Of a stretch of DNA of 64,000 nucleotides, positions 1 to 64,000 are shown piece after piece. The notes beneath the pieces were generated by a model. The model was not told the origin of the DNA. It was given only the letters and a program-made list of their open reading frames with translations, and made no database searches. Every line of letters begins with the position of its first letter. Position 1 is the first letter of the stretch. Origin of the DNA: Comamonadaceae bacterium (GTDB lineage: Bacteria; Pseudomonadota; Gammaproteobacteria; Burkholderiales; Burkholderiaceae_C); assembly GCA_947450675.1 (NCBI GenBank), contig CANFWI010000008.1, forward strand, positions 1-64,000, written 5' to 3'. The position numbers and the translations under genes are program-made.

Positions 1-144
1 CGCAAACTCACGCTGGATGAAATGAACGCGCTGCTGCGTCAAATGGAAGCCACCGAGCGCTCAGACCAATGCAACCACGGCCGACCGACCTGGCGGCAAA
101 TGAGCATCCGCGACCTCGACAGTTTGTTTTTGCGCGGCCGCTGA
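1..144 (+). CDS. mutL: DNA mismatch repair protein MutL, C-terminal end (5' truncated by window)
   Basis: Frame 1 reads [47 protein letters not shown], the conserved MutL C-terminus (CNHGRPTW). Not in the ORF track. Confidence 0.9.
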
Positions 145-174
145 AGGCCACCGGAGCAGACTAGAAACCCGCGT

Positions 175-654
175 TCAGCCCTGCGCCAAAAAGGCCGCCG
201 CACCGGCCAAGCAAGACAGCACGGCGACAAACGTCAGCAAGGCCCGCAGACCCAACCAGCCGCCCAGCCGCAGCGGGCGGTAAATCTTGCAATCAACGAT
301 GTAGCACAGCAGCAAGCTGGCGGCCATGAGCAGCAAGCCCCAGACGCTGTTGAGCAACATGCCGGCCCACGCCAGCAAGCTCGGCAAGACACCCCAGATC
401 AACAGTCCACGGCGCGTCGGGGTCATCGGCATCGCCAAGCCCCAATGAATGCCGCCCAAAAAACTCACGATCACGGCGGCGTAGGTGAGAAGTGCCAAGG
501 CGGCCAAACCGCCCCACTCGGGAGGCAGCAACCACAGCCCGGCAGCGCCTGCCACGAAAGGCAGCAAGCCGGCGATGCCGAGCGCCCAAGCGACTGCCCC
601 CGGCTTCAAAGATGGAATGGCCGCCGAGGATTCAGGGTTGACAGGTGTGTTCAT
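175..654 (-). CDS. DUF3429-like integral membrane protein
   Basis: 159 aa, multiple TM segments, GGIHWGLAM-type motif. Confidence 0.75.
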   Translation of the reverse strand: MNTPVNPESSAAIPSLKPGAVAWALGIAGLLPFVAGAAGLWLLPPEWGGLAALALLTYAAVIVSFLGGIHWGLAMPMTPTRRGLLIWGVLPSLLAWAGMLLNSVWGLLLMAASLLLCYIVDCKIYRPLRLGGWLGLRALLTFVAVLSCLAGAAAFLAQG

Positions 655-723
655 GACCAGAGTTTAAAAGACCCCACATCGACCGGCCGAACTTTAAACA
701 GCGAAGATGGGCTTTCAAAGCTT

Positions 724-1668
724 ATGAAATCTTGCCGCCCTTTCCACTCTGTTGCGACTGTTATTTTGATGCTGCTCACGGCCGCATGGGTTGCGGGCTG
801 CAGCACGTTCGACGAACGCCAGCGCGCTTGGATTTTTCAACCCAGCGACCGTAGCTGGGGCGGCAGTGCCGAAGCTGCCCGAGGTATGGACAACGTGTGG
901 ATTGAGTTTCAGTCGAAGGTCACTGGCCAAGCCAGCCAACTGCACGGCCTGTGGATCGAGGCCGACAAACCGCTCGTATCACTCGCGGCTGACAAGATGC
1001 TCAAAGTGAATCTCCCCGCACAGCAAGGCCTGCTGTCGGCAGGTTTTGCAAACGACGACAGGCCGGTGTTGCTTTATCTGCACGGCGCCCGCTGGAACGT
1101 CAGTGGCTCGGCTTTTCGCATGCGCCGCATGCAAGAGCTGGGCTTTTCGGTGCTGGGTGTGGACTACCGCGGCTTCGGCAAAAGCAGCGAAGGGTTGCCG
1201 TCCGAAGCCACGGCCTATGAAGACGCCCGTGCCGCTTGGGACTGGTTGGCAGCCAACTACCCGAACCGGCCACGCTACATTTTTGGCCACTCGCTGGGCG
1301 GGCCAATTGCCATCAACTTGGCAGCGCAAGTGTCCGATGAACGCGGCACCATCGTCGAAGGCACGTTCACCTCGATCGCCGACGTGGTGAGCACTTTCAA
1401 ATGGGGCTGGGTGCCCATTTCAGGCTTGATCACACAGCGCTTTGAAGCCATTCGCAAAGTCGACCAAGTTGGCTCACCACTGCTGGTCGTACACGGTGGT
1501 CGCGACCAACTCATCGCCCCAGAATTAGGACGCAAACTCTTTGATGCCGCAGCAGAGCCGAAGCTGTTTGTGCTGGTGGAAGACGGCTCCCACCACAACA
1601 CCAACAGCGTGGGTCAAGCGCAGTACAAAGCGGCGCTGGCGCAGCTTTTCAAACTGGACGCTCGGTAG
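724..1668 (+). CDS. alpha/beta hydrolase (lipoprotein-like)
   Basis: Start moved to ATG 724. Lipobox-like VAGCS, nucleophile elbow GHSLGG, C-terminal HHNTN. Confidence 0.85.
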   Translation: MKSCRPFHSVATVILMLLTAAWVAGCSTFDERQRAWIFQPSDRSWGGSAEAARGMDNVWIEFQSKVTGQASQLHGLWIEADKPLVSLAADKMLKVNLPAQQGLLSAGFANDDRPVLLYLHGARWNVSGSAFRMRRMQELGFSVLGVDYRGFGKSSEGLPSEATAYEDARAAWDWLAANYPNRPRYIFGHSLGGPIAINLAAQVSDERGTIVEGTFTSIADVVSTFKWGWVPISGLITQRFEAIRKVDQVGSPLLVVHGGRDQLIAPELGRKLFDAAAEPKLFVLVEDGSHHNTNSVGQAQYKAALAQLFKLDAR

Positions 1669-1730
1669 AACTCGACACTTAAAAACCGAACCAACTGCTG
1701 CCCACAGATCGGTAACTCAAGGTGTCGTAC

Positions 1731-4724
1731 TCAGCGGCCACCCTCGCCAACCAAGGCATAAGGCGCCCAGTAAGCCGGGTGTGAAAAACGTGAGACCTTC
1801 ATGGTCTCCAACATAGCTTGCCGCAATGCTTCGGCACGTCGAATCGCTGCATCACTCTTGTAGGCTGCAAAAGTTTTTGTTGTCAGCATCATGGCGCTTT
1901 CACTTTCAACGGCCCAATGCGTGACCAACAGGCTGCGACTGCCTGCATAGAAAAATCCACGCGCTAAACCTGTCAAAGCCTCACCCGCACGGCCGTCGGC
2001 GCCAGCTGTGTTGCAGGCGGACAGCACCACCCAATCGGCATTGAGCTTAAGCGTCAGCACATCTTCCAAAGTGAGCAACGGAGAATCCGCCGCACTGGCA
2101 GTGGACGCCATCGCAAGCGCCGGTTGATTCAGGTTCGGAAGGTCACCGGCCAGCAAACCATGGGTGGCAAAAACGACCACCTGCTTGCGGGCGAGTAGAC
2201 CCGAGACACTGTTGTTGAGCACCGAGACACGGGTCGCCTGCGCACCCAGTATCACATCAAGATCTGGGTTGGCGGACATGATTTTCGCCAACTGAAGAAC
2301 TTCATCGCGCGTTTCCGGCAACGGGGGTAACTTGCTATAGGTCACGTAGGTGTCTGGGTCCAGTACGTTGCGGGGCGTCAGAGCTGCAGAACGCAGGTTT
2401 GCCACACCTCGCACAGCCGAAGTCTCAGCTGTCGGTGTGCCATCTTTTGGCACCGCTTTGACATCAAATTTTGGGTCGCCCCAAGCCATCAAAGGTTGGG
2501 TACCACCAGGTACTTTTCCCAACTTCTTAAGTGACAACCAACCATTGGCAGTAGGAACATAGCTGACAGCTATATCCTTGATCAACCATGGTGCTTGCGC
2601 TGCGTCTCGACCGCTGAAAGGTGTGCGCGTCAGGACCGCCATGGGTAGTTTGGCCAATGCACCCGAGCCTGCCACAACCAAGTGCTTTTTATCTTTCAGC
2701 TCTGCTTCAAAAGGACTCAGAAATTGCGCATACAACTGATGTGCGCCAGCGTAGTCAAAGACAGGTGCACGACCGCCCAGTTCGGCCACGTCTAGTGTTT
2801 TTCGGATGCGATCGACGATCGCATTCGTTTGTTTTTCGGCCATCTCTGAGATATGAAAATTAACTCGCCCTCGGGAATCGATAGCCCATAGAAATGTTTT
2901 ATCCTCCATTGGCAGAACACTGACGAACAACTCATCAGCTTTGAGTTGCTCCGAGATGTCGCTTGGGCGTGGTGATCGGGGTTGTATCAACTGAAAATAC
3001 TCGGGGTAGTCCTTGCTAATTTGAGCTCGATAACTTTTACGTGCAGCTTCGAGCTCACGCATACGCGCACGCATTTGGGCCACCACTTGCGTATTTCGTT
3101 TTTTGTCATCTTCTCCAGCCTGACTGCTGATGTAGCCCGTCAGAGTAGCAATTTCGTTCTTTGCATCCTGCTCTTGACGGATGACGTCGGACAACCCTGG
3201 CACGCTGACACCCGAACGTACCGCGGCATCGGACAACGCCTGCTGCACCGAAGATGCGCTCAATTGATCGGCTACTTGGAAGAGGATTTCTGCATCTTGA
3301 CGATTGGCTTGCGCCGTGACCGCCAACAACTGCATGTAATTTTGAAAAATGAATTTCTTAGTCTTCAGTTGAAAAGCGCTTTCAACAAAATCCCCAGACA
3401 GAGAATCTGGGGATACGATGTTCGTCATCGACTTGTCAAACTCAACACGCGCTTCAGTAGCCAGGTTGTTGCGCCAGAGCGCGACGGCATACAGGCCGCG
3501 AAGAGACACCGTGAAGTAGTGGCCTTCCCCAAAATTATCGATATGCCACTGCATGCTGCCACGCAATACTTTCAAGGCCTCTTCATGGCGTCCATTCTTG
3601 AGGTAAATGTAGGCGCGAACAACAGCACGATTAGCCAGCGCTGGTGAAGCATTGGTTCGCTGTTGTTGCCGATCCATTTCATCCAAATTCAGCAATGCTT
3701 TTGACCAGTCATCTTGACCGGCCAACGCTATGTTGGCCCGGAACTGACTGAACAACCAGCGTGGAGACCCTTTTTGGTAGCCTTGGGCCAGCGAAATTTT
3801 TTCGCTACGCTCGGCAAAAGGAAGTGCCTCCTTGTACTGACCCGTCACGTTGTACAAGTCTGCAACACGGTTGTAAAAACCGGCCATTTGAATCTCAGTG
3901 AACCCTTGCGCTTTGGCTAGTTTGAACGTTTCTCGAAGTGTCCATTCTGCATCTGAATACAGCCCAGCGGCCATTTGCTGCGTCGCTAACTCGACCATTG
4001 CAAACATCACACTCACCTGACCGTAAGTCCGCAATGACCCTTCTGGTGCAGAACGGGTTAAACCTAAAAATATCTGACCTTTTTCGGCGGCATGCTTTGC
4101 GGCTTGAATGCCCTCCGACCACTTTCCTGTGCGCATCAGATATCTGGATTTGGCAACGTGAAACTCCATCTCCGCCCGGGCTATGTGCAAACCGGCATCC
4201 CCTCTAACTGGAATTCTTCCAAACTCAAAACGGATGATTTTTTCGGCCTCGTCGAGCAGTTGTGATGCTTGCTTGAGGTTGCTGTCATCGAGATAATTTT
4301 TGGCCAGAATGACCCTCAGCCTGACAGAACTGGGCGCCCACTTGGCGTCGCTGATCAATTCCTTGCCCAAGCGATACGATTCAGACTTCCTTTCGGTGTC
4401 TGACAAAACCATCATCAAGCTCCATTTCCCGTCAATAGGGTCGACGAGCATCCACTCTCTTGCGTTGCGCTCACGGCTGACAATATCGCCCAACCGAAAG
4501 GCCGCCAGATCTTTTTGTCGAAATAGAGCTGACTTTTTAATATGGAGCGTATCCGGATCAATGACCGTATTCAAGACGTCACGCAACCGGACCGTTTCCT
4601 CTGCGGATAAAACCGCTGCTTCTGCTTCGTCTCCGATTTGCGCGAGGACACAGATCGGAAAAAGTGACACAGCACACACAAGCCCAAGACAAGTTCTGCG
4701 CGCGAGAAATAAAAGGAATTGCAT
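1731..4724 (-). CDS. exported TPR-containing CHAT domain protein (caspase-like peptidase)
   Basis: 997 aa. Signal peptide ending VLAQ, helical TPR-like repeats, C-terminal CHAT motifs VVFATHG and VVLSACNTAGAD. Confidence 0.9.
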   Translation of the reverse strand: MQFLLFLARRTCLGLVCAVSLFPICVLAQIGDEAEAAVLSAEETVRLRDVLNTVIDPDTLHIKKSALFRQKDLAAFRLGDIVSRERNAREWMLVDPIDGKWSLMMVLSDTERKSESYRLGKELISDAKWAPSSVRLRVILAKNYLDDSNLKQASQLLDEAEKIIRFEFGRIPVRGDAGLHIARAEMEFHVAKSRYLMRTGKWSEGIQAAKHAAEKGQIFLGLTRSAPEGSLRTYGQVSVMFAMVELATQQMAAGLYSDAEWTLRETFKLAKAQGFTEIQMAGFYNRVADLYNVTGQYKEALPFAERSEKISLAQGYQKGSPRWLFSQFRANIALAGQDDWSKALLNLDEMDRQQQRTNASPALANRAVVRAYIYLKNGRHEEALKVLRGSMQWHIDNFGEGHYFTVSLRGLYAVALWRNNLATEARVEFDKSMTNIVSPDSLSGDFVESAFQLKTKKFIFQNYMQLLAVTAQANRQDAEILFQVADQLSASSVQQALSDAAVRSGVSVPGLSDVIRQEQDAKNEIATLTGYISSQAGEDDKKRNTQVVAQMRARMRELEAARKSYRAQISKDYPEYFQLIQPRSPRPSDISEQLKADELFVSVLPMEDKTFLWAIDSRGRVNFHISEMAEKQTNAIVDRIRKTLDVAELGGRAPVFDYAGAHQLYAQFLSPFEAELKDKKHLVVAGSGALAKLPMAVLTRTPFSGRDAAQAPWLIKDIAVSYVPTANGWLSLKKLGKVPGGTQPLMAWGDPKFDVKAVPKDGTPTAETSAVRGVANLRSAALTPRNVLDPDTYVTYSKLPPLPETRDEVLQLAKIMSANPDLDVILGAQATRVSVLNNSVSGLLARKQVVVFATHGLLAGDLPNLNQPALAMASTASAADSPLLTLEDVLTLKLNADWVVLSACNTAGADGRAGEALTGLARGFFYAGSRSLLVTHWAVESESAMMLTTKTFAAYKSDAAIRRAEALRQAMLETMKVSRFSHPAYWAPYALVGEGGR

Positions 4725-4775
4725 TTTTTATTCCAAAATTTTACCGACACCAAAAAGGGCTGAATTCATTGGCAT

Positions 4776-5267
4776 CTATTCGACTTCAAGGCGCATTTCG
4801 CGCTCGGCAACACGCTGCTTTTCATCCATCACCTGCATCGTCATGCGGTGCTTACCGGCTGGAATTTGAGCGCTCTCCAACGCAAAACCTTCTTTGGTCA
4901 CTTTGACGAATTTTGTGATGCGGCTGGTGATGTCAATTTTGAAAGTCCCGTACAGAACCTTAAATGTGCTTGGATCAATCGGCGCATCTGACTGACCTTT
5001 GAACAGCACCGAAATTGGAAAAGGGGCTTTGACTTTCATGTCAGCCACCGCATCAGGTTTCAAAATATCAATTTGAGGCATCAATGCACGCGGCCTCAAT
5101 GCTGGTTGCTCATAGAAGCTCTCCTCGCCTTTGAACTCGCGGGCTTCGGCAGGCGTCACCAACCAGCCGTCAGGAGCCGCAGATAAGGTAGTTTCAATTT
5201 GTGCAAATGCCGACACCGCCCCAAACAACAAAGTGCAGCAAACCAATTGTTTTTTTCTAAAGTTCAT
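4776..5267 (-). CDS. small secreted protein of unknown function
   Basis: 163 aa with signal peptide (SAFA|Q). Start codon overlaps caspase stop (ATGA). Confidence 0.75.
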   Translation of the reverse strand: MNFRKKQLVCCTLLFGAVSAFAQIETTLSAAPDGWLVTPAEAREFKGEESFYEQPALRPRALMPQIDILKPDAVADMKVKAPFPISVLFKGQSDAPIDPSTFKVLYGTFKIDITSRITKFVKVTKEGFALESAQIPAGKHRMTMQVMDEKQRVAEREMRLEVE

Positions 5268-7132
5268 TTTGTCTCCTCAATAGCAAGCATGGCTGCGCCA
5301 TAGGCGTCTGAACACAAAGGGTTGTTGCGGCGAGTCAGGACGTTCAAGCAAGACTGACTGACCACCAACTGCGAGCTTGTCATCAGTGCGCCTAACTTCG
5401 CCCGACCTTGGGCATCGTTGAAGGAACTGACAAAGGGGCCCGCCTTGTTCGCTGCCAGCGCCGTGAGATCGCGTGGTGCATCCGCAACCATCACTAACAA
5501 GTTGTCCATTCCGGCGGGGCCGCCCGCCTTGACGCGCCAGTTGGGTCGGGGCAACTGAATTGTCTGATTTGCCTCAATTTTGTTGTTTTGATCGAGGTCA
5601 TTTGGAAACAATAAATACAGCGCCTTGTTGTCTGATCCGGCAAGCGCAACATACACATAGCCAGCACGATCTGACTGAACTGAAAAATCGAGCGTGTCCT
5701 GGCCAATCTTTAACTTGTCCTTGCCGGCGGTCACTTGCACTCGGCGCTTAGCGTCGCGCTGATCAAACATTTGAAGCAACGCTTTCTCGCCCGTCAATGC
5801 AGCAGGAATCGGTACCACTGGTGAGGCGACGACTGGTGAAGTGAGCGGCAATGCAACCGGAGTAACAACAGCAACTGCGCTGGGCTGGCTGAACCAAGCG
5901 GGTACAAACGCCGCGTTGCCATTGAGCACTAAGTTGTGCGGCTTGAAATTGACATCGTTGGCCATGCGTTTGTTGATTTTTACTTGCGCACATTGCCGGA
6001 TTTCGTCCATGCTAATGGCTCCAGAGTTATCCAGATCAACAGCGTCACGCAGCATGCAGTCACGCATGTACTGCGTGGCCAAACCGCCCTTTTGTTCGTC
6101 GTCGAAACTGATCTCGTTGTCGCGCGAAGCACTGACATGAATGATGTCTTGAGGCAGTACACCCGTTGCCGTTGTCTCCACCAATAGATTCCGGGTCTTG
6201 ACGTTCACTGGGCGTCCGCATTCCTCAGATAGGCTGGCAAACTTGGGCCGCAACAAGCCCTCGTCATTCAAATTAAGAATGCCTCGCGTACGAACAGAGG
6301 TCGCGGCCTGGGCTAATCCACCCGAATGGCAGGCGTCATACATCACAAACAATTTATCAGTCTTGTTGGTGATGGTCTTGAGCAAGTCGGCCATTTCATG
6401 ATTGGTGATCATGCCGCTGCTGCCGCCGTCATACGCCAACAATGCTTCAACGCAGCCACCAGCAACCGGGTCGTTATAACGAGTGCCATGTCCTGAGTAA
6501 TGAATAAAAACTCGGTCACCGTCTTGCACTTGGGCGGTCAAGTCTTGCAGCGCCTGACGGATGTTGTTGCCAGTGGCCTGATCGTCCTGCAAGTAACGAA
6601 TATTGCTGGCTGGCACCTGCATGGCTTGCGCCATTTGTGTTGCCGACTCCTTGTCAATTTTGGCGCCTGGCAAAGATGGGACAGTAGCGTCTGCATACCG
6701 ACTGATGCCGATGATCAGCGCGTGGCGATTGACACGAGGCGGCATACTTCGAACCCCCAATGTCAGGGCCGTGTTGCCTGCCGCTTCTCTGCCACTGACC
6801 AGCTTGGAAACGTTAGATGCAGCCGTTTGCCAGTTAACACTACTGGCACGAACCCAACCAGTCATCTTAGGGCTTGATTTGTCCGAGCTTGATGCCGTCT
6901 CGACCAATGTCCAGCCACCCTCGGCACTGATGAGGCGCAACCGCATTCCAGAGGCAAGGCCGGATAAAACCGGTGCCGAACCCAGTTTGTCAGACCTCAG
7001 TTCTGTCGCGCGCAGGGTCACCACAATTTGACCCGGTACCGCCGTCTGTGCAAGTACGTCGAGCGTGAAGAACAGACTCGCCATGGCGAAAATATAAAAC
7101 TGGATTCGGTTTGAATGTCGACTGGCTGTCAT
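5264..7132 (-). CDS. exported caspase family (C14) protein with SH3-like N-terminus, EF-hand-like loop and DUF4384-like C-terminus
   Basis: Start moved to ATG 7132 (MTASRHSN...). HYSGHGTRY and MYDACHSGG motifs, DLDNSGAISMDE loop, GYVYVALAG...LLFPND. Confidence 0.9.
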   Translation of the reverse strand: MTASRHSNRIQFYIFAMASLFFTLDVLAQTAVPGQIVVTLRATELRSDKLGSAPVLSGLASGMRLRLISAEGGWTLVETASSSDKSSPKMTGWVRASSVNWQTAASNVSKLVSGREAAGNTALTLGVRSMPPRVNRHALIIGISRYADATVPSLPGAKIDKESATQMAQAMQVPASNIRYLQDDQATGNNIRQALQDLTAQVQDGDRVFIHYSGHGTRYNDPVAGGCVEALLAYDGGSSGMITNHEMADLLKTITNKTDKLFVMYDACHSGGLAQAATSVRTRGILNLNDEGLLRPKFASLSEECGRPVNVKTRNLLVETTATGVLPQDIIHVSASRDNEISFDDEQKGGLATQYMRDCMLRDAVDLDNSGAISMDEIRQCAQVKINKRMANDVNFKPHNLVLNGNAAFVPAWFSQPSAVAVVTPVALPLTSPVVASPVVPIPAALTGEKALLQMFDQRDAKRRVQVTAGKDKLKIGQDTLDFSVQSDRAGYVYVALAGSDNKALYLLFPNDLDQNNKIEANQTIQLPRPNWRVKAGGPAGMDNLLVMVADAPRDLTALAANKAGPFVSSFNDAQGRAKLGALMTSSQLVVSQSCLNVLTRRNNPLCSDAYGAAMLAIEETK

Positions 7133-7154
7133 AGGGTTTACCGCTTGTTTATTT

Positions 7155-8786
7155 CTAATCAATTTTTTTAAAAACATGCCATGCTGAAAAAACATTGCTC
7201 GCCAATTTTTCGCGATCGGAAGGCATATCTGACATGACCAGTTCACCGCGTCTATTGGTCAGACGCATCAGCGCAGGTTCGAGCTGATTACGGGCTGCAA
7301 GCAGCGAATTCAATGGGCCGACCACTGCGGCAAAGCGCGCCAACTCAGGCCATCGTTGTGTAGCCAGCCCACCTTCATGAGAATCACAAACCACCACGCG
7401 ACAGTCGGGGGCGTGATGTTCAACAGCATCAATCAGGCGATCCAAAGGGGCCTCTGACCATGCGTCATGTCGAGCCAAGGGCCAAATAGCCAGCGGCTGA
7501 TCCGATGGTGGAGGAGAACACCAGTAATTCCGGCGCAGGGTATTCCAATAGCGCAAGAGCGCTAGGAAGACCAAGGCCAAGCCAGCGGCTAGGTGTAAGT
7601 CCACAAACATTGGTGAGCCGTTCAGGCTGAGGTAGCTGATGCCCAGCAACGCCGCCGGCAAAACAAGCAGCGCGGGAGCCAACGAACCCACACTCTTGAT
7701 TTGTCCCCACAAGGCCAAGCAGACGCAGAGTGCAATCGCAAAAATAGCTTGCGCCCATCGGGGCAGCTCCGCCAACTGGCGTTGATTTAATAAGTTGTCC
7801 AAAGCGGCCGCCAGCGAATCGACGCCAGCTTGCATGCTAAACAAAGGAGTCGCATGAATATCATGCAAGCTGGGCGCTGTCGCACCGATGATGACAATTT
7901 TCCCAGCAAAGCTGGGAACCATTGCCAACGGTTTTCCGCCTTCAGCTTGATCGAAAACATCGGCAAAAGAAATATGTGGATAGGCCGGCCCTTCACGTCG
8001 CCAGGCAATCAACTCATCACAGTAGTCAAGATATGAGCCCCTTGATCTAGCCAAGTAGGCTTGATATGCGACCGGATTGAGTGCCCGCAAAACACTCAAC
8101 GGTAGCGACTGAATCGCACTACCGTCGGCCAACGGCTCTATGTACCGGTAACGGCGAAGTACACCGTCGTCATCAACATAGCCGTTGTTAAAGCCCAAAC
8201 TGCTCGCGGCCACCGCCGGGAGTGCCGGTGGTATCAGTGCCACCGTTGCGCGACCAGAAACCGAATGAAAGACGGGAGCAACCCACAACTCCGGCAAAGC
8301 ACTCTCGGTTATTTCACTCCTCTTGTCGTTGACTTTAGGCAGGCGAACAACCGAAAAATGACTATGGGCACTGCGCTTGACTGCTTCGTCGAAGGCCGCA
8401 TCGCCACCTGGACTGATGCGGTCTGCATCCGAAAACAAAATATCCCAGACCACTGCGGAGGGGACTTGGCCTTCGACATAGTCAAGGACTGTCGCCAGCG
8501 TGTCACGCGGCCAAGGCCAACGTCCGAACTCTTTGGTCATCCGTGCGAGGGACGCTTCATCAATATCCAGAATCACAATACGCGGATCTGGTGCTGCTAC
8601 AAAAACGCGAGCACGCACCATTGCATCAAAACTCGACTTTGCTAAGCCCCCTGTTACCTTGAATATAAAAATATCAAGCACAACCCACACGGAAAAAAGC
8701 AGAACCAATCCCCAAGTGACTCTGCGAGTTGGCAGTGCACCAATACGGTCAAGCAACCGCTGCCAATGAGTGCGCATTTCAGTCAT
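7155..8786 (-). CDS. CHASE2 domain-containing membrane protein
   Basis: 543 aa. FDAMVRARVFVAAPDPRIVILDIDEASL...WPWPR motif typical of CHASE2, then TM helices and a ~130 aa C-terminal region with no recognised output domain. Confidence 0.88.
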   Translation of the reverse strand: MTEMRTHWQRLLDRIGALPTRRVTWGLVLLFSVWVVLDIFIFKVTGGLAKSSFDAMVRARVFVAAPDPRIVILDIDEASLARMTKEFGRWPWPRDTLATVLDYVEGQVPSAVVWDILFSDADRISPGGDAAFDEAVKRSAHSHFSVVRLPKVNDKRSEITESALPELWVAPVFHSVSGRATVALIPPALPAVAASSLGFNNGYVDDDGVLRRYRYIEPLADGSAIQSLPLSVLRALNPVAYQAYLARSRGSYLDYCDELIAWRREGPAYPHISFADVFDQAEGGKPLAMVPSFAGKIVIIGATAPSLHDIHATPLFSMQAGVDSLAAALDNLLNQRQLAELPRWAQAIFAIALCVCLALWGQIKSVGSLAPALLVLPAALLGISYLSLNGSPMFVDLHLAAGLALVFLALLRYWNTLRRNYWCSPPPSDQPLAIWPLARHDAWSEAPLDRLIDAVEHHAPDCRVVVCDSHEGGLATQRWPELARFAAVVGPLNSLLAARNQLEPALMRLTNRRGELVMSDMPSDREKLASNVFSAWHVFKKID

Positions 8787-8797
8787 GCCGACCGATA

Positions 8798-9364
8798 TCA
8801 GTCTAGGTTGACGATACGAACTCGACGATTTTCAGGGGCAAACGGATCCGCGGTGTTTGCCAACTGTGAGGCGCCCTTGCCCGTCGCTACCAAGCGAGCA
8901 TCCACAACGCCCCACTTTTTAAGAAGATCACTGACCGCATCGGCGCGTTGCTGGCTCAGTTGTTGGTTGTGATCGCTGCGACCCTTGGCGTCTGTGTGGC
9001 CCTCAACCAAGAAGTTAGAGTGGAGCAACTCCTGCGACTGCAAGGCTTTGGACAGGTTAGCCAAGGCTTGCTGACTTTCAGGACGCACGCGCGCAGAGTT
9101 GAAATCGAATTGAATAAGCAATGACAACGAAGGTTTTTCAAGCGTAGCCGCCGACGGCATAGGCGCTTCTTCGGAATTAGTTGCGATCTTGTCCCCCACA
9201 GCGTTAGCAGAGACAGCCTCCACCGATAGATTTCTCAAACCACGCGTTCGAGGTGCTTTGAGTTGCTGAATCATCTCCTCTGCGCTGGGTACGACGGTTT
9301 GCGCCGCCACATACATGGGACAGAAAAAACAAGAAAGAAGCAAAAGTTTCAATCCGCCGCTCAT
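8798..9364 (-). CDS. OmpA family protein
   Basis: Signal peptide (VAAQ). OmpA-C motif FDFNSARVRPESQQAL...VEGHTDAKG...NRRVRI. Confidence 0.9.
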   Translation of the reverse strand: MSGGLKLLLLSCFFCPMYVAAQTVVPSAEEMIQQLKAPRTRGLRNLSVEAVSANAVGDKIATNSEEAPMPSAATLEKPSLSLLIQFDFNSARVRPESQQALANLSKALQSQELLHSNFLVEGHTDAKGRSDHNQQLSQQRADAVSDLLKKWGVVDARLVATGKGASQLANTADPFAPENRRVRIVNLD

Positions 9365-9368
9365 AAAG

Positions 9369-9866
9369 TCAACTCTTGCTCTTTTTAATAAAAATCACCC
9401 GATCGACGACAGAATCACCATTTCCGTCGATTTTGAGCACTATTTCGGCGTCAAAAGCATGCGCTGATTTGTAATGCGTTTGATCCGACACACTTTTAAA
9501 CATGTCGGACGCAGACCACAAACTCGTCACCAGACTGATGATCAAGAAAGGGTTTTTGGGGGTCACGCTGGGTTTGGGAGGCAAAACCTTGACAGAACCG
9601 CCACCCGCCTCGACAGAAACCATCCAGTGCTGAAGCCGGTCAGGCAGTGCGCTCGGAGTGACTTTGTCAAAGAAAGCAACTTCAACTTTGGTCAGTGGCT
9701 CTGCCAAGGCTGCCGTCAGCTCACGGTCGAAGCTTTTTAAATCGACGAACGTCAACTCAGGTTTTGCCGTGGCTTGGTTGGCAGTCGGTGGTGTGTTTGA
9801 TGCGCAAGCGCTCAACAACAAGAACGCCGACAGAACTAATTGACTTCGAAATTTGTAATTTTTCAT
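9369..9866 (-). CDS. putative lipoprotein of unknown function
   Basis: Start at ATG 9866 (MKNYKF). Lipobox LLSAC. 4-nt gap to OmpA-like gene. Confidence 0.75.
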   Translation of the reverse strand: MKNYKFRSQLVLSAFLLLSACASNTPPTANQATAKPELTFVDLKSFDRELTAALAEPLTKVEVAFFDKVTPSALPDRLQHWMVSVEAGGGSVKVLPPKPSVTPKNPFLIISLVTSLWSASDMFKSVSDQTHYKSAHAFDAEIVLKIDGNGDSVVDRVIFIKKSKS

Positions 9867-10086
9867 AACCAACAAACATTCAATACTCTTGAAATCACAT
9901 TATGCGCGCCGAATTTGTCTCTTTTAATACATTTATCTGAGCTTACACAATGACGTTTCAATGTTTCACTGGGCTTGGATACGAAGGTGGTGATTAAAAG
10001 ACTGAACGTTGTTTTTTCGCCAACAAAAAGAGACCACCCCGAAAGTTGCGCATTCAAGCCTCCGGCCCTTGCGGACCAAGCAGCCT

Positions 10087-10980
10087 TCAAAAGGTCTTGA
10101 GGCTGACAATCAAGTTGCGCAGCCATCGGTTGCCGGCATCCATGTCTTGACGTCCATGCCAGTGCTGCATAAATTTCATGGGGGGCAGCTCAAATGGCAG
10201 CTTCACCTTTTTTAACTGCGCGTGCTGCATCAACACGTCTGCTACGCGGACTGGCGTCGTCATCAAATAGTGGGTCGAGGCAAGGATCGTGGCTACGGAT
10301 GTGTAGTTTGAAAGATTGGCTGCAAATTTTCGATAAATCCCCAAGCTCTCGAGGTGCTTATTCACCAAATAAAATCCACTGGTCTGGTTTCTAATCGTCA
10401 GATGCCTGACTTCCTTATACTGCTCACGCGTGATTTCATCACCAATTTCAAGATGATTCCTTGAAATCAGCCCCACATAGCTTGAATCAAATAGCAGTTG
10501 TTGAAAATAATGCGCTTTGATCGGGTGAGCGATACCAAGAGCCAAGTCGACAAGCCCCTCTGAAAGCTCATTTTCGACATTTGCGGTGATGTTTGACACC
10601 TCCACCCGAACTCTGGGTGCGACGGTGTTGAGCCGCTCTAGCAGAGGGGGAAGCCACAGAAGTTGCCCAAAGTCCGACATGGCCACGTTAAACACCCGAT
10701 CCGACTCCTCAGGAACGAAGTTCAATTGAAAGCTCAAAGACTCTTGCAGGCTGTCCGCAGATTTTTTTATCGACGGAAAGAGTGCATGTGCAAAAAGTGT
10801 CGGCTCCATGCACTTGGGGGTTCGGACAAACAAAGGATCGTCAAAATGATCCTTCAAGCGCTTCAGCGCCAAACTGACGCCAGGCTGAGACAACCCTAAA
10901 GCGCTAGAGGACTTGGATAAATTCCCAGTTTCGTACACCTTAAGAAATACCAATAATAAATTTAAATCTATATTTTTAAT
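10087..10980 (-). CDS. LysR family transcriptional regulator (probable ATT start)
   Basis: Track begins at TTG 10953. In-frame upstream codons give (ATT)KNIDLNLLLVFLKVYETGNLSKSS, the normal LysR N-terminus, with GGAG 8 nt upstream of ATT. Confidence 0.75.
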   Translation of the reverse strand: MKNIDLNLLLVFLKVYETGNLSKSSSALGLSQPGVSLALKRLKDHFDDPLFVRTPKCMEPTLFAHALFPSIKKSADSLQESLSFQLNFVPEESDRVFNVAMSDFGQLLWLPPLLERLNTVAPRVRVEVSNITANVENELSEGLVDLALGIAHPIKAHYFQQLLFDSSYVGLISRNHLEIGDEITREQYKEVRHLTIRNQTSGFYLVNKHLESLGIYRKFAANLSNYTSVATILASTHYLMTTPVRVADVLMQHAQLKKVKLPFELPPMKFMQHWHGRQDMDAGNRWLRNLIVSLKTF

Positions 10981-11397
10981 TTGTATAACTCCGGATTATA
11001 TTAATTATAAAATTTAATTTATAGACGCTACATCTTCACCAATGCAGAATCAAGTATTAAATTAGCCGCATGGTAGTTTACTCTGCAAATAGTTAATTAT
11101 TTTATAATTCAAAACAATTTCACTGCGGCACTCATGCAATATTTAGCTTTTTCACTTACCATTATTAAAGTATTCGCCTACTTGGTAGGCCGCGACGTGT
11201 TGGTGATGACCGACGCTCCAGGCAAGTCCTTGTTTGACTTCAAGCGTTGGCCGCATGGGCGACAGGGTTGCGAATACTTCGGGCTGGGGTTGCATGTGGT
11301 CGTCTCCCGACTTCGCATGCCCCCTCCTGAAAATCGAACTTGACATCAACCCATCACGGCCGGCTTGACCAACAAAACACGGCTCGTGACACCAGGG

Positions 11398-11575
11398 TCA
11401 GTTTATAGCGGTGCCGATCTGCGCTTCCTCCAAAGCGAGCTCAGCCAACTCGGCTTCTGTGAACACCCGCGATCGGGTGTGAAAAGCTTTCCCTTCTGAC
11501 CCATCCAACGAGAACGTACCGCCTGTCCCGTCAATGACGTCAATGATGAGCTGCATGTGCTGACGAACAAAAACT
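11398..11575 (-). pseudogene. remnant of DUF779 family gene (C-terminal part only)
   Basis: Minus-strand translation VFVRQHMQLIIDVIDGTGGTFSLDGSEGKAFHTRSRVFTEAELAEL... resembles the DUF779 C-terminus. In-frame TGA directly upstream, no N-terminal half. Confidence 0.55.
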
Positions 11576-11676
11576 CATCATTGAAGCGGAGTTTCTATGG
11601 GCCTCGCGTGATCAGGAGGGCCGAGCCCAAGGTTATTTGGCACTCAGCAAAACCATGAAAAATAACGCTCAAAGCA

Positions 11677-12177
11677 TCATTGCGATTGATCTTTCGTCTC
11701 TTCCGAGACTTCGGATTCACGCTGAATGCCCAATAGCTTTTTGGTGAATTGCTCCAGCGGACCGCCCACCATCAAGATCAACAGCATGGCTGACAGTGCG
11801 CACACACCGAGCACATAAAACCCCGCCCCGAAGGTCGCACCCAAGATAGAACAAGCCCAAAGACTGGCGGCGGTCGTCAGGCCATGGATGTTTTGAGAAT
11901 TTGCTTGGTGAATGATCACACCGGCACCCAAAAAACCGATGCCGGTGATCAAGCCTTGGAGCACACGACTCGACGATTGCACATCTGCGTTGGGAAAACT
12001 GCCGATCAATAGCATCACCAGCGCAGACCCCAGCGCCACCAAAGAATGCGTGCGGATGCCCGCAGATTTGTGGTGTATCCAGCGGTTCAGCCCCAGGGTG
12101 ATGCCCGCCAGCAAGGCGAGACCCAGTCTGAACAAAATGTCAGGGCTTGTATTCATCGCGTCTATGGTCATGGTCAA
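11677..12177 (-). CDS. MgtC/SapB family membrane protein
   Basis: RLGLALLAGITLGLNRW...GIRTHSLVALGSAL...GIGFLGAGVI motifs. Confidence 0.9.
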   Translation of the reverse strand: MTMTIDAMNTSPDILFRLGLALLAGITLGLNRWIHHKSAGIRTHSLVALGSALVMLLIGSFPNADVQSSSRVLQGLITGIGFLGAGVIIHQANSQNIHGLTTAASLWACSILGATFGAGFYVLGVCALSAMLLILMVGGPLEQFTKKLLGIQRESEVSEETKDQSQ

Positions 12178-12509
12178 GCCTGAACGAAGCCGGGAAGATA
12201 GCTGGCTTCTGGGTGCCGCGCTAACGCCAGTGCCGAGGCCACAGCGTCATCCATGGATTGTTGAAGTTGCTGCTTTTTGATTCTGGAACGGAAGTAGTCT
12301 GCCCAGAGAAACTCACTGAATGGCGTGACGTCTTTGGCAAACGCACCCGCCTTGCGAGCCAAACCCGCCAAGCTGCGGTAGGGCAATTTATGGGACAGGC
12401 GTTGCCATTCAGCCCGCTTTTGACTCACTTCCACGTAACCAAAGGCCCCTTGCGTCGGCAACAGCTCAGACAAATTGGCTTGTATCGCGTGGTGGTGTAA
12501 GGGGGTCAT
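12174..12509 (-). CDS. ParB-like (ParBc_2-type) protein, apparently internally shortened
   Basis: LLPTQGAFGYVEVSQKRAEW N-terminal motif joined to LPYRSLAGLARKAGAFAKDVTPFSEFLWADYFR C-terminal motif. Confidence 0.55.
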   Translation of the reverse strand: MTPLHHHAIQANLSELLPTQGAFGYVEVSQKRAEWQRLSHKLPYRSLAGLARKAGAFAKDVTPFSEFLWADYFRSRIKKQQLQQSMDDAVASALALARHPEASYLPGFVQA

Positions 12510-13512
12510 GGGGCGCCTGAACAGGGAAAACAGCTAATGGTAGTTTGCCAGACAGGGCGCGGAGTAAATTACTGGTCGCCATTTGTGCCATAGCGTAGCG
12601 CGTTTCATGCGTAGCCGAGCCGATGTGCGGCAAGGCGGTGACTTTGGGATGCGTGCGCAGCGGGGAGTCTTGCGGCAAGGGCTCTGTGGCAAACACATCC
12701 AGCCCTGCGGCACGCAGACCGCCATGGTTCAGGGCGTCGAGCAAGGCGGCTTCCTGCACGATGGCACCGCGGGCGCCGTTGACAAAGATGGCGCCCGGCT
12801 TCATCAGCGCAAACTCACGCGCCCCGATCAAGCCGCGCGTTTCATCCGACAAGGGCAGCACCACCGCAACGATGTCGGCTCGCTGCAGCAGATCATCCAG
12901 CCCTGCAGGCGTCACCTTACCGACCAGCTCAGGCGCGTCTTGCGCGACATTGACTTCGCGTCGGTTGTTGTACAAAACAGGCATGCCAAAACCCAAGGCA
13001 GCACGCCGTGCCACAGCTTGGCCGATGCGGCCAAAACCCAAAATGCCCAGCGTTTTGCCGTGCACGTCCCAACCAAAAAGATTGGTGTCGATATTGCGTG
13101 TCCAGCGGCCCTCGCGCACATGGTTGGAGAGTTCCACCAGACGTCTGCTGGCAGCCATGATGAGCGAAAAAATGGTGTCGGCGGTGGTCTCTGTCAGCAC
13201 ACCGGGCGTATGGCACAGCATGATGCCGCGCTCGGCCAGCGCTTGCAGCGCGTAGTTATCCACGCCGACCGACACGCTGGAAATCACTTGCAGATGCGGC
13301 GCGCTGGCCAACACAGCGGCATCTATTTTGAAGCTGGAACCGATCATGCCTTCTGTCGTGGCCAGGGCTGCATGGAAAGCCGCCACTTGCTCTGGTAATC
13401 GGGGGTTGGCCACGGTCACGTCATGCTCTGCTTGCAGCCTGGCCAGTTGATCGGGCGGCAACTCTCTGAAGACAAGGACTTTGCGGCGTGTCATGTCAGC
13501 GGTTGTTTGCAT
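12466..13512 (-). CDS. D-isomer-specific 2-hydroxyacid dehydrogenase (2-ketogluconate/glyoxylate reductase-like)
   Basis: GKTLGILGFGRIGQAVARR NAD-binding motif, NGARGAIV, LPHIGSATHETR. Confidence 0.9.
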   Translation of the reverse strand: MQTTADMTRRKVLVFRELPPDQLARLQAEHDVTVANPRLPEQVAAFHAALATTEGMIGSSFKIDAAVLASAPHLQVISSVSVGVDNYALQALAERGIMLCHTPGVLTETTADTIFSLIMAASRRLVELSNHVREGRWTRNIDTNLFGWDVHGKTLGILGFGRIGQAVARRAALGFGMPVLYNNRREVNVAQDAPELVGKVTPAGLDDLLQRADIVAVVLPLSDETRGLIGAREFALMKPGAIFVNGARGAIVQEAALLDALNHGGLRAAGLDVFATEPLPQDSPLRTHPKVTALPHIGSATHETRYAMAQMATSNLLRALSGKLPLAVFPVQAPHDPLTPPRDTSQFV

Positions 13513-13515
13513 GAA

Positions 13516-14454
13516 TCAAAGTTTGGCTTCAAGCAACTCGGCGCGGGTCGGCAAACCTTCGCTGTCACCCAAGACCTGCACAGCGCGGGCACCGATCCAT
13601 GCGCCCCGCCTGACGGCCTCGGGCACATTCAAGCCCTCCAGCAAAGCACTGATGACGCCCACCGCAAAACCGTCGCCGGCGCCCACTGTGTCCACGACCG
13701 TGTCCACGGGAAATCCAGCGACGTAAGCGCTGCCGGCTTCGCCGTCGAAATAAGCGCCCTCACTGCCAAGCTTGACGACCACCAACTGGGCACCGCGCTG
13801 CCGATAAAAACGGGCAACGCCTTCGGGTGAATCTTCGCCGGTGAGGAAGCGCCCTTCTTCGAGACCGGGCAAGACCCAGTGGGCACGTGTGGCGAGGTCG
13901 TTGATCTCCTCGCGCATCTTGTCTGGCGTGGCCCACAGCGTGGGTCGAAGATTCGGGTCAAAAGAAACACTGCGGCCAGCGGCACGCATCAAGTCCATGG
14001 TTTTGCGGGCTGCCGGCAAGGTGGTGGCCGAGACAGCGGCAAAGACGCCGGTGGCATGCAAGTGCCGCGCGCTCAGCAACCAATCGACGTCGATGTCTGC
14101 CACCCCCATGTGGCTGGCGGCCGAGCCGGCGCGGTGGTACTCAACCGGCGGGTCGCTGCCATCGCTGACTTGGCCCTTGAACTGGAAACCAGTTTTTTGA
14201 GTCGGGACGCAGACCACGTGCGAACAGTCGACACCTTCGCTGCTCATGGCTGAGAGCAAATAGCGCCCCATGGAATCGGTGCCCAAACGACTGGCCCAAC
14301 CGACCGTCAAACCCAGCCGCGCGAGTCCAATGGCGACATTGGTTTCAGCGCCAGCGGTGCGCTTGTGAAAGCCTTGCACCAACTCCAATGGACCGGGCTG
14401 GTCGGCGACCAGCATCAGCATGGCTTCGCCAAAAGTAACAACGTCAGTGCGCAT
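13516..14454 (-). CDS. PfkB family sugar kinase (2-dehydro-3-deoxygluconokinase-like)
   Basis: N-terminal [11 protein letters not shown]-terminal [12 protein letters not shown]. Confidence 0.88.
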
Positions 14455-15232
14455 GCCGCGAATTCAGAATTTGTCCTAAGAAATTACGCGTTGTCTCGTG
14501 CTGTGGGTTGCTGAAGAATTGCTGCGGCGGCGCCTCTTCAATGATCTTGCCTTCAGCCATGAAAATCACCCGGTCGGCCACGCTGCGGGCAAAGCCCATC
14601 TCGTGCGTGACGCAGAGCATGGTCATGCCCTCTTCCGCCAAACTCACCATGGTGTCCAGCACTTCCTTGACCATCTCCGGGTCCAGCGCCGACGTCGGCT
14701 CGTCAAACAACATGATCTTGGGCGTCATGCACAAGGCGCGCGCAATCGCCACCCGCTGCTGCTGACCACCCGACAACTGACTCGGGTATTTGTGCGCTTG
14801 CTCTGGAATGCGCACGCGCTTGAGGAACTTCATGGCGATGCTCTCTGCCTCATCACGGCCCAGGCCGCGTGAGCGCATCGGCGCCAACATGCAATTTTGC
14901 AACACGGTGAGGTGCGGAAACAAGTTGAACTGCTGGAACACCATGCCAACTTCTTGCCGCACCGAATCCACGTTTTTGCCGCCGGCCGTCAGGTCGATAC
15001 CGTTCACCACAATGCGCCCGGCCTGCACTGTCTCCAGCCGGTTGATGCAGCGAATCAGGGTCGACTTGCCCGAGCCCGAGGGCCCGCAAACCACAATGCG
15101 CTCTCCCGCCCGCACGTTCAAGTTGATGTCCGTCAGCACCTGAAACTTGCCAAACCATTTGTCCACCGCTTCTATGCGGATGATGGGTTCGGCGTCTGGT
15201 GTGTTGGAGGGGGACTGCATTGTGTCTGTCAT
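14444..15232 (-). CDS. amino acid ABC transporter ATP-binding protein
   Basis: Walker [10 protein letters not shown], signature LSGGQQQR, Walker [15 protein letters not shown]. Confidence 0.93.
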
Positions 15233-15244
15233 GAAAGCACCAGC

Positions 15245-16051
15245 TTATTGCATTTTTGGCAGGTCGGTTTCCAACCATTTGCGGTACAACTTGTTGAGCT
15301 CACCGTTGGCAGTGTTGCGGGCCACGAAGTCATCGACGGTTTTCAGCAGCTCGGCCTGGCCGGGGCGCATGGCTACCGCCATGACTTGCTGGCGCAACAG
15401 GAATTTGTTTTCGTAGGTGTTGGCGGGTGCGCGTTTTTCGATTTGCGCGGCCACGGTGGTCGAGCAACCAATGGCATCGACTTGGCCCGACATCAAGGCT
15501 TGCATGGCCGACGCGTCGTCGTCAAAGCGGCGGATCTCGGTGCCTTCGGGGGCGACGGCGGTCAAGGCAACGTCTTGGGTGCTGGCGCGGGCCACACCCA
15601 CACGTTTGCCTTTGAGGTCAGCGGCCGACTTGATGCTCGCTTTTTTGTCACCAAACAGAACGATGCTGGCTGCTGCGTAGGGCTTGGAGAACTGCACCTG
15701 CTTGGCGCGCTCTGGTGTGACCGCCAGCGAGGCGACCAGCAAGTCAACCTTGTTGGTCAACAAGAAAGGGATGCGGTTGGGGCCAGTCACGGGAACCAGA
15801 TTGACCTTGACGCCGAGGTCTTTGGCCATCAGGCGCGCCACGTCAGCGTCATAGCCGTCGGGCTGGTTGCTGCTGTTCATGGTGCCATAGGGTGGAAAGT
15901 CCACCAGCATGCCGATCGTCAGTTCGCCTTTTTTCTTGATCTCAGCGACGGTCTGCGCGCTGGCCGCAGGGACCCAAGCAGACAGGGTAGCGGCTAGGCC
16001 CAGTGCCAGGGCGGTGCCCGTGAAAAGACGGCGTTGCATAAGCTTGATCAT
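15245..16051 (-). CDS. amino acid-type ABC transporter substrate-binding protein
   Basis: Signal peptide, KKKGELTIGMLVDFPPYG...GYDADVARLMAKDLGV (SBP_bac_3). Confidence 0.92.
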   Translation of the reverse strand: MIKLMQRRLFTGTALALGLAATLSAWVPAASAQTVAEIKKKGELTIGMLVDFPPYGTMNSSNQPDGYDADVARLMAKDLGVKVNLVPVTGPNRIPFLLTNKVDLLVASLAVTPERAKQVQFSKPYAAASIVLFGDKKASIKSAADLKGKRVGVARASTQDVALTAVAPEGTEIRRFDDDASAMQALMSGQVDAIGCSTTVAAQIEKRAPANTYENKFLLRQQVMAVAMRPGQAELLKTVDDFVARNTANGELNKLYRKWLETDLPKMQ

Positions 16052-16103
16052 GGTGAAGTCTCCGGTTTTAGTGGTCAAAAATGATGAGGGAAAAAGACAA
16101 GGC

Positions 16104-16757
16104 TCAACGAGAAAGCGCTGCCGCTTGGCGGCGTTCTATGCGGGCGGCCAGCAAAGACAAAGGCCAACACAGCACAAAATAAATAGCCGCCACCGCACTG
16201 AAGACGATCAGCGGCTGAAAGGTCGCGTTGTTGATGATCTGCCCAGCGCGGGTGATTTCAACAAAGCCAATGATGGCGGCCAGCGATGTGCCTTTGATGA
16301 TCTGCACCATGTAGCCGACCGTGGGTGCCAGCGCAATTTTGAAAGCTTGCGGCAAGACCACGTCGCGCATGCGAGACACATAAGGCAAGCTGAGTGCGTG
16401 CGCGGCCTCCCATTGCCCGCCCGGGATGGCCTGAATGCAGCCACGCCAGATCTCGCCCAAGAAGGCACTGCTGTTCAGAATCAGGGCCGCACCCGCAGCC
16501 ACCCACAGGTTGATTTCGATCCCCAAGACCGGCGCGCCAAAAAACACCAGAAAGAGCTGCAACAGCAAAGGGGTGCCTTGGAAAACCTGAATGAAGATGC
16601 CAGACAACAGGCGCGCAACGGCGTTGTGCGAGGTGCGGCTGAGCGCAATGATCAAACCGCCGATCGCGCCGCCGATGAAGGCCATCATCGACAGCGCCAC
16701 CGTCCACTTGGCAGCCTCCAGAATGAACAAAAATTCAGACAAGCCAAACGTGCGCAT
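16104..16757 (-). CDS. amino acid ABC transporter permease
   Basis: His/Glu/Gln family permease: FQGTPLLLQLF, GEIWRGCIQAIPGGQWEAAHAL. Confidence 0.92.
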   Translation of the reverse strand: MRTFGLSEFLFILEAAKWTVALSMMAFIGGAIGGLIIALSRTSHNAVARLLSGIFIQVFQGTPLLLQLFLVFFGAPVLGIEINLWVAAGAALILNSSAFLGEIWRGCIQAIPGGQWEAAHALSLPYVSRMRDVVLPQAFKIALAPTVGYMVQIIKGTSLAAIIGFVEITRAGQIINNATFQPLIVFSAVAAIYFVLCWPLSLLAARIERRQAAALSR

Positions 16758-17428
16758 CAGCGACCTGCCGGGTAGTTAAGAGCCATCCGGTAAATCACCC
16801 GGAACAGTGCAGAAAACGAGAGCGCCAGCAGCAGATAGATGCCGGCCACGACGATGTAAATCTCGAAACTGCGGAAGGTCTGCGACTGCAAGTTGGCCGC
16901 GACCGAGGTCAGGTCGTCTGCAGAAATAGCCGACACCACGGCCGAGCTGAGCATCAGCAAAATGAACTGACTCGTCAGCGCGGGGTACACCGTGCGCAGC
17001 GCCGGTTTCAAAATCACAAAGCGAAAGATCTCGTGGCGCTTCAGGTTGAGCGCCAAACCGGCTTCGATCTGCCCCTTCGGAATCGACTCAATACCGGCGC
17101 GGATGATTTCGGTGGCATAAGCCCCCAAGTTCACCACCATGGCAACCAAGGCGGCGGTGTAAGCCGTCCAGCGCAGGCCCAAGGCCGGCAGTGCAAAAAA
17201 GAAGAAGAACAGTTGCACCAAAAATGGCGTGTTGCGAATCAGCTCGATGTAAGCATTGATGACCCATCGCACGGGGCGCGGTCCGGCGGTCTTGCCCCAG
17301 GCGCAGACGATCGCCACCATCAACCCGAACACCATCGACAGCATGGACAACTCAATCGTGCTGAGCGTTCCTTTGACGAGTTGCGGCCAAGCGGCAAAGA
17401 CGGCATCAAATTGAAATGAATAGTTCAT
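16757..17428 (-). CDS. amino acid ABC transporter permease
   Basis: ELIRNTPFLVQLFFFFFALPALG, EIIRAGIESIPKGQIEAGLAL. Confidence 0.92.
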   Translation of the reverse strand: MNYSFQFDAVFAAWPQLVKGTLSTIELSMLSMVFGLMVAIVCAWGKTAGPRPVRWVINAYIELIRNTPFLVQLFFFFFALPALGLRWTAYTAALVAMVVNLGAYATEIIRAGIESIPKGQIEAGLALNLKRHEIFRFVILKPALRTVYPALTSQFILLMLSSAVVSAISADDLTSVAANLQSQTFRSFEIYIVVAGIYLLLALSFSALFRVIYRMALNYPAGR

Positions 17429-17478
17429 GAACAGGCGCATTCGCCAAAGAAGACACAAAAGTTGACCTGATAAGCAGC

Positions 17479-17494
17479 CTGAAACCGATTTCAG
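17479..17494. promoter_or_regulatory. candidate LacI-type operator upstream of ABC operon
   Basis: CTGAAACCGATTTCAG. Shares the CTGAAACCRATTTCAG core with 18651-18670. Confidence 0.65.
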
Positions 17495-17549
17495 TCGATT
17501 ATAAAAGGGCCTGACTGCGCCTCGTAATTATGGAAAACCCCAGTACGGA

Positions 17550-18623
17550 TTAGGTCTCGTTGTGCACCGACGACCCGCGTGCCGCCAAGCGCCCAGAGAG
17601 CAATATCTGACGCGGTGGCAGTGCCGCGCCCTTCAGCCGCTCAATCAGGCAACCCGCCGCAATTCGGCCCAATTCATCGGTCGGCTGAACGATGGTGCTC
17701 AAACCCGGTCCTATGTAAGGCGACCACTCGGTGTCGTCAAAGCCCACCAAACCCACATCAGCACCGAACTGCCAGCCAAGGCGCGCCATGGCGGCCACCA
17801 CGCGCAAAGTCACCACCGCGTTGCTGGAAACCACAGCCGCCCAGCGCTGGCCAGCACGTTGGCGCAGTTCGCACAAGGCCTTGTCCAGGGCTGGCGTGTC
17901 GTCAACGGTATTTTCAAACGTGCGCCCTTGCAGACCCGCCACGCTGGGCGCCGAATCGCTGATAAAGCGGCGAAAAGCCGTTTCGCGCTCTTCCCGGGAG
18001 CTGACGTTTTTGATCGGCTCTGAGATAAAAAGCAACTCACGGTAGCCAGCCTCGACCAAGTGGTTGGCCGCCAAACGCACAGCGCCAGCGTTGTCGAGAG
18101 ACACAAAATCCGCTTGCATCCCTTGGTGCCGCCGGTCCACCAACACTACCGGCTTGCCGTGAAGCGCGGCTTGGGCGGCGGCCTTAGCATCACGACCCAA
18201 GGTATTCAAAATAAAACCGTCTACTTGGTAAGCAGATAGCGCGGCAATGGCTTCGCTTTCACGCCGACTGTCATTGCCCAGATTGAACAGCATCAGCAGA
18301 TAGCCGGCTTCTTGGCAGGCTTTTTCGGCACCGCGCAGCACCGCCACTGAGAAGGGGTTGGTCACATCGGCCACCACCAAACCAATCAGACGCGAACGGC
18401 CGCGCTTCAAGGCCTGCGCCATTGGGCTGGGGCTGTAAGACAGGGCCGCAATAGCCACCTCCACCCGCGTCGCAATGTCTTTGGTGAGCAGGGTTTCCCG
18501 GTGATTGAGAAACCTGGAAACCGTGGCCTTAGACACCCCCGCAGCACGCGCCACGTCAGCGATGGTCGCGCGCTGAGTCGTCAATGAAAGTGGCGGCAAT
18601 GAGGAGGGTGTTGAGCTTGGCAT
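17550..18623 (-). CDS. LacI family transcriptional regulator
   Basis: TIADVARAAGVSKATVSRFLNHRE HTH; periplasmic-binding-like sensor domain. Confidence 0.93.
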   Translation of the reverse strand: MPSSTPSSLPPLSLTTQRATIADVARAAGVSKATVSRFLNHRETLLTKDIATRVEVAIAALSYSPSPMAQALKRGRSRLIGLVVADVTNPFSVAVLRGAEKACQEAGYLLMLFNLGNDSRRESEAIAALSAYQVDGFILNTLGRDAKAAAQAALHGKPVVLVDRRHQGMQADFVSLDNAGAVRLAANHLVEAGYRELLFISEPIKNVSSREERETAFRRFISDSAPSVAGLQGRTFENTVDDTPALDKALCELRQRAGQRWAAVVSSNAVVTLRVVAAMARLGWQFGADVGLVGFDDTEWSPYIGPGLSTIVQPTDELGRIAAGCLIERLKGAALPPRQILLSGRLAARGSSVHNET

Positions 18624-18650
18624 CGGCAATTAGGCAGCGTCACTTGGCTT

Positions 18651-18670
18651 CTCTGAAACCAATTTCAGAG
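18651..18670. promoter_or_regulatory. candidate LacI-type operator upstream of the lacI-family gene
   Basis: CTCTGAAACCAATTTCAGAG, 8-bp inverted arms around CCAA. Confidence 0.65.
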
Positions 18671-18691
18671 CATGGTAGCACCGCCGTGTGC

Positions 18692-20935
18692 CTAGGCAGC
18701 CTTGTCCAATCCCTCTTTGATTCGCTCAGGCGTCAGCGGCAAGCGTCTGAACCTGACGCCGGTGGCGTCGAACACAGCGTTGGCCAGCGCCGCACTGGTC
18801 GGGCCCTGTGAGGCTTCGCCGGTGCCCAAGAATGGGGAGCCGGGGCGATCGATCAACACCACGTCGATGGGCGGTACTTCAGAAAATGTCAGGATCGGGT
18901 AACTGTTCCAGTCACTCGACAAGACTTTGGTGTCGTCGAACTTCACTTCTTCTTTGAGTGACCAGCTCAACGACTGAATCATGCCGCCCTCAATTTGATT
19001 CATCACCCCATCCGGGTTGACGACTTGGCCAGTGTCTGACGATGCAACGGCGCGGATCACGCGAATGCGTCCGGTCTGACGGTTGACCTCGACCTCCATG
19101 GCTACCGCGCAATAGCCCGCAATATTTTTGTAGCGCGCAAAGCCGATACCGCGGCCGCGGCCTTCGGTCTTGCGCCAACTCGCCCAACCAAATTTTTCAG
19201 CCGCCTTGACCAAAGCCTCACGCGCCCTGTCGTCTTTCAAATACCGCAAACGGTATTCCACCGGATCAACCTGCGCCGCGACGGCCAACTCGTCGATGAA
19301 TGACTCAATCGCAAAGACGTTGGCATAAGCCCCCAGTCCGCGGGTAGAAGATGCCCGGAGCGGCATCTCGGTGATGAAGTGGGTCAACACCTTGTGGCCC
19401 GGGAAGTCATAGAGGGCGATGGCATTGCGGTCAGCAGCATAGTTGGGGCCGCCTGCGTTGACGGGCAGCGGCATGGCAAACGGCTTGGCCAGATAACGCG
19501 CTGACAAGAGGTTGCCCGGCTCGCCGCTGGGTCGGGTGCCGTGCGGGGTCGACCACAACTGCAGATCCCAGTCGAGCACGTTACCCTGCTCGTCCAGCCC
19601 AGCCTGGGTTTGAATCACCATGGCAGAGCCATACGGTTCCCACAGGTGTTCTTGTTCGCGGGTGTATTGCAGGCGCACGGTTTTCCCGGGCACGGCCGCC
19701 GCCAACAACGCGGCATCAGCTGCCGCGTCATCGGCTAAGTTGTGTCCATAACAACCCGAACCCTGCATGTGCTGGCAGCGCACCTTGTCGGGCGCCATGC
19801 CCAACATTTTGCTGATGGCCAAAGCGGTTTCAAAGACCGATTGACTGTGCGTTTGAATCAGCATCACACCGTCTTCGCCCAAAGTAGCCATCGCCGACGA
19901 GGTGCCGATTGAAGCGTGCATGTGGTACGGCCGGTAGTACGTGGCCTGCATGGTTTTGGCAGGCACGGGGCCTCCCACACGCGGCTGCACTTTTGTTTGA
20001 ATAATTTTGTTGGGTGTCGTCTTGCGCAGCCAGTCAAAAATACCGTCATCACCGGGCAGTACTTTCTCAACCTTCCATTTGGCGGTCGCAGTCAGCGCTT
20101 TGGCTGCGGCCAAGGCTTGGCCCTCCCGCTTCGCGACAATGCCCAAAAAACTGCCATTGCGAACGACCTTCACCACGCCCGGCATTCTTTGAGCCAAAGC
20201 CAGATTCACAGACAACAATTTGGCTTGGTAGGTCGGCGGCCGCACGATGTGCCCGAAAAGCATCCCCGCCGGCCGATGCTCTTGAAGGAACATCGATTGA
20301 CCCAACATCTTCGGCGTCAAGTCAATACGCTGAACCGGTCGACCGATGTAACGGTACTCGCTGGCAGGTTTGAATTTGACAAGACCCGTCGCTTCCCGAT
20401 TCAGCGCCTCGCCGACGACCAGATCCCAGTAAGCGATCTGCGCACCTGAGGTGGATTGAATCAAACCATCTTTGACACTGAGCGATGCGGTCGGCTGCTT
20501 GAGTTTGTCCGCGGCGAGCTGCAACAAAATAGCCCGCACTTCAGCAGAGGCTTGTTGCACAGCCGTCGCGCAATAAGGCATGGAGAAAGACCCGGCCGTG
20601 ACGCCCTCATTCGGCACCAAGGCCGTGTCGCCTGAAATCAATTGAATTCGCTGCAGATCGATGTCGAGTTCGTCAGCGCATATTTGGCTGACCGCCGTCA
20701 AAATACCTTGACCCAGTTCCACCTTGCCCACCATCAGCGTGACGGTTTGGTTGGCGTTGACGCGCAACCAAGCACTGAGAGTGCGCGTGCTGTTCAAGTC
20801 ACCGGCTAAGCGCGGTTTAGCACTGACAGGGGTTCCTTGCGACAGGGCATCTTCCAGTGGAATAGCGAAGGCCAGCGTCAAGTAACCGGTGGACTGCAAA
20901 AAGTCGCGCCGCGTGGGATTGATTTTCAAGGTCAT
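18692..20935 (-). CDS. xanthine dehydrogenase family molybdopterin-binding subunit (isoquinoline 1-oxidoreductase beta-like), Tat-exported
   Basis: NPTRRDFLQSTGYLTLAF Tat-like signal; GQGILTAVSQICADEL, LRASSTRGLGAYANVFAIESFIDELA. Confidence 0.9.
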   Translation of the reverse strand: MTLKINPTRRDFLQSTGYLTLAFAIPLEDALSQGTPVSAKPRLAGDLNSTRTLSAWLRVNANQTVTLMVGKVELGQGILTAVSQICADELDIDLQRIQLISGDTALVPNEGVTAGSFSMPYCATAVQQASAEVRAILLQLAADKLKQPTASLSVKDGLIQSTSGAQIAYWDLVVGEALNREATGLVKFKPASEYRYIGRPVQRIDLTPKMLGQSMFLQEHRPAGMLFGHIVRPPTYQAKLLSVNLALAQRMPGVVKVVRNGSFLGIVAKREGQALAAAKALTATAKWKVEKVLPGDDGIFDWLRKTTPNKIIQTKVQPRVGGPVPAKTMQATYYRPYHMHASIGTSSAMATLGEDGVMLIQTHSQSVFETALAISKMLGMAPDKVRCQHMQGSGCYGHNLADDAAADAALLAAAVPGKTVRLQYTREQEHLWEPYGSAMVIQTQAGLDEQGNVLDWDLQLWSTPHGTRPSGEPGNLLSARYLAKPFAMPLPVNAGGPNYAADRNAIALYDFPGHKVLTHFITEMPLRASSTRGLGAYANVFAIESFIDELAVAAQVDPVEYRLRYLKDDRAREALVKAAEKFGWASWRKTEGRGRGIGFARYKNIAGYCAVAMEVEVNRQTGRIRVIRAVASSDTGQVVNPDGVMNQIEGGMIQSLSWSLKEEVKFDDTKVLSSDWNSYPILTFSEVPPIDVVLIDRPGSPFLGTGEASQGPTSAALANAVFDATGVRFRRLPLTPERIKEGLDKAA

Positions 20936-20937
20936 GG

Positions 20938-21393
20938 TCAAGCTCCCTGCGCTGCACGCAACACCGCCCGCACGATGCGGTTGTGGGCACCGCATCGGCA
21001 CAAGTTGCCGTCGAGTGCAGTGCGAACTTCAGCATCGCTTGGCTTCGGATTGCGATCCAGCAGGGCTTGCGCCTGCACGATCATGCCGGAGGTGCAATAG
21101 CCGCATTGAGCCGCTTGTTCGTCGATGAATGCTTGCTGCAGGCGGCTGGGTTTGTCACCATTCATCAGACCTTCCAGAGTCGTCACGCTGCGGCCAGCCA
21201 CTGCAGACAGTGGGGCCATGCATGAGCGCACGGGGTTGCCGTCAACCATCACCAAACAGGCGCTGCATTGGGATTTTCCACAGCCGAATTTACAGCCGTT
21301 CATTTGGAAGTCATGAGCCAGCACTTCCAGCAAAGGGGTTGCCTCAGGAACGGTCGTGCGCACCGGTTTGCCATTCAATTTAAAGCTGATCAA
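20938..21393 (-). CDS. (2Fe-2S)-binding protein (isoquinoline 1-oxidoreductase alpha-like)
   Basis: CKFGCGKSQCSACLV, CGYCTSGMI, GNLCRCGAHNRI. Probable TTG start at 21393 (GGAG upstream). Confidence 0.9.
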   Translation of the reverse strand: MISFKLNGKPVRTTVPEATPLLEVLAHDFQMNGCKFGCGKSQCSACLVMVDGNPVRSCMAPLSAVAGRSVTTLEGLMNGDKPSRLQQAFIDEQAAQCGYCTSGMIVQAQALLDRNPKPSDAEVRTALDGNLCRCGAHNRIVRAVLRAAQGA

Positions 21394-21427
21394 AGGAAGT
21401 CTCCAGTTATTTTTATGAGCGGAAAAT

Positions 21428-22534
21428 TTAGGCTGCAAGACCCAGCATGCGGCGCGCGTTACCGCCGAGAATTGCGATGCGCTCGGCATCGGTCAGCGGC
21501 GTGTTCATCACATGGTCGACCGGGTGCTGCTCCCACGGAATCGGATGGTCAGTGCCCAGCACGACCTGCGTCGCCCCGACTTCAGCGACCAGATGGCGCA
21601 ACGCCTCCGGCGTGAAAACGAGGGCGTCAAAATAAATCTGGCGGATGTACTCGCTGGGCTTTTTCTTGAGCTGAATGGCCGGATTGCAATTGCTTGGAGA
21701 GACAAAGCAGCTGAAGTCCATGCGCGGCGCGTAGCTGCCAAGATAACCACCACCATGCGCCGCGCAAATTTTGAGGTTTGGAAATTTATCCAGAACGCCT
21801 TCGAAGATCAGGTGTTGCAAAGCGATGGTCGTGTCGAGCGGGTTGCCGATGACATTCGACATCCAGCCATTCCCCTTGAAACGCTTGGCCAGCTCTGGCG
21901 TGCTTTGCGGATGAATGAACAAGGTGGCGCCCAGCGCTTCAGCACGCGCCCAAACGGCATGAAATTTGGGGTCAGAAAAATCGTCTCCTGCCACACTGCC
22001 ACCGATCGCAAGCCCTCGAATACCTGGCAGCGTCATCGCGTGTTCAAGCTCTTGCAGAGCCAAATCGGGAAACTGCAGGGACACCGATGCGAAGGCAGAA
22101 AAGCGATCAGGTCGTGCCGCACACAGCTCCGACAGTTTGGTGTTTTGAAGCCGCACGATAGCGGCCGAATTGAGCCGGTCACGCCGATACCAAAAGGGAT
22201 TGATGCTGAGCACTTCCATGTCGATGCCCATCGCATCCATGGCCGCCAAGCGTTCTTCAATCACGATGAAATGCTCAGGTACGCCCTTGACCGGGGGCAA
22301 CACCCCCTTGGCATCTGCGCCCATCAGCGCTAGTGCATCTTGCACATAGCAGTGCGCGTGGACATCGATTGTCTTGATCCGCTCGCCGTTGATCAAAATG
22401 GGCAAACGCCTGGAGGATGTTTGTCCAGGCGCTGGAACCCACGCTGTAGATGCGTTGAACGTACTGCAACCCGTGAGGGCGATGCCGGCGATCACCCCGG
22501 TTGAAGCACCTATGAAATGTCGACGAGATGTCAT
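21428..22534 (-). CDS. amidohydrolase family protein with Tat/lipoprotein-like signal
   Basis: TSRRHFIGASTGVIAGIALTGC; IDVHAHCY; CAAHGGG; GTDHPIPW. Confidence 0.88.
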   Translation of the reverse strand: MTSRRHFIGASTGVIAGIALTGCSTFNASTAWVPAPGQTSSRRLPILINGERIKTIDVHAHCYVQDALALMGADAKGVLPPVKGVPEHFIVIEERLAAMDAMGIDMEVLSINPFWYRRDRLNSAAIVRLQNTKLSELCAARPDRFSAFASVSLQFPDLALQELEHAMTLPGIRGLAIGGSVAGDDFSDPKFHAVWARAEALGATLFIHPQSTPELAKRFKGNGWMSNVIGNPLDTTIALQHLIFEGVLDKFPNLKICAAHGGGYLGSYAPRMDFSCFVSPSNCNPAIQLKKKPSEYIRQIYFDALVFTPEALRHLVAEVGATQVVLGTDHPIPWEQHPVDHVMNTPLTDAERIAILGGNARRMLGLAA

Positions 22535-22549
22535 TGGAGGCCTTTGGGA

Positions 22550-23593
22550 TTAACGATCAACATCAGACAATGCGCGTTCGTAATAACGCAAATCCAAGAA
22601 CTTGTCGGGCGCAGGTGCAACACCGCCCCACTGGCCTTCAATTTCTGCACGCAAAGACAGCATGTTGCGCATGCCCGTCATCTCGATGGCGCAATCTTTG
22701 AACAGACCGTGACCCGGCGTGGTCAGCGCTTGGTAGGTCTGCTCGGCAATATGTCTTTCGAGCTTCAGATTTTTTTGTAGCACCAACAACACTTGCTCAC
22801 GGTTGGCTGGGTCTTGCGTGGCGCGACAGCCTTCAATGTAGGCTGACAAAAAGCGCTGCAAAGTGCCCGCATTGGCTTCAGCCCAAGGGCGCATCACAAA
22901 AACACCGCTGGACTGGTAAAGCCCAAACAAGTCCAAGGTGCTGCCCAAACTCTTGGCGCCGCGCTCCTTGGCCACAAAGTTCCAGGGCGGATTGAGCATC
23001 GCGGAATGCCCCTCTGGGGTTTCCATCGATTTGGTTCGTATCGCTGTTCCGCCCAAGGGCTTCATCGTGTAGTCCCGGCCATCAACAAAGCCGGCATTTT
23101 TGAAGATTTTTCGGCCGATCAGAGCGTAGGCTGTGTTGGTCGCATCGACGATGAAATTCTTGCCTCGAAGATCGGACACCTGCTTGAATTCCGGACGCAC
23201 CATCAGCTCGTTCATGCCACCGTCACCGCCGGCGACGATGACCACGTCTTTCTTGGCAACTTCAATCATCGCCACCGCGTTGTCCACGGCTGCCACGGCG
23301 ATTTCAAAGCGGCCGGCCGCCAGCCCGTCGCGTTGTGTGTCTGAGTTGGGTGTGAACTGCAACACGGGTGTGATGCCGCGTCGGGCGAAAGCACCGCGCT
23401 CAACCGCCATGTAAAGGGGGGTATTGCTCGACCCCTGAAAAACATTCACACGCAGCGTCACGGGGTCGTTTGGCGGCGGGGCTGATGGCGCCGGTGCAGG
23501 GGCCATGGCGCAAGCCGACAACACGGCCAGAACAGAAACCACAGACATCACGGACACCGTTCGCGCGGCACGGACCCAGACTTTAGATTGCAT
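22550..23593 (-). CDS. ABC transporter substrate-binding lipoprotein (NMT1/tauA-like)
   Basis: Lipobox LSAC; TLRVNVFQGSSNTPLYMAVERGAFARRGI. Confidence 0.85.
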   Translation of the reverse strand: MQSKVWVRAARTVSVMSVVSVLAVLSACAMAPAPAPSAPPPNDPVTLRVNVFQGSSNTPLYMAVERGAFARRGITPVLQFTPNSDTQRDGLAAGRFEIAVAAVDNAVAMIEVAKKDVVIVAGGDGGMNELMVRPEFKQVSDLRGKNFIVDATNTAYALIGRKIFKNAGFVDGRDYTMKPLGGTAIRTKSMETPEGHSAMLNPPWNFVAKERGAKSLGSTLDLFGLYQSSGVFVMRPWAEANAGTLQRFLSAYIEGCRATQDPANREQVLLVLQKNLKLERHIAEQTYQALTTPGHGLFKDCAIEMTGMRNMLSLRAEIEGQWGGVAPAPDKFLDLRYYERALSDVDR

Positions 23594-23715
23594 GACAACG
23601 TCCCCATCAATGAATCAAGCAACTGCCACAGGCCCGGCAGGTCGAGGCCGCTTGACTGTCGCACGATAGCTGATTAAGTTCGCGCCAGAAAGTGGTGCCG
23701 ATGAAATTCAGTTTT

Positions 23716-24777
23716 TCATTTGTGGGCGAGATCACCACGCACGACGGGCAATAGTCGCGTCACCAAAGCGTCTGCTGCCAGCTGGTGTGCCACAGCGTTC
23801 CAATGACCGTCTGCTGGCAGGTAGTCGAACTCTTCACGATGCGCCAACCAATGGCGCTTAAAAATGGGTTCTAGATCCAACAAATCGAAGCCTGCCTCAC
23901 CGGCCAATCGACTGAAAATATGCTGATCGTCAGTGGTCGAGGCTTGCGTTTTATCCTTGCGGCTGGGGTGAAGCGAACTGCGGTCGCCATCTAGAAGGAA
24001 TGTGATGTGCAATCCGTAGGCCTGCTTGATTGCATTGACTTCAGCCAAGTAATAGCGCGTGAACTCCAGCTTTTTCGCAGCCTCATTGGCAAGAACACCC
24101 TTGTCAATTGAACGGCCAACCGAGGCGTTCAATTTGAACGCCTGCGAAAGCCATTCTGAGAACTTCAGGTTGTAATAAATATAGCGAATCAACGCCGACT
24201 TCGTCACCCACTTTTTGACTGAAGATTCCCGATAAGGAACGTGATGCACAGCGACGTTTTTGCCCTCGTTAAAAAATCCACTGTAACCGGGCAAGGGTGC
24301 CGCAGCGATGACTGACGGATCCCAAGTTTTGACAAATATAACGACCGCAGAAGGCCGCATCATGGGCACAAATTTTTTCAACAATTGGAGAGTGTCTGCC
24401 AAGCCATTGCCCGACGTCGCCACGGCATCTATGCCTTTGCCCAGTGTTGATTCAAGATGCCCCTGCAAGGTGTCTGGATAGTGGTGCATGAAGCTTTCAA
24501 TAAAGCTGTCACCAATGATCAAGACCTTGGACGGCGGACGATCAAAATCTGCAGCGTTGATGAAGCCTAAATTATTGGTCGTGCCATGTCGTGCGTTCAG
24601 CAGGTTCCAGCCATGCGAATAGACGAAGGCCTGTTGGGGTAAGTAACGGCTGTAGGGTTCCGCCGCACTGGTTGAAACCATGCGTAAGCCGGAGTTGACC
24701 GGCAGCACGCGAAAGCACGCCTCCAGAACGCCCAGCGCCAACATGACACCCCAGACAAGATTCAATAAAAATCGCAT
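23716..24777 (-). CDS. SGNH/AlgX-like hydrolase-fold protein
   Basis: VLIIGDSFIESF and DGHWNAVAHQLAADAL motifs; adjacent to MBOAT gene. Confidence 0.7.
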   Translation of the reverse strand: MRFLLNLVWGVMLALGVLEACFRVLPVNSGLRMVSTSAAEPYSRYLPQQAFVYSHGWNLLNARHGTTNNLGFINAADFDRPPSKVLIIGDSFIESFMHHYPDTLQGHLESTLGKGIDAVATSGNGLADTLQLLKKFVPMMRPSAVVIFVKTWDPSVIAAAPLPGYSGFFNEGKNVAVHHVPYRESSVKKWVTKSALIRYIYYNLKFSEWLSQAFKLNASVGRSIDKGVLANEAAKKLEFTRYYLAEVNAIKQAYGLHITFLLDGDRSSLHPSRKDKTQASTTDDQHIFSRLAGEAGFDLLDLEPIFKRHWLAHREEFDYLPADGHWNAVAHQLAADALVTRLLPVVRGDLAHK

Positions 24778-24785
24778 GCGTGCCG

Positions 24786-26282
24786 TTAAAAATTGAAATA
24801 TAGAAACTCTGAAACACCGCGTGTTTCAGTGATCGCCAGCAGAAGCAAGATGATCACCAGCAGGAAGCCAAACAAAATTCCGCTCGACTGAGCCTGCAGG
24901 CGACGCTCTATGCCAATGCGCTTTCCGTGCGCGAGGACGTCATAGACATTCGGCGTTAAAAATGCGATGCCGGCACATGTCAGCACCCACAGCATGCCGG
25001 CTTGCAGATTCATGATGCGGTTGAGGCCCGCCAGATTTCCGGGCTGCAAGGTGAAGGTACCTTGACTCATCGCCTTGAGAATATCCATGGCCACCACAAC
25101 AGACGACGCCCGAAAAAAAACCCAGGCCAAGACGACTGATAAAAATGTGAGACTGGCACCTGAGACAAGCATCAGTGCGCCTGATATTTTTCGGCTGTCG
25201 CGCCCGTCTACATCAGCGCCAAGAAGATGACGCAAAGCATGGTTGGCGATCAAGTACACACCGTGCAGCGCGCCCCACACAATGAAGGTCCAGTTCGCAC
25301 CGTGCCAAAGCCCACCCAGCAGCATGGTGATGAACAGATTCAGGTAGCGCCGCCTAGGCCCCAGGCGATTTCCACCCAGCGGCACATACAAATAGTCTTT
25401 GAGAAAACTGGACAACGTGATGTGCCAACGTCGCCAGAAATCAATGATCGATCTCGCTTTGTAGGGCGAGTTGAAATTGACCGGCAACACCACGCCAAAC
25501 ATATAGGACAAGCCATAGGCCATGTCGCAATAACCTGAAAAATCAAAGTACAGCTGAAACGTATACGCAAGGACACCCACCCAAGCCTCTGCCATCGTGA
25601 GGCTGGCGTGATGCACGTCAAACACGGGCGCCACAAAGGCAGCCACGCCATCTGCCAGAACAACTTTTTTGAACAAGCCAACCGAAAAAATCAGCAAACC
25701 CAGAGCCAAACGCCCTGTTGAAAAAATGTGCGTCGCTGGATTAACGAACTGCGGCATCATGTCTTTGTGGTGAATGATGGGGCCGGCAATCAGGTGCGGG
25801 AAATAGGTGACGAACAAGCCGTAATTTTCAGCCTGGTACTCGCTAACCTTCCCTGCTTGACAGTCCACCAAGTAAGCTATTTGCGTGAACGTGAAAAATG
25901 AAATTCCAATCGGCAAAATGATCCCGAAAGGCGACCACACCTGCCCCAGCAGTGCGCCCACATTCACCACCAAAAAATCAACGTATTTGAAAAAAACCAG
26001 CGCGCCTAGGTTCAGAACAAGGCCCGCGTTCAGCACGTATTTAGCGGCCGACTCCTTGCCAGAATCTTTGCAGCGCTTGATCAAGCCGCCCACACCATAG
26101 TTGATGGCGATGGAGCCCAGCAGGAGCGGCAGGTAGGTCAGGCTCCAGTAGCCGTAAAAGCAAACCGAGGCGAACAGCAAGAATGCGATGGATGCTTTGA
26201 TCGAGTATTTAGAAAGTACAAAGTAGCCTGTCAGACTCAGTGGCAAAAAAACGAGAAAAAATGCAAACGAATTGAACAGCAT
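24786..26282 (-). CDS. MBOAT family O-acyltransferase (AlgI-like)
   Basis: NFNSPYKARSIIDFWRRWHITLSSFLKDYLYVPLGGNR, GGLWHGANWTFIVWGALHG. Confidence 0.93.
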   Translation of the reverse strand: MLFNSFAFFLVFLPLSLTGYFVLSKYSIKASIAFLLFASVCFYGYWSLTYLPLLLGSIAINYGVGGLIKRCKDSGKESAAKYVLNAGLVLNLGALVFFKYVDFLVVNVGALLGQVWSPFGIILPIGISFFTFTQIAYLVDCQAGKVSEYQAENYGLFVTYFPHLIAGPIIHHKDMMPQFVNPATHIFSTGRLALGLLIFSVGLFKKVVLADGVAAFVAPVFDVHHASLTMAEAWVGVLAYTFQLYFDFSGYCDMAYGLSYMFGVVLPVNFNSPYKARSIIDFWRRWHITLSSFLKDYLYVPLGGNRLGPRRRYLNLFITMLLGGLWHGANWTFIVWGALHGVYLIANHALRHLLGADVDGRDSRKISGALMLVSGASLTFLSVVLAWVFFRASSVVVAMDILKAMSQGTFTLQPGNLAGLNRIMNLQAGMLWVLTCAGIAFLTPNVYDVLAHGKRIGIERRLQAQSSGILFGFLLVIILLLLAITETRGVSEFLYFNF

Positions 26283-26474
26283 CGTTCAAGTCAAGACGCC
26301 AACGGCACAGCGATAGAGACTGCTAAGGATGACGAAAAATGGCATGGGGAACCTAAGCGGCTGTTTCAAAAAATGACTTATCGAAAAAAACTTTAGGCGC
26401 CGCCACTGGCATCAACAGTAGGCGCTCTGTGCAGCTGGCGGTAGGCGCTGACCGCGCCACTTTCTAGGAGCGCT

Positions 26475-28085
26475 TCAGCGCGACCGCAAAGTCCGGCTCA
26501 GCAGTGCGACCGGCAGCAAGCCGACCAGCACCAGCGCCAGTGCGGGCAATGCGGCTTCCGCTAAACGCTCATCTCGCGCTAACTGATAGGTCACCACCGC
26601 CAGCGTGTCGCTGTTGAAAGGGCGCAACACCAGCGTCGCCGGCAGCTCTTTCATGACGTCGACAAACACCAGCAAGCCGGCGACGGCCACCGAGCGTTTC
26701 AGCAGCGGCCAATGCACACGGCTGAGCAAGCCGATGCCGGTGGTGCCGAGCATGCGGGCGCTGTCATCCAAGCTCGTGGGAATGCGCGAATAACCACTTT
26801 GCACCGACTGCAAAGCCACCGCACAAAAGCGCACCAGGTAAGCCCAGACAATGCCCAGCGCTGTCGCCGTGACCCAATAGCCAATGCTGGTTTGTGGGGC
26901 GACTGATTGCAGCCATCCCACCGGCAGCAGCAAGCCGACCACGATGACTGCGCCGGGCACGGCGTAGCCCAAGCTGACGAGTTGCACGGCTGCGCGATTG
27001 AGTCCGTGGGGCCGATGGCGCAGCGCAAAGGCCAGCGTCAGCGCGATACCAGTGGCCAGCACGGCGCTCAAACTGGCCAGCCAAACGCTGTTGAAAGACC
27101 ACTGCGCAAAAGACAGCCAAGACAAGTCATCCCAACCGGCCTGTAGCGGTCGCAGCATGAAGAGCACCGGCAGCACAAAGCCAAGTGCAATCGGCAGCGC
27201 ACAAACCAACCAAGCCCAAACAGCGCGCTGGCCATGCAGGCGCGTTGGCAAGGCGTCAGCCGCACCCGCACGGTCGCCACGCCCGCCCGTAAAGCGCATG
27301 CGCTTTTGCGCGCTCTGCTCAATCTTCAACAGCACCGCGACGAACAACAGCAGCACCGTAGCCAACTGCGCAGCAGCCATGCGGTTGTCCATGCTGAGCC
27401 AGGCTTTGTAAATGCCGGCGGTGAAAGTCTGAATACCGAAATAACTGGAGACGCCAAAGTCGGCCAGCGTTTCCATCAACGCCAACGCGACACCGGCCGC
27501 CACGGCAGGCCTTGCCAACGGCAAGGCGACTTCGCGAATACGCCGCGACAAAGGTGCGCCCAGCAGCCGCGCCGCTTCCATCAAGTGCACAGCGCGTTCG
27601 GTCAATGCAGTACGCGCCAACAAGTACACATACGGGTACAGCGCGACCGTGAAAACAAGAACAGCACCGCCCAAGCTGCGCACCTCTGGCAGCACACGCC
27701 CCTGCAAATCAAACGACGCCCGCAGCCAGCTTTGGAGTGGCCCGGCGTATTGCAAAAAGTCGGTGTAGGCATAAGCCACCACGTAAGCCGGCATGGCCAG
27801 CGGCAGCAGCAGCGCCCATTCAAAGGTGCGACGCCCGGGGAAATCAAACAGCGTCACCATGGCCGCCGTGGCCATGCCCAAAACACCCACACCCAGCGCC
27901 ACAGACAGGCACAGCCACACGGTGGTGCTCACGTAGTCCGGCAGCACCGTGCGGCCCATTTCCCGCAAGATGTCCCACGAGTGACGGTCTAACTGCGTCC
28001 ACGACAAGATGATCGCCAACACCGGCAAGGTCAGCACCAACACCAATAACAGCAGCAGCGTGGAAGGGAGAAGGCGACGAAGCAT
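26475..28085 (-). CDS. iron(III) ABC transporter permease (FbpB-like)
   Basis: Duplicated permease domains; LMEAARLLGAPLSRRIREVALPLARPAVAAG, DVMKELPATLVLRPFN. Confidence 0.9.
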   Translation of the reverse strand: MLRRLLPSTLLLLLVLVLTLPVLAIILSWTQLDRHSWDILREMGRTVLPDYVSTTVWLCLSVALGVGVLGMATAAMVTLFDFPGRRTFEWALLLPLAMPAYVVAYAYTDFLQYAGPLQSWLRASFDLQGRVLPEVRSLGGAVLVFTVALYPYVYLLARTALTERAVHLMEAARLLGAPLSRRIREVALPLARPAVAAGVALALMETLADFGVSSYFGIQTFTAGIYKAWLSMDNRMAAAQLATVLLLFVAVLLKIEQSAQKRMRFTGGRGDRAGAADALPTRLHGQRAVWAWLVCALPIALGFVLPVLFMLRPLQAGWDDLSWLSFAQWSFNSVWLASLSAVLATGIALTLAFALRHRPHGLNRAAVQLVSLGYAVPGAVIVVGLLLPVGWLQSVAPQTSIGYWVTATALGIVWAYLVRFCAVALQSVQSGYSRIPTSLDDSARMLGTTGIGLLSRVHWPLLKRSVAVAGLLVFVDVMKELPATLVLRPFNSDTLAVVTYQLARDERLAEAALPALALVLVGLLPVALLSRTLRSR

Positions 28086-28143
28086 GAATTCCAGACAAGA
28101 GAAAGAGCCCTGACTTGCCTGAGCGGAATACCGCATCAAATGC

Positions 28144-28164
28144 AAATGAGAATTGTAGTCATCT
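28144..28164. promoter_or_regulatory. candidate Fur box (imperfect)
   Basis: AAATGAGAATTGTAGTCATCT: left half matches AAATGAGAAT of a Fur box, right half degenerate; between divergent iron ABC genes. Confidence 0.45.
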
Positions 28165-28167
28165 AGA

Positions 28168-29250
28168 ATGAAACCCATGTTTTTGAATGTCTCTCAGTTG
28201 TGCGTTCACTACGCCGGGCGAACGCATCGGGCGGTCGACAACGCCTCTTTCACTTTGGCGGCGGGCGAAATTGGCGTGCTCATAGGCCCTTCCGGCTGCG
28301 GCAAAACCACGCTCTTACGCGCCGTGGCCGGCTTGGAAAAAGCCACCGCCGGCAGCATCCGGCTGGCTGGCGAGATCGTCAGCAGTCCACAAGTTCATCT
28401 GCCGGCTGAATCGCGCCGGATTGGCATGGTGTTTCAAGATTACGCACTGTTTCCACACCTTGATGTGGCCAACAATGTCGGCTTTGGCCTGCACCATCTG
28501 AAGCCCGCCGAGCGCCGTTTACGCGTGCAAGAAGTGCTAGCCTTGGTCGGTTTGAGCCACACTGAAAAATTGCACCCGCACCAGCTGTCGGGTGGCCAGC
28601 AACAACGCGTCGCGCTGGCGCGGGCCTTGGCACCAAGGCCACGGCTGCTGTTACTGGATGAACCGTTTTCCAACCTCGATGTTGACTTGCGTGAGCGCTT
28701 GGCGCATGAAGTGCGCGGTATTTTGAAGGCTGCGGGTGCGACTGCGCTGTTTGTGACGCATGACCAACTTGAAGCCTTTGCCATCGGCGACCGCATCGGC
28801 GTCATGCACGAAGGCCAGTTGCAACAGTGGGATGACGCCTATGAGTTGTACCACCGCCCAGCCACGCGCTTCGTCGCGGAATTCATTGGCCACGGTGTTT
28901 TTGCGCATGCACAAATCGAGCAAAAAGAACAAGGCAGCGTGGTGGTGCACACGGCGCTTGGCGACCTTCTTGACATGCAAGAGTGCCCCTTGCCCAACGC
29001 TTACCCCGACGGTATTTGCGACGTGCTGCTGCGCGCCGACGACATCGTGCACGACGATGCGGCACCCGTCAAAGCGCAGATCTTGCGCAAGGCTTTTCGC
29101 GGTTCAGAATTTTTGTACACCTTGAAGCTACAAAGCGGTGAGTCGGTGATGGCGCATGTGCCGTCGCACCATGACCACGCCGTGGGCGAATGGATAGGCA
29201 TCCGGGCGCAGGTCGATCACGTGGTGACCTTTCCGCGCGTCGCGGCCTGA
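28168..29250 (+). CDS. iron(III) ABC transporter ATP-binding protein (FbpC-like)
   Basis: [33 protein letters not shown]-like C-terminus. Confidence 0.92.
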   Translation: MKPMFLNVSQLCVHYAGRTHRAVDNASFTLAAGEIGVLIGPSGCGKTTLLRAVAGLEKATAGSIRLAGEIVSSPQVHLPAESRRIGMVFQDYALFPHLDVANNVGFGLHHLKPAERRLRVQEVLALVGLSHTEKLHPHQLSGGQQQRVALARALAPRPRLLLLDEPFSNLDVDLRERLAHEVRGILKAAGATALFVTHDQLEAFAIGDRIGVMHEGQLQQWDDAYELYHRPATRFVAEFIGHGVFAHAQIEQKEQGSVVVHTALGDLLDMQECPLPNAYPDGICDVLLRADDIVHDDAAPVKAQILRKAFRGSEFLYTLKLQSGESVMAHVPSHHDHAVGEWIGIRAQVDHVVTFPRVAA

Positions 29251-29254
29251 GTCT

Positions 29255-29995
29255 TTAGGCCGCATCCCGCAAGCGCTGAACTTCGCGCTGCAAGTCGCCC
29301 GCCCAAGCGCGCCGGTCGCGCCCGCGCGCCAATTCGGGCACACCCACCGTCACTTCTGCCATCAACTCACGCGCGGTCAGCGTGCGCCACATCGAAGCCA
29401 GCAGTGTGTCGTTCCCAACAAAGCGCGGCGCTTGACTGACCAGACCCGTGCGCCTGTCCACAAAGCGCAAGGCCATCGCCTGCACCGGCACGTTGGCGGT
29501 GATGGCGGCTTGGATCAAATTGGCATGAAAAGGCAGCAGGCTGATGCCGTCGCTGGTCGTGCCCTCAGGGAACACCGCCAGCACCTGCCCGTCGTGCAAA
29601 TGCGCCACCATGTGATGCAGCACGCGGTGCGCATCACGCCGCGATTCGCGCTCAATGAACAGCGTTCCAGCACCCGTCGCCAAGGTGCCGACCAACGGCC
29701 AACGCTTGACTTCCGACTTGGATATAAAGCGGCAATAAACAGCCGAGTGCATCACCAAAATGTCGAGCCACGAGATGTGATTCGCCACCAACAAGACCGG
29801 CCCGGTGGCCAGCGGCTCGCCCTTGAGCACCAGCTCGATGCCGCTGATGGCCAGCATCTTGCGGGCCCAGGTGTTGACGTGCTGACCCTGCACTTCGGCC
29901 GACAGCAAATGAAAGCGCGAGCGAATCAACCAAAAGCCGGACAGCGTGTGTAAAAAGGCCCGCGACAAACGGTAGCCGAGACGCACCACTCTCAT
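29255..29995 (-). CDS. lysophospholipid / 1-acyl-sn-glycerol-3-phosphate acyltransferase
   Basis: VANHISWLDILVM (NHxxxxD), FPEGTTSDG. Confidence 0.9.
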   Translation of the reverse strand: MRVVRLGYRLSRAFLHTLSGFWLIRSRFHLLSAEVQGQHVNTWARKMLAISGIELVLKGEPLATGPVLLVANHISWLDILVMHSAVYCRFISKSEVKRWPLVGTLATGAGTLFIERESRRDAHRVLHHMVAHLHDGQVLAVFPEGTTSDGISLLPFHANLIQAAITANVPVQAMALRFVDRRTGLVSQAPRFVGNDTLLASMWRTLTARELMAEVTVGVPELARGRDRRAWAGDLQREVQRLRDAA

Positions 29996-30002
29996 GCTGT
30001 TT

Positions 30003-31322
30003 TCAGGCCGGATGAGCCGAGTGGGCTTCGTAAGCCACTTGGCCGCCGACCAGCGTCCAGCACACCCGTGCCGGCAATTCGTAGCCCGAAAACGGCGTGT
30101 GCTTGCCCTGACTGCGCAAGGCAGCGGGCTCGACCGTCCAGCTGGTGGCTGGATTGAAAATGCAGACATCGGCCACGCCACCTTGAACCAGTTGACCCGC
30201 GCTGGCTTGCAGCGTGCCCAAAGCAGAGCCTAAGACGCGGGCGGGTTCGCTGGTCAGCACTGCCAAAGCACGCAGCAAACCGGCGCCGCTCTTGTCAGTG
30301 TCTGCACCCCATTTGCAAGCCAGCCCCAGCAACAACTCAAGACCGGTGGCACCGGGCTCGGCTTCGGCAAAGGGCAAGGTTTTAGCGTCTTCGTCGACCG
30401 GCGAATGGTCGGACACCAGCGCGTCCACCGTGCCGTCGAGCAAGCCTAGTCGCAGCGCATCGCGATCGCGCTGCTGGCGCAGCGGCGGCTCGAGTCGCAT
30501 GCGGCTGTCGAAGTAACCGATGTCGGTGTCCGTCAAGTGCAAGCTGTTGATGCTGACATCACAAGTCACCCGCAAACCGTCGGCCTTGGCTTGGGCCACC
30601 AGCGCCACGCCCGCAGCACTGCTGATGCGGCACAAATGCACGCGTGCACCGGTCGACCGCATCAACTCAAAAATCGTGTGCAGCGCAATGGTTTCAGCCG
30701 CTACTGGCACACCGCTCAAACCCAAGCGCGTGGCCAGTGCGCCACTGGCTGCGACGCCTTTGCCCAAGTGCATGTCTTGCGGACGCAGCCACACTGTGTA
30801 GTCAAAACTGGCGGCGTACTGCAAGGCGCGCATCAGCACTTGCGTGTCTTCCAGCGGCACGTCAGCTTGGCTGAAACCGACGCAACCGGCTTCGGTCAGC
30901 TGCACCATTTCGGTCAAGGCGATGCCTTGCAATCCACGCGTCAAAGCGCCCAGCGGGAAGACCCGCGACTGGTGCAGTTTCTCAGCGCGGAACTTCAGCA
31001 TCTCGACCAGACCGGGCTCGTCGAGCACCGGATCGGTGTCGGGCGGGCAGACCAAACTGGTCACGCCGCCGGCGACGGCTGCGGCCAATTCACTGGCCAA
31101 CATGCCTTCGTGTTCATGGCCGGGTTCGCGCAGACGCACCGACAAATCGACCAGCCCCGGCGCCACCACGCAGCCCGCAGCGTCTATCGTTTTGTTCGGC
31201 GCGAAGTCAGCCGCCACAGCGCCGATGCTGATGATGCGGCCCGCCGCAATCGCCACATCAACGCGCTCGTCAAAGCCTGTCGCCGGGTTGATGACGCGGC
31301 CATTTTTAATCAGTAATTTCAT
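30003..31322 (-). CDS. pyrC: dihydroorotase-like protein PyrC' (probably non-catalytic)
   Basis: Amidohydrolase fold, but [13 protein letters not shown] replaces the HxH metal motif; downstream of pyrB. Confidence 0.88.
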
Positions 31323-32281
31323 GCTTCATTCCCGGCAACGATGCTCATGACCGCCATCCGCACAGCGATACCGTAAGTGACCTGCGGCAAGATCACGCTT
31401 TGTGCGCCATCGACCACCGCCGAATCGATTTCAACCCCACGGTTGATCGGCCCGGGATGCATGACGATAGCGTCTGGCTTGGCCAGTTGCAGTTTTTCAG
31501 GCGTCAGGCCAAAGCTCTTGAAATACTCTTGGCTGCTCGGCAGCAAGGCGCCCGACATGCGCTCGTTTTGCAGGCGCAGGGTGATGACCACGTCGGCACC
31601 GCGAATGCCTTCTTCCAGTGTATGGCAGACCCGCACGCCCATTTCCGACATATTGGACGGCACCAGCGTCTTCGGGCCGACGACCCGCACCTCGGCACAA
31701 CCGAGTGTGGTCAGCGCATGAATGTCTGAGCGCGCCACCCGCGAATGCAGCACGTCGCCAACGATGGCCACCGTCAGGTTGCTGAAGTCTTTCTTGTAAT
31801 GGCGGATGGTGTACATGTCCAACAGGCCTTGCGTCGGGTGCGCATGGCGACCGTCGCCGGCGTTGATCACGTGGACATGCGGCGCCACGTGCTGGGCGAT
31901 CAGGTAGGGCGCGCCCGACTCGCTGTGGCGCACCACAAAAATGTCGGCCGCCATGGCGCTGAGGTTGGCAATCGTGTCCAACAACGACTCGCCCTTGGAG
32001 GCTGACGAGCGCGCGATGTCGAGGTTGATGACGTCGGCTGACAGCCGCGTCGCGGCGATCTCAAAGGTCGTTCGCGTGCGGGTGGAGTTTTCAAAAAAGA
32101 GGTTGAAAACACTCTTGCCGCGCAGCAGCGGAACCTTCTTGACCTCGCGGTCGCTGACGCTGACAAAGTTCGCGGCGGTGTCCAAAATCTGCGTCAGCGT
32201 GGCTTTCGGCAAACCTTCGGTGGAGAGCAGGTGAATCAGCTCGCCGTGCTTGTTGAGTTGGGGGTTTCGTCGGTACAACAC
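31319..32281 (-). CDS. pyrB: aspartate carbamoyltransferase catalytic subunit
   Basis: [34 protein letters not shown] start at 32281 ([13 protein letters not shown]). Confidence 0.95.
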
Positions 32282-32282
32282 G

Positions 32283-32792
32283 TTAGGCTCCCTGGACTTC
32301 AAAACTGAATTCACCGGCGTCTGAGCGCGCCAGTTGCAGCGACTGCGTCGCCGGCAAGCTGACGCGCGCCATCGCCAAGTCGGGCTGCACTGGCAACTCG
32401 CGACCACCGCGGTCAACCAGCACCGCCAATTTGACACTGGCGGGACGGCCGTAGTCAAAGAGTTCATTCAGCACAGCGCGAATGGTGCGGCCGGTGTAGA
32501 GCACGTCGTCGAGCACGATCAGGTGCTCGCCGTTGACATCAAAAGGCAGCAAGGTTTGCGCGCTAGAAGCCAAGCCGCGGCTCGAAAAATCGTCGCGGTG
32601 CATGACCGATGACAACACGCCAATCGGCTCATTCAAACCAAGGTCTTTTTGCAGTCGCTCAGCCAGCCAAGCACCACCCGACGCGACACCGACCAGCCGC
32701 GGTGGCTTGGGGTAGCTGGCGAGCAGCGTCTGCAGACTGCGCAGCAGTTCGAGGTAGAGCGCTTCCGCGTTCAGGGATTCGACGGTCTTCAA
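32283..32792 (-). CDS. pyrR: bifunctional pyr operon regulator / uracil phosphoribosyltransferase
   Basis: PRPP motif [18 protein letters not shown]; adjacent to pyrB. Confidence 0.92.
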
Positions 32793-33205
32793 GAAAGACT
32801 CCTTAAAAATTGCTCAAGAATGATGCAGGCAGATGCCGCGTCAGCATCTGCCGCCCCGAGCGCATGCGCTTCGGTGGTGCTGTAACGCTCATCGACTTCG
32901 TAAACGCTGAGCCCGAAACGGCCGCGCAACTGACGCGCAAACTTTAGCGCACGCAGCGTGTTTTCGTGACTGGCGCCGTCGGGATGATAAGGAACGCCGA
33001 CCACCAAGGCGTCGGGTTGCCACTCTTTGATGCGCGCGGCAATCGGCACAAAACGCGCGTCACCGACAGCGCTGATGGTGGTTTGCGGCGTGGCGGTGCG
33101 CATCAGCCGGTTGCCGCTGGCCACACCAGTGCGCTTGAGCCCAAAATCAAAAGCCAGAAAGGTTTGGACAGAGGGGGCCAACTCAATGGCAGCCCCGACG
33201 CTCAT
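32789..33205 (-). CDS. ruvX: Holliday junction resolvase-like protein RuvX/YqgF
   Basis: FLAFDFGLKRTGVASG, VVGVPYHPDG, YEVDERYST. Confidence 0.93.
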   Translation of the reverse strand: MSVGAAIELAPSVQTFLAFDFGLKRTGVASGNRLMRTATPQTTISAVGDARFVPIAARIKEWQPDALVVGVPYHPDGASHENTLRALKFARQLRGRFGLSVYEVDERYSTTEAHALGAADADAASACIILEQFLRSLS

Positions 33206-33789
33206 GAGTGGCCAGCCTCAGGCGACAGCATCCAGCGCTGCAGGCCGAGCAAGAGCAAGGCCTTGTCGTAGCGCTGCTCGACCGGGGTGTCAAAAATCAC
33301 CGCTGGGTCAGCCGCCACCGTGAGCCAGCTGTTGTCTGAAATCTCAGACTCCAACTGCCCTTCACCCCAAGCGGAGTAACCCAGCGAGACAAAGACGCGC
33401 CGGGGGCCAGCGCCCGTCGACAGCGCTTCAAGAACGTCTTTGGAGGTGGTCATTTCAAGTCCGCCGGGAATCGACATGGTCGACGCGTAGACCGACTCAT
33501 TGCCCGGCAACATGCTTTCGTGCAGAACAAAACCGCGCTCGGTTTGCACCGGCCCGCCTTTGTACACCGGCGCTTCGCTGAGGTCGTCGCGCCGCAGCGG
33601 CAACTCAACTTTGTCAAACAGGCTTTTCAGGCTGATGTCGCTTGGCTTGTTGATGACCAAACCCAAAGCGCCGCGCTCGCTGTGCTCGCACATGTAGATC
33701 ACACTGCCTACAAAAGGCTCGTCATCCAAGCCGGGCATGGCGATCAGAAAATGATGCGTGAAGTTGATCGGGTCGAAGTCCATGGCCAT
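33202..33789 (-). CDS. YqgE/AlgH family protein
   Basis: NFTHHFLIAMPGLDDEPF, CEHSERGALGLVINKPSD. Start moved to ATG 33789. Confidence 0.93.
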   Translation of the reverse strand: MAMDFDPINFTHHFLIAMPGLDDEPFVGSVIYMCEHSERGALGLVINKPSDISLKSLFDKVELPLRRDDLSEAPVYKGGPVQTERGFVLHESMLPGNESVYASTMSIPGGLEMTTSKDVLEALSTGAGPRRVFVSLGYSAWGEGQLESEISDNSWLTVAADPAVIFDTPVEQRYDKALLLLGLQRWMLSPEAGHS

Positions 33790-33862
33790 AACCCCAATTT
33801 TACGCTGACGATCTGCGGCCCGGCTCTGATTCAACAGCCGCTGTCCGGCTAACATCCTCGCC

Positions 33863-35341
33863 ATGAGCAAACAATACGAGCGCGGACTGGTCTGGTTCCG
33901 CCGCGACCTTCGGGCGCATGACCACGCTGCCCTGCACCACGCCCTGAGCACCTGCCGGCAAGTTTTCTGCCTGTTCGTGCTGGACAAGGAGATTCTCGAC
34001 CCGCTGCCGCGCACCGACCGGCGGGTTGATTTCATCGTGCAGTCGCTGACCGAGCTTGACGCCGCACTGCAAGCACTGGCCGAGCCGCATGGCGTCAACA
34101 ACGCCGGGCTGCTGGTGCTGCATGACTGGGCCAGCACGGCGGTGCCGCTACAGGCGCAAGCCTTGCAAGTGCAAGCAGTCTTCACCAACCACGACGACGA
34201 GCCACAAGCCGTTCAGCGCGACGTGCAGGTTGCAGACAGTTTGGCGGCCAAGGGCGTGGCCTTTCACAGCTTCAAAGACCACGTGGTGTTTGAACGCACC
34301 GAACTGCTGACGCAGGGCGGCAAGCCTTATGGCGTTTTCACGCCTTACAAAAACAGCTGGCTGAAAAAGGTCGACAGCTACTACCTGCAGTCCTACGCCA
34401 TCAAGGCCCATGCCGAAGCGCTGGCCAACAAGCCGGCCGATGCAAAGCCAGTACCAACGCTGAGCCAGATCGGCTTCGAGGCCAGCAACTTGCAGGCGCT
34501 GAAACTGCCCACCGGCATCTCGGGCGGCGCCCAGTTATTTGAAGAATTTTTGCAGCGCATCGACGACTACGAAGACAGCCGCAACTTTCCGGCCGTCAAA
34601 GGGCCGAGTTACTTGGGCGTGCATCTGCGCTTTGGCACGGTGTCGATTCGCCAGCTGGCCGCTGAAGCGCTGAAACGCCAGCTCGCAGGCAGCGCCGGTG
34701 CCGCCGTCTGGCTGAGTGAGCTGATCTGGCGCGATTTTTATGCGCAAATTTTGAGCAACTTCCCGCATGTGGCCGAGGCCTCATTCAAGCCCGACTATGA
34801 CGCGATTCAATGGGAAACCGGCGCACAAGCCGACGCGCTGTTTGCCGCTTGGTGCGAAGGCCGCACCGGTTATCCCTTGGTCGACGCCGCCATGGCGCAG
34901 ATCAACCAGACCGGCTACATGCACAACCGGCTGCGCATGGTCGCCGCCTGCTTTTTAATCAAGGATTTGGGCATCGACTGGCGCCGCGGTGAGCGCTACT
35001 TTGCCGACAAGCTGAATGACTTTGACCTGTCAGCCAACAACGGCGGCTGGCAATGGGCGTCTAGCAGCGGCTGCGACGCGCAGCCCTACTTTCGCATTTT
35101 CAACCCGGTCAGCCAGAGCTTGAAGTTCGACCCCGACGGCAAGTTCATCCGCAAATACCTGCCGGTGCTCGCTGGTCTGCAGGGCAAAGCTTTGCACAGC
35201 CCGTGGGAAGCCGCGCCGCTGGAGTTGGCGGCGGCGGGCGTGACATTGGGAGACAACTATCCGTTGCCGCTGGTGCAGCACGCTGAGGCCCGGACCCGCA
35301 CGCTGGAGCGCTATGCGGTGGTCAAAAAGACCCTGGCCTGA
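33863..35341 (+). CDS. phrB: deoxyribodipyrimidine photolyase
   Basis: GLVWFRRDLRAHDHAALHHAL, LIWRDFYAQIL, NNGGWQWASSSGCDAQPYFRIFNP. Confidence 0.95.
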   Translation: MSKQYERGLVWFRRDLRAHDHAALHHALSTCRQVFCLFVLDKEILDPLPRTDRRVDFIVQSLTELDAALQALAEPHGVNNAGLLVLHDWASTAVPLQAQALQVQAVFTNHDDEPQAVQRDVQVADSLAAKGVAFHSFKDHVVFERTELLTQGGKPYGVFTPYKNSWLKKVDSYYLQSYAIKAHAEALANKPADAKPVPTLSQIGFEASNLQALKLPTGISGGAQLFEEFLQRIDDYEDSRNFPAVKGPSYLGVHLRFGTVSIRQLAAEALKRQLAGSAGAAVWLSELIWRDFYAQILSNFPHVAEASFKPDYDAIQWETGAQADALFAAWCEGRTGYPLVDAAMAQINQTGYMHNRLRMVAACFLIKDLGIDWRRGERYFADKLNDFDLSANNGGWQWASSSGCDAQPYFRIFNPVSQSLKFDPDGKFIRKYLPVLAGLQGKALHSPWEAAPLELAAAGVTLGDNYPLPLVQHAEARTRTLERYAVVKKTLA

Positions 35342-35378
35342 ACTGATGAGAATCAGAGTCGGCCCAGGTCGACTGACT

Positions 35379-35558
35379 TCAGAGGTCGACCATCTCGAAG
35401 TCTTCTTTGCGGGCGCCGCACTCAGGGCAGGTCCAGTTCATGGGCACATCGGCCCACAGGGTGCCCGGCGCAATGCCGTGCTCAGGCGCGCCTGCGGCCT
35501 CGTCGTAGAGCCAGCCACAGATCAGGCACATCCAAGTCTTTGTTGCAGTTGTAGTCAC
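35379..35558 (-). CDS. rubredoxin
   Basis: Minus-strand (GTG)TTTATKTWMCLICGWLYDEAAGAPEHGIAPGTLWADVPMNWTCPECGARKEDFEMVDL*: two CxxC knuckles. 59 aa, below the ORF-track cutoff. Confidence 0.93.
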   Translation of the reverse strand: MTTTATKTWMCLICGWLYDEAAGAPEHGIAPGTLWADVPMNWTCPECGARKEDFEMVDL

Positions 35559-35661
35559 AGCGTTATCTTTGCTTTCGCGAATAGAATCAATCGAAGAATT
35601 GTATCGGCGAGGCGGTGACTTTTGTCATGCCGGCAGAATCCTCAGCCAAAAAACACCGCAC

Positions 35662-36621
35662 ATGCCACAAGCCCTGACTCCCCCCACTGACCTCACACCC
35701 GACCCAGACACGGTTGACAGTGCACCCGCCTGCGTCATGAGCTTCAACGCCAGCGACCCCAGCGGCGCCGGCGGCTTGACCGCCGACATCATGGCGATTG
35801 CCTCGGCTGGCGGTCACGTGCTGGCGGTTGTCACGGGCGCTTATTCGCGCGACACAGCGGCCATCTTGGACCACTTTGCTTTTGACGACGACGCTGTTTC
35901 CGAGCAAGCCCGAGCGGCCTTGGAAGACATGCCGGTCAGCGCCATCAAGGTCGGCTTTGTCGGCAGCCCCGAAAACGTCAGCGCCATCGCCGAGATTGCC
36001 TCTGACTACTCAGATGCGCCGTTGGTTGCCTACATGCCCAGCCTGTCATGGTGGGAAGAAGACAAGATCGACAGCTACTTGGATGCGTTTCGCGAACTCT
36101 TGCTGCCACAAGCAACCTTGCTCACCGGCAACCACAGCACGCTCTGGCGCTGGCTGCTGCCTGACTGGTCGGGCGACAAAAGCCCGAGCGCGCGCGACAT
36201 CGCCAAGGCTGCCGGCGAACTGGGCGTGCCCTACACCTTGGTCACCGGCATTCCAGCCGCCGAGCAGTTCATTGAAAACGTGCTGGCCACGCCGCAGAGC
36301 ATTTTGTACAGCGAGAAGTTCGAACATTTCGACGCCAGCTTTGCTGGTGCTGGCGATACCCTCAGCGCGGCCCTGTCAGCGCTGCTGGCCAACGGCCACG
36401 ACTTGCAAAGCGCTACCACCGAAGCCCTGACCTACCTCGACCACAGCCTGAATGCAGGCTTTCAGCCCGGCATGGGCCACTTGGTCCCTGACCGCATGTT
36501 CTGGGCGCAAGCCGACGACGATGCCGATGAGACCGACAGCACCGATGAGGCGTCTAGCCTCACCGATCCATTGATCTCGACCCCCTTTATTGACATCCCC
36601 CCGAATGGCACAAAACACTAA
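35662..36621 (+). CDS. thiD: hydroxymethylpyrimidine/phosphomethylpyrimidine kinase
   Basis: [48 protein letters not shown]. Confidence 0.9.
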
Positions 36622-37930
36622 CTCCGCAGCCAACACTTTGTCCCGCAATGACGCTTTTTTTGAACGCGCCAAGGCCGTTATTCCTGGCGGCGTGAACTCC
36701 CCGGTGCGGGCCTTCAAAGCGGTGGGTGGCACACCGCGCTTTGTACAGCGCGCGCAAGGCGCTTATTTTTGGGATGCCGACGGCCAGCGTTACATCGACT
36801 ACATCGGCTCTTGGGGCCCGATGATCCTTGGCCACGGCCACCCGGCGGTGCTTGAGGCCGTGCAAAAAGCTGCACTCGATGGTTTTTCTTTTGGCGCGCC
36901 GACTGAGCGCGAGGTCGAGCTGGCAGAAGAAATCATCAAGCTGGTGCCGTCGATCGACATGATCCGTCTCGTCAGTTCCGGCACCGAAGCGGCCATGAGC
37001 ACGCTGCGCTTGGCGCGTGGTGCCACCGGTCGCAGCAAGTTCATCAAGTTCGAAGGCTGCTACCACGGCCATGCGGATGCGCTGCTGGTCAAAGCCGGCT
37101 CGGGCTTGGCGACTTTCGGCAACCCGACCAGCGCCGGCGTGCCGCCTGAAGTCGTGCGTGACACCTTGGTTTTGGAATACAACAATGTGGCTCAGCTGGA
37201 AGAAGCTTTCAGCCTGCACGGCAAAGAACTCGCTTGCGTGATGATCGAGCCGATCGCTGGCAACATGAACTTCGTGCGCGCCAGCGTGCCCTTCATGAAG
37301 CGTTGCCGCGAGCTGTGCACGCAATACGGTGCGCTGTTGGTGTTTGACGAAGTCATGACCGGTTTTCGGGTGGCTTTGGGCGGCGCTCAAAGTGTCTACG
37401 CCCAACTCATTCCAGGCTTTGAGCCCGACATGACGGTGATGGGCAAAGTCATTGGCGGCGGCATGCCGCTGGCGGCTTTTGGCGCCAAACGTGCCGTGAT
37501 GGAGCAGCTCGCCCCGCAAGGCCCGGTCTACCAAGCCGGCACGCTGTCGGGCAACCCGGTCGCCACCGCCTGCGGACTGGCCACCTTGCGCGAACTGCAA
37601 AAGCCCGGTTTTTACGAAGCGCTGGGCGCCCGCACCCACAGCTTGGTAGCCGGTTTGACGCAAGCGGCAAAGCACGCCGGTGTGCCGTTTTGCGGTGACA
37701 GCCAAGGCGGCATGTTCGGCTTCTTTTTGCTCGACACGCTGCCGCAAAACTACAGCACCGTGATGACCACCGACAGCCCAGCCTTCAACCAATTCTTCCA
37801 CGCCATGTTGGACAGCGGCGTTTACTACGCACCGGCGCTGTACGAAGCTGGCTTTGTCAGCGCTGCGCACACAGCCGAAGACATTGAAACCACAGTGGCT
37901 GCTGCTGCTCGATTTTTTGCGACGCGCTGA
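36605..37930 (+). CDS. hemL: glutamate-1-semialdehyde 2,1-aminomutase
   Basis: [70 protein letters not shown]. Confidence 0.96.
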
Positions 37931-37968
37931 AAATCCATGCCGTGATCCCGTGACAAGCTGGAATCCTC

Positions 37969-40080
37969 TCAAAACCCCATCCGCGCACTGAGACGCACCG
38001 TGCGCGGCTCCATCGGGTGCACGTGTCGGTCGGCGATGCCGCCGCCACAGCGTCCACTGCTGACTTCGCCGGCGCTGCAAGACGCGTAAAAATAGTCAAT
38101 GTCGTTGCCATTTTTGCCGGCCAGATTGAAGACGTCCACACCCAGCGACAAGTGCTTGTTAACCGCATAACGGGTACCCAGATTCAACAGAGATGTGGCG
38201 CTGGAGCGCACCGAGTTGAGGCTGTCCAGGGCGCGCGGCCCCATGTAGCGCCAGCGCATGGAGGTTGTCCAGCGGCCATCCGTTTGGGTCACGCCAGCGG
38301 CCAGCACTTGTTCAACCGCATTGGGCACATAGTTGCCCTCCCCTGCGGGCGTGTCGCCGGTCAAACTGGCGCGAGACAAAGCGCCATCCAGCTCCAAGCG
38401 CCAGCGTGGATTCACACGCCAACGCAAAGTCGCTTCAACGCCCCGCCGGCTGCTGGCCCGGCCAGCTTCGGTCGTACCGGCGTCGCCGACGTAGACCAAC
38501 TCAGATTCAAGGTGGAGGTGCCAGAACGTCGCGGTCACACTCAGGTTTTCATCCGGCTTGAAGCGCCAGCCCATTTCGGCACCGCCTCCTTTCACCAGTG
38601 CGGGGACCTTGTCTGCGGGCAAGCCGGTTTGCGGGTCTAGCGATATGGCTGCACCGCGCACGTCGTTGCTGTGAAAGCCGACGCCGCCGTTCAAATACAA
38701 CTCCGCGCTGGGTGTCAAGGTGAACGCCAAGCCCGCTTTCGGGCTGACGAGCGTGCTGTGTCCGGCGCCCGAGTTGGCAGCGCCATACATCTGTTCACGG
38801 CCCTGCACAGCGTATTGAAGGGTGTCGCCCCGAACGCCCACGTAGCCCCGCCAGCGCTCACTGAAATTCAGCAGTTGTTGGCCGTACACAGAAAACAAAT
38901 CTTGCGAGACCGCATCATTGCGAACGGTCGACAACATCTCACGTGCCTGGGTCTTGTAAAGCCCTAACTCGCCAATTCGGTCACCCCGCCACTGGGCCCC
39001 CAAACTGGCTATTCCGTCGAGGCCAAACAGTTGGTTACCGATGCTGTGCGACGCCTGCGCGCCAAAGACATGGCGGTGGTCAGTTTGTTGAAATTGATCG
39101 CCATGGACCGGGTTGTCGAGTGCGTAAGTGAAGTTGGAGAACAGGTCAAAACGGTAGTCAATCGCATAGGCACTGAGCTGGGTTTGGGTGTTGGGGCCGT
39201 TGTCGAACCACTTGCCCGACAGACTCAAGCGCTGCGTGTTGCCGCCATCGCTGGGGTCCAGTGTGCCGAAGCGCGAGAGCGAGCCGTCGTTGATCAAACG
39301 TTGTGGGATTTGGTCTGTCGAATTCCATTGACTTTGATAGGCCATGCCGGTGACGCTGAAGCCGCGCGTTGGCGAACCGGATGAAAACCGCACGAGTGCA
39401 TTGAGCTTGCGCAAGTCTTCTGGTGTGTCCCAAGGCCCGTTGTTGCTGCCGACCTCGATGGCACCGAGCCATGTGTGGTCTTGCTCGGTTCGAGACCCGG
39501 CCAACAGAATGTGCCGATAGTTGTGAGCGCCCAAAGTGACTTCGGCGAATGGGGCTTCAAGGCTGCTGACGTAGTCCATGGAAGCGCTACCGGCCAATGA
39601 GAAGTCGCCCGATTCTGCAAAGTAAGGGCCTTTTTTGTAGCGCACACCAGAGACCAGTTCAGGCATTAAAAAGTTCAGATCAGCAAAGCCTTGCCCATGC
39701 GCATGGCTTGGCATGTTGACGGGCATGCCATCGACGGTGATGGCAAAGTCAGTGCCGTGATCTAGGTTGAAGCCGCGCAAAAAATACTGGTTGGCTTTGC
39801 CGTCCCCGGAGTGTTGAGTGGCCACGACGCCGGGAACAGCTTCGACGATGTCGCCCACTCTTAATTTCGGGCGAGCCTGAAATGTCGCCAAGTCTGCAGC
39901 CCCTTCACTGGCGCTGTCTGCCGTACCAATGCTCGCATCACGCGGGCCGACGACCTCGACCGCTGGCAGGTGCTGCTCTTGCGCTTGGCCTTCGTTGGCG
40001 AAGCAGGCGATCAACAGCAAGCAGGCGTAGGGGCGGAGCATGGATAAGGAGAACAGTGCGCAGAAGATTTTGATTATCAA
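37969..40080 (-). CDS. TonB-dependent receptor
   Basis: Plug domain (VEAVPGVVATQHSG...FLRGFNLDHGTDFAITVDGMPVN), C-terminal aromatic ...RLSARMGF. Confidence 0.92.
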   Translation of the reverse strand: MIIKIFCALFSLSMLRPYACLLLIACFANEGQAQEQHLPAVEVVGPRDASIGTADSASEGAADLATFQARPKLRVGDIVEAVPGVVATQHSGDGKANQYFLRGFNLDHGTDFAITVDGMPVNMPSHAHGQGFADLNFLMPELVSGVRYKKGPYFAESGDFSLAGSASMDYVSSLEAPFAEVTLGAHNYRHILLAGSRTEQDHTWLGAIEVGSNNGPWDTPEDLRKLNALVRFSSGSPTRGFSVTGMAYQSQWNSTDQIPQRLINDGSLSRFGTLDPSDGGNTQRLSLSGKWFDNGPNTQTQLSAYAIDYRFDLFSNFTYALDNPVHGDQFQQTDHRHVFGAQASHSIGNQLFGLDGIASLGAQWRGDRIGELGLYKTQAREMLSTVRNDAVSQDLFSVYGQQLLNFSERWRGYVGVRGDTLQYAVQGREQMYGAANSGAGHSTLVSPKAGLAFTLTPSAELYLNGGVGFHSNDVRGAAISLDPQTGLPADKVPALVKGGGAEMGWRFKPDENLSVTATFWHLHLESELVYVGDAGTTEAGRASSRRGVEATLRWRVNPRWRLELDGALSRASLTGDTPAGEGNYVPNAVEQVLAAGVTQTDGRWTTSMRWRYMGPRALDSLNSVRSSATSLLNLGTRYAVNKHLSLGVDVFNLAGKNGNDIDYFYASCSAGEVSSGRCGGGIADRHVHPMEPRTVRLSARMGF

Positions 40081-42401
40081 TGCGCGTATCGAACTTCTGC
40101 AAAAAAGGTCCGCATCGGGTACAGGTGGTAGTTCCAGTACTTGTCGTTATTCAAGTTATCAATCCCCGCAGCGACCGTCCAATGCGTGTCGACCTTGTAA
40201 CGTGCGCGCACATCCATGACAAAGAATTGACTCACGCCGGTGTATGCAAAACCGTTGGTGTCTGCATTGTTCAAAGAGCCGAACTGAGGGCCGCTGTAAC
40301 GAGCGCCAATCGAGGTGCTGAGCTTGTCATCCCAGTGGTAATTGGCCAGTGCGTTGGCGCGCCACTTAGGCACACGCGGCTGCACCTTGTCAATCGTGTC
40401 ACCGGCCACCAAGACCTGGCCGTCGTTTTCCTTGATGCGTGAATCGACATAGGTCACGCTGCCCGACACGTCTAAGCCGCGCTTGAAAACATCGCTGCCG
40501 TAGAAAGCCGTTTCAACGCCGGTGCTTTGGATGCGCTTGATATTCTGGACAAAGGTCCGCTGCACGCTGTCCGTGAAGGTGCTTGTTTGTGAATAAATCG
40601 CATCACGCGTGTTCTCGGTGAAGCCCGTCACCCGCAAGATGCCGACACCCAAATCTTTTTCTGCACTCAACTCAGACGTCCATGAACGTTCGGGCCGCAA
40701 ATTAGGATTGTTCAGGAAGGCAGTTCCCCCGATGGATGTGTTGCCATACATTTCCTGAACCGTGGGCATGCGCAATGAACGCCCTGTCGACGCCTTGATC
40801 ACCAGATCAGGCGCCCATTGATGCGACAGGGCCGCTTTCGGTGAAAAGTGAGTCTCCTGCCTACTGGCATAAGCCGTCGGCGCCCCTGTGGTGCCCACGT
40901 AGCCGTTGCTGGTGCTCCAGTCTTCGGCACGCAAGCCCAGCACGGTTTTCCAACGTGGCGCGAAAGCCCATGCATCTTGCGCGTAGATGCTTTGCATGTG
41001 TGACTTGCCACCAGCTTGGCTTTGTACCGTGGTCGGAGCGCCAGTCGTCCAGTCACCCGTGGTGTTGGAGGTCAGCGTTTTAAGCGTGTAGTTTTCTTGC
41101 TGGAAACCAAAATCCATCACGTGTGCACCCTTCACGCCTTCAGGCCGCCAAGTGGCTTTGAGTGCGACGTTGCTCCAACCCGTGCCACCTTGGTCTAGAA
41201 CTTTTTGGCCAGCGCCGGTGTACAAGGTACTGGTCTGGCTAACGCCAGATGCGCGGTTTTGGTCTTTCGCATAGTCGTAAAGACTCGCCGCGACTTCCCA
41301 GTCAAAGACGCCTTGTGTATTCGTTTTGACCGACAAGCCGTGCATGTAATGGGTGATCGACTCTTGCGTTCCACCAAACGACGGCACAGCATACGAGTTG
41401 ACACCGTTGTTGACGCTGCCGGCGTAAACGCGTGCACCTGTCGCGGCATTGGTCAGGTAGGCGTCTGGCGTGCCTCTGCTCGTGTTGTCCCAAGCACCCA
41501 ACACATAAGAGACCCGCAGGGTGGAGGAAACGTCGTAAGCCACTTTCAGTTTGGCTTGGTCCTGCACCGTGTGGTACTGCGTCGTTGTCCCGAGAATATC
41601 CTTGCGCTTTCCATCCGTACCGAACGCTTCAAAAATGCCGTTGACGCGGGTGCTCGTACCACCACCGCCGACACCACCCGTGCCGCAAACCGGCGTCGTG
41701 CAGGCCGTCGGCGCAACAGCAGAAAACACCATGGGTTGGCCGCTGCTGTCCGTGTGGCTCATGGTCAGCCAGTAAGACCAGTCGCCTGACTTGCTCCCCA
41801 AACTGGCGCTGACATTGGAACCACCAACATGTTGCTTGGTGTTGTAGATGTTGAAGTCTTGGTTGAAGGCCGTGGCTTTGACATAGGCTTCAAACTGGGT
41901 CGGCATCCGCGTCACGTAGTCGACCACAGCGCCCACCGAGTTACCGGGATAGGCGGCAGAAAACGGGCCGTACATCACATCGACGCGTTCGATTTCTTCG
42001 GGCGTGACCATGCCCCAACGCGGCGCGTTGGTGGCTGAGTTGCCCAGATAGTTGGACAACAAAATGCCGTCGGCGTACACCGCGCTGCGTGCCGGGTTGT
42101 TGGCGCCCGAGGCCCGACTGGCCAGCACCGCATGGTTGTAGTCTCCGATGTAGCGCTTGCGCACGGACAGGCTCGGCAGGTACTTGAGCGCATCTTCGCT
42201 GTCGGTCGCGTTGATGGTCTCGGCAATTTGCGCGGCCGTCACGCTTTCCAGTGTGGTCGGGATTTGCGTTGGCAGCGAGGAAGGCTGGCCCGAGGTGACC
42301 GTCACCACGCCTAACTCTTTGACCTGAGCATCGCTTTGCGCCAGGGCTGAGCCAGAAAAAACCACGGCGAGCGCCATGACGGAAAAATTTGGGGGCATCA
42401 C
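40077..42401 (-). CDS. TonB-dependent receptor
   Basis: Signal peptide, plug domain (YADGILLSNYLGNSATNAPRWGMVTPEEIERVDVMYGPFSAAYPGNSVGAVV), beta-barrel end. Confidence 0.92.
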   Translation of the reverse strand: MMPPNFSVMALAVVFSGSALAQSDAQVKELGVVTVTSGQPSSLPTQIPTTLESVTAAQIAETINATDSEDALKYLPSLSVRKRYIGDYNHAVLASRASGANNPARSAVYADGILLSNYLGNSATNAPRWGMVTPEEIERVDVMYGPFSAAYPGNSVGAVVDYVTRMPTQFEAYVKATAFNQDFNIYNTKQHVGGSNVSASLGSKSGDWSYWLTMSHTDSSGQPMVFSAVAPTACTTPVCGTGGVGGGGTSTRVNGIFEAFGTDGKRKDILGTTTQYHTVQDQAKLKVAYDVSSTLRVSYVLGAWDNTSRGTPDAYLTNAATGARVYAGSVNNGVNSYAVPSFGGTQESITHYMHGLSVKTNTQGVFDWEVAASLYDYAKDQNRASGVSQTSTLYTGAGQKVLDQGGTGWSNVALKATWRPEGVKGAHVMDFGFQQENYTLKTLTSNTTGDWTTGAPTTVQSQAGGKSHMQSIYAQDAWAFAPRWKTVLGLRAEDWSTSNGYVGTTGAPTAYASRQETHFSPKAALSHQWAPDLVIKASTGRSLRMPTVQEMYGNTSIGGTAFLNNPNLRPERSWTSELSAEKDLGVGILRVTGFTENTRDAIYSQTSTFTDSVQRTFVQNIKRIQSTGVETAFYGSDVFKRGLDVSGSVTYVDSRIKENDGQVLVAGDTIDKVQPRVPKWRANALANYHWDDKLSTSIGARYSGPQFGSLNNADTNGFAYTGVSQFFVMDVRARYKVDTHWTVAAGIDNLNNDKYWNYHLYPMRTFFAEVRYAH

Positions 42402-42436
42402 GTATCTCCAGAAAACAAAAAAGCAAACAACGCCCC

Positions 42437-42457
42437 AGCCCCGCGTTAACGGGGGCT
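42437..42457. other. inverted repeat/hairpin between DUF2946-like and TonB receptor genes
   Basis: AGCCCC-gcgttaac-GGGGGCT. Confidence 0.5.
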
Positions 42458-42480
42458 CAGGACGCTATCGAATCAAGGGT

Positions 42481-42837
42481 TCAGGAGAAAGTGGGTGGCC
42501 CGCGCGCGGGTAGCGGCGCACCGGTCAGCGCCGCGATGCAGGCTTGCGGAATGCTCTGAAGTGCATAGGCCAGCGGCTGTGGCAGCGCTGGCAGGGAAAT
42601 GGCAAGAGGCGGTGGCGCACCGACAGCGCCGCACAGTGAACAGTCCAGCGTGTGACCGGAAGCAGCAGCGACGCCGTCATCACCTTGGATAACTAACTTC
42701 ATCACGCCGGAGCCCGAGCAGACCATCTCGATCGACTGCGGATTGACCAGCGGCGCCGCTGCTGCCACGCAGACAAACAAGGCAAACCAGACCAGCGCCA
42801 TGCGGGTGATCAAGTGTGACTGGCGAAGGAACTGCAT
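42481..42837 (-). CDS. small exported DUF2946-like protein
   Basis: 118 aa with TM/signal and LDCSLCGAVGAPPP; upstream of the TonB receptor pair. Confidence 0.65.
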   Translation of the reverse strand: MQFLRQSHLITRMALVWFALFVCVAAAAPLVNPQSIEMVCSGSGVMKLVIQGDDGVAAASGHTLDCSLCGAVGAPPPLAISLPALPQPLAYALQSIPQACIAALTGAPLPARGPPTFS

Positions 42838-42919
42838 GGAGGGATTCTAAAGGCTGCCAAGCTTAATGGGGTCGGCCGTATTGCGCGGCCGTCACACCAC
42901 TCGCGTCACTCGCATCATG

Positions 42920-43279
42920 CTAGCGAGTTGAGGCTGCCTCAAGGACTGACTTCCCAAGTTGGCTCAAGTAGTCGCGCGACAGCTGGGTCGAGTTGATGTA
43001 TTTGACGCGGTTGTCATCCTCATCCATTTGAAGCTCCAGCATGCCCTTCAAACGCAATGTCTTCAGCCGCCGATGAACGGTGGTAGACGATGCATCAGAG
43101 GACATTTGCATGGCCTTCAACACGGTTATTTTCTTGTTGGTACTCCAAAACATAGCGAGCATGTCAAGGAGCCGCTCTTCCGGTAAATCAAGCTGCGGAT
43201 AAGCTGCAGATTTCCGCAAATCTCCAGAGATGCGAAGGAAGTTTAAGTAGATTTTGCTAGAGTCGGTTTGATTTTTCAC
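42920..43279 (-). CDS. winged-helix transcriptional regulator-like protein
   Basis: 119 aa; ITVLKAMQMSSDASSTTVHRRLKTLRLKGMLELQMDEDDNRVKYI. Confidence 0.65.
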   Translation of the reverse strand: MKNQTDSSKIYLNFLRISGDLRKSAAYPQLDLPEERLLDMLAMFWSTNKKITVLKAMQMSSDASSTTVHRRLKTLRLKGMLELQMDEDDNRVKYINSTQLSRDYLSQLGKSVLEAASTR

Positions 43280-43484
43280 GACTGGATGTTAGCCTTGCCA
43301 AAAACAAAAGCAAGTTTCCTCACCTGCTTGGCAACTACTCAATGCAAGACTTGCATTGCATTTACAACTAACTGCTTTTGTCGTGCTAAATCAGCTGCAA
43401 AAAACAGCCAAAACTCATCAGAAAGCAATACAACTCAACAGCCTGTATCGGCAGGCGGCAGGGTTCTATTTTTCAATAATTCAC

Positions 43485-43922
43485 TCAGCGGCGAATGACG
43501 AGATCGCCTTCTACCGTTGCACCACGGCCAATGGTCAGCAATTGATAAGTGATATGACCCTTGACCACGGCACTGGCAGAGATGACCAACTCACCGCAGA
43601 CAGCGGTTCCAGAAAAAACACCTTTGATGTGCAGACTTGCACAAGCAACATTTCCCTCAACTTGGCCGCGTGGGCCGACATTGACACTGCTGGCCTTGAT
43701 ACTCCCGCTGGTACGGCCTTCGATGTGCAAAATACCATCAGAAACGATGTCCCCCGTCAGGCTAAAGCCTTCGCTGATCACAGTCGGTTTGTGCGTGTCC
43801 AGTACCGCCACGCCGGTCACACCGCGCTTGGCAACAGGGGCTTCTTCAGTAGGTGTGGTCATAGGTAGTGGGCTTTCGGCCACCAGCACATCTGGTGGAT
43901 CAATTTTTGTTTTTTTGAACAT
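43485..43922 (-). CDS. bactofilin (polymer-forming cytoskeletal protein)
   Basis: ISEGFSLTGDIVSDGILHIEGRTSGSIKASSVNVGPRGQVEGNV beta-helix repeats. Confidence 0.92.
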   Translation of the reverse strand: MFKKTKIDPPDVLVAESPLPMTTPTEEAPVAKRGVTGVAVLDTHKPTVISEGFSLTGDIVSDGILHIEGRTSGSIKASSVNVGPRGQVEGNVACASLHIKGVFSGTAVCGELVISASAVVKGHITYQLLTIGRGATVEGDLVIRR

Positions 43923-44952
43923 AAAAAGCGGTTTCAATAACTTTCTGCGGATCGACCGGGTAGCCGCCGACAGAGACTTCAAAATGCAGGTGCTTGCCGG
44001 TCGAAGAGCCTGTGTTGCCAACCAGTCCAATGACCGCGTTCAGATCAACATCCTGCCCTTCTTTCACATCGATCCGTGCGAGGTGGGCGTAAAGTGTTTC
44101 AAGCCCACGCTCATGTCGGATGATGACGGTGTTGCCGTAGTCTTGGTAACTTCGTGCGAGCACGACTTTCCCACCTTTCGTCGCATGAACATCATCACTG
44201 GCGCCAGTGATGAGATCGACGCCGGTGTGAAACTTCGGTCGGCCAGTGATGGGGTGGTTGCGGATCCCAAAAGCAGAGCTGGTGGAAAAGTCACCCAAGG
44301 GCATTTTGACGGGCAAGGCGTTCAGCACGTCCATCAAGTCGTGGTTCTTAGCGATTTCATCTGACAACTTGCCGCGTAGCAGCGGATTGGCCGGCTCAAT
44401 CTGGTCGCTGCGAAAGCCGCCCATCGCCACATTGCCATGAATCACCTTGATGGCTTTTTCTGACAGCCCGGTCGCATCCAGCCGGGCCTTCAGGCTGAGA
44501 TTGTCCGACGACAAAGTCGTGGCGGAGCTTTTCACAAAGCGCCTAATTTCAATGTCTCGCTCGCGAATGGTTTGTGCCAGCGCCAGCATGTCGTCCTTGC
44601 TCATGGACAGCACACCTTTATCGGCGAGGTCATCCGCACTGCCCAGCAATGCGGAGTAAATTTCATTGTGCGAACGCTCAAGCTTGGCATTGCCAATCAG
44701 CAACAAACCCGTAAATAGGGCCAGAAGGGTAATGGTTGCGGCACTCGCAGACCCCACCAAAATCAAGCCCCGGACAACGTTGCGTTGAAGGTGACCAGAC
44801 ACAGAAAAGTACTTGAGGTCCCCTTGCTGCTCAAGGATGATTCTTGAGTCGTGGTAGTCCCGGCGCCACAGCGCCGCCAGCGCGGCCGGCAGAGCCATGA
44901 GCCATGCCGCGCTATTGCGACAACGATTCACCAACAGTTTCATCGCTAGCAA
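43900..44952 (-). CDS. M23 family metallopeptidase
   Basis: SSAFGIRNHPITGRPKFHTGVDL, YGNTVIIRHERGLETLYAHL, GKHLHFEVSVGGYPVDP. Confidence 0.94.
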   Translation of the reverse strand: MLAMKLLVNRCRNSAAWLMALPAALAALWRRDYHDSRIILEQQGDLKYFSVSGHLQRNVVRGLILVGSASAATITLLALFTGLLLIGNAKLERSHNEIYSALLGSADDLADKGVLSMSKDDMLALAQTIRERDIEIRRFVKSSATTLSSDNLSLKARLDATGLSEKAIKVIHGNVAMGGFRSDQIEPANPLLRGKLSDEIAKNHDLMDVLNALPVKMPLGDFSTSSAFGIRNHPITGRPKFHTGVDLITGASDDVHATKGGKVVLARSYQDYGNTVIIRHERGLETLYAHLARIDVKEGQDVDLNAVIGLVGNTGSSTGKHLHFEVSVGGYPVDPQKVIETAFYVQKNKN

Positions 44953-44954
44953 AC

Positions 44955-45356
44955 TCAGGATGATGAATTCATGTCAGAGATGGCCGATTCGGCTGATTTC
45001 AGCACAGCCGGAACGGCGATAACACCTTTGGCGGGAACAATCGCACCTTGCACCAAACCGCCGCGTTCAATTTCGATTTCTCCATAGCTCGCATTGCCGT
45101 TGACGCGGCCGGTGCTGCGAATAATGAGGTGCTCAGAGGCCAGCAGCGTGTCATGCACTTCGCCAAATACATCCGCCTTGCGGACTTTGATGTTACCGAC
45201 CAGCTTGCCTTGAGCGCCCACTAAAAGTTCATCTGCCTGAAGCTCACCTTCAAGCGAGCCGTTGATCACGGCACGTCCGGGCACCACAAATTTTCCAGAA
45301 ACCGAAACGCCTTCGCCAACCACGATACAGCCCGCCTCATTGGTACGATCACTCAT
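44955..45356 (-). CDS. bactofilin (polymer-forming cytoskeletal protein)
   Basis: VVGEGVSVSGKFVVPGRAVINGSLEGELQADELLVGAQGKLVGNI. Confidence 0.93.
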   Translation of the reverse strand: MSDRTNEAGCIVVGEGVSVSGKFVVPGRAVINGSLEGELQADELLVGAQGKLVGNIKVRKADVFGEVHDTLLASEHLIIRSTGRVNGNASYGEIEIERGGLVQGAIVPAKGVIAVPAVLKSAESAISDMNSSS

Positions 45357-45689
45357 TCTGATTTCCTCACTAAAAGATCTGTCTTAAGGTCAGTTTTGCC
45401 AAACCAACGAAGCGTGCAGAAAACTCGGTAGACAGCGTTTATTAACAATCGACACGAGATTGAACTTCTGAAGCAAATGGTTTTGAGATTTCAGCTGCAT
45501 TGCCACTAAAAAAGTCAAGAACCGCTTGTCCAAAAAATTGACCGAATCGTAATAATACGTGACATATGTAACAGGTAATTTTCGTCATCTTATCATTCGA
45601 TGACCTGCTGCAGCAAGCTGTGACTTCACTTTAGAAGGCCCAACGCGAGCGCAGGAGACCCCGAAATACGGGCCACGCACTCCGGCAAG

Positions 45690-45914
45690 TTACTGGGCGT
45701 TTTTTCGGGATGCTTTGTCAAGTTCCTGTAACTGACGTTTACGTTTGGCCTTGTTCTTAGCCTCAGGTTCGGCGGGGCGATCACGCAATGCTTGAGCTTG
45801 CCGCTCGAGCGCTTGCCGTTTGCGTTTGGCGTTCCGGAAGTGCGTGATGACCCGCCCCAACCCAAAACTGATAGACGCGCTGACGAGCAAGAGAATGATG
45901 CTGGAGGTTTCCAT
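45690..45914 (-). CDS. small membrane protein with basic coiled-coil-like tail
   Basis: One N-terminal TM then Lys/Arg-rich helix; non-overlapping intergenic ORF. Confidence 0.5.
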   Translation of the reverse strand: METSSIILLLVSASISFGLGRVITHFRNAKRKRQALERQAQALRDRPAEPEAKNKAKRKRQLQELDKASRKNAQ

Positions 45915-45945
45915 GGCGTGTGATTTTTGTCAGCGTTAACGTGGT

Positions 45946-47142
45946 TCAGTCGGCCAAAAACAGGGCCTGCAGATCATTCAAAAAGTCGAATCCGCGCTCG
46001 GTCGGCTTGATGCGCACCAGATCGCGCTCAATCAGACCTTGACGCTCGGCTTCGTCGAGCCCAGGTTGCAGTGCAGTGACTGGCAAGCCCGTTTTTTCAG
46101 AAAAGTCTTGCAACTTGAAACCGTCTCGGAGCCTGAGCGCATTGAGCATGAATTCAAAGGGCAAATCGGCGCGACTGACTTCCGTTTCTTGGGTCACGGC
46201 CTCGCCCGCCAAGGCCTTGTCCATGTAGAGCTTGGGATCGCGCCAGCGCACTTGCCGCACCACGCGGTGTGCAAAACTGAGCTTGCTGTGAGCGCCAGCA
46301 CCAATACCCAAGTAGTCCCCGAACTGCCAGTAGTTCAGGTTGTGAAAGCACGGGTGGCCGGGCTTGGCATAGGCCGAGACCTCGTAGCGCCCCATACCGG
46401 CTTGGCCGGTCATTTCCGTGATGCGGTCAAGCATGGCGTAGGCCAAGTCTTCCTCAGGAATGACGGGCGGAAATTTGGCGAAATAAGTGTTCGGCTCAAT
46501 CGTCAGGTGGTAAATAGAAATATGCGGCGGCTGCAAATCCAGCGCTTGCCGCATATCTTTTTCTAGACCTGCCAAGGTCTGCCCCGGCAGGGCGTACATG
46601 ATGTCGAGATTGAAAGTATCGAAGCTCGCAGCCGCTTCTTCCACCGCGGCAATCGCCTGCGCCCGGTCGTGCACGCGGCCGAGGGCTTTCAGGTGTTGGT
46701 CGTCAAAGCTTTGCACGCCCACCGACAGCCGCGTCACGCCAGCACTTCGAAAAGCCTTGAATCGGTCTTTTTCAAAGGTGCCGGGATTGGCCTCTAGGGT
46801 GATTTCACAATCGGCATCCAGCCGCAGGCGAGCCCGAATATCAGCCAACAGCCGGTCAATCGCCGCCGGCGAAAACAAGCTAGGCGTCCCGCCGCCGATG
46901 AAGATGCTGTGCACCGTCCGACCCCAAATCAGTGGCAAGGAAGCCTCTAAGTCAGCCACCAACGCATCAATATAGCGCTGCTCTGGCATGGCACCACTGG
47001 TCACTTCGTGCGAGTTGAAGTCGCAATAAGGACATTTTTTCAGACACCACGGCAGATGAACGTACAAGGACAACGGCGGCAATGCGGCCAGCCGCAACGT
47101 GCCCTCACGCATGTAATGCTGGATGTCTTTCAGCTCGCTCAT
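45946..47142 (-). CDS. hemW: radical SAM protein HemW (coproporphyrinogen III oxidase-like)
   Basis: LYVHLPWCLKKCPYCDFNSHE (CxxxCxxC), FIGGGTPSLF. Confidence 0.95.
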   Translation of the reverse strand: MSELKDIQHYMREGTLRLAALPPLSLYVHLPWCLKKCPYCDFNSHEVTSGAMPEQRYIDALVADLEASLPLIWGRTVHSIFIGGGTPSLFSPAAIDRLLADIRARLRLDADCEITLEANPGTFEKDRFKAFRSAGVTRLSVGVQSFDDQHLKALGRVHDRAQAIAAVEEAAASFDTFNLDIMYALPGQTLAGLEKDMRQALDLQPPHISIYHLTIEPNTYFAKFPPVIPEEDLAYAMLDRITEMTGQAGMGRYEVSAYAKPGHPCFHNLNYWQFGDYLGIGAGAHSKLSFAHRVVRQVRWRDPKLYMDKALAGEAVTQETEVSRADLPFEFMLNALRLRDGFKLQDFSEKTGLPVTALQPGLDEAERQGLIERDLVRIKPTERGFDFLNDLQALFLAD

Positions 47143-47744
47143 GACAACCAACGCTCGCGCATCAATTCCATCATTTGACGCACAGCTTGGCCGCGATGGC
47201 TGTTCGCGTTCTTCACCTCGACCGGCAGTTCTGCAAAGGTTTTGCCAAAGCTCGGGATGAACATCACCGGGTCAAAACCAAAGCCGTTGCTGCCCACGGG
47301 CGTGCGCGCAATCTCGCCGCTGACGCGGCCCACCGCAATCAGCGGTTCAGGGTCGTCCGCCGTGCGAACCGCGACCAAGGTGCTGACCAACGCAGCGCGC
47401 CGGTCAGTCACATCGGCCATTTGTTCAAGCAAGGCCCGCACATTGTTGTCGTCGCCTTTGGCATAGCCAAACTGCGTGGCGTAGTAAGCCGTGTCAACAC
47501 CCGGCAAACCGCCAAAGGCCTGAACGCACAGACCGGCGTCGTCGGCCAATGCGGGCAAGCCGCTCAAGCTCGCCGCGTGCCGCGCTTTGGTCAACGCGTT
47601 TTCAACAAAGGTGCGATACGGCTCTTCGGCCTCGCCAATGCCGAGGTCCGACTGGCGCACCAGCTCCATGCCGAGTGGCAGCAACATGGCTTGCAGTTCA
47701 GCCAACTTGCCAGTGTTGTTGGAGGCTAGAACAATTTTCATCAC
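47139..47744 (-). CDS. rdgB: RdgB/HAM1 family non-canonical purine NTP pyrophosphatase
   Basis: IVLASNNTGKLAELQAML, ALADDAGLCVQAFGGLPGV, GSNGFGFDPVMF. Confidence 0.95.
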   Translation of the reverse strand: MMKIVLASNNTGKLAELQAMLLPLGMELVRQSDLGIGEAEEPYRTFVENALTKARHAASLSGLPALADDAGLCVQAFGGLPGVDTAYYATQFGYAKGDDNNVRALLEQMADVTDRRAALVSTLVAVRTADDPEPLIAVGRVSGEIARTPVGSNGFGFDPVMFIPSFGKTFAELPVEVKNANSHRGQAVRQMMELMRERWLS

Positions 47745-47756
47745 TGTTGAATCCGT

Positions 47757-48497
47757 TCAGGCTGCGCTTGCCAGCGCGCTTTTTTGCAGCAACACCAAAT
47801 CGCGGATGCCCTGCTCGGCCAATTCCAGCAAGGCGTTCATCTCGCTGCGGGTGAAGGCCGCGCCCTCTGCCGTGCCCTGCACTTCCACAAAATGGCCGGC
47901 GCCAGTCATCACCACATTCATATCGGTGTCGCAGCCCGAGTCTTCGGTGTATTCCAAGTCCAGCAGCGGCGTGCCTTGGACGATGCCGACCGAAATGGCG
48001 GCGATGTGGTCGGTGATCGGGGATTCGGTGAGTTTGCCGGCTGCGATCAGTTTGTTGACGGCGTCCTGCGCCGCGACGAAGGCGCCGGTGATGGCCGCTG
48101 TGCGCGTGCCGCCGTCGGCCTGCAAGACATCGCAATCCAAGTGAATGGTGCGTTCACCGAGTTTTTTCAAGTCAAAGACTGCCCGCATCGAGCGACCAAT
48201 CAAACGCTGAATTTCTTGGGTGCGGCCGCTTTGCTTGCCGCGAGCGGCCTCACGGTCGCTGCGGGTGTGGGTGGCGCGCGGCAACATGCCGTATTCGGCG
48301 GTGACCCAGCCTTCGCCGCTGCCTTTTTTGTGGCCAGGCACTTTTTCTTCGACCGACGCGGTGCACAAGACCTTGGTCGCGCCGAACTCGATCAGCACCG
48401 AGCCCTCGGCATAGACGGTGTAGTTGCGCGTCATGCGCACAGGGCGGAGTTGGTGTGCTTGGCGGCCGGCAGATCGGATAAAAAGGGGCTTGGTCAT
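47757..48497 (-). CDS. rph: ribonuclease PH
   Basis: [57 protein letters not shown]. Confidence 0.96.
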
Positions 48498-48722
48498 GGT
48501 GTTTTCAATAGAAAGGGGGGCGGGATGCGCGTCACGCATTATCAGTCGGCTGAGGCGCAACGCTGCCCTTGTAAACTACGCCCCAAGCTTTCAGATGGCC
48601 ATTCCAGCCAGACGCGGTCGTTCCAGCTTTCATCAGGAAGTTGAAATTGCTTTTTGCCTTTATTTTTTGACGTGCTGCAGGGCTGGGTCCCACGTCCGGA
48701 TTCCTTTAGAAAAACCACCTCC

Positions 48723-49640
48723 ATGTCCATTTTCAGCATGACGGGTTACGCGACGGCCCAGTCCAGCGCCCCCCGGGTCGCCGCACCGATTGAGGCACCG
48801 GCCGAGAGCCATGCGCGGCTTGGCATCGAAATCCGCTCGGTCAACAGCCGGTTTTTAGACCTTTCTTTTCGGCTGCCCGACGAATTGCGCCAAGCAGAAC
48901 CCGCCCTGCGCGAAATCCTGACCAGCCAACTGAAGCGCGGCAAAGTCGAACTCCGCGTCTGGTTAGAGAGCAGTTCTGCCAGCAGCCTGCGCGCGCCCAC
49001 AGCCCAGACACTGCAGCGGCTCGGTTCTTTTGAAGACACCATCAAGTCTTGGCTGCCGCAGGCCGCAGGCCTGAGCGTTGCCGATGTCTTGCGCATCGCC
49101 GTCAACGAAGACCAGAAACCACACGACTACGGCGACGAACTCCTCAAACTCGCCAAAAAAGCCGTCAAGGAATTGATCCAAGCACGGGAGCGCGAAGGCG
49201 CACGGCTGTCGGCCATGCTGACCGAGCGCACCGCCCAACTGCGCGCGCTGTCGGCGCAAGCCGGCCCGCTGGTGCCGAAACTGGTCGAGCAGCAAAAAAC
49301 CCGTTTCTTGGAGCGCTGGAAAGAAGCCATGGCGCTGGCCGACAGTGCCGCCCTGCCCGAGGTCGCACAAGACCGGGCCTTGACCGAGGCCACCGCCTTT
49401 GCCATTCGCATTGATGTGGCGGAAGAGATCACCCGCTTGGCATCGCACTTGGACGAAATCGACCGCCTGCTGGCCAAAGGCGGCGAGGCTGGTAAACGCC
49501 TTGACTTTCTGATTCAAGAGCTGCACCGAGAGGCCAACACCATGGGCTCCAAATCAGCGGCCTTAGAGCTCACGCGCATTTCAGTCGACATGAAAGTGCT
49601 GATCGAGCAGATCCGCGAACAAGTACAAAACATCGAATAA
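48723..49640 (+). CDS. yicC: YicC family endoribonuclease-like protein
   Basis: [10 protein letters not shown]...[39 protein letters not shown]. Confidence 0.94.
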
Positions 49641-49651
49641 TCAGGCTTTTT

Positions 49652-50272
49652 ATGGACTACCCCGGAAATTTGTTTGTGGTTGCAGCGCCCAGCGGCGCTG
49701 GTAAATCCAGCCTTGTCAAAGCGCTGCTGGAACTTGACTCAAGGGTGCAACCTGCTGTTTCGCACACCACACGACCGCCGCGTGGGCAAGAAAAACACGG
49801 CCGGGAATACTTCTTTTTGTCGAACGACGAGTTTGACGGCATGGTCGAACGCAATGCCTTCTTAGAGTGGGCCCATGTCCACGGCCAACGCTACGGCACT
49901 TCGCGCCACTCGATTGAAGAGCGCATGCAACACGGCGCCGACGTGATTCTGGAAATCGACTTCCAGGGCGCCATCAACATCAAGAAAATATTCGCCAACG
50001 CGGTGCTGGTCTTTATCTTGCCGCCAAGCTGGGAAGAACTCCGCTCGCGCTTGCAGCGCCGCGGTGAAGACAGCGCCGAGGTGATTGAATTGCGCCTGAA
50101 GAATGCGGCTCTGGAGATGGCGCAAGCCCACGAATTCGACTTCGTTATAATCAATGAGTTGTTCGAGCGTGCGGTTTTCGACCTGAAAACCATTGTTCAT
50201 GCCCAGCGGCTCAAGTTTTCGGCTCAGCGGCGTGCCCGTGCCGACATCTTCCAAGCCCTGAACATTCCCTGA
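49652..50272 (+). CDS. gmk: guanylate kinase
   Basis: [36 protein letters not shown]. Confidence 0.96.
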
Positions 50273-50315
50273 AACCCTCGCTCACCCAGCGCTTACTGCT
50301 TACCCGGAGAACATC

Positions 50316-50519
50316 ATGGCCCGCATCACTGTTGAAGACTGCCTGGAACAAATCCCCAACCGTTTTGAGTTGGTTTTGGCCGCCACTTACCGCGCCCGCA
50401 TGTTGAGCCAAGGTCACGCCGCCAAAATTGAAAGCAAAAACAAGCCGGGCGTGACGGCTCTGCGTGAAATCGCAGCCGGCAAAGTTGGCCTTGAGATGCT
50501 GAAAAAAGTACCGCTCTGA
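50316..50519 (+). CDS. rpoZ: RNA polymerase omega subunit
   Basis: [30 protein letters not shown]. Confidence 0.97.
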
Positions 50520-50536
50520 ACGCCTTCGCATTCCAT

Positions 50537-50566
50537 CAAAAGCACCGCTTGACGGTGCTTTTTTGT
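50537..50566 (+). terminator. rho-independent terminator after rpoZ
   Basis: AGCACCG-CTTGA-CGGTGCT followed by a T-tract. Confidence 0.85.
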
Positions 50567-50629
50567 TTGTTACAACCGATCAATGTCGCCTGTATTCACG
50601 GGTCTTCGCTGTCAAGATACATTTAAGGT

Positions 50630-52867
50630 ATGAGCTCGCTTCTTTTGCCTGTCATGGCCAAACCAACACCTGCCGCAGCCAATGCCGCGGCGGCAAGCTT
50701 TGCTGCGCTCACGGCCAAGCTCGACTATATGAGTGCCGCCGACGTTGACAATGTTCGCCGGGCTTATCGGTTTGCCGACGAAGCGCACCTCGGACAGCTT
50801 CGTAACAGCGGTCAGCCGTACATCACCCACCCGATCGCCGTGGCACAGCAATGCGCAGAATGGAAGCTTGACGCGCAAGCCCTGATGGCCGCCCTGCTGC
50901 ATGACGCGATTGAAGACTGCGGCGTCACCAAGCCTGACCTGATCGAGCGCTTTGGCGCTCCAGTGGCCGAGCTGGTCGACGGGCTGACCAAGCTGGAAAA
51001 GCTCGAATTCAACACCCGCGAAGAGAATCAAGCGGAGTCCTTTCGCAAGATGCTGCTGGCTATGGCCCGCGATGTGCGCGTCATTTTGATCAAGCTGGCC
51101 GACCGCACCCACAACATGCGCACGCTCAGCGATGCACCGCGTGCTAAATGGGCGCGTATCGCCAGCGAAACGCTGGACATCTATGCGCCAATTGCGCACC
51201 GACTCGGCCTGAACTCGACCTACCGCGAGTTGCAAGACTTGTCGTTTCAACATCTGCACCCGTGGCGTTACACCACGCTTGAAAAAGCAGTCTCGCGCTC
51301 ACGCGGACGGCGTCGCGATGTCATCACGCGCGTGAAGACTGAGGTCGAAGCTGCCTTTGCAGCGGCCAATATGTCTGTGCAAATTCATGGGCGTGAGAAA
51401 ACGCTGTATTCGATTTACAGCAAGATGGATCAAAAACATCTGTCATTTGCGCAAGTGACCGACATTTATGGCTTTCGCGTCATCGTCGATGGGCTGACCG
51501 CTTGCTACACCGCCATGGGCGTGCTGCATCAGCTCTACAAACCACTGCCGGGACGCTTCAAAGATTACATCGCGATCCCGAAGATCAATGGCTACCAATC
51601 CCTGCACACCACGCTGGTCGGGCCCTTTGGTACCAGCATCGAGTTTCAGATGCGTACCGAAGCCATGCATGTGGTGGCCGAGTCTGGTGTCGCCGCTCAT
51701 TGGCTTTACAAGGCGACGACCGCCGGCGGCGAAGACTCGCAAAACCTGGGCACGCAGTGGCTTCAGTCGCTGCTCGACATTCAACAAGAAACCGGCGATG
51801 CGGCAGAGTTTTGGGACCACGTCAAAATTGATCTTTTCCCAGACGCGGTGTATGTCTTCACACCGAAAAGCAAGATCATGGCGATGCCGCGCGGTGCGAC
51901 CATCGTCGACTTCGCCTATGCCATTCACAGCGACATCGGGCACCGCGCGGTAGCCGCCAAGGTCAATGGCGAACAAGTGCCGCTGCGCACCGAACTGCAC
52001 AACGGCGATGTGATTGAGATCGTCACCACCCCTGTTTCCAGCCCCAACCCGGCTTGGCTGGGTTTTGTTCGTACAGGCAAAGCGCGATCGAAAATTCGCC
52101 ATTACCTCAAAACCATGGCGCTCACCGAGTCACAGGACTTGGGCGAGAAAATGTTGGCGCACGCCTTGCGCGCAGAAGGCATCGACAAGCTGCCTGACGA
52201 CAACGACGAAAACCACCTGCTGTGGGAAAAAATTCTACGCTTCAGCGGCAACCGCTCACGCGCCGACTTGCTGACCGACGTCGGACTTGGCAAGCGCATC
52301 GCCACCATTCTGGCCAAGCGCATCGTCGGGCTGCTGGGCGAGATCGGCGAAAAACCCGACGTACTGCTGATGAGCAGGGAACGCTTTACCGCGCATGAAT
52401 CGGTGTCGCAAGGTGCGCTGCTGCTAGACGGCAGCGAAGGCGCCTCCATCCATTTTGCAAAATGCTGCAAACCCATCCCCGGCGACAACGTCATGGGCTA
52501 TTTGGGGCGCGGCGAAGGGCTGATGGTTCACACTGAGGATTGCGCTGTGGCCAAGCGACTGGTTCAACGCGACAGCGAGCGCTTTATTGCCGTGGACTGG
52601 TCTGACGAACCCGTTCGGGCCTTTGAAACCGATTTGCTGGTGACCGTCTCAAAAGAAAGAGGCGTTTTAGCCCGTGTGGCTGCGGCGATGGCCTCCGCTG
52701 AGGCAGATATCAACCAAGTGGAGATTGAACAAGACTCCCGACAGGGTGCGACCGATCTGCGCTTCAGCGTCGCCGTGCGTGACCGCGTTCATCTGGCAGC
52801 CGTCATGCGCAATGTCAAGCGCGCCGCGTCAGTGTTGCGCGTGCAAAGGGTCAAGTCTGGGGCGTAG
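50630..52867 (+). CDS. spoT: bifunctional (p)ppGpp synthetase/hydrolase SpoT/RelA family
   Basis: HD motif LLHDAIEDCG, synthetase KINGYQSLHTT, TGS FVFTPKSKIMAMPRGATIVDFAYAIHSDIG. Confidence 0.95.
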   Translation: MSSLLLPVMAKPTPAAANAAAASFAALTAKLDYMSAADVDNVRRAYRFADEAHLGQLRNSGQPYITHPIAVAQQCAEWKLDAQALMAALLHDAIEDCGVTKPDLIERFGAPVAELVDGLTKLEKLEFNTREENQAESFRKMLLAMARDVRVILIKLADRTHNMRTLSDAPRAKWARIASETLDIYAPIAHRLGLNSTYRELQDLSFQHLHPWRYTTLEKAVSRSRGRRRDVITRVKTEVEAAFAAANMSVQIHGREKTLYSIYSKMDQKHLSFAQVTDIYGFRVIVDGLTACYTAMGVLHQLYKPLPGRFKDYIAIPKINGYQSLHTTLVGPFGTSIEFQMRTEAMHVVAESGVAAHWLYKATTAGGEDSQNLGTQWLQSLLDIQQETGDAAEFWDHVKIDLFPDAVYVFTPKSKIMAMPRGATIVDFAYAIHSDIGHRAVAAKVNGEQVPLRTELHNGDVIEIVTTPVSSPNPAWLGFVRTGKARSKIRHYLKTMALTESQDLGEKMLAHALRAEGIDKLPDDNDENHLLWEKILRFSGNRSRADLLTDVGLGKRIATILAKRIVGLLGEIGEKPDVLLMSRERFTAHESVSQGALLLDGSEGASIHFAKCCKPIPGDNVMGYLGRGEGLMVHTEDCAVAKRLVQRDSERFIAVDWSDEPVRAFETDLLVTVSKERGVLARVAAAMASAEADINQVEIEQDSRQGATDLRFSVAVRDRVHLAAVMRNVKRAASVLRVQRVKSGA

Positions 52868-53417
52868 CAGACGGCGCTGGATAACTCACCTCCAGCACCT
52901 CCACCACCTGCACGCCGCTGGGCGTGACCAAGTTGACCTCGTCCCCGACGCGCGCTTTAAGCAAGGTACGCGCCGCCGGCGAGACCCAACTGACCTCTCC
53001 CGCTGAAGTGTCCGCCTCATCAATGCCCATGATGGTCACGCGTTGCTCGGTTTTGCCGTCAACCAGATAAAGCACTGTCGCGCCAAAAAATACTTGGTCG
53101 CCACCGTGATGCACAGAAGGGTCCGTGATCTCGGCGATCTCCAGCCGCTTGGTCAGGAAACGGATTCTGCGGTCGATTTCACGCAAGCGTTTTTTGCCGT
53201 AAATGTAATCACCGTTTTCTGATCGGTCGCCATTGCTGGCGGCCCAATGAACAATGTCCACGACCTTGGGTCGCTCGTTGTCGATCAAATCAAGCAACTC
53301 GGCTTTGAGTCGGGCGTATCCTTTTGGCGTGATGTAGTTTTTGCCGCCGGCCGGGAGTGGCGGCAGCGTCAGCTCTTCATCGTCCGAATCGGTTTCTTTG
53401 GGGAAGGCTTTGCTCAT
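52851..53417 (-). CDS. greB: transcription elongation factor GreB
   Basis: NYITPKGYARLKAELLDL, DRSENGDYIYGKKRLREIDRRIRFL. Confidence 0.94.
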   Translation of the reverse strand: MSKAFPKETDSDDEELTLPPLPAGGKNYITPKGYARLKAELLDLIDNERPKVVDIVHWAASNGDRSENGDYIYGKKRLREIDRRIRFLTKRLEIAEITDPSVHHGGDQVFFGATVLYLVDGKTEQRVTIMGIDEADTSAGEVSWVSPAARTLLKARVGDEVNLVTPSGVQVVEVLEVSYPAPSATPQT

Positions 53418-53457
53418 GATGTTGGGTTGGACCTTGAGACAGTGTGGCACCAGAAAC

Positions 53458-53488
53458 GAAAAAGCCTGCAACTTTCGTTGCAGGCTTT
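53458..53488 (-). terminator. rho-independent terminator of tRNA-Arg (minus strand)
   Basis: Minus strand AAAGCCTGCAAC-GAAA-GTTGCAGGCTTTTTC: 11-12 bp stem plus T-run. Confidence 0.8.
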
Positions 53489-53493
53489 ACGTT

Positions 53494-53570
53494 TGGTGCG
53501 GCTGGCAGGAATTGAACCCACGACCCCTTGGTTCGTAGCCAAGTACTCTATCCAACTGAGCTACAGCCGC
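53494..53570 (-). tRNA. tRNA-Arg (anticodon ACG)
   Basis: GCGGCTGTAGCTCAGTTGGATAGAGTACTTGGCTACGAACCAAGGGGTCGTGGGTTCAATTCCTGCCAGCCGCACCA: complete cloverleaf, loop CTACGAA, encoded CCA. Confidence 0.97.
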
Positions 53571-53712
53571 TAAGCCTCGTATTCTAGCTTAAAAAAATGG
53601 CCGACTCGACTAGCTTGAACAAATCGTCTGAAATCCAGTTTTAAAAATTCTGGGCACGCCCCGGTTCAACAGCACACACCCACGGTAAATGGCGTACCTA
53701 ACAATAGGATGA

Positions 53713-53733
53713 ATTATCACTTAAGGTGATAAT
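53713..53733. promoter_or_regulatory. candidate operator palindrome upstream of ChbG/HpnK-like gene
   Basis: ATTATCAC-TTAAG-GTGATAAT, perfect 8-bp arms, intergenic. Confidence 0.55.
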
Positions 53734-53840
53734 CTTGGCTTCAGAGAGAGTCTTTCTGTTGGCACTTTATAATTTTCCATCAGCCAATCAGCGCCTCAGT
53801 CAGCAAGACCACTGTGGCGACTTAAATCCAAATTTATCAG

Positions 53841-54653
53841 ATGAAACAACTGGTCTTTTGCGCCGACGATTTTTCCCTGCATGGCCCCGCCTCTGAGGGC
53901 ATTGCAGCGCTGGCGCAAAAGGGCTGCATCACGGCGACCAGTGTCATGGTGTTGTCGCCACGCTGGCCAGCGGATGCCGCACTTCTGAAACCCCTGAGGG
54001 GCCGCATCGACGTTGGACTGCACTTGGACTGGACCAGCGAGTTCGCCCGCCAGGCCGGACACGGCATGTCGCTGGCACGCAGCATGCTATTGGCCGGGTT
54101 GAGGCAAATCAAACCAGCGCAAGCCAAACCACTGATCGAACGCCAGTTAGACGAATTTGAACGCGTCTGGCAAGCGCCACCGGACCATGTCGATGGCCAC
54201 CAGCACATCCAACAATTTCCCGGCATTCGCGAAGCCTTGGTGCAAGTACTTCTCGAGCGCTATGGGAATTCATCTGCGCGGCCTTATCTGCGAATTTCCA
54301 AGCTACCGAGAGACCAAGCCGATGTCAAAGCCCGCATCATTGCGGCGATGGGCGCCGAGCCGCTGCGCCACTTGGCAAATCTCAGCGGCGTGCCTTGCGC
54401 GCCAGCCCTGACCGGTATTTATGACTTCGGCGACAGGCCGCTGAGCTATGCACAGCGGATGAACGACTGGCTGCGAACCAGTCCCGAAGGCACCCTTTTA
54501 ATGTGCCACCCAGCGCAAGGCGTCGAGGCCCATGACGCGATTGGCCCAGCCCGCGAGCGCGAATACCGCTACCTGGCCGGTGGCGAATTCCAACAACAAC
54601 TGAAAGCCCGCGGCATCCAACTGGTTCGCGGCTCGCGCCTTTACAAAGCATAA
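53841..54653 (+). CDS. ChbG/HpnK (YdjC/NaxD-like) carbohydrate deacetylase
   Basis: LVFCADDFSLHGPASEGI, DVGLHLDWTSEF, DHVDGHQHIQQFPGI. Confidence 0.9.
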   Translation: MKQLVFCADDFSLHGPASEGIAALAQKGCITATSVMVLSPRWPADAALLKPLRGRIDVGLHLDWTSEFARQAGHGMSLARSMLLAGLRQIKPAQAKPLIERQLDEFERVWQAPPDHVDGHQHIQQFPGIREALVQVLLERYGNSSARPYLRISKLPRDQADVKARIIAAMGAEPLRHLANLSGVPCAPALTGIYDFGDRPLSYAQRMNDWLRTSPEGTLLMCHPAQGVEAHDAIGPAREREYRYLAGGEFQQQLKARGIQLVRGSRLYKA

Positions 54654-54658
54654 ATCAC

Positions 54659-56233
54659 GTGGAAAAGCCAAGCCCCTCTTCGTCTTCCTCTTCCTCTTCG
54701 TCTACACCCACGTCATCTTGGCTTTTGCTCGCCGTCTTGTGGGGCGCGTTGCTGCTGTTAGCGTCTTGGCGCCCTTTGGCGCTGCCCGATGAGGGCCGCT
54801 ACAGCGAAATCGGTCGCTGGATGCTGGTCTCTGGCGACTGGCTCACGCCGCGCTTGAACGGCATCCCCTTTTTTCACAAACCGCCGCTTCTTTACTGGCT
54901 TGAAGCCGTATCCATCAGCATCTTCGGTGTTCATGCTTGGGCGGTGCGATTGGTACCGGCGCTGCATGCCGGCCTGATGTTGATCTGCCTGTATCTCGCG
55001 TCGCGACACATCGGTGGCGAGCGCTTGGCGCGGCGCGCAGCCTTGATGCTGGGCTGCAGTTTGTCGTTTTTGATCGGCGGGCAATACATCAACCACGACA
55101 TGCTGGTGGCCTGCTGGATCGGCGTTGCCATCTGGTCTTTTGCTGCGTCGTTCATGCAGGGCGAAAGGCCGGATGTACGTCTGGCGCTGATCGGCTTTGC
55201 GGCCTGCGCCTTGGGTGTGCTGACCAAGGGCCTGATTGGCATCGCCCTGCCCGGACTGGTGTTGCTGCTGTGGCTGATCTGGACGCGTCAGTTGCGAAAA
55301 ATCATCCGCCTGCCTTGGCTTCGCGGGCTGGCTCTGTTCAGCCTACTGGCCCTGCCGTGGTTTGTACTGGTGCATCAACAGTTCCCAAGCATGTTGAACT
55401 ACATGTTCGGCACACACCAGTTCAGTCGATTCACCGGCACGAGCTTCAACAATGCCAGAGCCTGGTGGTTTTACCTTTTTTGCTTGGTTCTGTTGCTGTT
55501 TCCATGGACTTTTTTCGTTCGCCCAACGCCCTACGCAGCACTGGACACACGACAAAAAGCGTGGCTGTCTTTGCTCTGGATCTGGGTCATCGCCATCGTC
55601 GGATTTTTCTCAATTCCCCACTCCAAACTGATTGGCTACGTGCTGCCGGTCATGCCGGCCTTGGCGCTGCTGGCGGCGATTGGCTACGGTGAGTGGCTTG
55701 ACCAGCGGCCACAGGTGAGCCGCTGGTTGTTGCCCACATTGGCGCTGTTGACCGTGCTGATCGCGATGGCGACGACGCTGCTGGGCGGGCGCTTCAGTCT
55801 GACCCAAGCCACCGTCGACGTGGCGCAAACCTTGGCCTGTGAAGCATCCCCGGACGACACGGTCTATGCACTGGACGGTTATCCATACGATTTGCCGTTT
55901 TACACGGGCGCCAAAAAACCCATGCGGGTCATTCAAGATTGGACTCAACTACGCCGTAGCGCGGGGGACAGCTGGCAACGCGAGCTCTATGAAGGTGCTG
56001 ATTTTGATGCGCGAGCCGGACGCGTCTTGCAAGGGCTAGACGCGCTGACAGCCGCACAACAACACCCCGGCAACTGGTTGCTGCTACCCAGCACCATGGC
56101 ACAGCAACAACGCCCTGCCGGCTGGACGCTGGTGCAAGAAGGCGTCAGCTGGACGCTGCTGCGCTCACCGAGCGAAAGCCCAGAAGCGGCTCAGCACAAA
56201 GGTTTGGCCGGCTGCAAGCACCAAGGCCAATAG
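54659..56233 (+). CDS. ArnT-like glycosyltransferase (GT39/83-type membrane protein)
   Basis: RPLALPDEGRYSEIGRWMLVSGDWLTPRLNGIPFFHKPPLLYWLEA; multiple TMs; GTG start. Confidence 0.92.
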   Translation: MEKPSPSSSSSSSSSTPTSSWLLLAVLWGALLLLASWRPLALPDEGRYSEIGRWMLVSGDWLTPRLNGIPFFHKPPLLYWLEAVSISIFGVHAWAVRLVPALHAGLMLICLYLASRHIGGERLARRAALMLGCSLSFLIGGQYINHDMLVACWIGVAIWSFAASFMQGERPDVRLALIGFAACALGVLTKGLIGIALPGLVLLLWLIWTRQLRKIIRLPWLRGLALFSLLALPWFVLVHQQFPSMLNYMFGTHQFSRFTGTSFNNARAWWFYLFCLVLLLFPWTFFVRPTPYAALDTRQKAWLSLLWIWVIAIVGFFSIPHSKLIGYVLPVMPALALLAAIGYGEWLDQRPQVSRWLLPTLALLTVLIAMATTLLGGRFSLTQATVDVAQTLACEASPDDTVYALDGYPYDLPFYTGAKKPMRVIQDWTQLRRSAGDSWQRELYEGADFDARAGRVLQGLDALTAAQQHPGNWLLLPSTMAQQQRPAGWTLVQEGVSWTLLRSPSESPEAAQHKGLAGCKHQGQ

Positions 56234-56539
56234 CAGAGCCGGCATGTCGGCCCAGCCAAAACCGCGATGCATCAGCATAAAGACCAACTCGTTGCAGATA
56301 AAACCAGCCACAGCCGTGACTGAAAAGCGCCGCAGGCTTTGCAGCAAGCTGGTCGTCGTGTCCTGAAAACTCAGCCGGCGATGACCGACAAAGCTGACAC
56401 AAAAAGCCACCGCAAAACCAAGAGCGTTGGCCAACTCCGGCAGCATCAAGTCCTTGGTCAACGCAAACACAAGCACATGGGTTAAAGCGGCGGATCCGCC
56501 CACCGCCAAAAACCAAACACCAACCAGACGTGACTTCAC
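56165..56539 (-). CDS. GtrA family membrane protein (putative polyprenyl-phosphate-sugar flippase)
   Basis: ~4 TM, VGVWFLAVGGSAALTHVLVF, FVGHRRLSFQ. Confidence 0.88.
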   Translation of the reverse strand: MKSRLVGVWFLAVGGSAALTHVLVFALTKDLMLPELANALGFAVAFCVSFVGHRRLSFQDTTTSLLQSLRRFSVTAVAGFICNELVFMLMHRGFGWADMPALLLALVLAAGQTFVLSRFWAFAR

Positions 56540-56547
56540 AGACAGCG

Positions 56548-57567
56548 TTACAGCAAGGGGGCGTCTGAGAAGGCCTTGTCAGTGGGCGCGCCCACCGGCT
56601 GAACCGATGGCACTGGCAGCCCAGCGCCGTCGCGTTGGCGCAGCACAAAGATCGGACGCTGTTTCGCTTCTTCATAAATGCGTCCGACGTATTCGGCCAC
56701 CACGCCAATGCCCAACATTTGAACGCCGCTCAAGAACATCATGCTGACCACGAGCGTGGCATAACCCGGCACATCGATGCCCCAGATAAAATAGTCAATC
56801 GTGATCCATACGCCGTAAGCCACGGACAAGCTCGCTATCGTCAAGCCCAACAAGGTCAACAAACGCAGCGGCGCAATAGAGAAAGCAGTGAACCCGGTCA
56901 AGGCCAGCTTCACGGACCCCATCAACCCAAAATTACTCTTGCCGGCTTGACGCAGCAGCGGTTCGTAGTCAATCGCGATGCTTGGGAAACCGACCCATGC
57001 ATACAAGCCCTTCATGAAGCGGTTGCGCTCCGGCAAAGCATTCAACGCATCTGCTACTGCACGGTCCATCAGCCGGAAATCTCCGGCGTGGGCTGGAATC
57101 TTCACGCGGTTGCCAAAGTTCACCAACTCATAAAACAAACCCGTCAGATGCCGCTGCAGGGGTGACTGATCAAGACGCGAGCGGCGCACAGCGTAAACCA
57201 CATCCATGCCTTTTTGCCAATGCGCCAGCATCTCTGGCAGCAACGACACCGGATGCTGACCATCGGCATCCATCAAGACCACGACGTCGCCGCGGGTCGC
57301 CTGCAAACCGGCCGTCAAGGCACACTCCTTGCCGAAATTACGTGACAACTCCAGCACCACAACTTCAGGGTGAATCTCGCTCAAACGACGTGCCACCTTC
57401 AGCGTGTCGTCGCGACTGCCGTCGTCAATGATGATCAGTTCAACGGCCGAGAAAAGCCCGTGCAAGGCCTTCAGAATATCGGGGACTACATTAGGAAGAT
57501 TGCCGGCCTCATTGAAGGCGGGCAACACGCAGGAAACTGTCGGTGTTCGGTGTTGTCGAGAAGTCAT
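56548..57567 (-). CDS. family 2 glycosyltransferase (polyprenyl-phosphate glycosyltransferase)
   Basis: SCVLPAFNEAGNLPNVV, LIIIDDGSRDDTL, LMDADGQHPVSLLPEML, C-terminal two TMs. Confidence 0.93.
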   Translation of the reverse strand: MTSRQHRTPTVSCVLPAFNEAGNLPNVVPDILKALHGLFSAVELIIIDDGSRDDTLKVARRLSEIHPEVVVLELSRNFGKECALTAGLQATRGDVVVLMDADGQHPVSLLPEMLAHWQKGMDVVYAVRRSRLDQSPLQRHLTGLFYELVNFGNRVKIPAHAGDFRLMDRAVADALNALPERNRFMKGLYAWVGFPSIAIDYEPLLRQAGKSNFGLMGSVKLALTGFTAFSIAPLRLLTLLGLTIASLSVAYGVWITIDYFIWGIDVPGYATLVVSMMFLSGVQMLGIGVVAEYVGRIYEEAKQRPIFVLRQRDGAGLPVPSVQPVGAPTDKAFSDAPLL

Positions 57568-57721
57568 AGGTCGACATCATGCCAAATAAATTTGCCATCT
57601 ATGCATAAAACTGCTGCGCAAGTCGCAATCGCCTGCTTTCAACAGCCCTTTTTCGATTTGTCACATGGCCGCACTTCGGCCCAGCCGCGCCAGCACTTCA
57701 GCTCTGCGCGCAGTTAGCGCC

Positions 57722-58624
57722 TCAGTCGCGCAGCTGCTCCGCCACAAACTGGCGAAACAAACCCATCGACGGCGCCTCGGTTCGCCTGAGCAGTGTGACG
57801 AACGCATAGCGTGCGCCACTGGTCAAGGCGGGCTCGATCACCAACTCTTCGAGCTCGCCCGACGCAATGCCACTCCGTGCAGCGGCCAGAATACCGAGAT
57901 AAATGGCGTCAGAGGCTTTCACCGTTTCTATGAGGCTGGTGATGTCGTCGCAACGTAGGCTCACAGCTTGTTGAGGGTCAGCCCGTGGCCCGAAGCGATT
58001 CACCAAGAGGTGAGCGACTTCGGCACTCAGGGGCGTGGAGGCCAGCGGGTAGCGCAGTATGTCGTCAAAAAACATGGGCTTGCCGGTCTTCAACAACGGG
58101 TGGCCGCTGCGGCACACAAAGCCGGTGCGCAGCTCGGTCAGGTTTTCGATACTCAGGTCTGGGGCTGGTGCAATGCGGCGAACGTCAATCACCAGTGCGT
58201 CAAGCGAGCGCTGGCGCAGCTGCATCAGCTGCAACTCGGTCGCACCGGGCGACAGGCTGACGTGCACACCCGGATGATGCCGCGCCATGTGAATCAAAAA
58301 CGGCGTCATCAACATGGCGCCCGGTCCAGAACCCAGGCCAATACGAATGCTGCCCAGGTCCCCGCGCTTAAGAAGTGTGGCACTGCGCCGCAGCTCGGTC
58401 GCCTCGAACACCATGCGCCGGGCGCGCACCGCCACGGCCTGGCCCAGCGGCGTGAGCTCATTGCGCTTGCCTGTCCGGTCGATCAATCGCGCACCCAAGT
58501 CATCTTCCAAGGTCTGAATGCTGCGGCTCAGGGCTGACTGCGTGAGATGCTGTTGCTCGGCGGCGCGACTGAACGAACCGGTCTCAGCCACGGCCAGCAG
58601 GTGTTCCAAGTGTTTGAGGTTCAT
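57722..58624 (-). CDS. LysR family transcriptional regulator
   Basis: MNLKHLEHLLAVAETGSFSRAAEQQHLTQSALSRSIQTLEDDLGARLIDR; divergent from TctC-like gene. Confidence 0.94.
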   Translation of the reverse strand: MNLKHLEHLLAVAETGSFSRAAEQQHLTQSALSRSIQTLEDDLGARLIDRTGKRNELTPLGQAVAVRARRMVFEATELRRSATLLKRGDLGSIRIGLGSGPGAMLMTPFLIHMARHHPGVHVSLSPGATELQLMQLRQRSLDALVIDVRRIAPAPDLSIENLTELRTGFVCRSGHPLLKTGKPMFFDDILRYPLASTPLSAEVAHLLVNRFGPRADPQQAVSLRCDDITSLIETVKASDAIYLGILAAARSGIASGELEELVIEPALTSGARYAFVTLLRRTEAPSMGLFRQFVAEQLRD

Positions 58625-58736
58625 GACTCCAGCGAATTGAATGAGTAATACGCATAATAATCACAAAAATAATGCATTGGACACATTGATACGGGCTATT
58701 TAGCATCGCGACATTCCCATCCCAGAAAGTGATTTC

Positions 58737-59726
58737 ATGAACGCATTCAAGACACTCAGCGCCCTGCTGGCAGGCCTTTTACTGGTCACCGGCGGTGCTT
58801 TGGCCCAAACCCAAGCGGCCTATCCCAGCAAGCAGGTCAACTTGATGGTGCCTTATCCAGCGGGTGGCCCGTCCGACTCGATCGCGCGCATCTTCACCGT
58901 GCCCTTGAGCAAGGAACTTGGGCAGCAGGTCATTGTGGAGAACCTGGGCGGCGTCAGCGGTGCATTGGCCGCTCAGAAAGTGCTGGCAGCGCCCGCCGAC
59001 GGCTACTACCTGTTTCAAGGCTCGCCCAACGAGGTGATCCTTGCAGCGCTGGCCAATGCGGCGGTCAAAGTGAAGGCCGAAAACTTCCGCCTGATTCAGC
59101 CGGTGGCCGATGCGGTGATGGTCTTCGTCGTGCGCAAGGACTTGCCCGTCAACAATGTCGACGACTTGATCGCGCTGGCGCGTAAGTCGGCCGACAAGCC
59201 GCTGACCTACGGCAGCGTGGGCATCGGCTCGCTCTATCACCTGATCCTCGAGGACGTGCAGCAGCGCACGGGCATCACGCTGACGCACGCACCCTACAAG
59301 GGCAATGCGCCCTTGCTGCAAGACCTAGGCGGCGGACAGGTTGACTTCGCAGTACTGGTGTACAGCGCCGGCATGGGCGCTTTGGCTGAACAAGGCCGAC
59401 TCAAAGTGATTGGCCAGCTTGGCGCTCAGCGGTCTGATTTGCTGAAAAACGTACCCACCGCCAGCGAAGGCAAAGAGTTGAAAAACTTCTCGTACAAAAT
59501 TTGGAGCGGCCTCATGGTGCCCAAAAGCACGCCTGAAAATGTGGTGCAGCGGCTGCACAAGGCGATTAGCGCGACCCTGAAAGACCCGTCGGTGCGCTCG
59601 CAACTGGCCGCACAGACACAACTGGCTTCCGAGCCCATGTCGCTCATCGATGCAACCCATTTCTACGAAGCCGAGACCCTGCGCTACCGCGCTATCGCCA
59701 AGTCGATCAACTTGCAACCTCAGTGA
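58737..59726 (+). CDS. tripartite tricarboxylate transporter substrate-binding protein (TctC/Bug family)
   Basis: Signal peptide; YPSKQVNLMVPYPAGGPSDSIARI; QVDFAVLVYSAG. Confidence 0.93.
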   Translation: MNAFKTLSALLAGLLLVTGGALAQTQAAYPSKQVNLMVPYPAGGPSDSIARIFTVPLSKELGQQVIVENLGGVSGALAAQKVLAAPADGYYLFQGSPNEVILAALANAAVKVKAENFRLIQPVADAVMVFVVRKDLPVNNVDDLIALARKSADKPLTYGSVGIGSLYHLILEDVQQRTGITLTHAPYKGNAPLLQDLGGGQVDFAVLVYSAGMGALAEQGRLKVIGQLGAQRSDLLKNVPTASEGKELKNFSYKIWSGLMVPKSTPENVVQRLHKAISATLKDPSVRSQLAAQTQLASEPMSLIDATHFYEAETLRYRAIAKSINLQPQ

Positions 59727-60919
59727 TGCGCGCTGAGACTTTGCCCATGAACCCGCTTCTTGATGAACTCAACGCGCAGGCCGACACCTTCATCGCCCTG
59801 CGCCGTGACATCCACCGCCATCCTGAATTGGCTTTTGACGAGCACCGCACCTCGGCGCTGGTGGCCGACAAGTTGCAAAGCTGGGGCTACGCGGTCGAGC
59901 GCGGTCTGGGCGGCACTGGCGTGGTCGGGCAACTGGTGCGCGGCGACGGCCAGCGCCGACTCGGGCTGCGTGCCGACATGGACGCGCTGCCGATTGATGA
60001 GGCCACTGGTCTGGACTATGCCAGTTGCCACGCCGGTGTGATGCACGCCTGCGGCCATGACGGCCACACAGCGATGCTGCTGGCCGCCGCCCAACACTTC
60101 GCACAACGCGGGGACTTTTCCGGCACGCTGAACCTGATCTTCCAGCCAGCAGAAGAAGGCGGTGGCGGCGCCCTGAAGATGATGGACGACGGCCTGTTTG
60201 AGCAATACCCCTGCGACGCGATTTTTGCCATGCACAACATGCCCGGCGTGCCCCAAGGCCGGTTGGTGCTGCGCGAAGGCGCGGCCATGGCCTCGTCCGA
60301 CTACGCCACGGTCACGCTCACCGGCGTGGGCGGCCACGGTGCCATGCCGCACCGCGCGGTCGACCCCATCGTGGCGGCCGCCAGCATCGTCATGGCGCTG
60401 CAAAGCATCGTGTCGCGCAACATCGACCCATTGCAAATGGCCGTGGTCACCGTGGGCGCGCTGAACTCCGGCAAAGCCAACAATGTGATTCCGCAAAGCG
60501 CCACACTGGAGATCAGTGTGCGGGCACTGGACCGCGACGTCCGCGCCAAGTTGGAACAGCGCATCAAGACACTCATCAACGCGCAGGCGGACAGCTTTGG
60601 CGTCACGGCGCAGATCGACTGGCGGCCTGGCTATGCGGTGCTGGTCAACACACCCGAAGAAACTGCCTTCGCCCGTGAGGTCGCCTTGGAACTGGTCGGC
60701 GCAGAGCAAGTGACTTTGCAGGGCCCGGCCGTGACCGGCAGTGAAGACTTTGCCTTCATGCTGGAGCGCGTGCCCGGCAGTTATTTGTTGATAGGCAACG
60801 GCGCTGGCGACAGCGCTGGCGCCTGCATGGTGCACAACCCCGGCTACGACTTCAACGACGCCAACTTAGCCATTGGCGCGGCGTATTGGGTGCTGCTGGC
60901 GCAGCGCTTTTTGGTGTGA
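59723..60919 (+). CDS. M20 family amidohydrolase (hippurate hydrolase-like)
   Basis: IHRHPELAFDEHRTSALV, GLRADMDALPIDE, HACGHDGHTAMLL, FQPAEEGGGGA. Confidence 0.94.
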   Translation: MMRAETLPMNPLLDELNAQADTFIALRRDIHRHPELAFDEHRTSALVADKLQSWGYAVERGLGGTGVVGQLVRGDGQRRLGLRADMDALPIDEATGLDYASCHAGVMHACGHDGHTAMLLAAAQHFAQRGDFSGTLNLIFQPAEEGGGGALKMMDDGLFEQYPCDAIFAMHNMPGVPQGRLVLREGAAMASSDYATVTLTGVGGHGAMPHRAVDPIVAAASIVMALQSIVSRNIDPLQMAVVTVGALNSGKANNVIPQSATLEISVRALDRDVRAKLEQRIKTLINAQADSFGVTAQIDWRPGYAVLVNTPEETAFAREVALELVGAEQVTLQGPAVTGSEDFAFMLERVPGSYLLIGNGAGDSAGACMVHNPGYDFNDANLAIGAAYWVLLAQRFLV

Positions 60920-60935
60920 GCCCGATAGCGTTGTT

Positions 60936-60968
60936 GCCCCCTACCCTCTTGTCAAAAGGTAGGGGGGC
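60936..60968. terminator. hairpin between convergent genes
   Basis: GCCCCCTACC...GGTAGGGGGGC stem; no strong T-tract. Confidence 0.5.
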
Positions 60969-60989
60969 ATCAAGCCTTGACCTGCAGCG

Positions 60990-62252
60990 TTACGCGGCAC
61001 GAACCTCAGAAGCCACAAAAGCCGGCCGAGCAACCTTGTAAGCCTCCTCAACCACACCCGCCACCATCTCGGCTGTCGCTGCCGACAAAGTCCAACCCAA
61101 ATGACCGTGGCCTGTGTTGTAAAAAACGCAGGGCGATTTGCCTCGACCGACACGCGGCAGCATGTTGGGCATCATGGGCCGAAGACCTGTCCAAGGCACC
61201 ACGCTGTGGGTGCTGACGCCGGGGAAGCATTGCTGCACCCAATCAATAAGTGGTTTGATCCGGTCGGCACGAATATCGCGGTTGTAGCCGTTGAACTCCG
61301 CTGTTCCGGCAACTCGAAAACGGTCTTGGCCAAGACGGCTGGTGACCAATTTGGTGGCGTCGTCCAGCAAGCTGACCTCGGGTGCACTGGCTTGGCTTTG
61401 CGCGTCATTTAGATTCACCGTGATGGAGTAGCCTTTGACCGGGTAAATATTCACGCGGTCGCCCAAGCTGTCGGCAAGGGCTCGACTGGCGGTGCCGGCG
61501 CAAACCACCACCGCGTCAAACGCTGTGGTTGTCTTGTTGGCACCCTGACCGACGGTCACGCTGGCTTGCGTGCCGTTGGTGCTGACGGCGCTGACGTCTT
61601 GCTCATACAGGCACTTCACGCCTTTGCGCACAGCGGCGTCGGCCAAGCCGCGGGTGAAGCGGTGGATGTCACCGGTTGCATCGCTTTCAGTGAAGTAGCC
61701 ACCGTGGTACTGCCCTGCCAGTGTTGGCTCAATGGCACGCATTTCTTGCGGCGTCACAGCCCGACGTGAGAGGCCGCCGGCGGCCAGCAGTTTGGACACC
61801 TCACCCGCATGGTCGAAGCTGGCTTTGTCGCGGTAAATATGCAGAATGCCTTGGGTCTTCAGGTCAAACTCAATGCCTTCTTGCTCAGCCCAAGCAAACA
61901 GATGTTGGCGCGCAGCAATCGCCAAGCGCGTGGTTTCAATGGTGTTGCTGCGGTAGTTTGGAATGTTGGCCACAAACTCAGCGAACCAAGATATCTTGTG
62001 CCAGCTCGGCTTGGGGTTGACCAGCAGCGGGGCGTCGCTCTTGAGCATCCACTTGAGCCCTTTGAGGATAGTCGACATGTTGTTCCAAACCTCGGCATTG
62101 GATGCAGAGAGTTGGCCACCGTTGGCAAACGATGTTTCCATCGCCGCATAGCGATTTTTTTCAAACAAGGTGACTGAAAAGCCGCGCTTGACCAGCGCAT
62201 AAGCCGTGGTGACGCCCGTGATGCCGCCACCGATAACTGCGATATTTTTCAT
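60990..62252 (-). CDS. dadA: D-amino acid dehydrogenase small subunit-like FAD oxidoreductase
   Basis: KNIAVIGGGITGVTTAYALVKRGFSVTLFEKNRYAAMETSFANGGQLSASNAEVW; WTGLRPMMPNMLPRVGR. Confidence 0.93.
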   Translation of the reverse strand: MKNIAVIGGGITGVTTAYALVKRGFSVTLFEKNRYAAMETSFANGGQLSASNAEVWNNMSTILKGLKWMLKSDAPLLVNPKPSWHKISWFAEFVANIPNYRSNTIETTRLAIAARQHLFAWAEQEGIEFDLKTQGILHIYRDKASFDHAGEVSKLLAAGGLSRRAVTPQEMRAIEPTLAGQYHGGYFTESDATGDIHRFTRGLADAAVRKGVKCLYEQDVSAVSTNGTQASVTVGQGANKTTTAFDAVVVCAGTASRALADSLGDRVNIYPVKGYSITVNLNDAQSQASAPEVSLLDDATKLVTSRLGQDRFRVAGTAEFNGYNRDIRADRIKPLIDWVQQCFPGVSTHSVVPWTGLRPMMPNMLPRVGRGKSPCVFYNTGHGHLGWTLSAATAEMVAGVVEEAYKVARPAFVASEVRAA

Positions 62253-62309
62253 GATGCATAAAGTCCAAAACGTCAAAGGGTTGGGTCCGAACGCAATGGC
62301 GTAGCGGGC

Positions 62310-62515
62310 ACCCCCTCTGTTCTGGACCTGAGAGATTCACAAGCACTCGCAGCAGCGAGCGTTGTTTGCTCCTTCGGTGCACAGCAGGACGAATCTGCCG
62401 TGGCTCTTCAGAGATCAATAGTGATATCGGTCCTTTTGCCTGAGAGTTTCCGGGGTGGTTGCTCCTTCGGCGCTGGGTGCAACGCAAGTGGCACCACAGT
62501 CTCTTCCGATATCAA
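62310..62515 (-). ncRNA. tandem glycine riboswitch (two aptamers)
   Basis: Minus strand: GGAAGAGACTG...GCGCCGAAGGAGCAA...CTCTCAGGCAAAAGGACCG, then GAAGAGCC...CACCGAAGGAGCAAAC...CTCTCAGGTCCAGAACAGAGG. P1 of aptamer 1 is perfect (CCGATATC 62506-62513 vs GATATCGG 62423-62430). Confidence 0.93.
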
Positions 62516-62609
62516 GTTGGCACAAGGCCGATTGATACAAGGCTTTCATCTGAGAAAGTCAAGCTATGAAGATAGCACGAACAAACCCTGATTGACAAAC
62601 CAAGGCGCA

Positions 62610-63536
62610 TTATTTTTCGTGCGCCGAACTGCCGAAACTGAACATGCCGAGGCGTGTCAGACGGGTCAATTCCGCGACGATCAATTCTTTCAGCACGGAC
62701 ACCGCCGCATTGGGTGTGTGCTCAATGCGCGTGGCGATCATCAGCTGCCGGTTCAGCTGAACCCCAGAGACTTCAGACAAGGTGATTTTGTTGTCAAAGC
62801 CCAGCTGTTTAAAAACAGAGATCGGCATCAACGTTGACCAGCGCCCTTGCAGCACCAGTTCACGGATCGAGTCGACCGAATCCAGCTCCGACAACACGTT
62901 GAGGTGCACGCCCAGCGGCATCAGTTCCCGCTCAACGAGGTTGCGGTGCAAGGTGGTCATCAGCAGCGGAATATGTGCGAGCTGAGCGACCGGCACCACC
63001 GGGCGGGACGGCCGCGATGCCGGCTCGACCAGCGCAAACGGCTCGCCCAGCAGAGGCTGCATGGCAATCGGTCGACCGCTGTTGTTGTGCGTATCCGTGA
63101 TGATGGCGATGTCGATCACGCCCTTCTCAAGCCAGTCCAGCAGCATCGGCGTGAAGGCTTCGCGGACCGACAAGCGGACGTCGCTCATGGAGCGTTGACA
63201 GCGTTCAAAAACGCCCGGCACCAGCACCCGCGACAGCGTGGGCGATGCGCCCAAAGCCACCGCCGCGCCTTCTGGATGACTCGGCCCTTCCAACTGCTTT
63301 CTGACGCGTTGCGCTTCGGCCAGCATGCGCTGCGCCGACTCGTACAGCAGCGCGCCAGCATTCGTCATGCGCACGCCTTTGGGGGTGCGATGCAACAACT
63401 GCGTGCCAAGATCGGCTTCGAGTTCGCGCATCTGCCGGCTCAAGGCAGGTTGGGCAATCGAGATGGCATGCGCAGCAGCACTGAAGCTGCCAGCGTCAAT
63501 GATGGCCACGAAGTAGCGAAGGGTTCGAAGATTCAT
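62610..63536 (-). CDS. LysR family transcriptional regulator (NAC/Cbl-like)
   Basis: MNLRTLRYFVAIIDAGSFSAAAHAISIAQPALSRQMRELEADLGTQLLHR. Confidence 0.93.
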   Translation of the reverse strand: MNLRTLRYFVAIIDAGSFSAAAHAISIAQPALSRQMRELEADLGTQLLHRTPKGVRMTNAGALLYESAQRMLAEAQRVRKQLEGPSHPEGAAVALGASPTLSRVLVPGVFERCQRSMSDVRLSVREAFTPMLLDWLEKGVIDIAIITDTHNNSGRPIAMQPLLGEPFALVEPASRPSRPVVPVAQLAHIPLLMTTLHRNLVERELMPLGVHLNVLSELDSVDSIRELVLQGRWSTLMPISVFKQLGFDNKITLSEVSGVQLNRQLMIATRIEHTPNAAVSVLKELIVAELTRLTRLGMFSFGSSAHEK

Positions 63537-63709
63537 ACCGACCTTTTGTATATCGAAATGATATAGCGAGTTCGGCACAGCACTTGGCGGTGCAAGTGAA
63601 GCCTGCTGCAAGCACCGTCGGGGCATCGAACAAACTGACGCTATTCGCCGCAGTCATATCAGTGCGATGATCGTCAACCGTGGAACTAAACAAAACAAGG
63701 GACTCCTTC

Positions 63710-64000
63710 ATGCAATCCGTTTTTCACCTGGCCTTCAACGTCACCGACCTGGACGTCGCCCGTGATTTCTACGGCAAGACCTTGGGCTGCCGCGAAGGCC
63801 GCAGCACCGACACCTGGGTGGACTTTGATTTCTTCAGTCACCAAATTTCTCTCCACTTGGGCGAGCCCTTCAAGACTGAGCTGACCGGCCGCGTCGGCGA
63901 CAAACTCGTACCGATGCCGCACTTCGGGCTGATCCTGAACCTGCCTGACTGGCAGATCATGGCCGACCGACTGACGCAAGCCAAGACCGAGTTCATACTT
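63710..64000 (+). CDS. VOC family (glyoxalase/dioxygenase superfamily) protein, truncated by window end
   Basis: MQSVFHLAFNVTDLDVARDFYGKTLGCREGRSTDTWVDFDFFSHQISLHLG. Confidence 0.85.
   Translation, partial: MQSVFHLAFNVTDLDVARDFYGKTLGCREGRSTDTWVDFDFFSHQISLHLGEPFKTELTGRVGDKLVPMPHFGLILNLPDWQIMADRLTQAKTEFIL

Follow-up and report, generated by a model that had tools for sequence, protein, structure and literature searches.

Bacterial caspases and CHAT proteases are discussed mostly as cytoplasmic effectors of immunity or cell death, and the known CHAT effectors include the TPR-CHAT protein of Craspase (Csx29) and SAVED-CHAT. In a 2017 review, a single orthocaspase, MaOC1, was listed as biochemically characterised (PMC5756287). 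The characterised C14 members other than caspases all cut after Arg or Lys, while caspases self-cleave between p20 and p10 (PMC5756287). Genes for OmpA-domain proteins were reported in 14 metacaspase operons by Asplund-Samuelsson et al. in 2012, and many metacaspases carry an N-terminal helix that is a possible signal peptide (PMC3501461). Trichodesmium erythraeum encodes a metacaspase-CHASE2 fusion, a physical link between a caspase and CHASE2 (PMC3501461, PMC2853523). The terms "CHAT" and "periplasm" were not found in the accessible parts of the text of PMC3501461, and no paper joining CHASE2, a CHAT domain and a caspase was found in the open library searched.

The window analysed here is a stretch of 64,000 nucleotides from a Comamonadaceae bacterium (GCA_947450675.1, contig CANFWI010000008.1). 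Six genes in this window are read as an envelope protease cassette that is conserved in Burkholderiales, in which an Arg-specific caspase would cut itself and its partners and a CHASE2 membrane protein would be the trigger or reporter. The probability of this reading is estimated at about 0.5.

Organization and Genomic Setting of the Operon

Six minus-strand ORFs at positions 1731-9866 encode a lipoprotein (Lpp), an OmpA-C protein, a CHASE2 protein, a C14 caspase, a small Ig-like protein and a TPR-CHAT protein (Table 1). The gaps recomputed from coordinates are 4 nt between Lpp and OmpA, 11 nt between OmpA and CHASE2, 22 nt between CHASE2 and C14 when the C14 start is taken as 7132, and 51 nt between the small protein and CHAT; the C14 and small protein genes share an ATGA overlap at 5264-5267. 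The arrangement of genes, gaps and overlap described in a sequence-only reading of this DNA was thus confirmed. Pfam gives CHAT (2.7e-44), Peptidase_C14 (PF00656, 2.8e-23) with DUF4384 (7.6e-14), CHASE2 (PF05226, 5e-46) and OmpA (PF00691, 2e-20).

The only C14, the only CHAT and the only CHASE2 match of the 3.06 Mb genome all lie in this operon. Because of this, and because the arrangement recurs in relatives, the operon is not a chance assembly. The GC content drops to 0.48-0.54 over 2-12 kb, compared with about 0.59. A promoter scan gave nothing above chance, a comparison with phage protein families gave no informative match, and no plasmid or phage relatives were found. In the genome G726, examined for an empty site, the genes that best match the flanking alpha/beta hydrolase and dehydrogenase sit on separate contigs, and therefore no insertion site is readable there.

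Table 1. Features of the operon in window coordinates. C14 residue numbers follow the long ORF starting at 7246.
Feature	Position	Strand	Remark
Lpp, predicted outer-membrane lipoprotein, 165 aa	9369..9866	-	Cys21 of the lipobox; 93% Cys at this column among 27 sequences
OmpA-like protein, 188 aa: Sec signal, helix-like PSAEEMIQQLK, variable linker, OmpA-C domain	8798..9364	-	
RTRGLRNL (R39-L46), OmpA-like linker	9227..9250	-	candidate cleavage site after R41
OmpA-like segment PSAEEMIQQLKAPRTRGLRNL			segment at issue between docking and cleavage by the caspase
CHASE2 protein, 543 aa: TM helix, periplasmic CHASE2, three TM helices, C-terminal domain	7155..8786	-	
C14 caspase of 622 aa: Sec signal, SH3b-like beta domain, caspase domain that includes an EF-hand loop, DUF4384	5264..7132	-	
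Catalytic His, H253, SGHGTR	6488..6490	-	at least 95% conserved in 58; aligns with metacaspase-4 SGHGTR His
Catalytic Cys, C306, DACHSGG	6329..6331	-	98% conserved; aligns with metacaspase-4 DSCHSGG
RTRGILNL, C14; R321 15 residues past catalytic Cys	6269..6292	-	candidate self-cleavage site, inter-subunit loop
KTRNLL with R352, another conserved Arg site, in between the two caspase subunit regions	6182..6199	-	R352 at least 95% conserved
EF-hand calcium loop DLDNSGAISMDE, residues 404-415	6002..6037	-	
Small secreted protein, 163 aa	4776..5267	-	a single Ig-like domain is probable
Conserved basic residue R60 (LRPRA), linker ahead of Ig-like domain, small protein	codon 5088-5090	-	
TPR-CHAT, 997 aa: Sec signal, kinesin-light-chain-like TPRs, CHAT protease domain	1731..4724	-	PF12770 2.7e-44
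CHAT catalytic residues	H855 at 2160-2162, C904 at 2013-2015	-	invariant in 8
VRGVANLR (R772), insert of CHAT domain	2391..2414	-	candidate cleavage site

Predicted Proteins

The structural model of the C14 protein (pLDDT 80.8) shows a caspase fold, with a Foldseek E-value of 1.7e-12 to metacaspase-9, and its best PDB matches are metacaspase-9, metacaspase-4 and MALT1. As to a p10 domain, which metacaspases have and orthocaspases lack, the Pfam match stops at profile position 195 of 233, but the confident part of the model runs on to about residue 405 of 622. D198 and D304, both at least 95% conserved, align with acidic residues of metacaspase-4 and constitute a predicted acidic S1 pocket. The EF-hand loop is 100% conserved at positions 1, 5, 6 and 12 and 95% conserved at position 3 among 56 sequences. 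The enzyme would be an Arg-specific caspase of the metacaspase type and is probably calcium-dependent. Four additional invariant cysteines (265, 343, 397 and 419) are what would be expected for disulfides in the periplasm. At the KTRNLL site, KTRSLL is observed in distant relatives. One homologue (L065) has no catalytic Cys, which is counted against the preferred explanation.

The TPRs of the CHAT protein match kinesin light chain structures (5e-16). The CHASE2 protein is modelled (pLDDT 84.5) with helices at 20-42, 343-363, 372-390 and 398-422 and with the CHASE2 domain between the transmembrane helices. A ferredoxin-like domain at about 430-520 on the cytoplasmic side shows weak ferredoxin-like matches only, and no match at E<0.001 in PDB. 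A known signalling enzyme (kinase, cyclase or GGDEF) as the CHASE2 output was considered and rejected; the C-terminal 132 residues have no Pfam match.

In the OmpA-like protein, D125 and R140 are at least 95% conserved among 44 sequences, and the helix-like segment is also conserved. An outer-membrane beta-barrel as in OmpA is absent; only the signal peptide and a short linker precede the OmpA-C domain. Lpp has the conserved motif FxDLxxFDxxL as well as W and GG. No significant Pfam family was found for Lpp or the small protein. Big_13 is weakly matched by 9 of 33 small-protein homologues (best E 0.009). Bacterial gasdermin operons have the gasdermin gene next to that of the protease; no gasdermin family match was found for the small protein, which looks Ig-like, and sequence searches for solved structures gave nothing useful for it or for CHASE2. 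All 12 matches of the small-protein family in 10 genomes of the order adjoin CHAT and/or C14.

Export was assessed with a simple Sec-signal rule, not SignalP, on the window proteins and their relatives. The rule is satisfied by 27/27 Lpp, 40/44 OmpA, 54/58 C14, 32/36 small and 8/8 CHAT proteins, against 128/423 control genes of the same loci. These counts support the Sec-type signals claimed earlier for the caspase, small, CHAT and OmpA-like proteins, and the lipobox claimed for the first gene is borne out by its conserved Cys column (Table 1). As far as sequence alone can show, Sec exports both the caspase and the CHAT protein, which would work in the periplasm.

Conservation among Relatives

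Linkage was surveyed at 57 C14 loci of Burkholderiales, and neighbours were counted from the 30 with full flanks. C14 is accompanied by OmpA-C in 25/30, the small protein in 21/30, CHASE2 in 18/30 and Lpp in 14/30, and the cluster genes are nearly always on one strand. A CHASE2 homologue lies upstream of C14 in 31 loci, and one C14 clade of 34 members (support 100/100) has CHASE2 nearly throughout. In many related freshwater bacteria the caspase gene is thus found with those of the sensor and the partners, and it forms the centre of the cluster. Named relatives with the C14 protein include Curvibacter gracilis, Limnohabitans radicicola and Rubrivivax rivuli. Some loci have no OmpA gene, and this absence counts against the preferred explanation.

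CHAT is found in 5/30 of the full-flank loci, at no fewer than three separate places within the CHASE2 clade. Loci with a second secreted caspase are more numerous (C14b in 15/30 and C14c in 7/30), and therefore the second enzyme is exchangeable between loci. The sequence-only reading had two caspase-like enzymes, which is true for this genome, and it expected caspase, CHAT and CHASE2 to co-occur in relatives; the linkage of C14 with CHASE2 and OmpA-C is strong, but that with CHAT is not general. The cluster is patchy, being found in 33/391 genomes of the family and absent from four genomes of the same genus.

A Shared Arginine Motif

The T-R-[SG] motif common to the caspase loop and the OmpA-like linker is new in this analysis. 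Judged from the sequences, this motif, absent from the earlier reading, is the most direct mechanistic link between the proteins. TR[SG] with the Arg 11-15 residues past the catalytic Cys is observed in 51/57 caspases, and RTRGILNL of this C14 falls in a stretch of pLDDT<50. TR[SG][ILVMF] is found in 40/44 OmpA-like proteins (1.0 expected from control genes) and 49/58 C14 proteins (4.0 expected), although these expected counts overstate the significance since homologues are not independent. The remaining OmpA-domain proteins encoded by this genome, four in number, lack the motif. VR[SGK] is present at the CHAT-insert site in 8/8 cluster CHATs. In three loci that encode CHAT and the small protein but no C14, CHAT has ATRG and the small protein has TRGI. 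The small protein carries TRGI/TRSI or [RK][AS], and in CHASE2-type clusters RPRA/RARA is seen instead of TR[SG]. Co-variation of TRG/TRS between the caspase and its OmpA partner, read by eye, showed no clear pattern. This result and the RPRA/RARA of the small protein weigh against the preferred explanation.

RTRSF also occurs in a second OmpA-like gene that two loci (L062 and L063) have at a distance of about 4 kb from the caspase cluster. Therefore, the motif may simply characterise an OmpA subfamily, which likewise speaks against the preferred explanation.

Proposed Mechanism

Since C14 enzymes, with the exception of caspases, cleave after Arg/Lys, a periplasmic proteolytic cascade is proposed. 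The caspase zymogen would cut itself after T-R in the loop behind the catalytic Cys, and the active enzyme would then cut T/V-R-[SG]-hydrophobic sites in the OmpA-like linker and the CHAT insert. The linker of the small Ig-like protein is a probable further target. The OmpA-like linker joins the conserved N-terminal helix to the peptidoglycan-bound domain, and its cleavage would free the N-terminal segment, or a bound protease, from the cell wall. Based on linkage, the role of trigger or reporter probably falls to the inner-membrane CHASE2 protein, whose periplasmic domain may sense a signal of the envelope or the outside and whose small cytoplasmic domain may relay it. Anchoring of the enzymes through OmpA-C and their coupling to CHASE2 are likewise inferred. 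CHAT and the extra caspases would be exchangeable downstream enzymes. Under envelope stress, the most likely outcome would be either a controlled remodelling of the envelope or self-destruction. The complete version, an all-periplasmic cascade in which an exported calcium-binding caspase self-activates at T-R-[SG] and cuts the OmpA-like, CHAT and Ig-like proteins under the CHASE2 sensor, is put forward tentatively, and the odds are somewhat against it.

Alternative Explanations

The caspase and CHAT protein may instead be constitutive processing proteases which, without needing a trigger or causing death, mature the OmpA-like protein, the small protein and perhaps further proteins of the surface. 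Gingipains, Arg/Lys-specific clan CD proteases that process surface proteins of Porphyromonas, are an analogy, and the Arg motif common to the partner linkers, the predicted Arg specificity and the export of the components fit this explanation. However, the dedicated CHASE2 kept beside C14 in the 31 loci suggests regulation, and the patchy distribution argues against an essential maturation step. A chance of around one in four is left to constitutive processing.

Somewhat less likely is that the Arg motif serves for docking or has a structural role, binding the OmpA-like linker to the caspase, with OmpA-C just tethering the enzyme to the wall. The OmpA-like motif TR[SG]LRNL is longer than cleavage requires, with R44 and N45 also conserved, and the conserved helix-like segment lies in the same linker. 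Against docking, the motif also occurs at the self-cleavage position of the caspase, in a disordered loop, and in two other unrelated partners.

That the cassette is an anti-phage or anti-predator suicide system, in which CHASE2 detects surface attack and the secreted caspase and CHAT kill the cell, is unlikely. Caspase and CHAT are usual immunity effectors, and the caspase matches the PADLOC caspase model (4.8e-21). The patchy distribution with four same-genus genomes lacking the cluster, the GC dip and the exchangeable effectors also fit. However, PADLOC finds no complete system; it returns only one caspase model, weak matches to ZorB that arise from the OmpA-C domain, and marginal hits for CHAT and CHASE2. 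Plasmid or phage matches and neighbouring defence genes were not seen, and every enzyme is exported, whereas phage replication is cytoplasmic.

A hot spot in which the genes for caspase, CHAT and CHASE2 were acquired separately, with no functional unit, would fit the low-GC island and the differing CHAT and second caspases between loci, but it is very improbable given the single copies together in a 3.06 Mb genome, the overlapping genes, and the gene order conserved in the CHASE2 clade, which already disfavours it.

Comparison with Known Systems

If the envelope protease cassette is real, it would provide a bacterial caspase whose natural substrates can be identified, and it would raise the question of a role for caspases outside the cytoplasm. 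The cleavage predictions are residue-exact, so such a pathway is directly testable.

Like the TPR-CHAT protein of Craspase (Csx29), the CHAT protein here combines TPRs with CHAT. Unlike Craspase and SAVED-CHAT, it has a signal peptide and neighbours encoding OmpA-C and a secreted C14, and no gRAMP or CRISPR genes were seen among the ORFs listed around 1-14 kb. Gingipains (clan CD, C25) are similar as exported clan CD proteases that process surface proteins with Arg specificity, traits that are predicted here; they belong to a different peptidase family and have neither CHASE2 nor CHAT. In the Trichodesmium fusion, the caspase is thought to be cytoplasmic and in the same chain as CHASE2, whereas here the two are separate and the caspase is exported to the sensor-domain side of the membrane. 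For the metacaspase-OmpA operons, the accessible parts of PMC3501461 contain no cluster with CHASE2, CHAT, small protein and lipoprotein, and no shared cleavage motif.

The closest likeness is to metacaspases and orthocaspases (MEROPS C14), such as MaOC1 of Microcystis, Arabidopsis metacaspase-4 and -9, and GSU0716 (3bij), in the caspase fold, the His-Cys dyad, the acidic S1, and the predicted Arg/Lys specificity and self-cleavage. Unlike them, the C14 protein here is exported, has SH3b-like and DUF4384 domains and the four extra invariant cysteines, and is accompanied by dedicated OmpA-C, small and CHASE2 partners.

Operon structure and gene content

The sequence-only reading had proposed a six-gene minus-strand operon, and its spacing and ATGA overlap were confirmed (table). 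Domain search recognized CHAT (2.7e-44) and TPRs in the TPR-CHAT protein, Peptidase_C14 (2.8e-23), DUF4384 (7.6e-14) and a weak SH3_3 in the caspase, CHASE2 (5e-46) in the membrane protein, and OmpA-C (2e-20) in the OmpA-like protein, and returned no family for the lipoprotein (Lpp) or the 163-aa small protein. The caspase is proposed to start at the ATG at 7132, from which the protein has a Sec signal, and the longer GTG ORF beginning at 7246 is regarded as over-extended; caspase residues are numbered on this long ORF.

The window is the first 64 kb of contig C8 in a genome of 3.06 Mb and 97 contigs. Searches of this whole genome gave a single match each for CHAT, C14 and CHASE2, all inside the operon, and all 12 matches of the small-protein family (10/399 genomes of the order) adjoin a CHAT and/or C14 gene; the grouping is thus not due to chance. 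GC content is 0.48-0.54 across about 2-12 kb of the window versus about 0.59 around it, which fits an island. A LysR gene precedes the operon, with an AT-rich region lacking listed ORFs upstream of it; neither L026 nor L027 shows a LysR gene immediately upstream of its cluster.

Coordinates of the operon and of features in related sequences (L, gene-neighbourhood loci of relatives; G and C, survey genomes and contigs)
Feature	Sequence	Position	Strand	Remarks
Six-gene operon	window	1731-9866	minus	gaps 4, 11, 22 nt; 4-nt ATGA overlap; 51 nt
LysR gene	window	10087-10953
AT-rich region	window	10953-11677
Second OmpA-domain gene	L062	4742-5353		RTRSF
Second OmpA-domain gene	L063	4731-5348		RTRSF
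Caspase homologue	L065	9803-11734		DAGN for DACH
Tandem small-protein genes	L068	12213-13120		TAKA, TRSI
Zinc-ribbon protein	L068	13123-13899		also L019, L021, L023, L066, L067, L070-L073
Short caspase/large CHAT	G157:C161	93336-98836
Short caspase/large CHAT	G118:C91	192006-197508
Short caspase/large CHAT	G342:C70	2672-8179
Short caspase/large CHAT	G218:C1	3554248-3559674

Distribution of the cluster

A caspase-alignment scan of 84,980 genomes yielded 80 loci, of which 57 (L026-L082) form the Burkholderiales set, L044 being counted there although labelled Bacteroidota. The L044 caspase, from a record titled Cytophagales MAG, is 63% identical to the Burkholderiales family, indicating a mis-binned contig or transfer. 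Caspases of the window's kind occur in 33/391 genomes and 21/141 genera of the GTDB family; four same-genus genomes lack one, and none of the plasmid and phage records searched carries one.

The caspase is the constant gene of the cluster. Its partners among 30 full-flank loci are OmpA-like (25), small (21), CHASE2 (18), Lpp (14) and CHAT (5), and additional secreted caspases are common (C14b in 15, C14c in 7). Two loci, L026 (Comamonadaceae MAG) and L027 (Polaromonas MAG), have all six genes in exactly this order. A tree built from 54 caspases groups 34 of them in a single clade (100/100), nearly all with CHASE2 directly or closely upstream. The anticipated co-occurrence of caspase, CHAT and CHASE2 thus holds for CHASE2 with C14, while CHAT is an occasional member, found in at least three separate places of this clade and, outside it (L064, L068), with small, OmpA and Lpp genes but without CHASE2.

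Ten of the genomes in the order survey have another kind of recurrent pairing, in which a short caspase (open frame about 275-385 aa) lies about 4.5-5.6 kb from a much larger CHAT protein (open frame about 1,800-2,000 aa). In several loci the small/CHAT or small/caspase genes adjoin a gene for a zinc-ribbon protein with CPxC...C..C at the start and only weak Pfam matches.

Enzymes, sensor protein and export

The enzymes are classified as C14 and CHAT members. The structural model of the caspase, with a pLDDT of 80.8, matches metacaspases and MALT1. The family conserves His253, Cys306 and the two acidic residues that line up with the specificity pocket of metacaspases. A preference for Arg/Lys at P1 is common to all characterised C14 members apart from the caspases (PMC5756287). 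A canonical EF-hand loop, DLDNSGAISMDE (residues 404-415), has invariant or nearly invariant key positions, and the caspase may depend on calcium. The CHAT dyad (H855, C904) is invariant. In a CHASE2/OmpA cluster, one caspase homologue (L065) has lost the catalytic Cys and is a candidate pseudo-protease. The CHASE2 protein comprises one TM helix, the periplasmic CHASE2 domain, three TM helices and a beta-alpha-beta-beta-alpha-beta C-terminal domain, in which no enzyme was recognised.

A simple signal-peptide rule detected signals in 54/58 caspases, 8/8 CHATs, 32/36 small, 40/44 OmpA-like and 27/27 Lpp proteins, compared with 128/423 among other genes of the same loci. The predicted export of these five proteins was borne out at this level, and the sequences give good support to the predicted periplasmic location. 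Besides the catalytic Cys, the caspase has four invariant Cys (265, 343, 397, 419), as disulfides in an oxidising compartment would predict.

A shared arginine motif

The OmpA-like linker ahead of the peptidoglycan-binding domain varies throughout apart from two elements, a helix-like PSAEQMIEQLK segment and (R/K)TR[SG]LRN[LI]. TR[SG][ILVMF] occurs in 40/44 members (1.0 expected from control genes), and 51/57 caspases have TR[SG] at a distance of 11-15 residues past the catalytic Cys, both counts coming from non-independent homologues. This caspase loop is modelled as disordered. Classical caspases have their subunits cut apart in the loop after the catalytic Cys (C163 and D175 in caspase-3). 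The p20-p10 linker is the self-cleavage place in caspases (PMC5756287). The window carries TRGILNL (caspase), TRGLRNL (OmpA-like) and VRGVANL (CHAT), with VR[SGK] at this site in 8/8 cluster CHATs. In the small protein, a basic residue ahead of the Ig-like domain is invariant (RPRA in the window, TRSL in L062/L063, [RK][AS] elsewhere). Tandem small-protein genes in L068 lie beside both C14 and CHAT.

These arginine motifs are read here as common cleavage sites of Arg-specific clan CD proteases. The motif might instead be an OmpA subfamily trait or a docking site, since L062/L063 have a second OmpA-like gene, lying about 4 kb away from their caspase cluster, that also carries RTRSF; the motif is absent from the four other OmpA-domain proteins of the window's genome. 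TRG and TRS show no clear co-variation between caspase and OmpA partner. In L020-L022, which have CHAT and small genes and no C14 seen nearby, ATRG in CHAT accompanies TRGI in the small protein; the match is therefore independent of C14 presence.

Proposed mechanism

Gene set, conservation, signals, dyads and motif are sequence observations; activity, specificity, substrates, sensing and outcome are inferences, and the favoured reading runs as follows. The caspase would be exported as a zymogen and cut its own inter-subunit loop at TR, with R321 and perhaps R352 too as the sites. The OmpA-like linker would then be cut, so that the conserved N-terminal segment comes free of the wall-bound domain; CHAT and the small protein would likewise be cut after caspase self-cleavage. 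CHASE2 is the likely sensor, and CHAT or a second caspase would be the exchangeable downstream enzyme.

Comparison with known systems

An open-access literature search found no paper joining CHASE2, a CHAT domain and a caspase, and the cluster is not assigned to any defence system. A 2012 survey recorded OmpA genes in 14 metacaspase operons (PMC3501461), together with one metacaspase-CHASE2 fusion whose caspase part should be cytoplasmic (PMC3501461; also PMC2853523). The present cluster is taken as a variant in its own right, in which an exported caspase comes with a dedicated wall-bound partner.
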